Source: Peltaster fructicola (lineage: Eukaryota; Ascomycota; Dothideomycetes). Taken from it: DNA of 64,000 nucleotides. Where the stretch lies: the NCBI GenBank assembly GCA_001592805.2, contig CP051140.1:186001-250000 (forward strand), given 5' to 3'. Below the pieces are notes generated by a model that was not told the origin of the DNA, searched no databases, and was given only the letters and a program-made list of their open reading frames with translations. The position numbers and the translations under genes were made by a program. Shown piece by piece: positions 1-64,000 of the stretch; within the stretch, counting starts at the first letter, position 1, and every line of letters begins with the position of its first letter.

Positions 1-230
1 GAGCGATGCTCGACCCTGATTTGAAAGCGATGCTGGATTGTGTCGAAATGGAGGCTGGTGCCAAGCTAATGCTGCTGTTCGAGCTCTTCGATGGGACAGA
101 AATCGACTGCGATGAAGCCACGCTCGCTATGCATGCAAGTGATAGAAATGAAGAAAAGAGAGACATCCTGGCCAGGGTTGGCCTTTCTGGCGTAGGAAGT
201 GAACAAGGTCGAGAAATACTAGCTCATTGA
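1..230 (+). CDS. possible 3' end of a gene cut by the window edge
   Basis: The frame is open from the first bases and ends in TGA at 230. It encodes about 75 residues rich in acidic and hydrophobic positions, ending in a charged helix-like stretch (EEKRDILARVGLSG). The composition looks like the C-terminus of a real protein, but the gene would begin left of the window and I do not recognise the family. It could also be a chance open frame. Confidence 0.25.
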   Translation, partial: AMLDPDLKAMLDCVEMEAGAKLMLLFELFDGTEIDCDEATLAMHASDRNEEKRDILARVGLSGVGSEQGREILAH

Positions 231-2011
231 ACAGCTCGAGTGTATATGGTCATCTCGAGGTTCGGCGGTCGCTAGTACCTTGGGACATCGATCCTGATGT
301 CGTTGTCAGGCGTCCTATATTTGCTCGGCGGCAGATCAAGTGGCATCTGACTAACTCAATCAGCAGATTAGTGTGTGCTTCGATAGTGTCTAGAGACAGA
401 ATGGGCTCGCTAGCACAGGAGGCTTTCAGGCGTTCGGGAGCCGAGCAACGGTGGCTGTTGATTCAGCGACTGTGCGTGTCTCTTGGTGCGATATGCATAG
501 CCAAGCTTCCGACCCACGTTACTGCGCAGCGCAAACTCTGGTTGTCTCACCTGTCGCATAGCATTGTTGCCTTCACAATACCGCGATTGTCGCTGTAGAC
601 AATCATCGTGGTTGCAGATCTTACTGCATAATCCATAGTTTATGCGGCTGAATAAGATTAGATCACACGTGAAGTCATGCGTTGTCCAATCAAGGGTCGT
701 CCCTCGAAACGCCTGATGCATAGGAAAGGAACTTACTAAGAATAAAACATGGAGTAATGCATGATCTGTGACTTCGCTTTCGCAAGATCATGGTCTCAAA
801 GGATTTGCTGTCTCAAACCCGCATCGTTAGCTTGCAGGCGCCACCGATCTGCTGTCATCCTACAACGAGGGTATGTTCTGACCATGTTGGCGCATGTATG
901 CCATACCGATGGTTACAGGATAAGATCTGTATCTCGGTCGCGAGTGGAGAGTGGAACTGGACACTGTTACTCCTCGCTCAAGCAGGACGAGCACAAGATC
1001 TGCTAGGCAACTTGACAGCTCGCCTGCATAGGTAAGCACCAGCTGAATGTTGCAATGGTGCTCAGTGACCAGCAGGCTTCGTCACACAAGGTATCAAGAA
1101 AGGTCAACGAACCACACCTGATCGGTCCGAATGAGCTTGTCCACTGCCCACGATTCATGTCAGCACTGGCGTAGATGTCTTACCTCTTCGCAAAGCTATG
1201 CCAGAGCAAGTCGATACATCAAGTCTAGCAAGACGCTAGTTGCAGCCTTTGTTGCAGCATCTGGCGCTTTGACACTGGTTCTCCTTGGTGGTCTTGAGGG
1301 ACGGGCCTTGAGCGTTGCCGGCTGTTTGTTCAAGAGTGCAGCGATCCTTTTGAGTAGATTCGATGATGTAGAATGATCGATGAACCCCAGTATCATGAAC
1401 TTCGATTGCGTAGAAGCTCTCCAAAGATTGGCGAGAACAGATTTTCTACGCAGTGGTGCAGTGTATACGCCGTTCTTTTGCCTGCTGGCGACTCCTGTAA
1501 CGTTCGACTGCACTGACATGGCGTGCATGTAAAGACCATTTGATCATCGTAAGATCATGACCTGCTGCCAGGGTCAGCACACTAGCTGTACATACTGTCG
1601 CTAGGCTGTTCTCAGTGCGCAAAGACTCTGGGTGGTAATCTTGCTGCCACGCAAGATATGATGTCCTCGCCAGAGCCTCCGAGGACACTGTGCGGCTTTG
1701 AAGAAGTCCAGACGAAGCCACTAACAGCTTGGAAGCTATCTGGGGTTGGTGGATAGCAGAACTTGTGGTCGTGAAAGCAAGCAGGCATGTAAATTCGTTT
1801 GCCAAAAGAGAGTTTGTGGCTTCTGTAGTCTGGAGATGAGGTTGAGAAGCACAGACCATAGAGGCTCCAATCATATCCACGTCAGGTGATTGGCTTTTAT
1901 TCTTGCACTACATCGAGCGCAAGGAGAGGGGAGCCATGCAGCTCAAGTATTATACACATGTATACACAGCGAGAATCGCTTTGTCGTCATAGACTGCTCA
2001 AGCACTCATGA
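231..2011. other. intergenic, no supported gene
   Basis: About 1.8 kb with only short, mutually overlapping open frames on both strands. The longest, 1446-1880 on the minus strand (144 codons), has irregular Ser/Thr/Ala-rich composition and no recognisable domain. I see no RNA gene, repeat or transposon remnant. Confidence 0.5.
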
Positions 2012-5000
2012 CTAGACTCGCTTCATGTCGTTGATTGTCCAAGCACCGTCAACGAAGGCCTTCTTCTCACCAAGGACAACCAGCTTCTCCCCTTGAGATG
2101 CCAGCTGCTGTGCGATCCAGTCGGCCGCTTCTTTCACCTGCGTCTTGCTAACGTCCAGGATCAGCTCTCTCCGTACCTGCTCCATCTCCTGGTCGATACC
2201 ACTGACAAAGTTAACCATTCCTTCTTCACTGACAGCCTGTGGAGCATCAATGGATTGAAACAGGCTCAACTTCGCCTCTTCCAGCTCTCCATCTGACCAC
2301 GATCGTTCCCGTGCCCAATTCCCGGCATCGTACATCACCTTCAGTGTGTTCTCAGGGTTTGGATCACGGTACGAGTACATGCCCCATGTACCAGAGAGGC
2401 CCTTTGAATATGCACCTGCACCGTATGCGCCGCCTTTCTCTCGCACCTCGTGGTGGAGATGCTTGTGTGTGAGTAACTGTGCGAGGACTGCGAGTGGCGC
2501 TCCACGAGCATCACTGTAGGAGTATGTTGGCAGCGCCAGGCCAGAATAGTAGACCTGATAAGGCAGGTTAAAGAATGTCTTGGCTTTCGTGGTTGTGGTT
2601 GAGGGCGTCTTGACAATACTGCTTGCAGCAGCGGTCGATGAGGACAAGCCATCGAAGAACTGTGTCAGAGAGTGCTCGTTTTCGGTGACATTGTCGGCGC
2701 CACATGTCAGGGCCACTCTCGTGCTTAATGCCAGATGTGCGGCCAGGAATTGCTGTAGGGTCACAAGCTTGCTGACCAATACGTCCATGTCCTGGGAGTT
2801 CTCATCGATTAAGGCTAACCGTGAGATGTTCTCAACTTGCGTGATGCCCGAGATCTGTTCAGTCCTGTGTCCATGCACGGACAGACCTGACTCTGCGGAT
2901 CGACGTGCATATGCGTGACCACTTTCAGCAATACCATCTATGGCACCACTCGCACTGGCTTGAAGGAGCTGCTTGATCATGGATTTGGCTTTGGCTGAAG
3001 CAAAGTCTGTCTCCATGAGAAGTGTCCTGGTCAGATCATACATCGAGGTGACATTCCTGTCCAGAGCATAGCCGGAGATCAGCAGACCCTCTTCTGCAGT
3101 GTGAAAGTCCGTGGGTGAAGGTGAACTGTGGTATGCAAAGCTGATACCCCCGGTCTTGAGCTTGATTTCGTCCTCTAGTTGCTCCATTGACTTATTCGCG
3201 GTGCCTATCCTGGCGAGAGAATCGAAGAACAGCGGTAGTAGTGGTCGCAGCTCGTCATTTAGTGTGAATGGAGCGATAGCTCTGAAGTAAGTGAGACCAT
3301 TAGTGTTAGCACGGCGCCACTGCACACTGACGTTCTCGTACGAAGGTAGCTGTTCTGTGCTCAGCTCTACCTTCGTCTGCTGACGCGGAATGTCGCTGAC
3401 TCGCAGCGTAGGGAGGCAATCAAGAGACTCTTTGCGTCCGCCTTCTTGCACCTCCAAGAGCTTGATCTCCTGGTCGCGCAGATACTTGTCTGCGGCTTCA
3501 TCTGCTCCTGTCTGCTTTACGACATTGGCGATCTTGCTTTTCAAACGCTCTTGTTCGTCCTCCACAAGGACATTGGCATATTGCGAGCTTGGTCGCATAT
3601 GAAAGCTGAAGTACTTGTCATTGGCGAGGTACTTCTCTAATAATGATTCAAGATAGCCTCCCTGAGCATATCTTGTCTTAAAGGCGTCCACGATGCTGTT
3701 CCAGCTGAGAGCATGCAGTGGTGCGATACCGTTGAACCATCCTGGAGTTAGCCTGTTGATTATGTCCAAGCCAAAGCCTGGGGTCTTATTCTTGAGTCCA
3801 AGTTCCAGCTGGTGCAGAAGTCCCTGTATCTTGTGGTCGTCAAAGCCAGTCTTGCAGACATCACGAATGACATTCTTAATGGCACTTTGAACTTTGGCAA
3901 CATCAGCGTCGGCGACGCCATTCACTCCCAGCGAGAAAATGCCCTTCGCCGAGGACGTGTCGTAGCCAGTATTCACCGCATAGTCAGTACCGAGACCAGA
4001 TTCGATCAAAGCTTTGTATGCAGGCGAACCGTAGCCATCGAGCAGCAGTGTCGTGGCGATACGCAGGGCGAACGACTCTTGAATATCCTTGGTATCGCCC
4101 ATCAGCCATGTCATTGACAGCTTGTTCTGTGCATCTTCAGGCAGCATAGGATCAACCTGACCTTCAACCTCGATACTCAACGGTCCAGCATCAAGACTGA
4201 TCGGCATCTTAATATCCGTGTCGACGTCGATCCGACTGAACCGATCAAGCTCTGGTCCGAGTATGGTCAAATGCTCCTCTAGAGGTGTGTTGCCATATGT
4301 GATGATTCTACTATTGCTGGGATGGTAGTGGTCTGCATGAAACTGCTTGAGCTGCTCCCACGTCAAATCCGTGATCTTCTGAGGATCACCTCCATAGAAG
4401 TTCAGAGATGGGAAGATATGCTGCAGCCACCTCATGTAGTACAAGTATGACGCATCCGAGAACTGTCCTTTCATCTCGTTGTACACCACTCCTTTGAAGA
4501 CGAGATCTCCTCCTGGCGAGCCGGCTGCAGCTTGTGGATTTTCTGGTCCTACTCTCCATCCTTCTTGCAAAAAGTCGAATTGCTTGAGCAGAGGGTGCAG
4601 CGTAGCATCGAGGTACATCGTCATGAGATTGCGATAATCGGTTTTATTAGTGGTTGCGATGAGGTACATCGTGTAGTCTGCGCTTGTGAAGGCATTCATA
4701 AAGTTGTTCAGAGATCGAGGCAGCATCCTGAAGAAGGGATCGCGAATGGGATATCTACCATAATCAATCTTACGCCTGGAAGGTCCCTGTCTTGCTTACT
4801 TTTCGCTGCCACAGAGTGTGACATGCTCAAGGATGTGAGGTACACCTGTGGCATCAGGTGGATTCGTCTTGAAGCCGATACTGAAAGCATTGTTCTTGTC
4901 TTCTCTTGCAATGTGCAGATACTGTGCTCCCGTCTTATCATGCTCACAGAGCAACGCGGACAGCTCGAGCTCCGGTACATGCTTTGTACCGTTCACAGTA

Positions 5001-5140
5001 AAGCCATGTAACCGATCGCCAACCTTGGGTAGGTGTTCGAGATCCGTGAGCGAGGCATACTGTCGCGCGAGACGATGTCTAGCATACGGCGCGACACATC
5101 GCGGAAGCGCCCTGATCCTGCGCACAGAAGATGAGAGCAT
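2012..5140 (-). CDS. CYM1: mitochondrial presequence protease, M16C family
   Basis: Zinc metallopeptidase of the pitrilysin M16C family (yeast Cym1, plant PreP), which degrades cleaved targeting peptides in the mitochondrial matrix. Two exons: 5140-4800 and 4754-2012, with a 45-nt intron whose removal restores the conserved KYPIRDPFF stretch. The product is about 1027 residues, close to the family norm (yeast about 990). The inverted zinc motif HILEH lies at residues 102-106, followed by [15 protein letters not shown], a hallmark of the family. The first 30 residues are Arg-rich with no acidic residue, as expected for a mitochondrial presequence; this supports the ATG at 5140 over the in-frame one at 5230. 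The C-terminal half carries the second M16 lobe. It is divergent from the taxilin gene. Confidence 0.93.
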
Positions 5141-5673
5141 TCGTGTCGGTTCGGAATGTCGTCGATGATGATGTAGGTGTCGACAAAGACGGCGAGTCGC
5201 GTGTCTTGAGAAGTCCTTTGGTCTCGGCAATCATGCCTTCCCGCCAATAGGAGACGACGCGGTGGAGTGCTTCTATCCTGTGATGCACGCAGGTCTTGCA
5301 TCTCTGTTTCATTACGCCTTTTGTACATTGTGACGAACGCGCCAGTGTAACAACCCCTGTCGGAAGAGCTTGCAACATCTACTATTGGCACCTACGACCT
5401 CCTGATGACAATCGACCGCAGCTTTCTGGACGAGCTCTGCAGAAATTGCATGGCGAAACACATATAAGTCATCCAGGACGTCGTGCATAGCTCTACTACG
5501 CACGTGGTCGCCTGCGGAACTGGATCTCTATAGGAGCGAGGCCTTTCTCAATCACGAACTGGGATGAAAGGAGCTCTAACGATTCAGAAGAGGTGGTGGT
5601 CGAATCACTATTGGACATAAGATACCCGTAGCACATGCGCAACCAGCATCCTGTACTATCATAATCACACACC
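5141..5673. promoter_or_regulatory. divergent promoter region, CYM1 / taxilin
   Basis: A 533-bp spacer between the start codons of two genes that point away from each other. It should hold both 5' leaders and promoters. I see no clear TATA box and no supported small gene. Confidence 0.5.
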
Positions 5674-7229
5674 ATGGCGACAGTGGCAAGCCAACAATCA
5701 TTGCCACAACACAATTCACGCAACTCACCAGTTCCTAGCACGGATTACGGACGAGATTCTCCAGCATCTGAAGCAGCGACGCCACCTCTGAGTGCAGCAT
5801 CAGCCAAGAACAAGAATGCTGCTCGTAACAAGAAGAATGGCGGTGCTCCTGCGAACGCGCCAGCAGACGCGCATAAAGCATTGCTATCCAAGATCTCACA
5901 GTTAGAAGCATCTTCCACAGAGACAGCCAAAGAGGAGGGCGAAATAGAGGCAGAAGTCAAGAAAGCCAATCGTGACCTCAGCCAGCTTCTGACTACGATG
6001 GAACCACACAATAGCAAACTCGACGTGGTGCAACGCAAGTATAGTGAGCTTCTTGCGGACATGAAGCGTGTGGAAAGGAGCATATCAAGGCAAAAAGCGA
6101 GGTGACCAGCTGCAGAAAGAGAAGGAAGAGGTCAGCAAGACCTTGACGAAGGAGAAGGCGTTGAAGGAGAAACTCGAGAAGCTGAGCCGAGAGCTCACGA
6201 AGGAGAACAAGAAGCTCAAGGAGGACCTCCGCGACGAGAAGGAGTCAGGATCAGATCGAAACGAAGAGCTGCATCGCAAGCTGGAAGGTCTAGTGGTTGA
6301 TGTTGAGAGCGTCATACTCGACCGGAGGAGCCCTGAACGACAACAAGCAGAAATGGAGCAAGACAAGCTCTTTCGAGAGAAGTTCACCAGTTTCTTACAT
6401 CAGTATGAGCTGCGGGAACTCCACTTTCAATCTGTGATGCGCATGAAGGACCTCGAGATTGCGTATCAGATGTCACGACATGATGCTCTCAAGAAGGCAC
6501 AAGAGTCGGAGCTGTCCAAGAGCCACCAATTAACGAGACAAGTGAGTACTTTCAGCCAAACCGAGAACGAGCTGCGAGGACAGTTGAATGTCTACGTTGA
6601 AAAGTTCAAGCAGGTGAGTATTGGTCTGCATCTTGCGAGATCTGTCGCTCCGGCTATTCGATCCTTGTTGGTATAAAAATGACTGACTGACGCCGCAGCA
6701 GGTAGAGGATACGCTGAATAACAGCAACGATCTGTTTTTGACCTTCCGCAAGGAAATGGAAGAGATGTCGAAGAAGACGAAACGGCTGGAGAAGGAGAAT
6801 CTCAACCTTACTCGCAAGCAGGAAGCCACCAACAAGAACATCTTCCAAATGGCAGAGGAGCGATCACAAAGTCAGCAGATCATCGACAGACTCAATCGAG
6901 AAAACGAGAAGCTCAAGACATTGTGCCGAGCCATGCAAAAAGGTGGCTACGGTGCTGACGGTCCCGCTGGCAGTCAGCATGATGGCGCCGAGGACTTCGA
7001 CGAGGCTCTTGAGGGCGAGACTGAGAGCGAATATGAGGACGATGAGGAGGAGTATGACGAGGACGAGGCGGAATATGAGGACGACACAGAGGAAGAGGTG
7101 GAGGTTCAGCCGGGGCCAAAGACATTTGGACCTCCACCACCACCTCCTGCACAGCTGACAAATGGTAAGGCCATGGCTCCGCTACCTAATGGGACAGTCA
7201 ACGGCGTTGCTCATCACTCCAGGGGTTGA
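5674..7229 (+). CDS. taxilin-family coiled-coil protein, with apparent frame slips
   Basis: Matches the taxilin (myosin-like coiled-coil) family, known for syntaxin binding and vesicle traffic. The start at 5674 has a strong context (caccATGg). The N-terminus is low-complexity (Ser/Pro/Ala/Asn), followed by a long heptad-rich coiled coil with family motifs such as RKEMEEMSKKTKRLEKEN. The C-terminus is a Glu/Asp/Tyr-rich acidic tail with a proline run. One intron lies at 6614-6698 or 6614-6701 (tandem CAG acceptors). Near 6075-6095 the frame must shift: VER is in frame 1, EHIKAK in frame 3 and KRGDQLQKEKEE in frame 2, and all match the expected taxilin order. That fits two missing bases (in GG and A5 runs), from assembly error or real mutation. 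No intron explains it. Confidence 0.8.
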
Positions 7230-8030
7230 TATTCTTGAACGACATTGAATTCACTCTGCTGCACGTACCACCACACTAAATACTGTGAGTTTTGGTCTCC
7301 TGCTTATATTGACCTCACTCTCGCGTCTCTTTCTGCTTGTTGTACCATGCGCTGGCGAACAGATGTTACACCTACCGCACTCCTCTTCGAGGGTCTCCTA
7401 CTGAGGTCAGGTCACTGGCAGAGTGTTTAGCAACAACTCTAAAGCGCAAGATAAAGATGCAAGAATGAGCCGGGTGTAGCGCTCTGGCTCGTTGTGTATA
7501 GCTCAGGCCAACAGACCTGCTGTCCTAGAGATCAAAGGATGGTGGACTGCGGCCTTGGGTACATCTCCTTCCCTCTCGTCCAAACGAAAGCATTCAGTTT
7601 GGCCTTGCGCTCAGCGTCTGCGGGACCAGAGTGGTGTTGTATAGAGAAGTCGTCATACGCAGTACTCACAGATGGTTCACGCGTGCTCATGAGCTCCGAT
7701 CGCTGTCTGTGAATCAATATGGATCGCTGTCAGGCAGCAATCGCAGGACTGTATCACTAAGACGAGCAGGACACGAGCAATCGACCTTTACACATCCTTG
7801 GGCTACCTACGTATTCACTTGCTGATCGGTAAAGTAAGAGCTGCGAGCAATTAGGCTCGGTACGCTCAAGCTTATCTTGGAGGCAGGTTGACTGAGGTGA
7901 GTGGGAGCCCCACGAAGCTTGCCTCTCGAAGAACCGATTGCACCACAAGCTTGACACAATCTGTTTTGTTGCTGTTCGATCGAACTGAACACTTACACAT
8001 AACCGTAGACGGATACACATCCTAGACATC
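7230..8030. other. intergenic between taxilin and DUF1749 genes
   Basis: About 800 bp holding the 3' flank of the taxilin gene and the promoter of the DUF1749 gene. Open frames are short and overlap on both strands. Nothing recognisable was seen. Confidence 0.5.
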
Positions 8031-8972
8031 ATGGATCCTGTCATGCTTCCAGCAGCGTCAGTGCCTGGCATACTACATTTTGTACCACCAAATCTGTCAG
8101 CATTCGAGCCTACGAAGCCTTTGATCGAAAACACAAGCACCAATACAGTACTGTGGGTTGGTGGCCTCTGTGACACTCTACTCTCCGTGTCATACCCTCT
8201 GGCGATCGCGAAGGCTCTTGGCCCATCGTGGTCGCTGATTACTGCCTCCCTCTCCTCCTCTGGCCTGCAGTTTGGTATAGGCAGTATCAGCCAAGACGTC
8301 AAAGACATAAACAAGATTCTCGCTTACATCCATTCTCGTCGTCCCTCTGGCAAGATCGTGCTCATGGGACATAGTACTGGCTGTCAAGATTGTCTGCAAT
8401 ATGCCATCGATACAAGCCAGGGACACGGGATCAAGATCGCTGGTCTTATCCTGCAGGCACCGGTCAGTGACCGCGAGGCATTGCACATGATCTTGCCAGA
8501 AGCACATATGGTAGAGGCCAATCGAACAGCACTAGACTTATGTGAGAAGTCCCATGGCAACGACATACTCGCAGTAAGATTGACGGAGCCAATCTTCGGA
8601 AAGGCGCCGATCTCAGCAAAGAGATGGGTTGACCTCGCTTCCCCTGGACCTGATCACACAGGTGCCGATGACATGTTCTCAAGCGATCTGTCTGATGAGA
8701 GGCTACTGAAGACATTTGGAATGATCCCGGCGGAAGCACCTCTGCTGATGTTGTACAGTGGCAAAGACGAAGCTGTGCCTGAGCACGTCAATAAGAAGAA
8801 GCTGATACAGCGATGGGTCGACGTAAGGAAGCAAAGAGGAGGCACGGTAGACACAGTCAATGGTGGCATCGTACCGGACGCAACGCACAACCTGAACGGC
8901 TGTCCAGAGCATGTCGTCACAGACATCATCTCGCGAGTCCTCGGCTTCATCAGCAGCATCGAAAGCAGATAG
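8031..8972 (+). CDS. DUF1749 alpha/beta-hydrolase (SidJ-like esterase family)
   Basis: Intronless 313-residue alpha/beta-hydrolase of the fungal DUF1749 family. The best-studied member, Aspergillus fumigatus SidJ, is an esterase that hydrolyses the siderophore fusarinine C. Visible features: the oxyanion-side motif VLWVGGL near residues 40-46, the nucleophile elbow GHSTGCQ at 113-119 with Ser115 as likely nucleophile, a strand-Asp segment LYSGKDEAVP near the C-terminal third, and PDATHNLNGC supplying the likely catalytic His. There is no signal peptide, so it is probably cytosolic. No siderophore synthetase lies in this window, so the substrate is unproven. Its stop codon is 9 bp from the stop of the convergent monooxygenase gene. 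Confidence 0.85.
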   Translation: MDPVMLPAASVPGILHFVPPNLSAFEPTKPLIENTSTNTVLWVGGLCDTLLSVSYPLAIAKALGPSWSLITASLSSSGLQFGIGSISQDVKDINKILAYIHSRRPSGKIVLMGHSTGCQDCLQYAIDTSQGHGIKIAGLILQAPVSDREALHMILPEAHMVEANRTALDLCEKSHGNDILAVRLTEPIFGKAPISAKRWVDLASPGPDHTGADDMFSSDLSDERLLKTFGMIPAEAPLLMLYSGKDEAVPEHVNKKKLIQRWVDVRKQRGGTVDTVNGGIVPDATHNLNGCPEHVVTDIISRVLGFISSIESR

Positions 8973-8981
8973 ACAACCAGA

Positions 8982-10410
8982 TCAGATTTCATCATACAGC
9001 GTCGAGAACTGACTGTCGGCAACATGCATGATATCAACGCCATAGATCATCTCTTGGACTTCAGCATCAACCCATTTGTCCGGCATGGGAGCCTTCTTGC
9101 CAGACTTCAGCGCCGCAAATTGTGCATCTCGCTGTTCCTTGTCAGCGCCATCGCCAAGATGGAGCACCCTGCCCGATGAAGCAGCAAGGTTGACCAGCAT
9201 GTACGCACGATCCTTGCGCACCCTCTCATACACTTGCAACGCTTTGTTGATCGCTGCTGGCGACGTGTCTTCCAGCTTGCCTAGCACTACGCCAAGCACA
9301 GCCGCATCTTCAATCGCTTGCGCCGCACCCTGCGCCAGATGTGGGAGTGTGGGATGGCAGGCATCGCCAACGAGAGCAGTTTGCTCGTGCACCCAGAACG
9401 GCAACGGCTCATGCACTCTGAGCTTCCACTCGCAGAGCTCACCATCTTTGACCATATTGAGCATGCGTTGCACTGGAGGGCAGAAGTCAGCGAAGACGTT
9501 AAGCATTTCTGTCTTGCTGCCTTTCGTGGTGTATGTGGCTGACGGTGCTGCCGCGAAGTTCACATCCGGCTGCACGGTGCTGAGATTGTAGATGGTCTTG
9601 CTCGACACCGGATATGCGATGATGTGTCGCTTTTCGCCGATCCATCGTGTGACGGCTTCTCTGTCAATCAGTTGCAGCAGCTCCGGGTCAGTGGACATCT
9701 GCTCGCGAGTGAGCATGATGCGATATGCCGCTTGTCCGGTATCGATGATCTTGGCATCAACATTCCCAAGTCGTAGTAGCTGATCTCGCACTATCGATTT
9801 GACGCCATCGGCAGCTAGGAGGATGTCTGCTTCGATCTCGTATGGGTCTCCTGACCTCGGGATCATCTGAAGCTTCGGCTTCGGACCCCAGGAGAGCACT
9901 TCACCAGCTGATGTCGAAAAGAAGAACTTCACGGCCTTCTCTCTCTTACAACCCTCGTATAACGATCCTGCCAGCGACGTGCGATGGCCGACCATGTGAG
10001 GATATCCATACTGCGATCGTATGTGGTGCAAGTTGACATGAGCAAGTTGCTCACCATCAAGGCTCCCTGCGAAAGCTGTCAGTAATCACTTAGACTCCTG
10101 CGGCACCCTACACACGCCGTATGAACGTGTCTTGCAAGTCTACAGCCTCGGCCTCGATATCCTTCCACACTCCAAGACGGTCCAGGATGCGAGCCATGTT
10201 CGGAGCCAGCTGGATGCCTGCACCTACGAAGCCGAGGCCAGAAGCTGACTCATAGACATCGACATGTGTAAAGCCTTGCTTTGCGAGCGACAATGCTGTG
10301 GCCAGGCCACCCATGCCTGAATGAATCAGCATTGTACGAGACATTCATCGCAAAGCCGTCTCACCTGCACCCACGATGACCACATGCTTGTTCTTAATGG
10401 AAGTCGACAT
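8982..10410 (-). CDS. FAD-dependent monooxygenase, salicylate hydroxylase-like
   Basis: Class A flavoprotein monooxygenase of the salicylate hydroxylase type, which uses NAD(P)H and O2 to hydroxylate aromatic substrates. Three exons: 10410-10365, 10316-10116 and 10066-8982, joined through 48- and 49-nt introns; the product is about 443 residues. Motifs seen: dinucleotide fold VVIVGAGMGGLATAL (residues 10-24, completed across intron 1), the DG motif in LLAADGVKSIVR, and the GD motif in LVGDACHPTLPHLAQGAAQ, which contacts the FAD ribityl/phosphate. The start ATG at 10410 gives MSTSIKNKHVVIVGAG, a usual beginning for this family. Real substrate unknown; kynurenine or 6-hydroxynicotinate type enzymes look similar. 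Confidence 0.88.
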
Positions 10411-11367
10411 CTGGCACCGTTGCTGAAAAGGTAGAGCGACAACATCAGCAAGGTCAAATCCGCAGCATCATATAGCATCGCTGCAATGCCCTGCCGATTT
10501 GCCATGCCTGACATCCGAGCAGCATGAAGTGAAGACGGCCCCCCACCAACAGCTTTCAGTTGCGTCAGTCTTGCAGGAGCCACGCAATACATGTACCTAC
10601 CTCCTGGTTCTCTCAAGATAAAGGGCGCCGCAACGCTTTACAGGATAAAGCGGTCTGATACAGTCTCCGCTGCCAGAGCTATCAGGCAACATGTGCGACC
10701 AATTGGGCCAACAAAGGTCGATTCACAATTTGCTTAAGTTCGCTTCTTCTGACCCTTGACAGTTCAGTCAACCCCGTCCTTTAGCACCACATCACTTTCA
10801 TCTTTCAAACAGAATCTAAAACAGACGTGAACGCTGACACGTCACTTGCCCAGCGTCATTGCCACATAAAGAACGAGCGAGACAGATCACATCCAGTGAA
10901 CAGCCGTTGTGCACCAGCGACAGATCTCGACCTTCGTCTACAGTCAAGATGCAATCCGCGGCCCCATCATGTTATCCTTCCTCGAGCTTTGCAAAAGTCT
11001 CCTTGCTCTCAGCATACCATTTCAACATATTACATTGACCACAGCTCATAGGGAACATGGAGACTGATCTACGGAAGCGACCACAAGTCGAGCAGTACGA
11101 CGAGCAAGACCAGGCGATCATTGAGCACACACAATGACTCGTATAAGCGCCCACCGCGCCGCACGCTTGCGCAGCACCAACACTGGACTGACAGGAGTCA
11201 TTCTCTCAGGGCATCTTTGCCAGTCGATTGATTTGCTTTCGCTGATGCAAAAGCGTGGTCAGCTGGCGTTACGCTCCTTGCGACATGTACAAAGCCTATG
11301 CAAGGCACCAACACTGCGTCCTAGCTTGAGACCAATCAACTCACAGGAGCTGACAAGAAGCAAAACA
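10411..11367. promoter_or_regulatory. divergent promoter region, monooxygenase / kinase
   Basis: About 950 bp between two divergent start codons. Only short overlapping frames occur. It should contain both promoters; no specific site stands out. Confidence 0.4.
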
Positions 11368-12704
11368 ATGGAGTCTACGAAGTATGTCTGCAGCATGGAC
11401 GCGGAGCCATTATACAGATACAAGCCAGGTGGCTATCATCCGATCCTACTAGGTGATATCCTACAAGACAGATACACAATCCTGCACAAGCTTGGCTGGG
11501 GCGGTTATGCGACTGTCTGGGCAGCGAAGGACCAAAAGTGAGCATTCTGTCAGCTTCATGATGATATCGCTGACGTGGCATAGACACAATGTCTTTGTGG
11601 CCATCAAGATCGCAAGTGCAGAACAGGATGTCGCCCAAGAGACGACCATTTTGGAGCAAGTGGCTTCGCTTGCTACCAGCCGTTATCCAGGTCGTCAGCA
11701 CTTGCCACATTTGGTCGATTCCTTTGCTATACATGGCCCGAACGGAAGGCATTGTTGTACTGTGCTCGACATAGTTGGCACGAATGTGGGAGACCTTGTG
11801 GCTGATCGCCTAGGAGACAACAGACTGCCTGCGCGACACGCTAAGAACTTCATACGACAAGGTTTGCTTGCTCTCGACTGTCTACACAGTCTTGAGATCG
11901 CTCACGGAGGTACATAAGTGATACTTTCCAACCTCACGCCCACTGACTTTTGCAGATGTTCATGTTCGCAATCTGTCTCTCGCTGTTCCTGATCTATCCA
12001 CTCTCTCAGAGGTGAATCTGATGGCGAAGCTGGGGACTCCAAAGACCGCCGCAGTCTCACGGCAAGATGGCCATTCGATACCTGCCAACGTGCCAAAGTA
12101 TCTGGTCAGACCGACCTCCTTTGCTCAAGACATAGAGCACTCTGCACTTCGAGTGAAGCTGATAGACTTTGGCGAGGCATTTCGACGCGCACATCCACCA
12201 TCTAAGCTGCACTCTCCATTGGTTGTTCGACCACCAGAGGCAGTATTCGAAGATCGTCTTGGTCTAGAGGTCGACGTGTGGTCAATGGGATGCATGGTGA
12301 GATACCTGCTGATATCTTGTTGCAATACCGACGACTGATTCCATTCGCAGATCTTCGAGCTGATCACTGGTCAGCCTCCATTTGACAGCGTCATGATCAG
12401 CAAATCGTCTTTGATCAGCGATATGTTAGATTCGACAGGCGAGCAACTCCCTGAATGCTGGCAGTCTGTGCACAGGGGGATACTGGCAAAGAGCAACATG
12501 ACATTGCTGGAATCTGAGGCCATGTCGTTACAGACGTGGCTACATGAGGTATACTTCGATGATGATAGGAAGGCCGAATTCAAGCCTGAGGACATCACTT
12601 CAGCCGGTGAGCTGATCACGAGCATGATGAGACTCGAGCCTAGGGACCGCATCACCATCAAGGAGGCTTTGAAGCATCCGTGGCTGCAAGATAGCACCAT
12701 GTAG
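11368..12704 (+). CDS. SRPK-like serine/threonine protein kinase
   Basis: Protein kinase resembling the expanded SR-protein-kinase group of filamentous fungi. Four exons: 11368-11537, 11584-11909, 11956-12296 and 12351-12704, with introns of 46, 46 and 54 nt; the product is about 396 residues. The N-terminal YKPGGYHPILLGD segment is typical of SRPKs. Glycine loop LGWGGYATVW at 42-51; ATP-binding Lys65 in FVAIKIA. The catalytic loop is created across intron 2 and reads HGDVHVRN rather than HRDxxxxN, keeping the catalytic Asp and the Asn. Then LIDFGEAF (DFG), RPPEA (APE equivalent) and VDVWSMGCM. The long spacer insert of animal SRPKs is absent. Targets cannot be read from sequence. The start was chosen for its context (aaaacaATGg) just ahead of the conserved part. 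Confidence 0.85.
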
Positions 12705-13614
12705 CATACTTCCACCTGAGCATGAGTCTGTCTATGATCCGAGAGGCATTGTTCAAGTCTATCAGCTAGCAATGTCCTGTGCCTCTCAGAGATGTTGGTT
12801 GCGTGATGACTGTCGACACCAAAAGCCAATAGTGCACCTCATCACCCAGGGCAGTGCAAGATCGTGACGAGAATGCTATCGTAGCGTATCGACGCTTTCG
12901 CGCGGGCTCATGATCCATTGAGCCGTAGAGCAAGCAGGGATTGTGGTGAGAAGCGATCGAGGTTGGAAGCAGAGAGATAAGAATGCAGACCAGCTGCGTC
13001 CACTTCCTGCTACGGAAGTCGTGTCAGGCAATTTACGCCAGACAGGGAGGCTCGACCTGCATTGTTTATTACATCATGTCGCTTACGGGGATCAAAGTGG
13101 AGCCGTACACGCGCCAGGCTTCAACTACACAGACAGCTCTCGAACAATGCATGTGGCTGGGGCAATGTGGCAAGCGCCCGCCCGTCCATCCATGCGAATG
13201 ACAGTTCTACTGCAGGAACCGATGCTTTGTCTCACCTTGTATAAGCGAATGCTGGTGCCATATCCTCCCCCGGTTCTAGGCGTCTCGCATAAATCTCTCT
13301 ACTCGTCCTAGATTGCTGCTTGGTGTGCCTTCATCTCCACAACGACCCAAATGTACATCCGTCTGCGACTCGAAGCCACGATCGTAAATTTCCGCGCGTC
13401 CCAGCTTTTGGCTTGCACCGGGGTGGCGATATGGAGTATGAGTGCGGTCGAGATGGCACAAGAGTACCACAATAAAGCAAGGTTGCGCTGAAAAACTCGG
13501 CACTAGAGCTGTATCTTCTGTGATGTGTTACCAGGGTCAGCTCGGATCACGAATCCTAGAAAATGGGGTTCTCTCGCACTCGAAGTAGATCTCTTTTTAC
13601 ACTTCCTAGCTACC
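12705..13614. other. intergenic between kinase and ankyrin genes
   Basis: About 900 bp with the kinase 3' flank and the ankyrin-gene promoter. Short frames only; no repeat or RNA gene seen. Confidence 0.5.
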
Positions 13615-16311
13615 ATGTCGTCTGCGAAGCTGAGAGGCTCCGTCCTGGAGCTCTGCACCAGCACGGCTGCACTGGGCAACAACATTGCCGTTCATATCTT
13701 GGAGTATATGAACATTGCCAGATCTCAGCCATTCGGCTTCAAAGAGGCAGCCATTGAGCTTCTTGAGGTTGGACGTCTTCTTGTCACTGCGCGAGCCGCT
13801 CTTGGTGCAACTTCGCAATCGCGCGCACCATCAGCGCTCGAGTCGCAGGAGCTAGGCGACTTCATTCGACAGACCAATGCCACCCTCATCCTCGTTGACT
13901 CGAGCGTCAGTAAACTCCTCGCGGACGAAGGCAAGCATGGCTTCAAGAAGTTCGGAAAAGACTTCCGCAACATGTTCGCAACCCAGGACTTCACCAAGCT
14001 CAAAGGCTCCCTGGCTCTGTGTCATCAGACTTTGAAATCGAGCATGGCAGCACAAGGATGGACTCTATCCGGAGATAAGTCAGAGACAGCAGGGACGGTT
14101 GGTTATACTGCTCTCGCTGCTGTGCTCGGGCGCTCTGATCCAGTACGACCTGACAATGCATCTCGAGCCACCGACCTCACAGATCACTATTTCGAACAAG
14201 ATCAGCAGCTCCCGCCTTCATCATACAACACCTCGCCACCTCTTCCTCGAGACTCTACTACGACATCGAACGGCTTCGACTATAGGAGAGGAAGCAGTTT
14301 TGGTCAACCACCGCTTCCCTCGACTCGGACCACGACGGATACGTCGCAGCCATTCAGCACCGGTCGGAGCATAAGCAATGCTGACAATGTTTCTGCTATA
14401 ACTCGTATGTCGTCAGTCACTGGCAGAGACGAGCCTATGCCGCCTGTCCCGACATATGACGGCAATGTTCCAAAGCATGCACTACGTATCTCTGCCGATC
14501 CTTCCACCGTGCCTAGATGGTCGCCCAAACACCACAACACACCAATCACACCAGCTTCGGAGATGGCGCTCGTCAATGCTGTGCACCAGAAGAACTCCAA
14601 GCTAGTCGAACAACTGCTCGACAGAGGTGTCTCGCCAGATCATGCTCCTGAGCTTGGTCTTCTCAAAGACGCCGTCAGTCTACACGACTACCAGACACTG
14701 CGCTTGCTATTGCTGTATGGCGCAGACCCGAACTCGAAAGACAAATCGGGAAACACCGCGTTGTTCACAGCGACTGCAGATGGCTTCCTCGAAGCCGCGC
14801 AGCTACTCGTCGAGTATGGTGCTGACCCTAATGCTGCTTCTGGTGCATCACAGATGAGTCCCTTCGCCATCTCCCTGGCTGACGGTAAAGCTCCGTTTGC
14901 TCAGCTCTTCTTGAAGTACTGCGCAGACACCGACTGCATCTTGCCAGACGGCAACACTCCGCTCGTGCGGGCGATTAGTGAAGCCACACCATCGAACGTG
15001 GTTGAGCTGCTGCTACTCTATGGCGCCGACACCAACCGCAAGAACACTCATGGAGAGTCAGCACTGTTCAAAGCAATCACAGCACAACGCCTCGACATTG
15101 TCACGCTTCTCCTCGATCACAACGCCGATCCAAATCTGCCAGCACCGAAGCACATGCTCTGGCCGTCGGTTCACAATCCTGCCATCCTTGAACTTCTGCT
15201 CGAGCGAGGCGCAAATCTCAAGCGGGCACCTGGTGTACTCGAGCTTGCTACGTCCATCAACTCGTTCGATGCGGTCAGCATTCTGCTGAAGCATGGCGCA
15301 GACCCGAATGCCAAGAAGGACGGCATCTTCACACCTCTGTGTACGGCAATCAGAGATGACCGGGAGATGTTGATTGATGTCCTCATTGCAGCTGGCGCTG
15401 ATCCTAATCTCCCGGCCAGTGAGTACCCGGCCTTCAAGTGTGTCACCCATCGTCGACCGCATCTACTACCACGAATCCTGCTCGCTGGTGCAAACCCAAG
15501 TAATCCTAAGGGCATTATCGAGACTGCCGTCGCACACAAGCAGGAAGAAGCACTGTTGATGCTGTTGGAGCACAAGGTCGATCCTAATGTACGAAGCACA
15601 AACGGCAACACAGCACTAACCACTGCTATCAAGAACAACGATGCTCACTTCATTGACATCCTGCTCTCCCATGGCGCTGATCCTGGTGTTCGCGGTCAAG
15701 AGTGGCCTATCGCTATGGCCGTGAAGCACCCTGACGTCCTCGCCAAGCTTCTGCCTCGCATCACGACAGCCAAGATCATCAAAGGCGCACTCGAGATGGC
15801 AGTTGTCGCCAACCAGCTGGAGAGTGTGAAGCTGCTCTTAGCCAAGGGAATCAGCGTTGAGGAGAAGAACGGTGGTGTCTTCAGTCCTCTCACGACATCC
15901 ATTCGCGAGGATCGCAAGGAGATCTTCAGATATCTCATCGACGAGGCTGGTGCCGATCCCAACTCTCCTGGCGAGCACTTACCAATCATCAAGGCCATTC
16001 GTCGCCATCGCGAGAACGATCTATCTTACATCGAACATCTCTTGACAAAGGGTGCGGACATCAACCTTATGTATCGAGGATGGAATGCCGTCTTACAGGC
16101 TGTTGACAACGGCGATGTCAAGATCCTGAAGCTTCTGGCCGAGGTGGCTCACCCTGATCTCGAAGCTAAAGACGAGAATGGAAGGACAGTGCTCGAGATC
16201 ATGGATGAACGTGGTCTGCAAGAGGAGGAGCGTATCCTTCTCAGACGACGTACACCTAGTCCTGAGGTGTTTGACGCTCTAAACCAGCTCCAGAGTCTCG
16301 CCACAAGATGA
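13615..16311 (+). CDS. large ankyrin-repeat protein
   Basis: Intronless gene for about 898 residues. The N-terminal 190 residues (starting MSSAKLRGSVLELCTSTAAL) look alpha-helical and resemble the non-enzymatic leader domains of fungal ankyrin/STAND-type proteins; I cannot name the domain. Residues 200-320 are Ser/Thr/Pro-rich and probably disordered. From about 320 to 890 there are at least 14 ankyrin repeats, easy to see by recurring YGADPN, HGADPN, HNADPN and AGADPN turns every 32-36 residues. No signal peptide or membrane segment is present, so it is likely a cytosolic or nuclear scaffold. The ATG at 13615 is preferred over the in-frame ATG at 13525 because the conserved helical domain begins there and the context is good. 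Partners unknown. Confidence 0.85.
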   Translation: MSSAKLRGSVLELCTSTAALGNNIAVHILEYMNIARSQPFGFKEAAIELLEVGRLLVTARAALGATSQSRAPSALESQELGDFIRQTNATLILVDSSVSKLLADEGKHGFKKFGKDFRNMFATQDFTKLKGSLALCHQTLKSSMAAQGWTLSGDKSETAGTVGYTALAAVLGRSDPVRPDNASRATDLTDHYFEQDQQLPPSSYNTSPPLPRDSTTTSNGFDYRRGSSFGQPPLPSTRTTTDTSQPFSTGRSISNADNVSAITRMSSVTGRDEPMPPVPTYDGNVPKHALRISADPSTVPRWSPKHHNTPITPASEMALVNAVHQKNSKLVEQLLDRGVSPDHAPELGLLKDAVSLHDYQTLRLLLLYGADPNSKDKSGNTALFTATADGFLEAAQLLVEYGADPNAASGASQMSPFAISLADGKAPFAQLFLKYCADTDCILPDGNTPLVRAISEATPSNVVELLLLYGADTNRKNTHGESALFKAITAQRLDIVTLLLDHNADPNLPAPKHMLWPSVHNPAILELLLERGANLKRAPGVLELATSINSFDAVSILLKHGADPNAKKDGIFTPLCTAIRDDREMLIDVLIAAGADPNLPASEYPAFKCVTHRRPHLLPRILLAGANPSNPKGIIETAVAHKQEEALLMLLEHKVDPNVRSTNGNTALTTAIKNNDAHFIDILLSHGADPGVRGQEWPIAMAVKHPDVLAKLLPRITTAKIIKGALEMAVVANQLESVKLLLAKGISVEEKNGGVFSPLTTSIREDRKEIFRYLIDEAGADPNSPGEHLPIIKAIRRHRENDLSYIEHLLTKGADINLMYRGWNAVLQAVDNGDVKILKLLAEVAHPDLEAKDENGRTVLEIMDERGLQEEERILLRRRTPSPEVFDALNQLQSLATR

Positions 16312-16486
16312 TCGCAGCAGCTTCTCTTCTCATGATACCCACCTTCTTGGTCTCCTCTGTCACATAGCATAAATAATTTGACACACAAGTATGGACTTTT
16401 TCGCTTCAAAATACTCATTCGGAAGACTCCCCTGCCTGCACAGCAGCACAGAAAGAGTACAACGATGTCCTAAATCATCCATTCAT

Positions 16487-17735
16487 TCACGAAAGAAGAC
16501 CTCCTTTTTGGTATGCACCGTGTCTACCCGCAAATCCTCTTCTCTTAGGGGTATACACCCTGATCAAACCATAGCAGACACCAACAACCAGTGATCCCAA
16601 AACCAGCTTGGCGAAGATGCTAAGACCCTCGGTAGAGAGCTTTGGAACAGACTTTGAGACCTTTTCAGATGCAGAATCCATCGCAGAACCCAACTTCTCA
16701 GATGTAGAGCCTACGACAGAGCCAATCTTTTCAGATGTTGATCCCACGACCTTTTGTGCTTGCTCCTTAGCCTGCTTGACCTCCTCGACAGCGGCTTTGA
16801 CGATTGGCTTCTCAGTGACTGGTTTCTCCGTGGCCTCGGTCTCGTGCAAAGGCTCTACCGGCTCAGCATCGCTTTCCAGACCTGCGCAGGTGTCAGCTTG
16901 TACTACAGTCAGACCAGTATGTCAGCGGCATGTGTGGCCAGCATGTACCGGTCATACACACAAACACATACTGGTTTAAAGTTCTGCCCGGATACCTTCT
17001 TCTGGAACAGGAAGCTCTCCGCTCTTAGCGATCTTGACTGTCTTTGCTGGCTTGTCTCCTGCGCCTTTTGGCACGTTCTCGATCTTCTCGACGATGTCAT
17101 AGCCCTCGAGCACTTCGCCGAAGACAACGTGCTTGCCGTCGAGCCAGGAGGTGATGGCGGTGGTGATGAAGAACTGGGATCCATTGGTATCCTTGCCAGA
17201 GTTTGCCATGCCTGAGAAGGTTAGTTCATTGATTGTGGTGGCTCGATGGCTTTACATACTCATGAGACCTTTCTTGCTGTGCTTCAACTTGAAGTTCTCG
17301 TCTGCAAACTTGGCTCCATAGATACTCTTGCCGCCAGTGCCGTCTCCTTTGGTAAAGTCTCCACCCTGGATCATGAACTGCTTGATCACACGGTGGAAGG
17401 TTGAGCCTTGGTAGCCGAAGCCCTGCTCTCCGGTCGCTAATGACCTGAAGTTCTCGGCGGTCTAGACGAGTCAGTGTTCGGTTCAGGATAGACTGGGTGC
17501 ATCAGAGCAACATGTGTGCGTCAGACCAGCATTGTAACCCACACACCTTTGGTACAGTCTTGCCGTAGAGACCAATGACGATTCGTCCTATGCTCTCATC
17601 GCCGTGCTCAATGTCGAAGTAGACTTTAGAAGTTATTTTTGGGCCCTTTCCTGCCTCGGCTGTCTGAGAGAAGAAGACGAACGCGAAGGTCAGAAGGACC
17701 AGGAAGGACACAATGATACGCTGGAAGCTGGCCAT
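16487..17735 (-). CDS. ER cyclophilin with C-terminal membrane anchor
   Basis: Peptidyl-prolyl cis-trans isomerase of the cyclophilin B type, acting in the secretory pathway. Four exons: 17735-17547, 17461-17260, 17211-16996 and 16881-16487, giving about 333 residues. A signal peptide (residues 1-28, hydrophobic core [16 protein letters not shown]) is followed by a full cyclophilin fold with the catalytic [28 protein letters not shown] and [11 protein letters not shown] segments. The last intron (16882-16995, 114 nt) has an AAG|GTATCC donor, a CTGAC branch site and a GCAG acceptor. Splicing adds a tail with an 11-residue repeat ([20 protein letters not shown]) and a transmembrane helix ([20 protein letters not shown]) followed by a basic end. 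Without this splice the protein would end at IRAEL (stop at 16976-16978). Divergent from uS13m by 227 bp. Confidence 0.85.
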
Positions 17736-17962
17736 TGCTGCGGTGTAGTATGTGAAGGGAGCAAGCAAGTACATGTATATACAACAGCTGTTCTTCAGCT
17801 TGAGTATAGTGGGGCGGATGACTAAGTGCCAATGGTCCATGCTCAATGGCCTCCTCTGCGGTCAAGATTTCCTTCGATGCTAGCAACAACATCATCTGCA
17901 TTGTTTCGTGAACAGAGTTGTATCATCTCATCGGCCGGTTTCAGACCCCATCGCTCGCAATT

Positions 17963-18431
17963 ATGGTATGTGTCGATACTCTAAGCCATTGGACTTCAGC
18001 ATTGACGCAAAGAAAAGGTCCTCATCTTCGGTCGTAACTTTGATGCCACCAGGCTGGTCGCGCGCTCCCTCCAAACCATCTATGGCGTGGGCCCAGATGT
18101 CTGTCAGCGCGTGATGTCCAGGCTCTACATCCACAAGGCTGCGAAAGTGGGCGCGCTCGGTGACAAGCAGATCAAGGCTATCGAGGCAGAACTCGGCTCG
18201 ATGGTTCTGGAGAATGCCCTGCGCCGCGAGGTCAGAAGCAACATAGCACGCCTGAGGGATATAGGAAGTTATCGCGGTCGTAGACATGCCATGGGTCTTC
18301 CCGTAAGAGGTCAGAACACAAGGTCACAGGTAAGGAGCTTCGTTGAAGGTGTGTGTGAGAGAGAGCTTGCTGACGATTGACACTAGATCAAGACGGCCAC
18401 AAAGCTGAACAAGGTGGAACGCCTTGGATGA
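17963..18431 (+). CDS. SWS2: mitochondrial small-subunit ribosomal protein uS13m
   Basis: Mitochondrial ribosomal protein of the bacterial S13 family (yeast Sws2), located in the head of the small subunit. Three exons: 17963-17965 (only the ATG), 18018-18329 and 18387-18431, giving about 119 residues. The first intron (17966-18017) follows the start codon directly. The protein then reads VLIFGRNFDATRLVARSL and includes the helix-two-turn-helix VGPDVCQRVMSRL. The diagnostic C-terminus RDIGSYRGRRHAMGLPVRGQ ends as KTATKLNKVERLG, with the last part supplied by exon 3. Length and termini match the family. Head to head with the cyclophilin gene. Confidence 0.92.
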
Positions 18432-19184
18432 GGCATCAACCATAGCCACTTCATCCTACTGGCTCGATGCCTCGAAGCGTCGTCCATGACTCCATTTACC
18501 ACAGCATAAGCTGCCTTTCAGGCTATCTGCGAACACTGGACGAGAGGCACCTAAGACAATAAATGCCAGTGATAAGCCCTAAGGGTACTGACCTACCAAC
18601 CCTCGAATTTGCAGAGCCAACCATCTTGCTTTTCGACGACGCCGCAGGCGACAGCCTAACGTCGGACTGCGGCGCGGAGCAAAGATTCGATGTCCGCGAC
18701 GATACAAGACAAGGCCAGGCTATGACTCCCCAGCCAGCCATCCTGCCTGAAAGCATATATATATCGAGCGAAGTGTTCGTCTCGCATTCCATCACCCTTT
18801 TGCGCACGACTTGAGAACTCACCTTTGCGACACAGCTGATCTGGAACGATTGCACAGAGCATGGCTCTGTTGGTGAGAATACACCAGCTAAATATCGCAG
18901 TACAAAACGGTCGTGACAACGAATGTGCAATCCGACACAACCTCCAGGATTATGCTCCACTTCCTCTTGAGAACGCCAATATCAGACCCGAGATCACGAC
19001 CTCATCCTTTACCCTGGACCATACCACGAAATTCGCAACATCCATCATTCACCACCCGTGGTGAGCGAGTCCTCCTAACGCCGTCGCTATGTTCATCTAT
19101 CTCTTGCTAGACCTCGCTTAGAACGCCATCAGGTCGACGATGACGGGAAGTCGGTGCTTGCCTGTACGAGTCAGTCTTGATTCC
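18432..19184. other. intergenic, nothing recognised
   Basis: About 750 bp. It has short conflicting frames on both strands and a TATATATAT run near 18759-18767 that could be a TATA-type element, but no gene start fits it on either side. Confidence 0.4.
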
Positions 19185-19571
19185 CTACAATCTACAGCAA
19201 TACCAACCATCATCCTTCGGTTGCTGACCATCACCCATCATCCTTCTTGTCCTCCTGCCATTGCCGGGAGATTTTGGCTCGGGATCACTCAACATCCGTT
19301 TGGACGTCCTGCCGTTGCCCGGTGACTTAGGGCGGTCGATGTTTGAAGACAATCTCTTTCTCTTGCCTCCCGACGACTTCGGAGGCGGGTCATCGTTCGA
19401 AGCCTTGCTCGACCTGTTTCCACCAGAAGATCTGGGACGCTCTTCGTTGGACCTGAAGAAGCATCTCTCTTGACCTGGCGAGCCGGGCTGCGGAGATTGT
19501 GGAGGTGTTGAAGGAGGAGAAGGATCTCCATCACCAAGCATGAAAACATTTGAGGGTAGTGTCATCGCCAT
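19185..19571 (-). CDS. hypothetical small basic SP-rich protein
   Basis: A 128-codon frame with its ATG at 19571 (context caacATGg). The protein is dominated by Ser, Pro, Arg, Lys and Gly and contains a repeated unit: PKSSGGKRKRLSS, then PKSPGNGRTSKRM, then PKSPGNGRRTRRM. The N-terminus holds several SP/TP sites (DPSPPSTPPQSPQPGSPG). The C-terminus is DGWYCCRL. The repeat pattern suggests real coding sequence for a disordered, possibly nuclear or nucleic-acid-binding protein with many proline-directed phosphorylation sites. I recognise no family. A spurious frame in GC-rich repeat DNA is possible. Confidence 0.4.
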   Translation of the reverse strand: MAMTLPSNVFMLGDGDPSPPSTPPQSPQPGSPGQERCFFRSNEERPRSSGGNRSSKASNDDPPPKSSGGKRKRLSSNIDRPKSPGNGRTSKRMLSDPEPKSPGNGRRTRRMMGDGQQPKDDGWYCCRL

Positions 19572-21409
19572 GTTGTTTGAGTCGTTGGAGCTTTGGGAGA
19601 TCTTGTTGTGTATCGGAGTCGATTCAATCGTACTTATGTCTGTACACCAAGAGCCACGATTTGGCCTTATATGAGCAGCTCAGATCAACGTCGAGGCGAC
19701 GAGATCCGCACTACGCAAGCACATATGAGGCCGCGCTACGACAACAAAACAGAACCCTCATTCTTCACCAAGCTCCTCGCCACAAGGACACCGATCAAGC
19801 TACACGCGACAACGATTCAGCCCTACCTTTCTGAGTCACAAAAGAGCACAGCACAGTGAACCACTGCATGACCAGACACCAATGGCGAGAGGAATCAAAG
19901 CAGCGAACTAGTCAGCAGCCAGGCAATGAGCGATATCTTCGGAAAGGTCAAGAGGCAGCAATTTACAGAGCTGAGAGAGAAAACTTGGCTCAACAAATCA
20001 CTGCGCAGGAAGGATTCGACTTGCCGAACAAGCGGTGCTGCGGTCACACTGGCTGTTGGCTGACAGAACCAGTGAGTCGTCCGTCGACTGTGAACGCCTG
20101 GACTTGCAATGCAACTGGACGCATTGGTGGGCGCCAGAGGAGATGAATGCTTGAAGGAGTCACATTCCCTCACCTTGAAAATTCTCCCCCTCGCTGCGAA
20201 TGTTGCAAAACGCACGTAGCAGGGCATATCCTAGCGATCAAGCACTCTACGGACGCTGGAAACTTTACATTTGACCTTCGAGATTGAGCAAGTCATCTCA
20301 GCATTCGGCTCCGGTGTAGCTTTAGACTCGAGCTTGTGTGACCTTGTCGCCTGTATGGTGCAATCTGCCGCCAGGATCTGCGGCCCCGGCCGCGCTAAAA
20401 CACCATTCCTGCTTACGTTGTACATGAGTATCTTCACACATACACATTTCGTTCTTCAATTTGCTTGTTACGCAGCGCTACTCCCTAGGAACAAGTTGCT
20501 CGAGATTGTGGTGCTCCGCTGGCTAAGTTCGCACGTATCGATGCCTCGAGGGCCTCTCGCCGCGAAAATATCCCTCACATGTCCTCAACTGCTAGCTAGT
20601 TAGCGGTGTTCAATAATATGTTGTTCAGCTTCAATATTGGCTGGGCTCGATTATTCCTAGCATACTGCGGTCATGCATTGAGTCATCATTACTGCGTCTA
20701 GGACGCCTCGCGTGCAGATTCTTCTGCTGGAAATGAGGCATCCTCAGGCGACAGCGAGAATGCCTTGACTTCGACGTCCAACTGCGTCCCACTATCTGAT
20801 CACCATGGTTGAAACTCACTAGAAGCCTGCAGGGCTCCTTTACTGGGCGCGCACAATGCCACACGTCCCATCTTGCCGTTGCATGCATTCAATCTCAGTC
20901 ACTTGATCGCTTGTCGACCAATTGGCGCGTGAAATGAGGCCGCTGAAGTGGCGAAGACTGAATTGCCTCGCGAACGACCCACAACAGTCACGACCCTGGA
21001 GAACGGACTAGGACGGTCTAATGGTGGCTCAATCACGACTTTTCAGAGCCAACAAGCACAGCATCACTTGGCGTTAGCATGGAGGGCATCACTCGACGTA
21101 AGGTTTTGAGCTGTGCGCAACAGCCTGGCTGACGGATTGGCTGGCGCTCAGAGGTGCACTGTCTTGGCTACAGAATCTGAAACTGCTCCTCAAACACAGC
21201 TGATCTAGCTTGCTGAGCCTCCGACGCGTTTCAAAGTGCCGCAAGACTGCGGTCTGTCACATAGAGGAGTGGCGAGGACAATCAGAGATTACGGATGGCT
21301 GCAGACCTCTTTGATGTGTAAGGCCGCCGACCAGCGCCAACGAGTGGCGATTCTTTCCTCGATCTCACACCTCAGTCCCACTCCTCGTCCTGACTCTCAC
21401 CCATCGTTC
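19572..21409. other. long intergenic region without a supported gene
   Basis: About 1.8 kb. A short frame near 19927 on the plus strand starts MSDIFGKVKRQQFTELREK and looks protein-like, but it stops after about 45 codons and no convincing exon follows. Otherwise there are only overlapping short frames; no RNA gene or transposon remnant was recognised. Confidence 0.45.
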
Positions 21410-24400
21410 TCACTCCTCTTCCTCGCTTGTTGCATCCCCTTCGCTCCCTTCTCCTTCATCCTCCTCCTCACTCGACTCCTCGTCCTCTTGGGCGTCTGCT
21501 TCCATACCATATGCATCATACAAAGACTCCAAAGATCGTTCCTCAACCTGGAAGCCAACTTGGCTGAATTGCTCAAGCAGTTGCTCAGTCATCGTCTTCG
21601 AACAGGTGATGATCAGGTTGGCGGACGCAGATTCAAAAATCGGCACCATGTAAGTCTTCATGACACCTCGGATGTCCTCTGGCGTCACCTTGCGAACGCG
21701 TGCCAGCATGGTGTGCGAATGATCCTTGCTTACGCCTCGAATGACCTGATTCAAGAAGCTTGCCTCCGCCGCTTGTGCCATTGTCGCCTGCTCATCTGCC
21801 ATTGCCAATACGATACTGCTGACCGCTCCTTCAAGAGCGAACTTGTTGAAGTCGAACTTACCGCTAGCGTATCCTTCGGTCTGCTCTTTGGCGACAGTGT
21901 AAGCTTTGAAAATGCTGGCCGAGCGGTAGATGTTGAAACCGAGCGTACCAGGATCGGTCGATCGCGAGAACCAGGATCCATAGGCGAAGCCAGTGCCACG
22001 AACGGCAGTCCACATGGGTCCCTCTACGGCGTCCATATAAGCTATGGCTACAAGAAGGGCTGGTAGATCTGGGTGCTTGTATGAATCGATGCCCTTGCCA
22101 AGCAAGGATGCGAAGGACGAGTCGATGGCTGCAATGGGAACAACATATGCGTAGGAGCCAGGTGTCTGTCCAAGCTTGCTGAGGAAGTCCTTTCGCTTCT
22201 TCAGAGGCTCCAACGGTTGCTTTGCAGTTGCCAGACGGGTCCAAGACGACACTGGCTTTTTCAGAGTCTCGATGTTGGCAGCAACCTTGATACGCATGTT
22301 CTCAGGTCTGTTGATTGCCTTGCAGAGCTCTGTGAACTTGGCGATCACCGTGTTGGGGTCCTTCTCAAGCTGCTTGCGTACTCTTTTGAGGTGAAGAGCC
22401 TTGGTAAGTGTTGAAGATGCTCGCAAAGCAGACTCCGGCTCGTACTGTAGCATGAGGGCAACGGCTGAAAGCATGCTTCGGCCACTTCTCTTCTCATCGG
22501 GAATGTCTGCCAGAATCTTGGTCAAGGATGCGTGAAGACGAGCCTTGTCGTGGATGGCATCGAAAAGGACAATGCGAATCCATTCAATCACCTTCTCATA
22601 CGACTCCGGCTCGAGGTCGATCGCCAACGACAGCATCTCTGAGTTGCCTGGCTCGGTAGTGATGGCGTAGCCGATGGTGTCTCTCTCCAGTCGAGTGACC
22701 ACCTCTTCGAACTCAACTCGTTGTCCGTCGATAGTCACAGGCGATGTGAACAGGTTCATCAGATAGAGACTAATCAATGGTTTCAGCTCGGTCGGCACTG
22801 TGTGCGTACCCAAGACGATCTTTATGCGTACAAAGTTGCTTGGTATGTGTTCCCAGTGGATGAACAGTGAAGAGTTATGGCTGTCCTTGTCGATGATGTC
22901 CTGGATAGGATTGCTGATCGACTTGTCCCGCGAAGGACCCGATTGAGCGCTGGACGATGAGATGAAGTGTACTGACTCTGTGCCAGGAACTGGGAATTTC
23001 TCGAGAAGCTGATCAGGAATAGGTGCATCGTTGTCTGCTTTGGCTTTCTCCAACTTGTCAGCAAGGTCTCTGAGCCCCTTCTCGCCAAGCCTGCTCTGTC
23101 GCTCCTGCAATCTATCCTTCTCGTCCTGCTTGAGCTTCTTTGACAGCTGCGCAGACGGTATGCCCAGGACTGAGACATGTGGGTTGTTGATTAGCCACTT
23201 ATCGAGAAATGCTCGCCATTGCGCATCGGTCCAAGACTCCAGGTCATCCAATTCTGAGATGGTCTTTAATTGGCGCAAGTGCTGTCCATCACGATTTCCA
23301 TACAGGTGGTCTGTAATGATTGCGTCGCTGAAGAAATCTCCGGCCTCTTCACATCGGATCTTGAGCTGACGCTTCGAGCGACTGATGCAGTCTCGCATGT
23401 AGTCGAGATCGAATGGCTTCGAGGCAACTTCCGCAAGGAGATCGTGCAGCCGTTTGTCTGCCTCCTTGAGACGGTCCGTCTCAACTGCGGTCAGTGTGAA
23501 GGAATAGACTGTATTTGGTCGGTACTCAGAATCATAGTAGACACCACTTGCGATCTGCTCCTTCTCAACCAGAGTGTTCTCAAGTACCGAGATCGATGAG
23601 CCAGCGAGGTAGATAAGCAGTGTGTCCATGGCACTCGAGTTGATAGCGTCGTTACAGCTCGGTCCATGCCAGGAGATCAGTAGCTCGCCGACACTTTCGT
23701 CTTCCTCCGGGAACTCAACGGTGTCGACCACTGTCTTCTTGAGAGGTGGCGTGGGCTCCGAGTCAACCCAAGGTCGCTTGAAAGGTGCGTCCAGAGTTGG
23801 AATGTCTTCTAAAATAGTGGCCTCAAATTCGTCCAGAATATGTAGCAGATCTGGCTCGTCGACGTCTCCAGTGATGACCAGACACATGTTTTTCGGCTGG
23901 TACATCTCTGCATGGTAATCCCTGATTCGATCTGCCTTCAGCACACGTAGAGCATCCATCTCGCCACCGGTCTCGTAACGGAAGCCATTCCCTGGAGGAT
24001 AGAGCAGCTGCTTCGACTTCTCGTGGATCAACGAGCTGGCCGCATTCTGCACGCCTTGCATCTCTGAGTACACAACACCTGCATCATGACCTGTACCGTC
24101 GATGTGGTGTACCTCGGTCATGCAAGCAGAGTCGGTAATTGTGGGTAGGAGCAAATGCTCCAGATATATGGGCAAAATCTGCGCAAAGCCATCCCATCCA
24201 GCTGTCGACAGTGTGTATGCAGTCTGATCAGTAGCTGTCCAAGCATTCGTCGTAGAATATGCTCTCGTGGCCAGCTTATCTAGAAGACCCTTGTAATGAT
24301 ACGACCTCGAGCCCATGAACACAAGATGCTCGAGCGTATGTGGTGCGCCACTGCTATCATGAATCTCTGTGGCCAGTGCAAAATAGCCATTGACTTTAGG

Positions 24401-24535
24401 ACCAGGCTGGTTGACGACTACGCATCGCATACCAGTCCTGGTAGATTCATACTGAGTGAGATCGACTGGAGCGTAGTCGAGGGTGAATTGCTGGACGACA
24501 CGGAAGTGTGACTGTGGCTCTTTCGCCGCCGGCAT
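21410..24535 (-). CDS. M16C zinc metalloprotease, yeast YOL098C-like
   Basis: Intronless gene for 1041 residues, about the usual length for this insulinase/pitrilysin relative found across fungi (yeast YOL098C). Its cellular role is poorly defined, and it is separate from mitochondrial Cym1. The inverted zinc motif HTLEH is at 66-70, followed by LVFMGSRSYHYKGLLDKLA. The downstream acidic zinc ligand region is GVVYSEMQGVQN. Two M16 lobes are joined by a charged linker (DEKDRLQERQSRLGEK). The C-terminus is an unusual run of Glu/Asp/Ser (about 25 residues). There is no signal peptide or mitochondrial presequence, so a cytosolic location is likely. It shares a promoter region with IES1. Confidence 0.92.
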   Translation of the reverse strand: MPAAKEPQSHFRVVQQFTLDYAPVDLTQYESTRTGMRCVVVNQPGPKVNGYFALATEIHDSSGAPHTLEHLVFMGSRSYHYKGLLDKLATRAYSTTNAWTATDQTAYTLSTAGWDGFAQILPIYLEHLLLPTITDSACMTEVHHIDGTGHDAGVVYSEMQGVQNAASSLIHEKSKQLLYPPGNGFRYETGGEMDALRVLKADRIRDYHAEMYQPKNMCLVITGDVDEPDLLHILDEFEATILEDIPTLDAPFKRPWVDSEPTPPLKKTVVDTVEFPEEDESVGELLISWHGPSCNDAINSSAMDTLLIYLAGSSISVLENTLVEKEQIASGVYYDSEYRPNTVYSFTLTAVETDRLKEADKRLHDLLAEVASKPFDLDYMRDCISRSKRQLKIRCEEAGDFFSDAIITDHLYGNRDGQHLRQLKTISELDDLESWTDAQWRAFLDKWLINNPHVSVLGIPSAQLSKKLKQDEKDRLQERQSRLGEKGLRDLADKLEKAKADNDAPIPDQLLEKFPVPGTESVHFISSSSAQSGPSRDKSISNPIQDIIDKDSHNSSLFIHWEHIPSNFVRIKIVLGTHTVPTELKPLISLYLMNLFTSPVTIDGQRVEFEEVVTRLERDTIGYAITTEPGNSEMLSLAIDLEPESYEKVIEWIRIVLFDAIHDKARLHASLTKILADIPDEKRSGRSMLSAVALMLQYEPESALRASSTLTKALHLKRVRKQLEKDPNTVIAKFTELCKAINRPENMRIKVAANIETLKKPVSSWTRLATAKQPLEPLKKRKDFLSKLGQTPGSYAYVVPIAAIDSSFASLLGKGIDSYKHPDLPALLVAIAYMDAVEGPMWTAVRGTGFAYGSWFSRSTDPGTLGFNIYRSASIFKAYTVAKEQTEGYASGKFDFNKFALEGAVSSIVLAMADEQATMAQAAEASFLNQVIRGVSKDHSHTMLARVRKVTPEDIRGVMKTYMVPIFESASANLIITCSKTMTEQLLEQFSQVGFQVEERSLESLYDAYGMEADAQEDEESSEEEDEGEGSEGDATSEEEE

Positions 24536-25440
24536 GATTGCGAGTCACCTGTAGAGTATGGCGATGCTGAATGAGAGAAACCCAACGATGATGGTCGTCA
24601 GCAGCATCGAGGTACTTGTATGTGCTGCTTGCAAGGTGTGATTGTGCTGGTGGCTTCCAACTACGTGGTCCTGCTGACGATGAGCGATCTTATGGTGGGC
24701 CTAGGTGGCGGTGATGCCAAAGAAAACAGCGGGGATTGCCTCTTCCTCCAGCTATGGCATCTCGATGCTGCCTATCCAGTCAGTGACTGCGTCCTCTCGT
24801 GGCAATCGCGTAAGTTTATGCTCGCACGCATTGTCAGAGCTGCTGATGTAGGGAAGCGAAATGTATCACAACTCTTCGAGAAGAGCATTCACCAGTATCA
24901 CAGCCTCGCGGCAGGCATGGCCTCTAACAAGGCGGGCAGCTGTGATTGGTGCGCATCATCGCCAGCTAACGCTCTTATAATGCTGCCGCACACCTTCGTG
25001 TGACAGTACCGCCTCGATGACATACGCCAGGATGCAGCGAGACGCCAGCTGAGTTGCAACAGGTTGTCCCGAAGCTTTCAGGTGGTCTGGAAGGGCTGTA
25101 AGCTCGATGAAGCAGGCAGATACTGTATGCTCGGCTAGATGCTGGGATGGCTTCATAGATCGAACTAGAATTACATGCCAGCATCTCCACTCCAGTCCTG
25201 CTGCAAAGCTTCATGCTTGGGCCACGTAAAGCCTCCTTCGTCGCAATGTCATCGCCCTTTAGACCGAGCGATTTTCCGTGCAACCTCCATTGATGACATC
25301 TCCCACATTGTCAACCGTGTCGAACTCCACCCATATCCGACGTCAATGAAGCACAACACAGCCTCAGCTGCTCAACTCGCGTGACGACAAACGTCAGCAA
25401 CATCGCCGCAAGGCGTGTGCAGCGCGGCACTACATCAATC
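24536..25440. promoter_or_regulatory. divergent promoter region, M16C protease / IES1
   Basis: A 905-bp spacer between divergent start codons. A 127-codon plus-strand frame at 24620-25003 has no Kozak-like start or known domain and overlaps minus-strand frames; it was not accepted as a gene. Confidence 0.4.
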
Positions 25441-27729
25441 ATGTCGTCTTTGCAGCACATCCTCGCATCCGAGCCAAGCGAGTCAAAGAACGAGCCGGTA
25501 GTAGCACAAGACCACTCCCAGACGATGGCTCCTTCCTCGCCCATGCGCACAGAACACCCCATCAGCGCAAGCACGCCGAAACAGCATGACCGCACAACGT
25601 CGCACGCACAACATTCACCTGAGCAACCGGCCACACACACTGCACCGCGCAGGACTGACAATCCGCCAGCTGCGACTCCTGCCAATGCTTCTGCAACTGG
25701 TGCAAACGGACTGTCCAGCGTGTACACTGGGAACAAGATGCGACATCTGAAGAAAGAGGACGGCATACCACTATGGCGAAAGGACATACAATATGACTTT
25801 CTCCGCCTGGTCTTCTACGACACAACTCGTTGCTTTACGAAATACAGCGAGAAAACGTCTGGCTTCACCTTCGCCGAGGTATACATTGATGCTATGGCCA
25901 AGAGCAGCAAGTGTAGCAAGATCTTGAAAGAGAAGCTGTTGTCGGATACTGATGGCGCCATATCCATGGCTATGGTCTGCCTTCTCGTCAATCTAGGCAG
26001 GATGAACACCACTCTGAACTGTAAGTCACCTGTCATAGCATAGTATTGACGATCACTGACAACCTGCAGTCTTCCCAGAGATGCGCGCACAACTTCGAAC
26101 CTACCACTCCATCCCAGCTCTCCAGGCACATCAAGACCCGAACGCATACAAACAGCTTCAGGACGCTCCTCGGTTGAAGTCCATCCTGAAGGGCGCCACG
26201 GAGGACGAGCCGCAACCATGGACAATGGAGGACATCCGAGCTGCGCCCAAACCACGAACAAATGCTGTCAACCTCATCTTCGTCATGTCGCAGTTCGCTC
26301 CGAAGGTCAGCGACATGCACTTCCCTCCTCCTCGAGACTTTTACGATCTCATCATGCGGCCGACTCTCAGCAGCGAGAGTCGTGCTCGTGCTTTCCTCTG
26401 GCTTCTATGGTGGTATCTGGAATCAGACTTCAGCTATGAAGATAGTCAGAGAAACCCATTCGGAGTGGGCTTGCCTGCAGAAGGAGCCGAGCCTGGAGCT
26501 GTACCGACAATGGTTCCTGCTTTGGAGAGTTTGACAGAAGAGCAGGCTGACAAGGAGAATGTGGACACAGAAGAAGAGAAGATATTCGGAGAGGTCAAGC
26601 GGAAAGATCGAATTGCTATACTTGCCAGTGATCCTAGTCCTGCTATGATCGCACTGAAGCGTGCCCGGAACAAAGCTGGCAATCGATCCGACGATGAAGC
26701 GTCAGAGGCAGGCTGGTACAAAGGTCATGGTGAGTTGATGCAGAAGCTTTGTGTCATACGTGCTAATTGTGTATAGGCTCCAAGGGTCAATTCATGATGG
26801 ATGAGGACAACACACGCACAAGATCACCCTCCCCATATGGTCGCGAGCTTGGCACCAACGCTATCCGCAGACTACTCAATGCCGACGATGTTTCTGGCGA
26901 TGACTCACCTGCTAGTGGCAGGAAGAGCTTTGGTCGAAACATTTCCCGCAAGGACAGGCCGAAGGTCGAGTCTGGTTTGGGTCAATGGCAGCGAGGCAGA
27001 ACTCCAGACGCTGCGAAGAATATACCCATCCTTCCCAACCTGGCGCCAGACGCTTCCGTACGACTACGGGAATATGGTCTTGGCGGCTCGCCAGGCCGAG
27101 ATGGAGGACTGAACACAAACCTACACCACGTACCCACACCGTCATACCAGGCACAGAAGCGTAACCGTGGTGTAACACAACACCAATCAGCACTCAACAT
27201 CCACCGTAGAGCGCAGATGGATTACATGCTGGACCGCAGCATTCGTAAGATTCATGTATCTGCACGCCAAGACCGTGAGGAAGAGGGAGCTGTTGTACGC
27301 GCATGGAAGCGCATTCGAGTACTACCGGCAGACTACGACTCGGAAGAGGAATTGATCAGAGCTCGAAAGGTGCGCGATCGCGACAAGGACGAAGACTACC
27401 GAGGACAACGCGGTGCGGCCAAGGAGGCTGACGAAGCATTGGAGCATGCGCACAGACGGCCGAAGACATATCTCGGTGGCTTTGCATCCATGGGCGATGC
27501 AGTCGATGAGGATGTGGGAGAAGAGGTCAAGAGCCTCGCTAGTACGCTCAGGAAGGTCTGTCGCAGGCTCGACCGATGGCAGGATGACGATATGCCAGGT
27601 GATGCTATGATCAGACGTAGGAAGAGAGAAGCCCGATATGGCCTCGAACAGAGAGCAAGAGCGAGAGCGCATAGTGCTCATCGGCACTCAGCAACGGGCA
27701 TGGAGGAAGACGACTCTGATGGACGGTGA
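25441..27729 (+). CDS. IES1: INO80 chromatin-remodelling complex subunit Ies1
   Basis: Subunit 1 of the fungal INO80 nucleosome remodeller, a nuclear complex that slides nucleosomes and acts on histone H2A.Z. Three exons: 25441-26020, 26070-26729 and 26777-27729, with 49- and 47-nt introns; about 730 residues. A Ser/Thr/Pro-rich N-terminus (1-95) is followed by the conserved core: LKKEDGIPLWRKDIQYDFL, MAMVCLLVNLGRMNTTLN, joined across intron 1 to FFPEMRAQLRTYHSIP, then LQAHQDPNAYKQLQDAP and RAFLWLLWWYLESDF. The C-terminal half is charged and basic (nuclear-type), with SPSPYGRELGTNAIRRLLNAD. Both exon junctions keep the frame exactly. Confidence 0.9.
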
Positions 27730-28013
27730 TCCTGTACAGATCATGCTCATCGACTAATCGATATGGAGGAATGTATCGTATGACCGAGGCTTGATCTCGC
27801 AATGCCATGAAACCGTCATGAGTACCGTACATGTACGGCGAATGCTGCATTGCTCTGTAAGGATAGATTGAATGCCCTACAACCTGTGCGATCAACCTCT
27901 GAAGTGGTTGTTAACGTCTTCCCATACATTTTGCAACATCACCCCACTGTCAACATTCCTCCTCATCCCACTCCCGACATCATGATACTATACGACGCAT
28001 CACACTCGCAGCC

Positions 28014-29081
28014 ATGCCTGCGGCACTCTCGCCGCGCATTCCAATCACCATAATCACAGGCTTCGTAGGCTCTGGCAAGACAACACTAATCCTCAATCTC
28101 CTTCCTCAACTACGAGCCGAAAACCCTGGCTATAAGCTCGCCTTGATCAAGAATGAGATCGGCGACCTCAATGTCGACACCCAGCTCGCTGAGGCAGCCG
28201 AGATGACCGGCTCTCGAGAGCTGCTCGGCGACTGTATATGCTGCACAAATGTTGGACAGATCCAGTCTGCGTTGAAAGACTTAGAGCGGGACTGCCAACC
28301 TGATCGAGTTATCATTGAGACGAGCGGGAGTGCTGAGCCATTGAAGCTGGTTATTGAGGTCAATCGCCTTGCGAAAGAGACTGGACGATATGAGCTAGAC
28401 GGTGTGGTGTCTGTTGTTGACGCTGAGAACTGGAGCGGCTATGCGAGCACAAGCTACACTGCCAAGCTACAGGCACAGCAGACAGATCTGATCATCATCA
28501 ACAAGTGGGAGAACCTGAGCGAGAGAGCCTTCGACATCTTCCTGGATCGATTAGGTGATCTTGACGTCGACACGCCTCAGACGAAGAGCGACAAGGGCTG
28601 GGTTAGCAAAGACTTGCTCTTTGGCTTCGACACGAAGCTTGCACGAGCATGGGCACATGCGCACGACCACAAGCACAGTCACAAACACGATCACAAGGCA
28701 GAGATGGAGTGTCTATCGGTGACACTGAAGTCTACAGAACAGAAAGCGACAGTTGATTTAGAAAAGCTTGAATTACTGCTGAAGGCCGCTACGAAAGATG
28801 AAGTCTATCGCATCAAAGCGATAGTCGTGTCCTCCGTGCCTCCGAAAGGTCTGCAGGATGCCGAGGAAGTGTCGGGAGCAGACACGAGTTATGTGCTGAA
28901 TTGGTCGTTTGGAAGATGGACTTGGTCGAGAAGGCAGGGTGAATTGCCTGCTGTGCCGCTGAGGATGTCTATCTTCACGGCGCCGTATGAGAGCAACAAA
29001 TGGAAGAAGAAGATCGAGGCTGGTGGGTTTCTGTCGCTCGTGGCCATCGTTGGTGAGCTGTCGATCGAGCGTGTGCAATAA
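28014..29081 (+). CDS. CobW/COG0523-type GTPase, putative zinc chaperone
   Basis: P-loop GTPase of the CobW/COG0523 family, of which ZNG1 is a zinc metallochaperone that activates methionine aminopeptidase. Intronless, 355 residues. Walker A GFVGSGKTT at 16-24; metal-binding GDCICC at 72-77 (the CxCC motif); ETSGSAEP (switch region) at 102-109; NKWE at 163-166 (NKxD-like base recognition). A His-rich loop AHAHDHKHSHKHDHK at 214-228 probably binds zinc. The C-terminal CobW domain is shorter than in many homologues. The annotated start is directly ahead of the P-loop strand, so the short N-terminal zinc-chaperone peptide (CPELVPI-like) of ZNG1 proteins is not present. The exact partner is therefore uncertain. 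Confidence 0.88.
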   Translation: MPAALSPRIPITIITGFVGSGKTTLILNLLPQLRAENPGYKLALIKNEIGDLNVDTQLAEAAEMTGSRELLGDCICCTNVGQIQSALKDLERDCQPDRVIIETSGSAEPLKLVIEVNRLAKETGRYELDGVVSVVDAENWSGYASTSYTAKLQAQQTDLIIINKWENLSERAFDIFLDRLGDLDVDTPQTKSDKGWVSKDLLFGFDTKLARAWAHAHDHKHSHKHDHKAEMECLSVTLKSTEQKATVDLEKLELLLKAATKDEVYRIKAIVVSSVPPKGLQDAEEVSGADTSYVLNWSFGRWTWSRRQGELPAVPLRMSIFTAPYESNKWKKKIEAGGFLSLVAIVGELSIERVQ

Positions 29082-29147
29082 GCTCTCTGAGATTGTGTTT
29101 CCTCCAATTAGCACATCGTAGGGTTTGCGCACTTCCATCTGGCTCAA

Positions 29148-30493
29148 TCAGGAGAATATGCGTATTCCGAATGGCATGCGTAGCACAACGCGTGTAGAGT
29201 CATTGAAATACCTGGTCACTCTCTTAGAGAATGCGAGGAAGGAGCTGTCTTCCTCATGCGAGTCTCGACACTTGTCATGTCTATGCATGTGTTCCTCATA
29301 TACAACCCACCTCTCACGCACTGGGTTCAGCGGCGCGTACGTCAGACAGTCTATAGAGTCAGCGAACCATTATTGAACATGACGAGACATGCAACTCACC
29401 TAGACACAATCCGACGAATTGGCGTCGACACCTCTTCACAGCCCTGTCCACGTTAACCTTGAGGGACTGAGTGTTCTCGGAGAATGAGGCTAGTAGGAGA
29501 TGGTCCAGAGTGGTGTTGAGGCTGCTGTCGTGTTTGATATGGCCCACCTGGAATGGCCACTTCCCAGTCTGTACGAGTGCCTTCATATATGCCTGAAGAT
29601 CTTGCTGTGATAGCCGGCGGTCCCAGCTGTTACCAGCCACAAACTTCTGTATGGGTTGATGTAGAGAAGCCTGTAGATCATTCAGCAGCTCTGAGCGCGC
29701 AACATTGAGTCTTTCTGTTGGATATATCAGCATCGCTCGCACTATGTGAGGCTGAGTCCTGCCAAACAGAATCTTCGTTCGAGGCAGCTTGCTCTGAAAG
29801 TATACGCTGCTTACCTAGGATGCTCTCATGTAGCTTGACAGCCTCTGACTTAGTGTCAACTGGTCCACGAGCTCTAATTGTACCATGGTAGTCGTAGACA
29901 AGGACACCTGTAACCACTTTGAAGGCCTCGATGCAGTCGAAGTGGTAGCTGGGCTGAAGTAGGTCGCAGTACTCATCAGAACTGAACCGATGCGATGTAT
30001 GTTTCTTCAACTTGTCGGCATCTCCTGGGAGACTGAAGTCAAGTTTTTCGGGAGCATGTTGGAAGAACCACCGCCGGAACCAGATGCTGGCACGTTCAAC
30101 ACTCAGGTCGACCTTGAGTTTGTGCGCAACAATCATCACGCTCCATACGTCTTTGCTGGTGCAAGAGTGTTCTGGCTCAAGATCCGCATCTGCATGCAGC
30201 ACTCGAAGGCAGATGTCGAGACCACGTGGGGTTGCCTCACTGAGCGTTACCTTCAGGCGATCGTAGCAGTCGGGAGGATGCAGCGACATCCGGAAGTACT
30301 TCAACATCATGATGGCTTTTGCGCACATGGAAGCGATGTAGCTTCATAGGTTGTGCGAGTCTTCTCAGGCCGCGTCGGCGCTTCCTGCGTGGTCGTCTCA
30401 CGCTCGGTTTCTTCTCGCGTTCGTAGGCGTCCAACTCGACGATGAAGTCCGCATCTAGCACGAGGTGCCAATCGATGACCTCTATGGACATGT
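29148..30493 (-). CDS. hypothetical BTB-like protein, 5' end disordered by frame slips
   Basis: Resembles the BTB/POZ-like hypothetical proteins common in filamentous fungi, though the match is by pattern only. The reliable part is 30328-29815 (starts MCAKAIMMLKYFRMSL), joined to 29714-29400 and 29350-29148. The last junction uses a strong AG|GTGAGT donor and a CTGAC branch site, giving FVGLCLDCLTYAP and a 67-codon tail. The acceptor of the 100-nt middle intron could also be at about 29743. Upstream, coding-like sequence continues in other frames: MSIEVIDWHLVLDADFIVEL begins at 30493, then ERETTTQEAPTRPEKTRTTY, then SYIASMCAKAI. Moving between them needs one extra base near 30405 and another near 30350. 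Either two bases are missing from the assembly or the gene is damaged. Confidence 0.5.
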
Positions 30494-30898
30494 TTGAGCT
30501 CAAGTCGCACGTTCGAAGAGGGTCGGTCGTTATGAAAGGAAGCTCAAAGGATATGGTGTTGACATACTTTGGCAGCTCGCTTACGCGCCGAGTGCCATTA
30601 CCGTGCCAGCATGAAAGGGCAAGTATTTACGCAAGGAAAGAACAACTTTACGCGGGCTTCATACGGGCTGTTCGACGCAGGAACTTTGTTGCAAGAGTGA
30701 AGCTCAATCACACAAAGGGAAATGTTATGCTGGGGATCTGAGCATGAGAGTATGGAATACATACGTTACCATGGTTCAAATGGAGGGCAATAGCTCCGTC
30801 CTCCCAGGCTCTTTGCGTTATTTTGTACATCATACCCAGCCTCGCTTTCTGCAGCTATGCCTTGCAAAGATCACTCCTGACGCCATGCTGAACATCAT
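30494..30898. other. spacer upstream of BTB-like gene and downstream of PRE1
   Basis: About 400 bp. A plus-strand frame (30442-30741) has no recognisable domain. The region probably holds the BTB-like gene's promoter and the PRE1 3' flank. Confidence 0.4.
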
Positions 30899-31604
30899 CT
30901 AAGGAGCATATATCTGCTGAGACTCCTCGTATGGCTGATCTCTGATGCCATCCTTGTCCACGATCTTGACAATCACTCCTTTGAAGTCTATCGGTAGTCG
31001 TCGCTTCAACTCATCCGTACACATCCTCAAGATCTCCATGCCTCTTTCTAGGTCGATATCTGGGTGGTGATGCTTGTCCAGCGTGCTGAGGCAGTAGTAC
31101 TGGGCATAGCCATGTGCTGCGTATGGAACTGGGGCGCAGGATGCCAGGTAGTCGATCCAGTAGAGCTCAGGTCGTGATGTTAATGGATCAAAGCCTCCAA
31201 GCAGGAGATTGACATTGTATGGGTTTCGGCTCCTTAAAGATCGTGCGAGCTCTGTGCGGATGAAGGATGAAACCTGTTCAGGTCGTAGATCTGTGCCGTT
31301 TCGTTTGCTATAAAGCTGAATGTTTGCTTGAATATACTCTGCGAATTGTACTGGGTGTGTCAGCATGTCTCATGCCAACATCGATTGATTCTACCTGTAT
31401 CGCCTGCTTCACCGCTGTATGCCATCAAGGAGTGCTTGTTGAGCTGTCTCGTCTTGTCCTCGTTTGCCTTAAGGATAGTCGCGCCTCGCATCGCAGCTTT
31501 CGATGCTGCGATGATCGTAAAGTCCTTGCCAGTGATTCCAAGTAAGACTTCCCTACACAGACTGTCAGTCATTCGTATAGGCCAGACCAGAGAATAACGT
31601 ACAT
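30899..31604 (-). CDS. PRE1: 20S proteasome subunit beta-4
   Basis: Non-catalytic beta-4 subunit of the 20S proteasome core (yeast Pre1, human PSMB2). Three exons: 31604-31603 (two bases, AT), 31552-31395 and 31350-30899. The start codon is completed across intron 1 (AT + G), giving MEVLLGITGKDFTIIAASKA, the invariant start of this subunit. The first intron (31553-31602) has a GTACGT donor, CTGAC branch and TAG acceptor. The protein has about 203 residues, normal for the family. Other landmarks: RGATILKANEDKTRQLNKHS, YSGEAGDT joined across intron 2 to VQFAEYIQANIQLY, and NLLLGGFDPLTSRPELYWID. Divergent from UTP13 with only about 285 bp between start codons. Confidence 0.93.
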
Positions 31605-31889
31605 GATTGCGGTATTGTTGTCAAGGGCTGAATGATGTATCTGTTGTAGTCGTGAAGTCGTGCTCCAGGCAAGCTGTAGTGACGCGGTCGGCGCAAGACA
31701 GCAGCTTTGCCCGACAGAGCTTCTAGGCGGTGAGGGAAGTGAATTGGCAGAATCACATGCTTGACAGAAAAGTCACCGCGATGATTTGGTAAGAACATAG
31801 TCTTCTACTGCATAGGAGAGGCGGTATGACGACGACCATGGCCTGAGACACTATAGGTCAGTTGTTCCCAATATCTCAGCATCCTCAAC
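31605..31889. promoter_or_regulatory. short bidirectional promoter, PRE1 / UTP13
   Basis: About 285 bp between the start codons of a proteasome gene and a ribosome-biogenesis gene. The two growth-linked genes must share most of their control region. No TATA box or known motif is obvious. Confidence 0.5.
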
Positions 31890-34619
31890 ATGGCATACAA
31901 GCCAGATCACATCACCACCTTTGACCCAACTCGTGTGATACAACCAATCTACACTGGTGGCGCGGTATCACTGACTGGCGATGGCAACATACTCGCAACT
32001 ACGCTGGACGAAGATGTCTTGATCTCGACTCTGTCACAAGGACAAGTGCTAGCTCGTGTCGAAGGAGATGGAGAGGCTATCACGACACTGGCATTGTCAC
32101 CAGATGCACAATGGCTGGTAACATGCTCTCGTTCACTGTCCATGCGAGTCTACAACCTACGGTCACATGGCGACGATAAGCAACAGATAGAGGCAACACT
32201 ATCGCGGACAATCAAACCGCACACAGCACCTGTGGTGACACTGGCGATCGATGCGACGAGTTCTTTGCTTGCGACTGGCGGAGCGGACGGGATAGTCAAG
32301 GTCTGGGACCTTCGTGGCGGTTTCACCACACATACATTCCATGGACATAGTGGTCTTGTGTCTGCGCTGCACTTCTTCGAGGTTGACCCAGCGGATGTCC
32401 CGGTGAAGAGCAAGAAGAGCAAGAAGGTCGTCCAGCAAGAGACTGAAGAAAGTACAACTGGCTACCGACTGGCGTCTGGTGACGAGGAGGGCAAGATCAG
32501 GATATGGGATCTTCACAAACGCAAGTGCTGCGCCGTGCTAGATTCTCATGTATCTGTTGTCCGAGGTCTACATTACTCTGCTCAGCGCGGTATACTGCTG
32601 TCGGGCAGTCGAGATAAGACTGTCGTTGTGTGGTCCTCTGCTACCTGGGAAGCTCGATCGACTGTGCCCATACTCGAGGACGTCGAAAGTGTTGGATTCA
32701 TAACTGATGGTCAGTACTTCTTTACAGGTGGTGAGCGAGGTCGACTTCGTGTGTGGACTGTCGCCACAGGTACAGAAACCACGACAGACCAAGAGCCGGG
32801 CGTAGAGACAGAAGCAATACTGCAAGTCCTCACCCATCCTGAGCTTCCATTCGTTCTTTCCATCCACGCAGATCAAGTCATGAAGCTGCATTCACTACAA
32901 CCTCTACTTTCAGCTAGTGGAGCTCAGATTCATCCTTTACCGATCCTGAGACAGATCTCGGGCACGCATGACGAAGTTATTGATCTTGCTTATGTTGGAA
33001 GGCAGAGAGACATTCTGGCCCTCGCCACTAATCTTGAGGATATTCGATTGGTGTCTTTGAACGACTCTAAGGATGCATACTTCGGTGCTGATATCGGCTT
33101 ACTTAAGGGCCATTCCGATATCATTATAACCATGGCAATAGATTGGTCGGGACACTGGCTAGCAACAGGAGCAAAGGACAACACTGCAAGACTCTGGAGA
33201 CTCGATTCCAAGAATTCCTCGTACGAATGTTATGCCACTTTCACAGGCCACGCCGAGAGTATTGGAGCGGTCGCGCTTCCCAATAGCACACCACAAGCTG
33301 ATTCTGCAGCATTTCAGAATCCTCTCGACCATTCACCGACCTTCCTGCTCACTGGATCGACAGACAAGACTGTGAAGAAATGGGACATCTCAGCTCAAGG
33401 CAAGAGTGTGAGAGCGAAGTGGACCCGCAAAGCACATGACAAGGACATCAACGCCTTGGCGACATCTTATGCAGGCACAAACCCACTCTTTGCATCAGCT
33501 AGTCAAGACAGGACTGTCAAGATCTGGGATGTCGAAGCTGGTGAAGCGGTCGCAGTGTTGCGCGGACACAAGAGAGGTGTATGGACAGTCGCATTCTCGC
33601 CACCACAAACACCCAACCTGACGACATCGCAAGCTGGAGGAGCGAGTGGCAGTAAGGGCATGATCTTGACTGGATCTGGAGACAAGACTGTACGGATCTG
33701 GAGCCTGACGGACTATACATGCATACGAACCTTCGAGGGTCATGCCAACAGCATACTGAAGGTTGTTTGGCTGCCGATAGTACGAGATGGAAATGTGCAC
33801 AGTCGAAAGGGCGTACAAGTGGCCTCTGCAGCCGGAGATGGTCTCGTCAAGGTTTGGGATGCAGAGAGTGGAGAGGTTTCGGCAACACTGGACAACCATA
33901 TTGACAGAGTCTGGGCATTAGCTGTGAAGCCATCGACCAACGACTCAGATCCTATCACCTTGGTTTCAGGCTCCGCAGACAGTACTATAACGTTCTGGAC
34001 AGACACTACAGAATCATCTGCGCAAGAGGCGACGACTCGCGCGACCGCAAGAGTCGAACAAGATCAAGAACTACAGAATCACATCCGGTCATCGAACTAT
34101 AGAGAGGCTATAGTGCTGGCTCTGCAGCTGAACCATCCCAAGAGGCTACTGGAGATCTTTACAAAGGTGGTTGACGGGCAGTCAGAGCCAGCAAGCTTCA
34201 TAGGCTCGCTCGCTGTTGACGACGCTTTACGGCAACTCAGCGATGGACAGCTGTGGTCGTTACTACAGCGTTGTCGAGATTGGAACGCCAATGCAAGGAC
34301 ATCGCAAGTTGCACAACGCATACTATGGTCCTTATTGCACATGTACCCGAAGGAGCATCTCCTACGCTTACGCTCGAAGAGAAAAGCACCTGAACCTAAG
34401 GTTGATACGGAGCTTACAGAAGCCATGGCCAATCTCACTACGGTCGACAAGCGAGCACAAAAGGAGAGCATGAAAGATGTCCTCGATGCTTTGAAGGCAT
34501 ACACTGAGAGGCACGACCAAAGACTTGCTAAGCTCGGCGAAGAGAGATTCGTGCTCACCTGGGCACTCCAAACCATGGACGGCTACAGTACTGATGTGAC
34601 GATGATCAATGGTTCATGA
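31890..34619 (+). CDS. UTP13: U3 snoRNP / SSU processome protein Utp13
   Basis: WD40 protein of the UTP-B module of the small-subunit processome, needed in the nucleolus for early 18S rRNA processing (yeast Utp13, human TBL3). Intronless, 909 residues. Two tandem WD40 propellers fill residues 1-700, with clear repeats such as TGGADGIVKVWDLRGG, SGSRDKTVVVWSS, TGAKDNTARLWRLD, TGSTDKTVKKWDIS, ASQDRTVKIWDVE and GSGDKTVRIWSL. The C-terminal 180 residues are helical and begin HIRSSNYREAIVLALQLNHP, matching the Utp13-specific domain. The ATG at 31890 (caacATGg) opens the first propeller directly. Its stop is 8 bp from the stop of convergent RSA4. Confidence 0.92.
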   Translation: MAYKPDHITTFDPTRVIQPIYTGGAVSLTGDGNILATTLDEDVLISTLSQGQVLARVEGDGEAITTLALSPDAQWLVTCSRSLSMRVYNLRSHGDDKQQIEATLSRTIKPHTAPVVTLAIDATSSLLATGGADGIVKVWDLRGGFTTHTFHGHSGLVSALHFFEVDPADVPVKSKKSKKVVQQETEESTTGYRLASGDEEGKIRIWDLHKRKCCAVLDSHVSVVRGLHYSAQRGILLSGSRDKTVVVWSSATWEARSTVPILEDVESVGFITDGQYFFTGGERGRLRVWTVATGTETTTDQEPGVETEAILQVLTHPELPFVLSIHADQVMKLHSLQPLLSASGAQIHPLPILRQISGTHDEVIDLAYVGRQRDILALATNLEDIRLVSLNDSKDAYFGADIGLLKGHSDIIITMAIDWSGHWLATGAKDNTARLWRLDSKNSSYECYATFTGHAESIGAVALPNSTPQADSAAFQNPLDHSPTFLLTGSTDKTVKKWDISAQGKSVRAKWTRKAHDKDINALATSYAGTNPLFASASQDRTVKIWDVEAGEAVAVLRGHKRGVWTVAFSPPQTPNLTTSQAGGASGSKGMILTGSGDKTVRIWSLTDYTCIRTFEGHANSILKVVWLPIVRDGNVHSRKGVQVASAAGDGLVKVWDAESGEVSATLDNHIDRVWALAVKPSTNDSDPITLVSGSADSTITFWTDTTESSAQEATTRATARVEQDQELQNHIRSSNYREAIVLALQLNHPKRLLEIFTKVVDGQSEPASFIGSLAVDDALRQLSDGQLWSLLQRCRDWNANARTSQVAQRILWSLLHMYPKEHLLRLRSKRKAPEPKVDTELTEAMANLTTVDKRAQKESMKDVLDALKAYTERHDQRLAKLGEERFVLTWALQTMDGYSTDVTMINGS

Positions 34620-34627
34620 GCAGCACT

Positions 34628-36175
34628 TCAGTGCCGCCATATCCTTACAGCCTTATCTTGTCCTCCACTACCGACACGATCGCCATCAGGGGACCAGTCT
34701 ACAGCGAAGACTTCATCCTGATGACCAGGTAAATTCTCCTTGAGTGTCGCAGACCGCACATCCCAAGCCTTGAGAGTTGTGTCCTTGCTACAGCTGACGA
34801 GAAGTCTACTGTCTGGGCTGAATGCACACTGGTAGACAGCACCAACGTGACCACGAAGTGTTGAAAGGTACTTACCGTCCTGGGCTTGCCACAGCTTGAC
34901 ATGGTTGTCAAACCCGGCTGAAGCTATCAGAGTACCATCAGGAGAAAACGCAACATGATTGACCTGCTTCTGATGGCCGAACATCCGTTGCAACGGCTTC
35001 GTTGAGCTGGATGGTGCCCAAAGATACATGGTGCAGTCATCACTCGCGCTGACAAGCCGCTCGATGCCACCAGCTGGCTTGAGAGCAGCAAGATACCGCT
35101 CCTTGGCTTTTTTGCGCTTCGCGTCAGCATCAGCGGGCACGTCTTTTCGACCTTTGTGGTCGAAGTAGCCAGTACGTATAACGTGATCTGTGGATAATGC
35201 AAGATGATTTACCCAGTGCGCATGAGCAGACAATGTGTTGAGCAATGTGCCTTTGGTGGGATCCCAGATCTTGATGGTCTTATCATGTGAGGCAGTGTAG
35301 ATAACACCGTCTCCTTGACCACCCCATCGTAAGCAGGTAACGCTGCCTTTGTGTCCAGTCAAAGAAAAGTCCGTATGTCCTCCCACAGCATCCCATATCC
35401 GAATTGTATAGTCTCGTGAGGCAGAAGCAAGTCTCGGTCTTCCTGGTTGTCGCAGATGATATGGCTCCCACGCTATGCTTGTGATCCACTTTGTGTGTCC
35501 CTTGAAGGGATTGCCAAGTGGCTTGCCAGTCGTAGGATCCCACAACCTCACTGTGTTGTCCATGCTACCAGTTGCTAAAGACTTCTCATCTGGTGACCAT
35601 GCTACGGCGAGCACCCAGCCAGTGTGGCCCTTCAATGTGTACATTGGCGTACCAGTCTCACAGTCCCATATTCGCGCAGTATTGTCACCGCTTCCGGTCG
35701 CTAATCTTGAGGATGATGCTGGAGAGAAAGAGGTTGCCAATATACTCGAGCCATGTCCTGCTATGCTTGCAGAGCACCGCGTGACTGCCTTGACTCTGAA
35801 GACCGCTTCTGCTCTTGTAGGAATGTTGAGGAGAGTCTCTGTTGTGATGTCGCCATTGACATATGCTTTGATGATCGCATCTGCGTCGAACTCGCCGCTG
35901 CCATCTTGTAGAGGGTTGTAGAAGCGATACGGTAGACGCTCGTCTGGTTTCGTCTGCCCGAGAAGTGTGTTGAGAAGGAGAGAGAGGTTCTTGGGACTGA
36001 GGTCGGCAAGAGAGACAGTCACGACAGGACCTTGCAAAGCTCCTGTATCTGCATCTCTGAATTGAATTCGCTGAAGTCCCTCTGGCGCTTCTCGAGGTGG
36101 TGAGACCTGTTCGCGCGCTCGTGCTGCCGCAGCAGTCTTGACCCGCTTCGAAGGTGGAGGGATGACTGTCGCCAT
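34628..36175 (-). CDS. RSA4: 60S ribosome assembly factor Rsa4/NLE1
   Basis: Assembly factor of the pre-60S particle, released by the AAA ATPase Rea1/Midasin (yeast Rsa4, animal Notchless NLE1). Intronless, 515 residues. The N-terminal NLE (ubiquitin-like MIDO) domain spans about 30-110 and includes VSLADLSPKNLSLLLNTLLG and the ERLPYRFY stretch. An eight-bladed WD40 propeller follows, with repeats such as TGSGDNTARIWDCETG, TGSMDNTVRLWDPTTG, SASRDYTIRIWD and SASDDCTMYLWAP. It ends GGQDKAVRIWRH, as in the family. A lysine-rich insert (ADAKRKKAKERYLAAL) sits between blades 5 and 6, a known feature of Rsa4. Confidence 0.93.
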   Translation of the reverse strand: MATVIPPPSKRVKTAAAARAREQVSPPREAPEGLQRIQFRDADTGALQGPVVTVSLADLSPKNLSLLLNTLLGQTKPDERLPYRFYNPLQDGSGEFDADAIIKAYVNGDITTETLLNIPTRAEAVFRVKAVTRCSASIAGHGSSILATSFSPASSSRLATGSGDNTARIWDCETGTPMYTLKGHTGWVLAVAWSPDEKSLATGSMDNTVRLWDPTTGKPLGNPFKGHTKWITSIAWEPYHLRQPGRPRLASASRDYTIRIWDAVGGHTDFSLTGHKGSVTCLRWGGQGDGVIYTASHDKTIKIWDPTKGTLLNTLSAHAHWVNHLALSTDHVIRTGYFDHKGRKDVPADADAKRKKAKERYLAALKPAGGIERLVSASDDCTMYLWAPSSSTKPLQRMFGHQKQVNHVAFSPDGTLIASAGFDNHVKLWQAQDGKYLSTLRGHVGAVYQCAFSPDSRLLVSCSKDTTLKAWDVRSATLKENLPGHQDEVFAVDWSPDGDRVGSGGQDKAVRIWRH

Positions 36176-37308
36176 AGCGTGCGGGATGTGAGGGTTTGGG
36201 TGGTTCGTGCTAGAAGTGTTCTCTCGTTGTTGATGTGATTATTTCTTTAGCAACGTGCGGAACCATGCCGCTCGACGTCAGATTCGTCTTGTCATCCGGG
36301 TATGTACTCACTCACTACATGGACTTCTTAGTGACCACCAATCACGCACGCACAGTGTATCTATGCTGTGCCTGACTATGCTGCTTGCATGTATGGTCAG
36401 TCGGGGGCTAGCAGTCGCCTCGAGCACTTATCGAGTGGCCTATCAATGCGATCCTCGCAGTTCCTGCTTAACGATCGTACACTTCACTGCCCACGATCCC
36501 TATCTATCACGACGAGCGGCCTACATTGCTTATACAGCGTGCTGATCTCGACGATCGCGAAGCCTCTACGTCCATACGCTCCGGCATCAACAGCTATGCT
36601 GGAGAGGCTTGAGACACGGGACAGGCTACGCTGGAGACTGGTACTGATCAGAGTGTTGTTTCCTGCATGCCTCTTACAGACTGACTCTAGACATACTCCG
36701 GTTTACGACGTTGCGGCAGGATGGAGGTGAGTGTGCAGTACACCATTTGCTGGCGTCACAAACCTAGTCTCGCGGCATTGCGATCAACGTATTGATGTCA
36801 ACAGGCTTGCAAGGTACTTGCGGCTGTCAGAGGCTGTTAGGCTCCATTAGTGATGCAATCAGCTTCAATCGTGACCAGTTGAATAACAGCATAGCGGACT
36901 CATGTACGACTGGCGCAATCAGGCAGCACGTCATCGAGAACTAGAAATCTCATGACGGAACAACATATTCTCGGTACTGCTGCTTCGTAGGAACCGCAGT
37001 TGTGGCAAGAGTCTATGGTGTCCGCTCTTTCCAGTCACGACACATTCACGATCTTATCGTGGTGTCAGCTATGATGTGGACTTCTCATTGCGAGTATGTC
37101 AATTCACATCGCGCCAAGGTGGGTGCTCCATTTTCCATGGGCGTGCGACCAAGATAATGAACAATCGCCTCGACAACCCGCGTACGGCACGGGCCACACA
37201 AACGAGACACCCAGCACAGAAACCTCACTTCTCCAACAAATCCTCGGGCAGCATTACTTCTCATAGTGCTCCCGCGGCATATCGAGAAAGATCAGCAGAG
37301 ACAGCACA
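36176..37308. other. intergenic between RSA4 and BTB gene
   Basis: About 1.1 kb holding the RSA4 promoter and the BTB-gene promoter. There are several short plus-strand frames of irregular composition (up to 120 codons, 36368-36730) and none has a domain. Confidence 0.45.
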
Positions 37309-38060
37309 ATGTCTAAGAGAGCCGCAGAGGACGTTTGTGATCCAAGAGCGCCCAAGAGAATGGCTTTGAGGTAATGCAACCTGGAAAATTGAAGCTTTCA
37401 ACATATCTGATGACTTCATACAGTCTTGGTCCTGATCTCATTACGATCAAAGTGGGAACACAGCAGCAATCGTACTGTATCCACAGTCAGCTGCTATGCG
37501 CGGACTCTCAATTCTTCAGATCTGCGACCAAGAAGGAATGGAAGGAAGGACAAAACCGAGAGATTGCATTGCCAGAAGACACTACTGAGGTGTTCGACAT
37601 CTACATACAATGGCTTTACCAGAAAAAGATCCTTTGCCAGATCGACGACAGCAATCCTGTTGACAAAGAGGTGTCGGACCAGTACCGACTGCTCATCGAT
37701 GTCTTCATCTTCGGCGACAAAGTTCAGGATATCCCACTAAAGGATGCCACGATCAATGCGCTCTGCAATCTATCTGACCTGCGCAATGAAAAGAACTTAT
37801 GCATCGACCCTACGGGTGTGAACGTCACGCGCGCATACAGAGGTACCATGCCCGGATCCCCTCTACGCAAGTTCTTCGCCACTCTTTATTCCTGGTTTAC
37901 GCTGCCAAGTTGGTCAACGAAGGAATGTCCGGTCGAATTGAAAGACGCTGTTCTGGTTGCATTGCTAAGCAGACGCGTCGCGACGCCTCCATGGTGGCAG
38001 TGGCAACCGTGCTCCATGCACGAGCATATCGAATCGTATATTTGTCCTGTGGAGGACTGA
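37309..38060 (+). CDS. BTB/POZ domain protein
   Basis: Small BTB protein of the kind greatly expanded in filamentous fungi, often proposed as cullin-3 adaptors or scaffolds. Two exons: 37309-37370 and 37424-38060, intron 53 nt with a CTGATGAC branch region; about 232 residues. The N-terminus MSKRAAEDVCDPRAPKRMAL looks like a nuclear signal. The BTB core then reads SLGPDLITIKVG, CIHSQLLCADSQFFRSA, EGQNREIALPEDTTEVFDIYIQWLYQ, in the normal order. The spliced start was preferred over the open frame that begins at 37374, because that frame runs through the intron. The function beyond protein binding cannot be told. Confidence 0.75.
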
Positions 38061-38402
38061 TCCAGGAAGCAATCTTGGACTTCGTGCAGCGCTACACCAA
38101 GGTATCTTGCTTGAGGAGTGCAAGCCAGCCATCAAGAGCAAGCTAGGACATCTGATTCATTTCCAAAGCCTGGATGCGTATGCGAAAGCTCGGGCACAAG
38201 GATTTGCAGTAGAACTATCTACACATGGTCGGAAGGCGTGCATGTTTGTGAGAAGAATGATACAAGTGTCTAACTCTGCCCAGCATCTTCGATGGTAGCG
38301 CCTTCCACTTGCGTCTCCATCTTTACAATTCCCCATCCCTTCTTAATCCGTTCCTCTCCGACCTCTTCCTTCTACGTGCGCAGGTCTCATCTTCCTCACA
38401 AC
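38061..38402. other. BTB 3' flank and MSH4 promoter
   Basis: About 340 bp. A frame in another phase runs through 37799-38146 but only as a shadow of the BTB gene. No separate gene is supported. Confidence 0.4.
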
Positions 38403-41039
38403 ATGCCTATCAATTCAGTTGCGGCTCCGACTCCGTCTGTAGCGACCATGTCTCGCCCAGGCACTAGCCATCGATATGTCACAAGACCAGGAACATCACG
38501 ACCACGCTCGGCAGTGTCGACCCTTGGCGTCGAAAATCAAGAGATCATTTGTGCCGTCAGTGAGTCACGAGGCATTTCGCCAGTCGTCGGAATCTCCTTC
38601 CTCAATCTCGATACTGGTGAGGCGGTCATGAGCCAAATCAACGACAGCCAGACATTCGTCAGGACAGTACACAAGCTTGCAGTCTTCAATCCGTCAATCG
38701 TCCTTATCGTCTCCAGCGCGGCGGAATCGAAGTCGAAGCTATTCAGCATTCTTCAGGACAGTCTGAACGATATCGAGGGCGACATCGTCCTGCTAGATCG
38801 TAGATACTGGGCAGAGTCGACAGGTCTTGAGTACCTGGAGAAGCTCGCCTTTCGAGAAGACCTTGAAGCACTCAAGACAGCTGTCAGTGGCAACTACTAT
38901 GCTGTCTGCTGCTTCGGCGCGGTATGTGCGACGACCACTCTTTGACTTTGCTGACATGATCAGGTCCTACGATACATCGAGCTTGGCTTGTGCAAGACAT
39001 TTCCCTACCACTCCCTGCGCATCAAGTACGAGCCAGCAGAAGGGTGTATGATGATCGACGTAGCCACCATCCGCGCCCTTGAGCTCGTCCAGAACCTCAC
39101 CCACATCAAGTCGAGGGAATGCTTGTTTGGTTTGCTCAACGAGACACTGACACCCATGGGTGCAAGACTGCTACGAAGTAGCGTCCTTCAACCTCTCACC
39201 AACGCCGAGACCCTTGCCGCACGTTATGAGACAGTGGAGGAGCTCGGCACCAAGGAAGAGATGTTTCTAGCAGTCCGCACTGCACTAAAGCCGTTCCTGG
39301 ATGTCGATCGAACACTCACACAACTGATTCTCATACCGACGCAGTCGTCTCTGTTAAGCACAGAGCAGGCCATCAACCAGGTCCTCATGCTCAAACAGTA
39401 TATCAGCCTCATTCGGCCAGTCTACGATGCAACCATGGGCACTACAGCTTCTTTGTTGAAAGAGATTCACCTGCTATGTGCTCCGAAGAATATCTTGCCA
39501 ACGCAGACTCTGGTCAACGAAGTCCTCAACACAGATGCAACATTTGCAAGCAAGTCTCTTGAGCTTCGTAATCAGAGAACCTATGCTGTCAAATCAGGAG
39601 TCAATGGCATGCTTGATATCGCTCGACAGACTTACAAGGAGACTATGGGAGATGCGATGCGCTACATCAGCGATCTAGCTGATGAGCATGATCTGGCGCT
39701 GCAGACAAAGTTCGACAATGCCAGACGCTTCTACATGCGTATTGGCCGTGAGGATCTCGAGGCTCGCACCTTGCCGACGGTCTTCGTCAACGTCTTTCGC
39801 AAGAAGGAATGGATCGAATGTCAGACCTTGGAGCTGCTGAAGCTGAATCAGAGAATGTCGGACTCTCATTCTGAAGCAATCTCGATGAGCGACAAGTCCA
39901 TCCAGGAGCTGATCGTCAAGGTACGAGAGCACATTGCACCTCTTTTCAAGATCTGCGAGGGCGTTGCGATGCTCGACATGCTGGCTTCCTTCGCACAATT
40001 GGCCAGCACTCACGGGTATACTCGACCACAGCTCAATGCTACACTGGCGCTCAAGACAAGCAAGCATCCCATACGTGCGAAGATGCAAGGGACGCAGCAT
40101 GTCCCCAACGATGTCTACGCTACCCAGCAGAAACGCTTCCACATCGTTACAGGATGCAACATGAGCGGAAAGAGCACTTACATCCGTTCAATCGCACTGA
40201 TCACGATCATGGCCCAGGTCGGGAGTTTCGTGCCTGCTGACTTCGCATCAATTGCAGTTCGTCATCAGCTACTAGCTAGAGTATCAACCGACGACAGCAT
40301 CGAGGCCAATGTGTCAACCTTTGCTGCCGAAATGCGAGAAGCTGCATTCATCCTTAACAATGTCGATCGTGAGAGCATGGTCATTGTTGATGAGCTCGGA
40401 AGAGGCACGAGCACAAGAGATGGTCTGGCTATTGCCATTGCCATCGCGGAAGCATTGATCGAGAGTCGTGCACTGGTGTAGTTCGCCTCGCACTTCCACG
40501 AGCTTGCTAGTGTGCTTGCTGAGCGGAATGGTGTCGTTAATTGTCATCTGGCTGTCGACAACTCGAGAGCCGACAAGATCGAGATGCTCTATCGAGTCAC
40601 ACCAGGTGCCGTACAGGATCGGCACTACGGCATCAAGCTTGCTAAAGTGTTGCCAATCCCAGCAGTTGTGATTGAGACAGCCGAACTAGTGTCGTCGACC
40701 CTGGAGCAGATGAACCAACGACGACCAACCATGTCCCTGGCTATTATCACCGCGAGGAAGCGGAAGCTCTTGTTGAACCTGCAGGAGCACCTCACACAGG
40801 CTCGGGATAGTGGCATAGATGGTCCCGAGCTGACCACGTGGCTGACGCAGCTGCAGCGCGAGTTTGTGGTCCAGATGTCCATCCTTGATGACGAGGAGCG
40901 AAAGCTCGTCGGAGATCAGTCCGAAGCAGTACTTGAGACTGAGCTCGATGGTGAAGTTGTTATCGAGTCCATCGAGCAAGATGTCGATATGCATCATCCT
41001 CCGGGCTCTTCTACGAGCATCATCTTCCCAAGTGATTGA
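38403..41039 (+). CDS. MSH4: meiotic MutS homologue MSH4 with one in-frame TAG
   Basis: MutS-family protein that pairs with MSH5 to stabilise crossover intermediates in meiosis; it has no N-terminal mismatch-recognition domain. Two exons: 38403-38921 and 38964-41039, intron 42 nt; the full frame would be about 864 residues. The clamp/lever region is followed by the ATPase: Walker A TGCNMSGKSTYIRSIAL near residue 568, ST.AAEMREAAFIL, and Walker B VIVDELGRGTSTRDG. At 40479-40481 a TAG interrupts the frame (codon 679), between ESRALV and FASHFHELASVLAERNG; homologues are expected to have Trp there. The remaining 185 codons are intact and clearly MSH4-like. This is either a nonsense mutation, a base error or an mRNA editing site. 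Confidence 0.88.
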
Positions 41040-41395
41040 GGTAAGGGGGCCAAGAGTGGAGGCAGTTCAGAAAAATAAGCTTCCGAGAAGTGCCAAGGGC
41101 ATGAAGCTTGAAATGCAGCGTGGCTGAGACATCATCTCACCGATCAGACACACAAGGTCTTGGAGTGACCTGTAGAACACACTCGATGCATTTATAATCA
41201 TCAAAATCAGTTGTGCCTAGATGTACCGACAGGCGCTGCACAAAAGTCTCTTTCATGCGACAAGGAATGGCTCCATCGACGGACATCGATTCTTCGATCG
41301 ACAGGATCAGTTGAGTACTCTCCTTATTGATCAAGCAAGCTGATTGTCGTGCATCCCGGCAGCTGTGGGGAGAGCAAACTGGGCTTGAAGTCTTG
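41040..41395. other. spacer between convergent MSH4 and GPI-protein genes
   Basis: About 350 bp of 3' flanks. A minus-strand frame at 41137-41409 shows no domain and lies downstream of the GPI-protein stop. No gene is supported. Confidence 0.45.
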
Positions 41396-42079
41396 TCATA
41401 GCATTGCACCTATGACTGGCATTGCCACGACAGCGACACTTGCTGGCCAATTTCTCTGCCCAGCAGCTCTCGAAGATGAGGCTGGTGCGACAGTGTTTGC
41501 AGTAGGACTCGTCGTGATTGCCAGGCTCGTTCCTGCAGCAGCGGATGTCGAAACGGCAACATTTGCGGTGCTGGTACTCAATGCTGGCGAGACTGCGCCT
41601 GTCGATATCGTTGTTGAAGCAAGCAATGCGGCGGTCGTAGAGACTGTACTGCTGCTCAAAGCATACGAGGCCAGTGCCAGACTACTGCTGCAGAACGAAT
41701 CCTCAATCAGTGGCTTGTAGGTTGACGAGTACGTCTGTAGAGTGGCCGATGTCGGTCGAGATCCCATACTCTCTGCAGCAGACTTGCCAAGTGCAAGGTA
41801 GTAGTTGCACACGACAACTGCAACTTGGTAGGAAGTGAGGCTACTGGCACCAAGGCCGCTCCTGTCACAAGCAACGCACAAGTCCAGTGTAGTAACAGTC
41901 CCGAGAACGTCCTCTTGCGTGTTGCAATAGCAGCTAGGGCTGGGATTGGAGCCGCACGAGGCAAGCTGAGAATCGTAAGTCTGGCAATTGTTCGAGCAGT
42001 CGTCGGGTGTGCAAGTGTCCGGCACAGTTCCGGTGACAAGAGCCACCGAAGCGATTATCGTGAGGATGATGGCCTTCAT
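41396..42079 (-). CDS. secreted cysteine-rich, probably GPI-anchored surface protein
   Basis: Intronless, 227 residues. A signal peptide (MKAIILTIIASVALVTG) leads into a Cys-rich domain with about 11 cysteines (CTPDDCSNNCQ, SCGSNPSPSCYCN, LDLCVACDRSG, VVVCNYY, SFCSSS). Then comes a Ser/Thr/Ala-rich stretch (about 140-205) suited to O-mannosylation. The end is hydrophobic (WPASVAVVAMPVIGAML), with small residues (SSSRAAGQ) ahead of it that fit a GPI attachment site. The overall plan is that of fungal cell-wall mannoproteins. It resembles CFEM-like or 'extracellular matrix' proteins only in layout; I cannot assign it to the CFEM family. Confidence 0.8.
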   Translation of the reverse strand: MKAIILTIIASVALVTGTVPDTCTPDDCSNNCQTYDSQLASCGSNPSPSCYCNTQEDVLGTVTTLDLCVACDRSGLGASSLTSYQVAVVVCNYYLALGKSAAESMGSRPTSATLQTYSSTYKPLIEDSFCSSSLALASYALSSSTVSTTAALLASTTISTGAVSPALSTSTANVAVSTSAAAGTSLAITTSPTANTVAPASSSRAAGQRNWPASVAVVAMPVIGAML

Positions 42080-43002
42080 CGTGAGTCATACAGACACAGA
42101 GAGGGCTAGTGAGTAGAAGTATGATGAGGTAGATGAACGGTGCCAAAGGACATCTCGACGTATTTGTACCCGGGGAGCAGAGCACTCTCGCGCCCCGTTG
42201 AGGAGCGAATGTCTCAGGCATGCTGGGATTGATGTACTGTCTGCATTAGTCGAAGCTCTGCAAGCCACAATGAGTGCCATTGGCATGAGACAAGTCAACA
42301 AGACGAAGTTAGTCAACAAATCCCAGACAGGCTGAATACGGGATCAAGTGATCTCGCTACGCAGCCGTCCGGTTGGGTCGCCAGCAAACAGTGCTATTGA
42401 TAATGGCATTCACGACGTGGCGATCGCTATGCTCACGAGGCTGAACGATCTTTCAGACCGACTGGAACTCTAGGTTACGGTGTATCCGTAAGTGTTATTC
42501 AGACCGACATTCGTCCATCTCTGCAATGCTTACCTTTCACAGCAGTCTTTGTCGAGACGTGCGTGGTTGATTAGTGGCACCTCCGACTTGCAGCTGATGG
42601 TTCTCAAGTGCCGCTTCGAGACATGTCAGCGTCGAATCTGCTGACTCGCGAAGAGCAAGTTCCAGTCACACTCAATACGTGTGTGAGGCAGAAGCTTGCT
42701 AGAGAGCCGATTGTGAGAGTTCGTAGGCCATGCGGACTGCTTGCAACGGTTTTGAACAAGCGCAACAGCTCCTGAGGATAGCAATGCAGTCGCGAGCAGG
42801 ATAACATCAGGCGATCGACGACGAGCTCAGTCTCAGGCTGTCTGCGTGGAAGTATGCTGCAAGTAATGAGATGAAGTAGAGAGTAGACTCAGTACCAAGA
42901 CTCATGACGCACTTCGTTCCGCGGAAGTGCTTGCTCGGCTCGATCTACGACTGACTTCATGCTTGACCATCAACAATACCTCAGACCCACCATCACAACG
43001 AC
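42080..43002. promoter_or_regulatory. divergent region, GPI-protein / parvulin
   Basis: About 920 bp between divergent start codons. Short frames only; nothing recognisable apart from the expected promoters. Confidence 0.4.
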
Positions 43003-43407
43003 ATGGCTCCAAAAGGCAAGGGCAAGAGTAAAGATGCAGATGGCGACAAGGGTGGCTCCAAGACGAAAGGCGCACAATCGATCAATGTTCGACACGTCCT
43101 GTGCGAGAAGCACGCCAAGAAGGAGGAAGCTCTTGCGAAGCTCAACAATGGCGCCAAGTTTGACGACGTGGCAAGAGAGTTCTCAGAAGACAAAGCACGA
43201 CAAGGTACTGTGCTTCCGCTGATCATAGCGATGGCATACTGACTTGATGCAGGAGGAGCTCTTGGTTGGAAACAGCGTGGTGATCTGCTCGAAGCTTTTG
43301 CAGCTGTCGCATTCGAGCTTGAGCAATCGACTACCAGCAATCCGAAATACGCCGAGGCGAAGACGAGCGAAGGCTATCACATCATAATGGTTGAAGGACG
43401 TAAATGA
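43003..43407 (+). CDS. parvulin-type prolyl isomerase, PIN4/Par14-like
   Basis: Small parvulin PPIase like human PIN4 (Par14), a family linked to ribosome biogenesis and chromatin. Two exons: 43003-43204 and 43253-43407, intron 48 nt; about 118 residues. The basic N-terminal tail MAPKGKGKSKDADGDKGG is followed by the rotamase fold: INVRHVLCEKHAKKEEALAK, FDDVAREFSEDKARQGG joined across the intron to ALGWKQRGDL, AFELEQS and TSEGYHIIMVEGRK. No WW domain is present, which separates it from Pin1/Ess1. The phosphate-binding basic loop of Pin1 is absent. Confidence 0.9.
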
Positions 43408-45013
43408 GGCTGAGCAAGAGCGGGAAGCTGAACTGTGACCAGTATACCGATATGAAAGCAGATTTGCCATGCTTGTCAGATGGAAGAGTATGGGCACGAC
43501 TCACGAGAGCTTCGCACTGAAGAGATGCACAACATGAGATCCTGCGAACACGCTTGCTGGGTTGTTCTTGGCAGCACGTGGACATACGTCTCAGCACCAA
43601 ACGAGTGAATCGCTGACTATCGACCACTACATCCCATCTGACCATTAGCGCAGCATAGTGAGCCGAATCACACCACATTCGAGCATTCCCTAAGCATTCC
43701 AGCAAGGGTCATGATGATGGCAGCCACAAGCAAGACGACGCCGATCTTCTTAGTCACCGATCCTCGAGACCTCTTGAACAGAGCATTCAGCAATTCTGCC
43801 AAACAACAGATCAGACAAACGGCGCCATCAAGCCCGAATGGTCGAGGCTCAGGGCTCTGTCCTGTGCAGGCAAGTCTCTGTCCAGTCTTGCCCTTGTAGA
43901 GCTATGCGATGTCATCAATCTGCAAGCGTTGCATACGATCGCAAGACGTACGTAGCTCTTCGGACGCTCAACAGGACCAGTAGACTGGCTCCAACTACGC
44001 AGCCGTTTGCGTGGTCCACAACGCCATATTGTGCTCCTTCCAAGCTATTGTGTACAACAGAATTTGTCGCCGAACGATCAGCTCATGATACAACGAGATC
44101 TGCCAGAGGCGTGTTTCACAACGAAACTACAAGCGCGGCTCGAAGGGCAACTTATGAGACGAAAGCTTGATGCGTTCTTCGCTGTCCTGTGCTGTATGTG
44201 CTTACATCTCAGCAGATGTTCGAGATGGCATCTATCAACGGGAGGAGTTCATGGGAGCGGAAGGTGTTTCTACGATCTCTTTCGACAGGTCATTCCTTTC
44301 GTTGTCTTGAGACTATACGATGGTACAGGATCGACATGAAAGTGTGCACCAAAGCGAATTGGCAGCACTCGATGCCGTAACAGAGATGCTCAGAGCTAGT
44401 CAGCCTGTCGACTTCACGCTCTATGCACCACTTCACGACGAAAGTTACATGGTCGCTCGGGCATGACCACACCCATTGAAAAAGACAGACCAAACGAGTT
44501 CCTCCATCTCTCGGTCCTGACGACCGGAAGGACTTTGCGTTGTGATCTCGAGAAGAGCTCAAGTCAATGATGACATACCTGGCTATATTGGGTGCTACTG
44601 GGTCTTTCCCTGGCTCTCTGGCGCTGATTGTGCGTGACGGTTGCTCTAATCAGTACACGACGCCTACGGCACCAGGAGATACGACGACGCCCTTTGCATG
44701 AACAGGGACAACACCTCCCTAGGTCGAACATCGTTGATTCTCTCGCTGATCGAGACCTTCGGAACGCCATCGTACGATCAGGGGAACACTCATCACGCTA
44801 TCTGTTGCTGTGTTAGAGATCCCTTGTATCAGACAGCGATGTGTGCACAATGCGATAGTCCAATCCGCATATGAGAGCTCGGCAAACACGACGGTGCAGC
44901 ATTTGTCTCGGGAAATTCACCATCGACGATACAGAGGACTACGGACCGAGCATATATATTGGTGCCAGGGTAGCACGGCTTGAAGCGGTCGGCCATATGC
45001 TCGCTACTCTTGT
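43408..45013. other. intergenic region with fragments of coding-like sequence
   Basis: About 1.6 kb. Between 43711 and 44466 on the plus strand there are pieces with protein-like composition in different frames: TTPIFLVTDPRDLLNRAFSN (from 43711), SLSSLALVELCDVINLQALH (about 43875-43940), NLSPNDQLMIQRDLPEACFT (about 44060-44120) and ELAALDAVTEMLRASQPVDF (about 44355-44420). They cannot be joined by clear introns, and I do not recognise the family. It may be a decayed host gene or an unresolved multi-exon one. The rest of the region is featureless. Confidence 0.3.
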
Positions 45014-45961
45014 TCATGCCTGCTGGAAGTTGACGAGAAGTCTTCCAGTGGTACCTCCCGCCTTGTTCAGCTCCATGGCTTCCACTAGCTGATCTCGCCT
45101 GAAGACCCGTCCGACCTTGCTCTTAATCTCTCCCTTCAGTACCTTCTGGGCGATGTTCTCCAGCTCTGTCACATCCGCTCGAGTCTGGAAGAAGAATCCT
45201 TTTCGTCCTGCCGGCACCTTTGTAGTGACTCCAGGGTCAGCCACACTCACCAGCGCACCGTCCGACTTGAGAATAGTCCAGGAACGGTCGGTCGTGTTGC
45301 TGACACCACCCATGAGGACAAAGTCCAGGACGAGATCCACGTCCTTGACACGATTCTCAAAGTTATCGGTCTGGTAGTCGACGAACTCGTCAGCACCAAG
45401 ACCCAAGACATACCCTTTGTTCTTGCCTGAAGCTGTACCTATAACCTTCATGCCCTCAGCTTTGGCGAATTGGACTGCGAACGCGCCGCATATACCAGAA
45501 GCACCATGAATGAGTACAGTTTGTCCTGGCTTGTTCTGGCCAGCTGTGTGCAGAGCTTGCCATGCCGTCAGCGTTGGCATTGGCAATGACGCTGCCTGTT
45601 CGTCGCTGAGATCCTTCGGAACCGTGGCCAAGATGTTCTCGTCGACAACGATGTGTTCAGCAAATGCGCCCAGTTTGTCTGACATCGTCATGACCCGATC
45701 GCCGACCTTGAAGCGGGAGCTACCAGCACCAAGCCCAGCGACTGTGCCTACGAAGTCGACGCCAAGGATGAAAGGCAGTGGTAGTGGCCATGCGTCCTTG
45801 ACATAGCCTTCTCTGATCTTCCAGTCAAAAGGATTGATTCCAGCCAAGTGAATCTTGACGAGGATTTCACCCTTTCCTGGATTCGGCATTGGCACCTCGT
45901 CGAGTTGAAAGGTCTCAGGGCCACCATAGGAATGGAGTCGCCATGCTTTATGAACTGCCAT
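45014..45961 (-). CDS. MDR-superfamily NADP-dependent quinone oxidoreductase-like protein
   Basis: Zinc-independent medium-chain reductase of the quinone oxidoreductase type. Intronless, 315 residues. The N-terminal GroES-like domain (WRLHSYGGPETFQLDEVPMP, AGINPFDWKIREGY, LPFILGVDFVGTVAGLG) lacks the Cys/His zinc ligands of alcohol dehydrogenases. The Rossmann domain shows VLIHGASGICGAFAVQFAKA with a GASG-I-G nucleotide loop, followed by LGADEFVDY. Typical reactions are NADPH reduction of quinones or enones; the actual substrate is unknown. No signal peptide is present. Its promoter faces that of the SDR gene across about 975 bp. Confidence 0.88.
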   Translation of the reverse strand: MAVHKAWRLHSYGGPETFQLDEVPMPNPGKGEILVKIHLAGINPFDWKIREGYVKDAWPLPLPFILGVDFVGTVAGLGAGSSRFKVGDRVMTMSDKLGAFAEHIVVDENILATVPKDLSDEQAASLPMPTLTAWQALHTAGQNKPGQTVLIHGASGICGAFAVQFAKAEGMKVIGTASGKNKGYVLGLGADEFVDYQTDNFENRVKDVDLVLDFVLMGGVSNTTDRSWTILKSDGALVSVADPGVTTKVPAGRKGFFFQTRADVTELENIAQKVLKGEIKSKVGRVFRRDQLVEAMELNKAGGTTGRLLVNFQQA

Positions 45962-46936
45962 TGCGCCGATACAGGACTATCTGGTAGGTATGTTGTTGCG
46001 GTGGATTGTTCTCGTTTGGATGTCTGGTTGCTAGATTGCTAAGTCGGTTCTGACCCAGGCGATGTGTATTCTTATGTATATGCATGATGTCGGGTGGCGT
46101 TTCCAGAGCATACACCCAGGCTGTGTATTCGTTCGTACAATGCTGAGTAACTTCACTTGTTCGTACAACGCACCCAAGAGTGGTTCGCATCTGCTTTGCA
46201 AGCTTGATGCTTGGAAGTGTAGATGCTGCGGAAAGACTTCGCTCACATCCACCCGATCTTACAGCATGATTATATCAGCGTTGTTGTAAGGATCTCCTGT
46301 TATGTTGGCGCTCAGCGTTGTTGTACGAGCGCTAGTGATCTCGTACAAAGATCGAAAGCCCGACAGCACAGCCTCAAGCAAGGAATTACCCGAGTATAGC
46401 ATGGACTTAATGCAGACATGCATATGACCCGGACATATCAATGCTTGTGCGTTGCGCCTATTGTTCGAATCCCCAAGAGTATGGCCGAGAGGCATGGATG
46501 ATCTGCATAGGCATTACACAAGCAAAGCGATTCGAGAGGTCGTAACACCGCAAGAGAGCTAATGCCTGGCAACAACTTGATGCTCAATGGTTGTTCATCT
46601 TTCAATCAAATACGACGCTTACTGACATGCGGACGAATTGGGAGAGTGTGGCACTCTGTGCCGTGCAAGATCGCCGCTTCATCGAGTAACGGTGCCATCG
46701 CCCAGCATGCAGCATAATCGTCGTGCACGTCATGGCTGGTGAGAAAGCGTCCGCTGTCGTTTTCTACCGACTGTGATTCCTAAGCTGACCGTTACACTAG
46801 GCACACTCGACAAGAGGCAAGGATGCGGCTACCAAGGAATAGATCCATATAAGTATAACCCTCATGTATGCCTGAGATGGTGTACCTCGAACTCAGACGA
46901 CCTCACAACTTACTGAAAAGCACATACTCAGCCAAT
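45962..46936. promoter_or_regulatory. divergent region, MDR reductase / SDR
   Basis: About 975 bp between two divergent oxidoreductase genes. It contains the TATA-like element listed separately and no supported gene. Confidence 0.4.
46848..46857 (+). promoter_or_regulatory. TATA-like element upstream of SDR gene
   Basis: The sequence TATAAGTATA lies 89 bp before the ATG at 46937 but only 20 bp before the in-frame ATG at 46868. With transcription normally starting 25 bp or more downstream of a TATA box, the later ATG is the better start. Inferred from position only. Confidence 0.4.
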
Positions 46937-47882
46937 ATGTCAGGCGAATACATCACCGACGAGTCCACAAAGGTAGCCACCCCAAAAATGGTATACTACA
47001 CCCAAAAAGTGCACCATGAAGGCTACGACAGGATATCTCCTCTGAGACCCGAGCTGTCTGCGAAAGGGAAGAATGTGATAGTGACAGGAGGTGGAACAGG
47101 AATTGGCAAGGCTATCGCCACCAACTTCGCTATCGCCGGTGCAAAGTCTGTGACGATCCTTGGCCGTCGAGAAGATCGGCTCAAGTCAGCTTTGACTGAG
47201 ATCAACGGGGCTAAGACGGATGCTGCATCTGTCGTACAATACCGGATAACAGACTTGATGGAGCGTGAGCAGGTCGACGCAGCAGTCGAGAGCGTTGTGA
47301 AGGATCTTGGAAGTATCGATGTCCTAGTCACCAATGCTGCTGCCCTTCAAGAGTTGGGTCCTATCGTAGGATACGATGCCAAGGAGTTCATGCGTGGCTT
47401 TGACATGAATGTCCTCTCGACCTTCAACTCAGTCCAGAGTTTCTTATCGTCGAGCGGTCCACAGCCTATCATTATCAATATCTCGACTGCGCTCAGTCAT
47501 ACGGCTCCTATGCCCGGAGCGGTTGGCTATGCTGTCAGTAAAGCAGCCAACTTGAAGATGATGGACTACTTCGCAGCTGAGAATCCTCATCTTCATATCG
47601 TCAACGTACAGCCAGGTACTGTCGAGACAGAAATGAGTGCAAAGGTTGGTGTAAAGGGTCCTGACGATGGTGAGTGGACATGTCATGCTTTGGTGTCATA
47701 CTGATGAGGAAATAGCTAGTCTTCCAGGCCAGTTTTGTGTCTGGCTCGCGTCGCCCGAGGCCAGGTTTTTGAGGAGCAAGTTTGTATGGGCGAACTGGGA
47801 TGCTGATGAGCTTCTTGCCAAAGCCGACGAGATCAAGAACTCGAGGTTGTTCACATGGCTGCTAGATGGTGTGCCAATGTAG
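46937..47882 (+). CDS. short-chain dehydrogenase/reductase
   Basis: Classical SDR. Two exons: 46937-47669 and 47716-47882, intron 46 nt; about 299 residues. The cofactor loop GGGTGIGK is at 51-58, VTNAAA at 131-136 (the NNAG equivalent), Ser183 in NISTA, and the catalytic pair Tyr198 and Lys202 in GYAVSKAA. LGRRED after strand 2 suggests NADP(H) preference. The C-terminus, mostly exon 2, reads LPGQFCVWLASPEARFLRS, RFLRSKFVWANWDADEL, typical of a fungal SDR subgroup. An upstream in-frame ATG at 46868 would add 23 residues; it is disfavoured by the nearby TATA element. Substrate unknown. It lies just left of the sugar cluster and may or may not belong to it. Confidence 0.88.
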
Positions 47883-49369
47883 ATGCTGATCGCAATCGTG
47901 TATGTCATCAGTTAGAGGCTGCTCAAAGTGTCCTTGATGATTTCCACACTGGATGTGTGTGTAGCGATGTAGCAGGTGCAGAACGGCAGTCCCATCAGGT
48001 CCGTTGACTGGATCAAAAGCAGGCGATGATCTCAGTCAGGATCATGCTAGCAGCACTTTGGAAACATGCGCCGGCAATACTGTAAGGCACTTGCACTAGT
48101 CAGAGTAGGCCGCCTGTGTGCTGCGAGTGACAATGAAGTCTTGATGTATGTCGAAGCAACAAAAGCGAACTTCCTAGCAGGAAGATAGCCAAGACTTTTG
48201 GCACAAACAACCTAACACGACTTTTGCGCTTGCAGCACAAGCAGGCAAGAGTAATTGCAGACACACTGGGCGTCCATCTCTCTGCCTACCTGGCCCGAAG
48301 GTTCGCTACACCGATGTACGAGGTGCTGAACCACCTAGTCGAAGTCTGAGCACTGCAGCATTCCTGGTCTCACCAGTCCGAGTCGCCTAGCATGACTTTG
48401 AGCTCGCCAGTTCGTCAAGCTTCCATCAGCACACGATTTATGTGATCCTGCATGCAGCGATAGGCATGGATCGCGCTTGGTGCGATCTGCTATGTGCGAA
48501 TCGACTAACACACGCCTTGATGGCGACCGGCCTACCCACAGGTTGCCAAGACCACTGTCTGGCCTCGAACGCCTAGCCTGTCTCCAGCTATATACCACAG
48601 CATACATCAACGACAGACGATGCAAAGCTCTTCTGGCCACAACGGAAGAGCTCGATAATCGTGAGGGTGGTACCAGTCAAAAGAGTGCCAGTCAATATGA
48701 CTCTGATGGCTAAGAGGGTACCCTCCAATACCAGTCCAGGCTGTACACTGAGGTCTATCACGATGTAGACTTCAGCGGCATTTCGTCAGGCTCGGTTATC
48801 CAGAGCTGACACTGAAGACGATTGAGGTGTGCTCACACCTCGCTTCGTGTCGCCTGGCGTTCGCGGTCATGTGTCGCATCTCGCGGTGGGAGCTGGAGGC
48901 TCTTTGGTGGCTCATCAGCTCTGCAACGCACAGTCGGAAGAGTCGCCGTTCAAGGTGAGGTCGACCAGAGTTGGCCCGGGTCTATAACGACACTATTTCA
49001 CGCCTGTGCGCCACCACTTTGCTCCACTACATTCCACAATCCCCGTCACTTTGTCACCAACCGAGCCGCGCAGCAAAACTGGCTAGCCTCGCTACAGCAA
49101 TACTATCAAACTATCGCGGAATATCGGCAAGCACTTCAATGGCCATGCACCCCAGATCTACTAGAATCCTTGAGGTCAAGTCGCTGTGGATTGTTCGGTT
49201 ATTCTCCATGGGGAGATTCTTCACGTGGCGTGAGATCCCTTCTGATGCAGACATCACTCGGTCTATAAGTATCATAGATCGGGATCCACATGGATGTTCA
49301 TCAGCGACAACCTCAAGTTCGACCTGACCTAATCTATCACATCTTCACGAAAGCACCTTGGCCATCAAC
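47883..49369. other. intergenic ahead of the sugar transporter
   Basis: About 1.5 kb. Two overlapping frames (48822-49268 and 48971-49327) have irregular composition and no motif. The stretch likely includes the transporter's regulatory region; no specific site is assigned. Confidence 0.4.
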
Positions 49370-51010
49370 ATGCTAAGCCCAAAGACCTACCAGCTGTTGG
49401 TTGGTGTCTTCGCATCCTTGGGATCCGTACTCTACGGCTACGACTTGGGTGTCATCGGAGGAAGTGTTGCCTCGAAGTCCTTCATCAACACATTCAATCC
49501 AACCTCAAATGAAGTGTAGGTTGATCAACATCATACCCTATGGATAATCACTCATTGCTCGCAGTGGTGCCGTAGTGTCGGTTTTCACAGGTGGTGCCTT
49601 CTTTGGTGCAGGCTTTGCAGGGCCTGTTGGCGATTGGCTCGGACGACGACTCACTATCATGGTTGGCGCACTTATCTTCTGCCTGGGTGGAGGTCTTCAA
49701 ACTGGTGCACAGAGCCTTGGCTATCTCTATGCTGGACGATTCATCGCAGGCCTCGGCGTCGGATTTCTGGTCATGATCATTCCATTGTATCAGGCTGAGC
49801 TTGCACATCCCGACATTCGAGGACGTATTACCAGTCTACAACAGCTTATGTTAGCAGTTGGAGCGCTCGTGGCTAGTGAGTTGTTGTGAGCATGTCGAAT
49901 ACTAAGCACTAACTTGGCCCAGGCTGGTGCACTTATGGCACAAACCTGAACATATCCCCCGATGACAATGCACAATGGCGAATTCCACTTGGCATACAGA
50001 TCGTGCCAGCAGCCGTGCTGGCCCTGCTCATCCTTGCCTTCCCAGAATCTCCGAGATGGCTCATCGACCACGGCAAGACTGACCTTGGATTGAGGACACT
50101 CGCTAGACTACACGCAAATGGAAATGAACAAGATCCGTGGGTATTGGCAGAATTCGAGCAGATCCAAGCTGCTATCAGTCATGAGCATCAAGAGGCTGCT
50201 GGAGGCTACCGCGAGCTCTTCCGCGACCGTTCATCATTCCGACGACTCTTTTTGATGACTGCACTCCAAGCTTCCGTTCAGATGACTGGTGTCTCAGCCA
50301 TTCAGTATTTCGGACCAACCATCTACGCTCAACTTAATGTTTCGACACAGGACTCGCTCAAGTATCAGGCTATTGGCAGTGTTGTGGCGCTTGTAGCTAT
50401 CTGCGTCACTTCTCTTACAGTCGATCGTACTGGACGTCGCTGGCCACTCATTGGAGGTAACTTGGGCAACTGCTTCTGTTTTATTGTCGTTACAGCAGTC
50501 GTCGCTACATTCGCATCCGTCGACGAGCCTACTCAGAAGTCCCTCTTCTGGCTCTTTGTGGTCATCAATTGGCTTTACCAGATCTCCTTTTCATACACCT
50601 GCGGCACACTTTCCTGGGTCATCCCATCAGAGGTCTTCGACACAAAGACTCGCTCTAAGGGTGTGTCAATCGCGACCATGGTGTCCTTTGCATTCAACAC
50701 GATGATCGGGCAAATCACAGATCCAGCTATTGAGTCTGTCGGCTGGAGGTACTTCCTGCTATTCGTCATCTGCAACTTCACTAACGCGATCTTCTTCTGG
50801 GCATTGATGCCTGAGACTGCTCGACGCCCACTAGAAGAGATGAATGCACTCTTCTCGAGCCGTTCTTGGTTTGTGCCGACCATGCAACGAGATAGGCATG
50901 CACAGTACGACCTTGAGCAACGACATGAGGAGAAGCGAGCCAACTCAATACAGGATAACCAGGCGAAGAACGTCACGGCTATGGTTGAGGACAGGTCAGA
51001 TACCTCGTAA
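49370..51010 (+). CDS. MFS sugar transporter
   Basis: Sugar porter of the major facilitator superfamily, with about 12 membrane helices, in the plasma membrane. Three exons: 49370-49515, 49565-49875 and 49923-51010, introns 49 and 47 nt; about 514 residues. Family signatures: LYGYDLGVIGG in helix 1, GDWLGRRLTIMVGA (the GR[KR] loop between helices 2 and 3), AGRFIAGLGVGFL, the PESPRWLI signature after helix 6, DRTGRRWPLIGG between helices 8 and 9, and PETARRPLEEMN after helix 12 (PETKG-like). Substrate cannot be read from sequence; hexose, pentose or disaccharide porters all look like this. Next to the GH3 and GH51 genes, uptake of pentosides or short oligosaccharides is plausible. Confidence 0.92.
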
Positions 51011-51487
51011 GAGAAGAGACAGCATGCAGAGGACAGGTTCGGCGGCACTGAGATAAAGCGCCAAGCGCTGTAGAGACATCATTACACATATCTGCTTTTT
51101 CGTCTCCTCGGTCTGTATGTTGTATACTGCCATTGCCGAAACCTATGCTGCTGAGGATGTGTATCGAATCACCTCCTCACCACCATATGCTCCAATCGTA
51201 TGACACATATCTGTTTGCAGATTCTCGCAGTCATGGGGAATGTCGCTAGGGTGCCACATGGAAGATGTGCTACTTGGAGCTACTGTCTGTACACATATGA
51301 GCGCATGCAGACAGTCCGTTTGAGGATCTGCCGGCACTCCCCTTATTGAACCATTGGGCGAACCTTATAGTCTTCGCGGAGTGTCGGTCAGATACAGACC
51401 TCCAAGAACATCATCTGATCACTACCTTGTGTGGCTCAAGTCTCTCACATCGACGGTGCCTGGTTCCCTGCATACAAGCACGCAATC
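51011..51487. promoter_or_regulatory. spacer between transporter and GH3 gene
   Basis: About 480 bp holding the transporter 3' flank and the GH3 promoter. The frame is closed by TGA at 51416-51418, so the GH3 gene starts after that. Nothing else seen. Confidence 0.45.
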
Positions 51488-53728
51488 ATGCGGGAACACT
51501 TCGCTGCTGACACACCTGTCGCAATCGACGACATCCACAACCACCATAGCTACACCTTTGAAGATGCTGTTAAAGATGTCCAACAAGGACGACGTATCGA
51601 TGGAGCTGTTGCTCAACTTGTCTCGTCTCTCACAGACGAAGAATGTCTCTGGCTACTCGATGGCGATCCGAAATTCTACGATGGACTACGTACAATGTTT
51701 GAAGAGCGTTACAATATTCGACCATTCGTTATGGGTCGCTCAGACAGACTGCAGATCCCAGGCATACGATTCTCCGATGGACCTCGTGGAGTCTGTATTG
51801 GCAACTCAACTGCGTTTCCAGTCTCGACAGCGCGAGCCGCGACATTCGATACCAGCATTGAAAGACGAATCGGTGATGCCATTGGCAAGGAGGCAAAGGC
51901 GCAGGGAGCAAACCTCTTTGCTGGAGTCTGTATCAACCTCCCACGGCACCCTGCCTGGGGTAGATCTCAAGAGACCTACGGCGACGATCCGCTCGTGCTT
52001 GGTGCATTCGGCGCTGCTCTGACGCACGGTGTGCAGCAGCACGTTATGGCGTGTGTGAAGCACTTCGCTCTGAATTCCATGGAGAATGCCAGATTTCGAG
52101 TTGATGTCAAGATTGACGATGCAGCTCTGCATGAAGTGTACCTGCCACACTTCAAGCGAGTGATCGATGCTGGTGTCGCCAGTGTCATGTCTGCTTACAA
52201 CTCAGTCAACGGCGAGTGGGCTGGTCAGAGCAAGTTCCTGCTTGCAGATGTGTTGAGGGATCTCTGGAAGTTCGACGGTTTTGTCATGTCTGACTTTGTC
52301 TTTGGCCTGAGGGATGCAGCGCTGTCCTTGAAGAATGGCCTGGACCTTGAGGCGCCTTTTCAACAACAGCGACTCATGCATCTAAGACAGGGCATTGCCA
52401 AAGGAGAGGCGTCCTGGGAAGATGCGCGCAGGGCGTGCTTTCGGATCCTGAAGAAGCAGTTGCAGTTCCATACGTCTACCGCTACCAGCGTCCCAGATCA
52501 GTCAGTTGTCTTCTGCGCAGAGCACAGAGCCCTCGCGAGAGAAACAGCTGCTCGGTCTGTTGTGCTCTTGAAGAACGACAACGTCCAAGGGATACCTCTG
52601 CTACCGCTACAGCTGAATAATGTCCGCAGAATCGCTATCATTGGTCGACTAGCAAGTGCTGACAATACCGGAGACATGGGATCATCTCGAGTGATCAGCC
52701 CTAAAGTCGTCACATTGGTAGAAGCATTACAAGAAGCGCTTCCAGACGTTGAAGTTGTGATGGATGATGCCGACGACATCGACCAGGCACGTGCAACAGC
52801 TCAGGAAGCAGATCTAGCCATCTGCATTGTTGGTTACAGTGCGCATGACGAAGGAGAGTACGTGATCCCGTCACTGCCGCAAGATCCTGAGCTCTATGCT
52901 TGTCTGCCACCTACAGAAAACGACATGGAAGAAGAGGTTGCAGCACGACTGAGAGGAGATGCGACTCCTGGATCTGCCGAAGGTCTGGTAGCTGGAGCTG
53001 GTGGTGATCGCAAGTCGTTGCAACTCAGATCGCAGGACGAAGCGATAGTGACAGCTGTGCTGCAGGTCAATCCTCGAACGATTATGACAGTGGTCTGCGC
53101 TGGAGCTGTACTCATGCATGAGCTGATTCAAAAGGTTCCGACAGCATTGATTACCTGGTATGCTGGATCTGAAGGTGGCCACGGCCTCACGGATGTTCTC
53201 TTGGGCAAGATAGATGCCAGTGGCAGGCTGCCATTCTCCATCCCGAAGAGCGAGAAGCACCTATCGTTCTTCCAGATCGACGCACGTGAGATCACTTACG
53301 ATCGTTGGCATGGACAACGTCTCTTAGACAAGCTTGGAGTCGAGGCGGCGTATCCGTTCGGCTACGGTCTCTCTTATAGCAAGTTTGAGCTCAGCGACTT
53401 CACTGTGAGCACATCGACAAGCATCGATCCACATGAAGCACTGCTGGTCCAACTGTCGATCAAGAATACTGGCCATCGAAGAGGTCGCTATGTTGCCCAG
53501 GCATATGCAATGCCGCATTTGGAAGGCTTTCCAGGTCAGGTTTTGGTTGGGTTCTTGCCTGTAGACCTTGAGCCGCAGGAGCAGCAAAGAGTAAGATTCC
53601 CTGCATCAATACAGCCGATATCACAGTGGAAGGAAGGCAAGTTTGTGCTACCACAGAACCTGGTCGACTTCGAGGTTGGAGCATTCGCTGGCGATAGGCA
53701 AGCAGTCAGAACGCAGCTGTACATATGA
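51488..53728 (+). CDS. GH3 family beta-glycosidase, intracellular type
   Basis: Glycoside hydrolase family 3, cleaving terminal beta-linked glucose, xylose or related sugars. Intronless, about 746 residues from the first ATG after an in-frame stop. There is no signal peptide, unlike most secreted fungal GH3 enzymes. Domain 1 (TIM-like) has IPGIRFSDGPRGV, WGRSQETYGDDP, CVKHFALNS and the nucleophile Asp269 in FDGFVMSDFVFGLRDA. Domain 2 carries VVLLKNDN, IAIIGRLASADNTGDMGSS and DEGEYV with the following GGDRKSLQLR. Domain 3 is FN3-like (YPFGYGLSYSKFEL). The SDFVFGLRDA and DEGEYV..GGDRKSL patterns recall actinobacterial-style GH3 enzymes more than classical fungal beta-glucosidases. Confidence 0.88.
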   Translation: MREHFAADTPVAIDDIHNHHSYTFEDAVKDVQQGRRIDGAVAQLVSSLTDEECLWLLDGDPKFYDGLRTMFEERYNIRPFVMGRSDRLQIPGIRFSDGPRGVCIGNSTAFPVSTARAATFDTSIERRIGDAIGKEAKAQGANLFAGVCINLPRHPAWGRSQETYGDDPLVLGAFGAALTHGVQQHVMACVKHFALNSMENARFRVDVKIDDAALHEVYLPHFKRVIDAGVASVMSAYNSVNGEWAGQSKFLLADVLRDLWKFDGFVMSDFVFGLRDAALSLKNGLDLEAPFQQQRLMHLRQGIAKGEASWEDARRACFRILKKQLQFHTSTATSVPDQSVVFCAEHRALARETAARSVVLLKNDNVQGIPLLPLQLNNVRRIAIIGRLASADNTGDMGSSRVISPKVVTLVEALQEALPDVEVVMDDADDIDQARATAQEADLAICIVGYSAHDEGEYVIPSLPQDPELYACLPPTENDMEEEVAARLRGDATPGSAEGLVAGAGGDRKSLQLRSQDEAIVTAVLQVNPRTIMTVVCAGAVLMHELIQKVPTALITWYAGSEGGHGLTDVLLGKIDASGRLPFSIPKSEKHLSFFQIDAREITYDRWHGQRLLDKLGVEAAYPFGYGLSYSKFELSDFTVSTSTSIDPHEALLVQLSIKNTGHRRGRYVAQAYAMPHLEGFPGQVLVGFLPVDLEPQEQQRVRFPASIQPISQWKEGKFVLPQNLVDFEVGAFAGDRQAVRTQLYI

Positions 53729-54176
53729 TATCGCAGACACTGCTTTCGGTGCTCGGTTTGTTCTGTAGTCGAGCCATCGACGAGGGTCCGGCCAATAGGA
53801 GATATGCTGGTCGACTGTACCTCATTCACATGCCAACTGACAAACGCAGTGGATTGCATGCTCATCCAGGAAGTCAGGGAATGTTTAGAAATGTGCTCGC
53901 TTCGGCACATGTGCCAAGACATCTCCACATGGCAAGTGACCAGGGTCCCAAGGATCGCGGAGTGTCGGAGAGAGTGCAAAGTTGTGGAATCGGCCATTAT
54001 CGGCCATTATGGCCTTCGTATGATCTGCTTGACCATAAAGGGTACAAATCAACCACGAGGTGGCAGCTGACGAGTTGGACGAGCTCCATTTCACGAGTAA
54101 GCCGGCACTCGGACTCCAACGGAGTGTGGCAGCCCATCACCTTACGAGCTTGTGACAGTACTGGCGCATTGCATGC
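53729..54176. other. spacer between convergent GH3 and Zn2Cys6 genes
   Basis: About 450 bp of 3' flanks. A tandem pair of CGGCCATTAT units lies near 53990-54011. A plus-strand frame (53725-54213) is not supported as a gene. Confidence 0.45.
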
Positions 54177-55931
54177 TCATGTCGGATCAGCCCTTGTGAT
54201 AATCGATACATAGAGCCTCTGCAGCTGGTCCGCAATGCCGCGCATGCTCGGCATACTCTCAGACCAGAAGTGGAGCATATCGATGGTCGCCTGGACCAAA
54301 TCCTCCCAGCCGTCAGGCAATGCTGTTCGCGTACTTGGTGTCTGAGCTGCCGCAAGCAGGATACTAGCACTTCTCGCGGACGACCGCATCATTAGCCATG
54401 TGCCGTGGTGTCTGAAGTAGAAACCCGGTCGATTGATGTTTAGTCGTTCAAGGTGGAACGCCAGCCCTCGTTCGAACCACTTCCAGTGTCGAAGCTGTGA
54501 GGTCAAGCTATGCAGGCAAGAGTATACGAACGGCCATGTGATCAGCTCGTGAACATAAGTTGTGCGTCCGCGAAGTACGAACTTGTAGACCGACAGTCCT
54601 CTACTAAGCTGCGACACCTCTGGAGCCACGCTGACGGCAGGAGATAGCGAATCTCGCCATGCTGAGACCTGTGATAGCACATCATCGGCAAGATCTGCAA
54701 GTGTATTGAGGACATCCTGGTGCTTCGAGGCGACAATGCTCTCCATCTTACTACGAGCGACGGTCTCGATTCGCCAGATGGATATCTCGGACAGGTAGAA
54801 GTACCAATCCTCCATATCTTTCTTATCAGGACTAACATTCAAGCATCTGAATGCTGGTGGGAAACGGAGACCTGCTTTTTGAAAGTCTGGCGGATTGAGT
54901 TCTGCACGCACTTCCCGCTCCGACTTCCAGGCAGACCAGTACAGGCTTTCGAAGGCAGTGGTGCCTGTGTCTTGGGTGAAGTTAAGCTCGGCGTCCTTCG
55001 CAGATGTGCTGCTGACCTGACACATGGTCAAAGATTGTAGGAACATGCGCCAGGCATCGAACGGTCGGAGGATAGCCATCAACAATGTGCCAGCCAGGAA
55101 GCAGCACCTTCCTTGCATCAAGCCGGTCTCGCCGAGAGTCGCTCCGAGTCCTCGCTGAGCCTCTCTGAAGAATGCCATCGCAGCAGACTGATCGATCTCA
55201 CTACTTGACAAGGAGGTATCTGGATAGTTCTGTGCGACAGCTCCCAGGGCGCAGACTAACAAGACAAGCACAGTCTCGACGCTCTGATCCAGGCCTCGTC
55301 CAAACGCCGCCTCAACCATCAGCTGTGTTTCGGACTCGTCTAGTATTGGGTTCTTGATGTTGACATAGCGGAAGTATCTGTCCACATACTGCTGTGAGTG
55401 TAGAGGGTCGAGCTCGTCGACAGTCGATGGTGTCCGAGTCGTGGTATCTCGTGGACTCTGGTACGTTAGAACATCAGGCGACGGCGAGCACATGCCTCTG
55501 AAGGCTCGCCACGACCACACGCGGTCAACATTCTGAGGTAGGAGTCGTTCTATGTCGTGCTGCTTAGCTATGTCATCGTACATGGTTGCCATGCCTGATG
55601 AGCCTTGGGCGACATTACTGGCAACGATAGAGGCAAGGTTTGAGACTGTAGTCTCCAAAACCTTGAGTCTCTCTAGGATGGCGAGACTCGCCGGGTCGAA
55701 GCTCGACTGATCATTCTGATCCCATACACAGTTCGCACCAGTGCTCGCACAGAACGAGCACGTCGGCTTGTTGTTGTCACACTTCGTCCTCCTCAGACGG
55801 CACACCTGACAGGCCGCAACCGCTCTCTTCCTAGGATATGCTGACGTGCTCCTGCTTGTCGTGAGCTTCCGTTTCGGTGACGCTTTGAACACACTCGGAG
55901 TGTCGGGAGTGATGTCGCTTGGGTCTGCCAT
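54177..55931 (-). CDS. Zn2Cys6 transcription factor (cluster regulator 1)
   Basis: Fungal binuclear zinc cluster regulator, nuclear. Intronless, about 584 residues. The start at 55931 has an optimal context (gccaccATGg) and is preferred over the in-frame ATG at 56036. The zinc cluster cysteines are at 41, 44, 51, 58, 61 and 68 (CQVCRLRRTKCDNNKPTCSF, then CASTGANC), preceded by basic residues. A short coiled coil (LERLKVLETTVSNLASIVAS) follows, for dimerisation. The rest matches the middle homology region (FRYVNIKNPILDESE, then FFREAQRGLG). Its promoter faces the GH51 gene, so joint control of both is likely. The ligand and target sites are unknown. Confidence 0.9.
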   Translation of the reverse strand: MADPSDITPDTPSVFKASPKRKLTTSRSTSAYPRKRAVAACQVCRLRRTKCDNNKPTCSFCASTGANCVWDQNDQSSFDPASLAILERLKVLETTVSNLASIVASNVAQGSSGMATMYDDIAKQHDIERLLPQNVDRVWSWRAFRGMCSPSPDVLTYQSPRDTTTRTPSTVDELDPLHSQQYVDRYFRYVNIKNPILDESETQLMVEAAFGRGLDQSVETVLVLLVCALGAVAQNYPDTSLSSSEIDQSAAMAFFREAQRGLGATLGETGLMQGRCCFLAGTLLMAILRPFDAWRMFLQSLTMCQVSSTSAKDAELNFTQDTGTTAFESLYWSAWKSEREVRAELNPPDFQKAGLRFPPAFRCLNVSPDKKDMEDWYFYLSEISIWRIETVARSKMESIVASKHQDVLNTLADLADDVLSQVSAWRDSLSPAVSVAPEVSQLSRGLSVYKFVLRGRTTYVHELITWPFVYSCLHSLTSQLRHWKWFERGLAFHLERLNINRPGFYFRHHGTWLMMRSSARSASILLAAAQTPSTRTALPDGWEDLVQATIDMLHFWSESMPSMRGIADQLQRLYVSIITRADPT

Positions 55932-56427
55932 GGTGGCACTAGCTGGGTCTGGTTGACAGCGCGCAAGGAGCTGCGGTTTTGCGAGAAGTGCGATGATCCC
56001 AGGACATCGGGAAGCTGCTGCTTGGCAGAGCTGCATGTGCCAGTCATGCTGTGCGACAGATCCTTGACTGGTGCTTCGGCTAGAAATTCATGTGGTGATG
56101 GAAAAGGGAAGGGTCGCGCCTTACCTTCGAAATGGTTAGGCGCCAGCCAATGACCCCACAGACAAAGAAAAGTGGGCTACCTAAAATAGTGCTTCTAAAC
56201 TTCACGCCGTTTCCATAGCCGATCGCTGTCCACTACTGAGATGACCATTGCCGGAACGTCGTCTCCATCGGGGTGTACCATGATGTACATAATGGCAGCG
56301 ATTGCCCTGAGGCTACCAGGCACACTGCTGGTGAGGGCACTGTACATCAACCTGTTGGCCGTTCCTCTAAGCCTCCTCGACGCTGACGCTCGCGATGGAA
56401 GACAGCACAGCATCAAACACACCTCTA
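55932..56427. promoter_or_regulatory. divergent promoter region, regulator 1 / GH51
   Basis: About 500 bp between the Zn2Cys6 gene and the likely first ATG of the GH51 gene. It holds the CCAAT and CreA-like sites listed separately. A 70-codon frame at 56241-56453 is not supported. Confidence 0.45.
56147..56159. promoter_or_regulatory. CCAAT box next to a CreA-like site
   Basis: CCAATGACCCCAC: a CCAAT box at 56147-56151, followed by CCCCAC, whose complement GTGGGG fits the SYGGRG consensus of the carbon-catabolite repressor CreA. Placement in the promoter between a glycosidase and a regulator is sensible. Such short motifs also occur by chance. Confidence 0.3.
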
Positions 56428-56539
56428 ATGACGCCCTCAACCACAACTTCTGATTCAGCGATCAGTCCTCGATCACGGTCTTCCTGACCATGTCACGAAT
56501 TGCATCTCACGGAAGATCTATTCGGGCTTCGTCGAACAC

Positions 56540-58030
56540 ATGGGTCGCTGCATATATGGTGGTCTCTACGATCCTGACAATACGAATGCCACTCTGTTGT
56601 CCTCAGACGGTCAGGGATTTCGACAAGATGTGATTGATACTCTGAAACCACTGTCAATACCAATGTTTCGATATCCTGGAGGCAACTTCACCGCTACATA
56701 CCACTGGCTTGATGGTGTAGGCCCACGAAATGCAAGACCCAGACGACCGAACCTTGCTTGGGGTGGCCAGACCGAAGACAACACAATCGGCACTGACGAA
56801 TTCATATACTGGTGCCGAGATCTCATGCATTCAGAGCCATATCTGTGTCTGAACATGGGCACTGGCACACTCGATGAAGCCTTGGGATGGATCGAGTACT
56901 GCAACGGCACGGGTCCAACATATTACGCTGATATGCGACGCAAGAATCTTGGCCACGATCGGCCGCATGCTGTGAAGTACTGGGCGCTTGGCAACGAGGT
57001 CTGGGGACCGTGGCAGATTGCTCAGACGACGAGTGCCGCTTCCTATGCTGAGACAGCTTTACAGTGGGCAAAAGCGATCAAACTACTTGATCCAAGCATC
57101 AAGCTGATCATCTGTGGCAAGGAAGGCATGACTAGCTGGGACTATGAAGTGATCAAGCACTGCATACAGCCAGCGACCATGTCAGACCTAGGAGTATCTC
57201 AACCACCGCTGATCGACCACATCTCCTTGCATCTCTACACTGCAAGCCCTTCCTACCACGAGAATGTGTTCGCACCTCTTGCTGCAGAACGAGCGATCGA
57301 GACAGCATCCAATTTAGTCGAGCTAGCATGTCTTGAGAACGGTGTGCCAGCTACGCAGGAGCGGCCGACGATCTGCTTCGATGAATGGAATGTCTGGGAT
57401 GCTCGGAGAGCTATCGGCAGCCAAGGCGCTGAAGAACAGTACTCGCTGACGGATGCTCTAGCCGTGGCGGTCTGGCTCAACGTGTTCGTACGTCAAAGTG
57501 ATAAGGTCGCCATCGCCTGCATAGCCCAGAGCGTCAATGTGATCAGTCCTCTCATGACGACTAAGGACGGCATCATCAAGCAGACTACTTGGGCTGTGTA
57601 TGAGCTTTTCTGTCGTTTCATGCGAGGTCATAAGGTGCAGCATGTGCTCAATTGTGACGAGTATGACGGCAACCTCAAATTCGGCTGGCACAAGAACATT
57701 GCGGGTCTGCATGCGAAGTGGCTAGATGTCAGCGCTTGTGTCGATGAGACTGGCTCATGCTGTATGGCAGTCGCAAATCTGCATCGAGAGCAGGATCTGG
57801 AGACCCGTCTAAACGGCGTGGCAGCGGGTAAAAGGGTTGAGGTGTACACAGTGCATCACAATGATGTCCAGATTACCAACATGCAAGGAGAGGAGAAAGT
57901 GCGAATACAAGAGTCTTCGTGGAATGCTGTCGAGCATTACGTCTTTCCAAAGCACTCACTTCACTCTACTCCAGATGGGCTGTCTGAGCTGTCCCGGCAA
58001 TGCGTGAGGTGGAATATACCAGGAGCATAG
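56540..58030 (+). CDS. GH51 alpha-L-arabinofuranosidase, intracellular type
   Basis: Glycoside hydrolase family 51, releasing alpha-L-arabinofuranose from arabino-oligosaccharides. The continuous frame gives 496 residues from 56540: MGRCIYGGLYDPDN, then FRYPGGNFTATYHW. The acid/base Glu153 is in WALGNEVWGPW and the nucleophile Glu281 in CFDEWNVWDARRA, in a TIM barrel followed by a beta domain. No signal peptide. Homology clearly begins earlier: PDHVTNCISRKIYSGFVEH lies in the same frame directly upstream but has no ATG. An N-terminus MTPSTTTSDSA starts at 56428 in another frame, with SSITVF in a third. Joining them needs about two added bases near 56463 and 56482, or an intron I cannot find. 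The true start is probably 56428. Confidence 0.85.
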   Translation: MGRCIYGGLYDPDNTNATLLSSDGQGFRQDVIDTLKPLSIPMFRYPGGNFTATYHWLDGVGPRNARPRRPNLAWGGQTEDNTIGTDEFIYWCRDLMHSEPYLCLNMGTGTLDEALGWIEYCNGTGPTYYADMRRKNLGHDRPHAVKYWALGNEVWGPWQIAQTTSAASYAETALQWAKAIKLLDPSIKLIICGKEGMTSWDYEVIKHCIQPATMSDLGVSQPPLIDHISLHLYTASPSYHENVFAPLAAERAIETASNLVELACLENGVPATQERPTICFDEWNVWDARRAIGSQGAEEQYSLTDALAVAVWLNVFVRQSDKVAIACIAQSVNVISPLMTTKDGIIKQTTWAVYELFCRFMRGHKVQHVLNCDEYDGNLKFGWHKNIAGLHAKWLDVSACVDETGSCCMAVANLHREQDLETRLNGVAAGKRVEVYTVHHNDVQITNMQGEEKVRIQESSWNAVEHYVFPKHSLHSTPDGLSELSRQCVRWNIPGA

Positions 58031-58521
58031 TCGTTGTACAACATGCTTTGTGCGCAGCCGCGCGAGGGTAACAACAGGAACATGGACCGGACTCTTACGG
58101 ACCGTAAGCTGCTCGACAGGGCGCCGGCGAGACCAGTCGTCAGCTCATCAGCTCATCAGCTCATCAGCTCATCAGCTCATCAGCTCATCAGCTCATCAGC
58201 CTTTCAAAGTTCGTCGCTGGGTCAGAATAAAGCTTCGTTGAAAGGCCTATGATCACCGGTCCTGGACACATTGACAACCCGAGTGAGTCTGGCATGCTGC
58301 TACCAGGTAGCCATGTGAGGTGGAGCCGTTAAGCCAGACTGATTGAGGCGTGCGGATTCGAAGAACAAGAATCAGCCTGGTCAGATAAGAAGTATTGTCA
58401 CTCGGTCTTGGTGGCCAGGTGTCGGGCAACCGAAGCACCACGAGGTCTCTGGAGGTGCACATCATCCGGACGCCTACACGAGGATGCGTTGACAGCTGTA
58501 TGTACATAATCCTCATCGATG
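58031..58521. other. spacer between GH51 and regulator 2, with an octamer repeat
   Basis: About 490 bp between convergent genes. The tandem repeat at 58141-58200 is listed separately. Short frames across it are translations of the repeat, not genes. Confidence 0.5.
58141..58200. repeat. 8-bp tandem repeat, about 7 copies
   Basis: The unit AGCTCATC is repeated seven times without error, then AGC. The lack of divergence among copies points to recent slippage, so copy number probably varies between strains. It lies in the 3' flank of the GH51 gene. The unit is not a multiple of three, so length changes would shift any reading frame; this supports it being non-coding. Confidence 0.95.
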
Positions 58522-60620
58522 CTATTGAGTACTTGCAGTAGTGGACTCTTCTTCGCCAATGGCGCCGATCGCTCGCATAAACTGTGTCCTCGGCGATACG
58601 GTCGACGTTCGTGACTGAGAGATCTCGTTCTGCAGAGCATCCAGCGATTCAGAGCATCTCCGAGCACTGAGACACTTCTGGCCAAGCTTGCTGAGAAGCT
58701 CTCGAGCCTTCTGGGCAGCTGCACTGGTGTCGCCAATGGTCGTGTTATGCTTCGCTCCAAGTTCGAATAGCATCAATGAGCTGGTCGCAAGTGTCAGGTT
58801 ATACACCACGTACCACGGTAAGTTTTCGAGGAGTCCGTTGATTTCCATTGTATTGGAAAGCCAGATGAGTTGCATGGATGCTTGGAGACAGGAACTGCCG
58901 CACTCGAAGCCCTTCTCGTCGAAATCTGGATCTTGTGCGCTGCGTAGGATATGCTGCACGAACGGGCGGTAGATGCTCAGCCTGATTGATGCATCGACGA
59001 CTCTCAAAAGTAGTTGTGCTCTGAGCACTGTCTTGGTGACGCTTCCGGGAGAAATGGGCGGTAGGTTGTCATACCACTTTCGCAGTTCTTCCTCCCATCT
59101 TGTGATATTCTTATAGCCAACTGTATAGCTGCCAGATAGGTCCTCTGCACCAGACACAGACTCGTAAGTCTTTGTGACATCTGCCAAGACTTGCAAGAGC
59201 CTGCACATGAGAATCGTCGCAACGACAGGCGATAGTGGCTGTTTTGTCACGAGAGAATCGCCCTGGTCGTGCATTTCCTCTTCTGGCACCGAGATCCTCT
59301 GCATGGGATCCGGTTCCTTGAGGAGCAGCGGCATGCCGAGTACACTTGATAGGTAGACCTGCGTGAAATTGAGCACAGCAAAGACTGTCCTACGCTGCGT
59401 TAGTTCATGAGCGCTGTACTGCTCCCGTAACGTCGCTGATGAGACATGCAGGCCCATTCGAAGTGCAGCTGCGATGCCCATACAAATGATCGTGTGTGCT
59501 TTGGATGCCATTGATGCTGATAAGAGGTAATTGGCAAGAATGATGATGGCTCGGATGGAGTCGAGGTGAGAGATGTTGCTGCCGTCGAGGATTGCTCGAC
59601 TTGCTTTGTAGTAGCTGACACTGCGAGACGTTTAGTAGATGATACTGACAATATCGAACCATCTCACCCTCTAAGGATCAGAGTGCCTGGTTCCGATGGC
59701 ATTGGAGGAACATTGAAATCGCACTGTCGTCCCAGAGCCATCAGTGCGTAGATCAACGCAAGTGCTCGCCGGTCATCATGAGTGTAGTCCTCGGGATCTC
59801 TGGTATACAATCTCTCGATCTGAACCTGGAGTTCGGCTCTGTCAACGCATTCCTGGCAGCTCATGGCGTCGTCTAGAGCGATGCTGATTGTCGCTTCTAA
59901 GACTTCTCGTGAAGGGAGCAGGGCCAGAGCAGCCATCTGGTTGGACGTGGGAATGTCCGGGTATGAAGAGTCAAATGACAGTGCTAATGCTCTGCCGTAC
60001 TGCTGACCAGGGCTACCAGCGACAGCATCACACAGATCTCTGACAGTTCTCATAACGCTAAGGCCGGCGAATCGTCCGTGAAAGGTGTTGAACTGGTCGT
60101 CTGGCGAGAGATATAGGTGATCGTCTTCAGGGCCAATCAAAGATTCGACCATGCGGTCTCTCACATCTGACTGCACCGCCTGTACTGCACCTTGCTCGTC
60201 TGATATATCGGTATCAGTGTCAGTAGTGCTTGACATGTCTGGCCCCAAGTGTGGTTCCGATGAAGGACGTACCTGTTTCAACCACAGGCTGCTGGAGGAG
60301 CAAAGACTGAAGCTCTGCGATTTTGGCCTCGAGATGCCGTGTGTATGATATAGTGGTCTGTCTTGAGGCTACTGAACCGTAGGTGCATGACACGCCAGTC
60401 GCTACACAGCGTTGACAAGGTTGTGTACTTGAGCATTTGAGTTTCTGCGCATGCTAAGTCAGCTCTCTCCGGTCCGATGTCCTAAAGATGTATGTACCCT
60501 TCGCTTGCAAGAGTCGCAGGCCGAGCTATACTTAGGTCTCGTGTCTGAATCATTGCTGGATGAGGCAGCAGATTGAGGAGGAGGACGAGGCGGTGCGGAA
60601 GGGCCGATGGGAAAGGACAT
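58522..60620 (-). CDS. Zn2Cys6 transcription factor (cluster regulator 2)
   Basis: Second fungal zinc-cluster regulator, nuclear. Four exons: 60620-60498, 60444-60273, 60199-59668 and 59620-58522, with introns of 53, 73 and 47 nt; about 641 residues. The zinc cluster is assembled across intron 1: cysteines at 35, 38, 45, 51, 54 and 61 (ACDSCKRR + KLKCSSTQPCQRC + VATGVSCTY). A short leucine-rich coiled coil follows (HLEAKIAELQSLLLQQ). The fungal-specific middle homology domain begins in exon 3 and is typical in exon 4: MASKAHTIICMGIAAALRMG, LRMGLHV.., RRTVFAVLNFTQVYLSSVLG, LYRPF-like SIYRPFVQHIL. The start MSFPIGPSAPPRPPP was chosen because it is in frame with the cluster and has a caccATGt context. 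Confidence 0.88.
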
Positions 60621-61710
60621 GGTGTGTGATCCAACGAGACGCCAAGATCGCTGACCAGAGGCATGGTCTGAACATCGGAAGACATTATATTGAGAGCTCT
60701 ACCGCTTGGCGAGAAAAGCTGTAGCTTTGGTTGTGACACCCGTCGCCGACCTGTGACGTAGCATCGAATTTAATTAGTAATGTTGAAGATAGTCCTCAGC
60801 TTCTTTCAACGGTCTCATTTTACCAGTAAAGGAAGGAAATAAGGCACACGCTCAGCGTTTGCTGTTGTTCTTGCCTACTTCGAAACTCTTATCACCTCGA
60901 AAGCACATTGGAGTTGCACCGGAGCGCCGGCGCAGAGCATTCCGATGTAGCATATGCTGCGTGTGGCCGAGCTAGGAAGGAGTAACAGAGACTAATGGTG
61001 TCATGGAGAGGATGCTTTTCCAAGCCTCGAAGAACAGCCCTGTCGCCAACCATGGACCGATGTTCACACTCCGTACAGCCTCATGGTCTCAGGTACCATT
61101 CTTGGATCACCAGGGCGTGAGATAGCTTGCGTTCTGTGAACGCCATCACCGGCGAACATCGGCGAGTGCATTGAAGTTGTTATGCAACTCGGCTCCTCCG
61201 CCGTCTCTTTACTTGCACCTGCATCAATGTCGACTGCCGTCCAGCGACAAGCACCTAGAGCACGCAGGGTCCAGCAGCATGGCTATGTGCATGACCGTCC
61301 CTCAAGCGGCCTTTTGAGCTTCAACCAGGATTCTCCCAATGAGTGCTCGTCGTCGTCGCAACGAGGCAGCTCAGAGGTGATACCATGTGACCACTTTGGC
61401 TACAGGCGCCATTGACTTTCATCTGAGCCGTTCTCTGAAGCATTGTATTGTGCAGGATGATGCAGCAGCGACAGGCTGGGTGCAGCGCAACTGCTCGAGC
61501 TGCAATGAACTCCACAGCTCCACCTCCACGGAGCACTCGGGGTGTGCGCAAGGATCGTTACAAGCTTCGACTGAGCTGCAACATGGGAGTACGGATGTAG
61601 TACCATAATAGGTCACGAAAGATCTTTGCGGCAGGCATTTAAGACATCTCTTGCCTCTGCTCAGACCACCACTTGAACGTCATTGACCACGACGCCCGGA
61701 CCGACCAACA
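60621..61710. promoter_or_regulatory. divergent region, regulator 2 / dehydrogenase
   Basis: About 1.1 kb between divergent start codons. Frames such as 61182-61415 and 61387-61608 (Ser/Gln/His-rich) are short, mutually overlapping and unsupported. It should contain both promoters. Confidence 0.4.
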
Positions 61711-62760
61711 ATGACTTCGAACATCCGGACAGTCGGTGTGGTTGGCACTGGAGTCATTGGCTCGTCATGGACAGCACTATTCCTCGCCCGCGGTCTACGA
61801 GTGCTTGTATCCGACCCAGGCATTGATGCTGAGAAGAAGCTGGCCGCTGACTTGAAAGAGTATTGGCCAGCTCTTGAGGCAATCGGCCTGGCGCCTGGTG
61901 CTTCGCTGAGCAACTACGAGTTCGTTGGTCCAACACTGAAGTACAGATACCAAGAGGTGGACTTCATCCAAGAGGTGCGTTTCCTCATGCCGGAGAATGC
62001 CCACTGACTGAGCGTAGAATGCACCGGAGCGAGCTGATCTCAAGACCAATCTTGTCGGCGAGATCGATGCCGGTGCAAGACCAGACGTTGTGATCGCCTC
62101 GTCTTCGTCCGGCCTGCCCAGCTCCAAGTTTGTCGGAGAGTGCAAGAAGAACCCTGGTCGAGTGCTGATCGGTCATCCATTCAATCCACCTCATCTCTTA
62201 CCGCTTGTCGAAGTCGTACCGCATCCCGGCACTGATGCTGCTAGCGTGCAGGCAGCACTCGAGTTCTACAGATCTGTTGGCAAGTATGCTGTCCATGTCA
62301 AGCAGGAGGTACCAGGACATATCGCCAATCGACTGCAGGCTGCACTCACCGTAGAGGCGTATAGTCTAGTCGCTAGAGGAGTGCTGTCCGCTGAAGATCT
62401 CGGTTAGTCCAGTCGAGTGGAGTGATGTTCAAAGCTGACACCCAAATAGACGCCTGTGTGACGACCAGTCTGGGACCTCGTTGGGCACTGACTGGCCCGA
62501 TCATGTCCCAGGCATTCGGCGGTGGAGGTGGTCCAGAAGGTCTACGTCACTTGATTCAGCATATTGGTCCTGGTATGCGAGTGTGGTTAGAAGACATGAA
62601 CGCACATCCCTTCGACTTTGGTGAGAAGAGCATCGACACTCTCGTCGAGGGAGTGCGCGAATCATTCGATCATCATTCTGCGAAGCATGTCGAGGAGCAG
62701 AAAGATAAGGTGCTGATTCAGCTCTTGAAGCTGAAAGCTACTGCGCCAGACATCATCTGA
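61711..62760 (+). CDS. 3-hydroxyacyl-CoA dehydrogenase family, L-gulonate 3-dehydrogenase-like
   Basis: NAD-dependent dehydrogenase of the 3-hydroxyacyl-CoA dehydrogenase fold. Three exons: 61711-61974, 62018-62402 and 62450-62760, introns 43 and 47 nt; about 319 residues, the same length as mammalian lambda-crystallin/L-gulonate 3-dehydrogenase. Rossmann motif VGVVGTGVIGSSW at 8-20, followed by LVSDPG. Then VIASSSSGLPSS (the SxxS region), IGHPFNPPHLLPLVEVVP with the catalytic His, and VPGHIANRLQAAL. The single-domain size argues against a beta-oxidation enzyme. Candidate reactions are L-gulonate to 3-dehydro-L-gulonate or carnitine oxidation. Beside GH51 and the transporter, a role in sugar-acid catabolism is attractive but inferred. 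Confidence 0.85.
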
Positions 62761-63375
62761 GAGCATTGCTCATATGTGATGATGTTAGTTACGAGAGCGA
62801 TAGCGCGGTAACCACGGACTGTAGTACTTGCCGCATATGTGTCCACAGTAACACTCTTCACAAAGTAATTCATACTTGAGGCTCATGCGTTCTGTTAAAA
62901 TTACCTGTTTGGGAAGGCATGCAACTACCGAGCAGCACCGAGCCAGTCACGCGACACCGTTGTCCTGCCAGGGTATAGCCAAGCACAATCTCATTCAGAA
63001 TGTCGTTACATTTTATCTATTGGCGACAGCAGCAGGATTGGTCTGCCTTGCGAGGCCGCTGCTGTAGTAGTGGAGTCGATGATGGGTAGTGCGTGATGGC
63101 AAAACGAGCTGTGCAGCCGTAGTGTGCTGCAAGTCCCACTGCTGTCAATGCTAACACAGGCCGTCCGCACACGAGTCTTCAACATCGAAACAGCACACCT
63201 GGAAGCACTAATCTCGTGTGCAAGCCCTAGCTGAGGTATCTTGTCCGCACGTTGGTATTGCACGGCCGGACGACGTAGCACGTACTAACAGGACAGCGGT
63301 ATCTAGGATGCCATCTCGATTGTCTACCTGCCTAGCTACAAACAAGTACTTCGATGGCCGCTCAAAGCAACACCA
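62761..63375. other. spacer between dehydrogenase and edge gene
   Basis: About 600 bp of 3' flanks of two convergent genes. No gene, repeat or RNA recognised. Confidence 0.5.
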
Positions 63376-64000
63376 TCAACCACAATAACGACCGTTACCA
63401 TCTAGACCGCCTGCGACAGGACATGGCACAAAGACATTGACAGCAGGGTCGTAGCCCTGCGTCTGGACGATGAATTTGCTAGTGTCTGCCTTCGATGTGC
63501 CCATAGGCACTTGCCACGTGTAGTGGTATCCGGCGATTGTTATAGCTGCTTGGTCGATTGGAACCCATGACCAAGTCATTCCAGGAGCAGTGCCGCTGTA
63601 CATGAACAGTGTTGTACCCTCAATCATGTAATTGACCATGATATAGTTCGTGGGTGTGTAATTAATGGGCCAGCCAATTGCACCGTCTTGAGCCTGAATA
63701 TAGAGACGAACGAAGGCGTATGGAACGAGGACGTCGGCGGAGAAGATACTGAGGTTAAAAGTTACCGTGGCGTTGACGTTGACTACCGATCTGCCGTTCG
63801 GAAGTGCTGGAGTGGCGACAGTGACCGCATTAGAGTCTAGGGACTCGACAAGCGACTCACTGATAGCCTTGACAGTCAAGTCATGGCTGGTACCTGGTGT
63901 GAGCATTCCTACAGTGACCTGACTGGTTGAAGGTAGGTCCAGCGTCTTGACGCCGTCGAGATACACAGCGTAGGCGGTCGCATTGCTGACCAACGACCAG
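63376..64000 (-). CDS. 3' part of a secreted-type FN3-like domain protein, truncated by window
   Basis: The frame is open through the right edge, so the 5' part lies outside the window. The visible 207 residues start in an FN3-like module (SLVSNATAYAVYLDGVKTLD, then VTVGMLTPGTSHDLTVKAIS). They continue with a second beta-rich module (NVNATVTFNLSIFSADVLVP, then TWSWVPIDQAAITIAGYHY). The end is VPCPVAGGLDGNGRYCG, with two cysteines suited to a disulphide. There are several Asn-x-Ser/Thr sites and few charges, as in extracellular fungal proteins. The beta modules look like carbohydrate-binding or accessory domains of a larger wall-active enzyme, but no catalytic part is visible. Confidence 0.7.
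   Translation of the reverse strand, partial: WSLVSNATAYAVYLDGVKTLDLPSTSQVTVGMLTPGTSHDLTVKAISESLVESLDSNAVTVATPALPNGRSVVNVNATVTFNLSIFSADVLVPYAFVRLYIQAQDGAIGWPINYTPTNYIMVNYMIEGTTLFMYSGTAPGMTWSWVPIDQAAITIAGYHYTWQVPMGTSKADTSKFIVQTQGYDPAVNVFVPCPVAGGLDGNGRYCG

Follow-up and report, generated by a model that had tools for sequence, protein, structure and literature searches.

An in-frame TAG codon at a conserved tryptophan position in the MSH4 gene of Peltaster fructicola

The window, by which we mean the whole stretch of 64,000 nucleotides of Peltaster fructicola DNA that was analysed, carries on its forward strand a gene with MutS III, IV and V domains that is nearer to MSH4 than to other MutS homologues, and the frame of this gene is interrupted by a single TAG codon. 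P. fructicola lives on apple surfaces, and the window is part of its chromosome 2 (C2:186001-250000). The features of the locus, together with a hairpin predicted for the RNA around the stop, are as follows (window positions).

38403..38921, + strand: MSH4 exon 1, 173 codons from the ATG at 38403, in agreement with the public protein
38922..38963, + strand: MSH4 intron, 42 nt, GTATGT...CAG; the spliced residues match the public protein
38964..40478, + strand: MSH4 exon 2, the part 5' of the stop, with MutS III, MutS IV and MutS V as far as the stop
40468..40493, + strand: predicted RNA hairpin with a 5-nt loop UAGUU (40479-40483) and a stem formed by 40475-40478 and 40484-40487
40479..40481, + strand: in-frame TAG, codon 679 of the spliced frame, where the aligned relatives have Trp
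40482..41039, + strand: MSH4 downstream frame, 185 codons and a TGA terminator, with the rest of MutS V and the C-terminus

The spliced frame runs for 678 codons, meets the TAG and continues for 185 codons up to its terminator, exactly as the original prediction had described it, and the observation of the interrupting stop is thereby confirmed. Full exon 2 (38964-41039), when read through the TAG, contains the MutS III, IV and V domains, and the stop, at residue 509 of this piece, falls inside MutS V (397-583). In MSH4 translated as written MutS V is incomplete, 75 of its 187 match residues being located behind the stop, as is the whole of the C-terminus. The best protein match to the frame is the public P. 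fructicola record AMS68_002186 (100% identity, 73% of the query), which starts at the second Met of the modelled exon 1 and stops at ...ESRALV, immediately 5' of the TAG.

Both strands of the window were scanned for single stops flanked on each side by frames of at least 60 codons. Among the 14 best candidates the MSH4 TAG (508 + 185 codons) is second by coding score, and no other candidate combines, on both flanks, a length above 100 codons with a score that is clearly coding-like; the top candidate is a TAA at window position 17252 on the minus strand, with 69 + 91 codons that are coding-like on both sides. Upstream of MSH4 (window 37341-38298) a 239-codon frame ends at 38060 and another frame runs on, which could represent an unrecognised intron or a broken gene.

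The homologue search returned 3452 proteins at E <= 0.001, of which the 120 best were taken, and the alignment consists of 119 of these, the truncated record of P. fructicola itself being left out. MSH4 of these 119 relatives is 60-69% identical to the read-through query, and the column of the stop holds Trp in 119/119, as expected in the original prediction, which had proposed TGG for this codon. None of the 120 columns from 640 to 759 has more than 3% gaps among the listed relatives. MSH4 of other Dothideomycetes (e.g. Cladosporium, Hortaea) is like that of P. fructicola in having the orthologous frame at full length and differs from it in the Trp at the stop position. In the genome six MutS V loci are present, one of them MSH4-like (66.7% identity to Cladosporium MSH4) and the other five with 24-32% identity to the same protein; there is no second MSH4 copy among the six, and only at the MSH4 locus does a stop lie inside the MutS V match.

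The most likely reading, and in our view a probable one, is that the TAG is a recent nonsense allele (Trp679 to stop). On this reading an evolutionarily young change of Trp679 would have arisen in the sole MSH4 gene found, and translation as written would yield 678 residues, with the Walker A and B parts retained but the last 75 residues of the MutS V match missing, among them the conserved Thr/Ser-His-Phe loop, and with no C-terminus at all. Judged from the architecture of MutS proteins, the cut MSH4 very probably cannot serve MSH5 as a working partner when meiotic crossovers are formed. A meiosis-specific gene would be dispensable in an isolate with one mating type that is grown and kept vegetatively, and a broken allele could therefore persist until sex is needed; single-spore, conidial culture of P. 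fructicola is described (PMC7181583; 2016 genome paper). The sequence itself shows the stop, the part that is cut off, the Trp of all aligned relatives and a remainder that is intact, while the loss of MSH4 function, the recency of the stop and the absence of a bypass are inferred. The otherwise whole frame, the shared Trp and a rate of MSH4 evolution that is not accelerated speak for this reading. Plain nonsense mutation, which the original prediction had kept as an alternative, accounts for the data without a new editing lineage: it fits everything and needs nothing new. Against it, a random nonsense change would rarely take the TGG-to-TAG form, and A40480 is predicted in a hairpin loop, a position frequent among edited sites; the price of this reading is accordingly a coincidence of a few per cent, softened by the way in which the finding was selected.

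If MSH4 is only broken, the isolate is probably unable to make MSH4-MSH5 crossovers while keeping the rest of the tested meiotic toolkit. A comparable case is the sporeless Pleurotus ostreatus, in which MSH4 is likewise singly interrupted in an otherwise normal fungus; there the interruption has a shown phenotype, whereas the P. fructicola case is known from sequence only (PMC7641404, accessible text). In Verticillium dahliae, which has no observed sexual state, meiosis genes including MSH4 and MSH5 are reported to be under purifying selection, and its MSH4, unlike that of P. fructicola, is uninterrupted (PMC4226480, accessible text).

MSH5, joined across a 44-nt intron, is lesion-free, and SPO11, a HOP1-like HORMA gene, MER3, ZIP4/SPO22 and an MLH3-like gene show no lesion in the parts read; introns were modelled for MSH5 and for two MER3 intervals, and the rest was read in parts. 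The Rad51 family has a single full match genome-wide (C5:567755-568489), and therefore at most one of RAD51 and DMC1 is represented by a full match. An HMG-box gene at C3:2331673 lies in a locus (C3:2326501-2337000) where a PH/MMM1-domain gene is on one flank and Exo_endo_phos (APN2-like) and ANAPC5 (APC5-like) genes are on the other. Because such genes are the usual neighbours at a mating-type locus, the HMG-box gene is read as a putative MAT1-2-1 and the locus as MAT1-2-like. The names HOP1, MLH3 and MAT1-2-1 are putative, given on the strength of domains and characteristic motifs. The genome search for an alpha-box gene gave no match, but the search controls likewise gave none. With six other meiosis genes lesion-free in the parts read and a MAT1-2-like gene present, sex is not obviously lost, which counts against the recent nonsense allele. 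A 558-residue MSH5-like protein is 72% identical to P. fructicola MSH5, while the other listed relatives reach at most 57%; judging from this identity, its source is probably a close relative of Peltaster.

The strongest alternative, possible though unlikely, is that the codon is recoded in sexual tissue: the Tad2-Tad3 deaminase complex would turn UAG to UIG, which is read as UGG, and full-length MSH4 would be made only where meiosis occurs. Such editing would restore exactly the Trp of the relatives, in a gene that acts only in meiosis and whose codons 3' of the stop are conserved. The TGG-to-TAG change makes up just 1.5-4.2% of the single-step nonsense routes in the MSH4 frame (kappa 1 to 6), and this rarity is the stronger point for editing, since A-to-I editing restores the ancestral residue; the value is not to be taken at face value, because the site was singled out, in a large scan, for its editing-like look.

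The immediate context of the site is less telling. Edited As in Fusarium graminearum are preceded by U at -1 in 85.74% of cases, with a preference for A or G at +1 (PMC4817773, accessible text). The U before A40480, to which the original prediction had drawn attention, and the G after it are indeed present and count in favour of editing, but both are dictated by the codon and are therefore uninformative. The weaker Fusarium preferences (U at -2, G at -3, G at +2, A/G at +3 and +4; PMC4817773, accessible text) are met at 0/5 positions around A40480, although they are weak in Fusarium itself. A hairpin, for which the original prediction had asked to look, is predicted, with the UAG codon as the first three bases of the loop and GGUG/CGCC as the closing stem. 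A40480 is in the loop at 9/11 fold lengths; in the 101- and 121-nt folds, and also in a separate 141-nt fold, it falls in a stem. The 31-nt stretch folds at -9.9 kcal/mol, which 8/200 shuffles equal, whereas the fold of the 61-nt stretch is not unusually stable (41/200 shuffles as good). With 61-nt folds the chance of an A in the loop is about a third (59/169 TAG trinucleotides from 26 window ORFs and 55/176 TGG codons changed in silico), to be compared with the 62.4% of F. graminearum edited sites reported in hairpin loops for folds with 30 nt per side (PMC4817773, accessible text); a local hairpin as stable as that at A40480 occurs at 10/169 TAG trinucleotides.

On the one hand, the site resembles the premature-stop-correction (PSC) genes of F. 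graminearum (PUK1, AMD1, FgAMA1, FgRID), in which a sexual-stage gene has an in-frame UAG that a single A-to-I change converts to UGG, giving full-length protein (PMC4817773, PMC5496914, PMC11156358): MSH4 too has a UAG in an otherwise whole frame where orthologues have Trp. On the other hand, in those genes editing was seen in RNA and in a Sordariomycete, whereas here it would be deduced from DNA and in a Dothideomycete. In the accessible text of PMC11156358, fungal A-to-I mRNA editing is named for Sordariomycetes and Pyronema, no editing is reported in A. nidulans or B. cinerea, and the question of which fungal classes edit is called open. The contact between Ame1 and Tad3 is reported to have arisen in Sordariomycetes by a Lys-Asn to Met-Val change, which argues against editing here, and for Pyronema, in which the Ame1 gene is duplicated, a separate origin of editing is suggested (PMC11087585, accessible text). 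P. fructicola has two DUF726 genes, in which the residues 31 and 30 before the active-site Ser, counted without alignment to Sordariomycete Ame1, are Ser-Leu and Ala-Asn rather than Met-Val. The named homologues of the shorter DUF726 protein among the 120 listed are from other Dothideomycetes, save one record labelled Quercus suber, and the gene is therefore not a duplicate private to P. fructicola.

The literature found, as far as its text was accessible, holds no report of A-to-I mRNA editing in Dothideomycetes, a lineage that one paper mentions for AMD1 orthologues only, and MSH4 is not named among its edited fungal genes. Publications retrieved for A-to-I together with msh4 concern, by title, only mouse embryos, the IGF system in cancer and glioblastoma lines, and no report of an edited MSH4 was found in the literature searched, to which most subscription papers and all bioRxiv preprints did not belong. 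Moreover, in the parts read, the other six meiosis genes can all do without such an edit. Further lesions in MSH4 or MSH5, which the original prediction had named beforehand as speaking against editing, were sought and none was found. Of that prediction the gene, the TAG, the Trp and the basic context have stood; its step to editing is left as a possibility, since nothing here shows editing and the literature searched gave no report of it in a Dothideomycete. Editing would explain the TGG-to-TAG coincidence but requires an unreported editing lineage, and we consider it doubtful that A-to-I editing in a Dothideomycete, outside the two reported classes, gates MSH4, and hence crossover formation, by sexual stage. 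If MSH4 is edited, a third class with fungal mRNA editing would be added, with a core crossover gene that depends on it.

An assembly or base-call error, the genome truly reading TGG, is improbable. The difference is a substitution, which is a less likely type of assembly error than an indel. The five contigs analysed (18,987,130 bases) appear to correspond to the published LNHT1506 genome, described as five chromosomes of 18.99 Mb from a fungus that groups with Capnodiales; it was assembled from ~406x Nanopore data and with SPAdes using Illumina data, and polished by Pilon with ~256x Illumina, then by Nanopolish and by Pilon again (PMC7181583, accessible text). Given two rounds of polishing with Illumina and one with Nanopore data, the base error that the original prediction had listed loses most of its appeal. 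What speaks for it is a DUF726 gene of the same assembly (C2:3598305-3599341, minus strand, AMS68_003595), in which a frameshift lies inside a conserved stretch and may be an error. The public model avoids this frameshift, other Dothideomycetes have homologues without it, and it reflects an indel error of the assembly or else a true lesion of the gene; errors or real lesions therefore occur elsewhere in the assembly.

That MSH4 decayed long ago in an asexual lineage, where other lesions would be expected, is disfavoured and very improbable. Some observations are in keeping with it: a DMC1-like second Rad51 match is absent from the genome, and the accessible text of the two P. fructicola genome papers yielded no mention of sex, mating or meiosis in a word search, the 2016 paper describing single-conidium colonies with no mention of asexual or of ascospore. 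Columns that are invariant in the relatives are changed in 3/19 cases 3' of the stop (T682S, D686E, I690V) and in 6/103 cases 5' of it, and no relative has more than 4 plus 1 such private changes (5' plus 3'). This excess might reflect a relaxation of constraint, but the presence of close relatives in the set of 119 depresses the counts of the others, and for that reason it was not relied on.

Rates and lesions speak against old decay. The relative rate, defined as the mean distance of the species to nine others divided by the mean distance among those others, is 1.79 for MSH4 (1.91 5' of the stop and 1.51 3' of it), 1.88 for MSH5 and 1.58 for the DUF726 protein. The nine genera or species were hand-picked from those common to all three homologue lists, with one protein each; the Cladosporium species is not identical across genes, P. 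fructicola MSH5 was represented by its public record, and the DUF726 control was truncated 5' of its frameshift. By these distances the P. fructicola lineage is long-branched in all three proteins and MSH4 is not special, its 3' part being no faster. There is no other stop or frameshift in the 864 codons of MSH4, and MSH5 and the other partners are without lesion in the parts read. With 2.83% of substitutions creating a stop (kappa 4) and indels assumed at 10% of substitutions, MSH4 would have escaped any further lesion with a probability of 0.085 if neutral divergence were 1% and of 0.007 if it were 2%, which caps neutral drift at roughly 1% divergence. Neither the additional lesions nor the raised rate of a decayed pseudogene were thus found, despite the changed invariant columns behind the stop. 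Without acceleration and without other lesions, the stop is therefore young, or else harmless or bypassed.

The original prediction had also considered a RIP-like C-to-T change on the opposite strand, and this is unsupported: TpA/ApT is 0.457 in MSH4 (2nd percentile of the window) and (CpA+TpG)/(ApC+GpT) is 1.40 (74th percentile), both deviating in the direction opposite to RIP, and a RIP origin is rejected. The genome has a C5 DNA methylase domain (C1:1011047-1012141) within an open frame that, at 1957 codons, is unusually long, and a second methylase gene at C4:1251891.

Bypass of the TAG by programmed or leaky translational readthrough or by a suppressor tRNA would likewise yield full-length protein and would agree with the conserved downstream frame of MSH4, but there is very little to recommend it. 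The TAG is followed by TTC, to our knowledge not a readthrough motif, and TAG terminates 5/17 of the other stop-to-stop frames in the window that span 250 or more codons (the MSH4 frame left out), which also makes a general reassignment of TAG unlikely. No tRNA genes were found in the 64-kb window.

That the TAG sits in an unrecognised short intron can practically be dismissed and is rejected, as each of the 20 frame-keeping GT..AG intervals of 38-150 nt that span it would remove at least 16 gap-free columns, at least 9 of them at least 97% conserved, and at the distance tested none of the 20 shows a match to the CTRAY branch site. The check was needed because MER3, in the same genome, has an in-frame TAG that resembles a splice acceptor, so that short introns of this kind do occur in P. 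fructicola. The MER3-like gene (C3:2582220-2583131, minus strand) has three in-frame stops, all within a pair of intron-like intervals (45 and 46 nt), and the removal of both leaves a single open frame, which makes the gene well suited as a control for findings on stop codons in P. fructicola. The stops in another HORMA match, which we take to be MAD2-like, were regarded as introns on sight.
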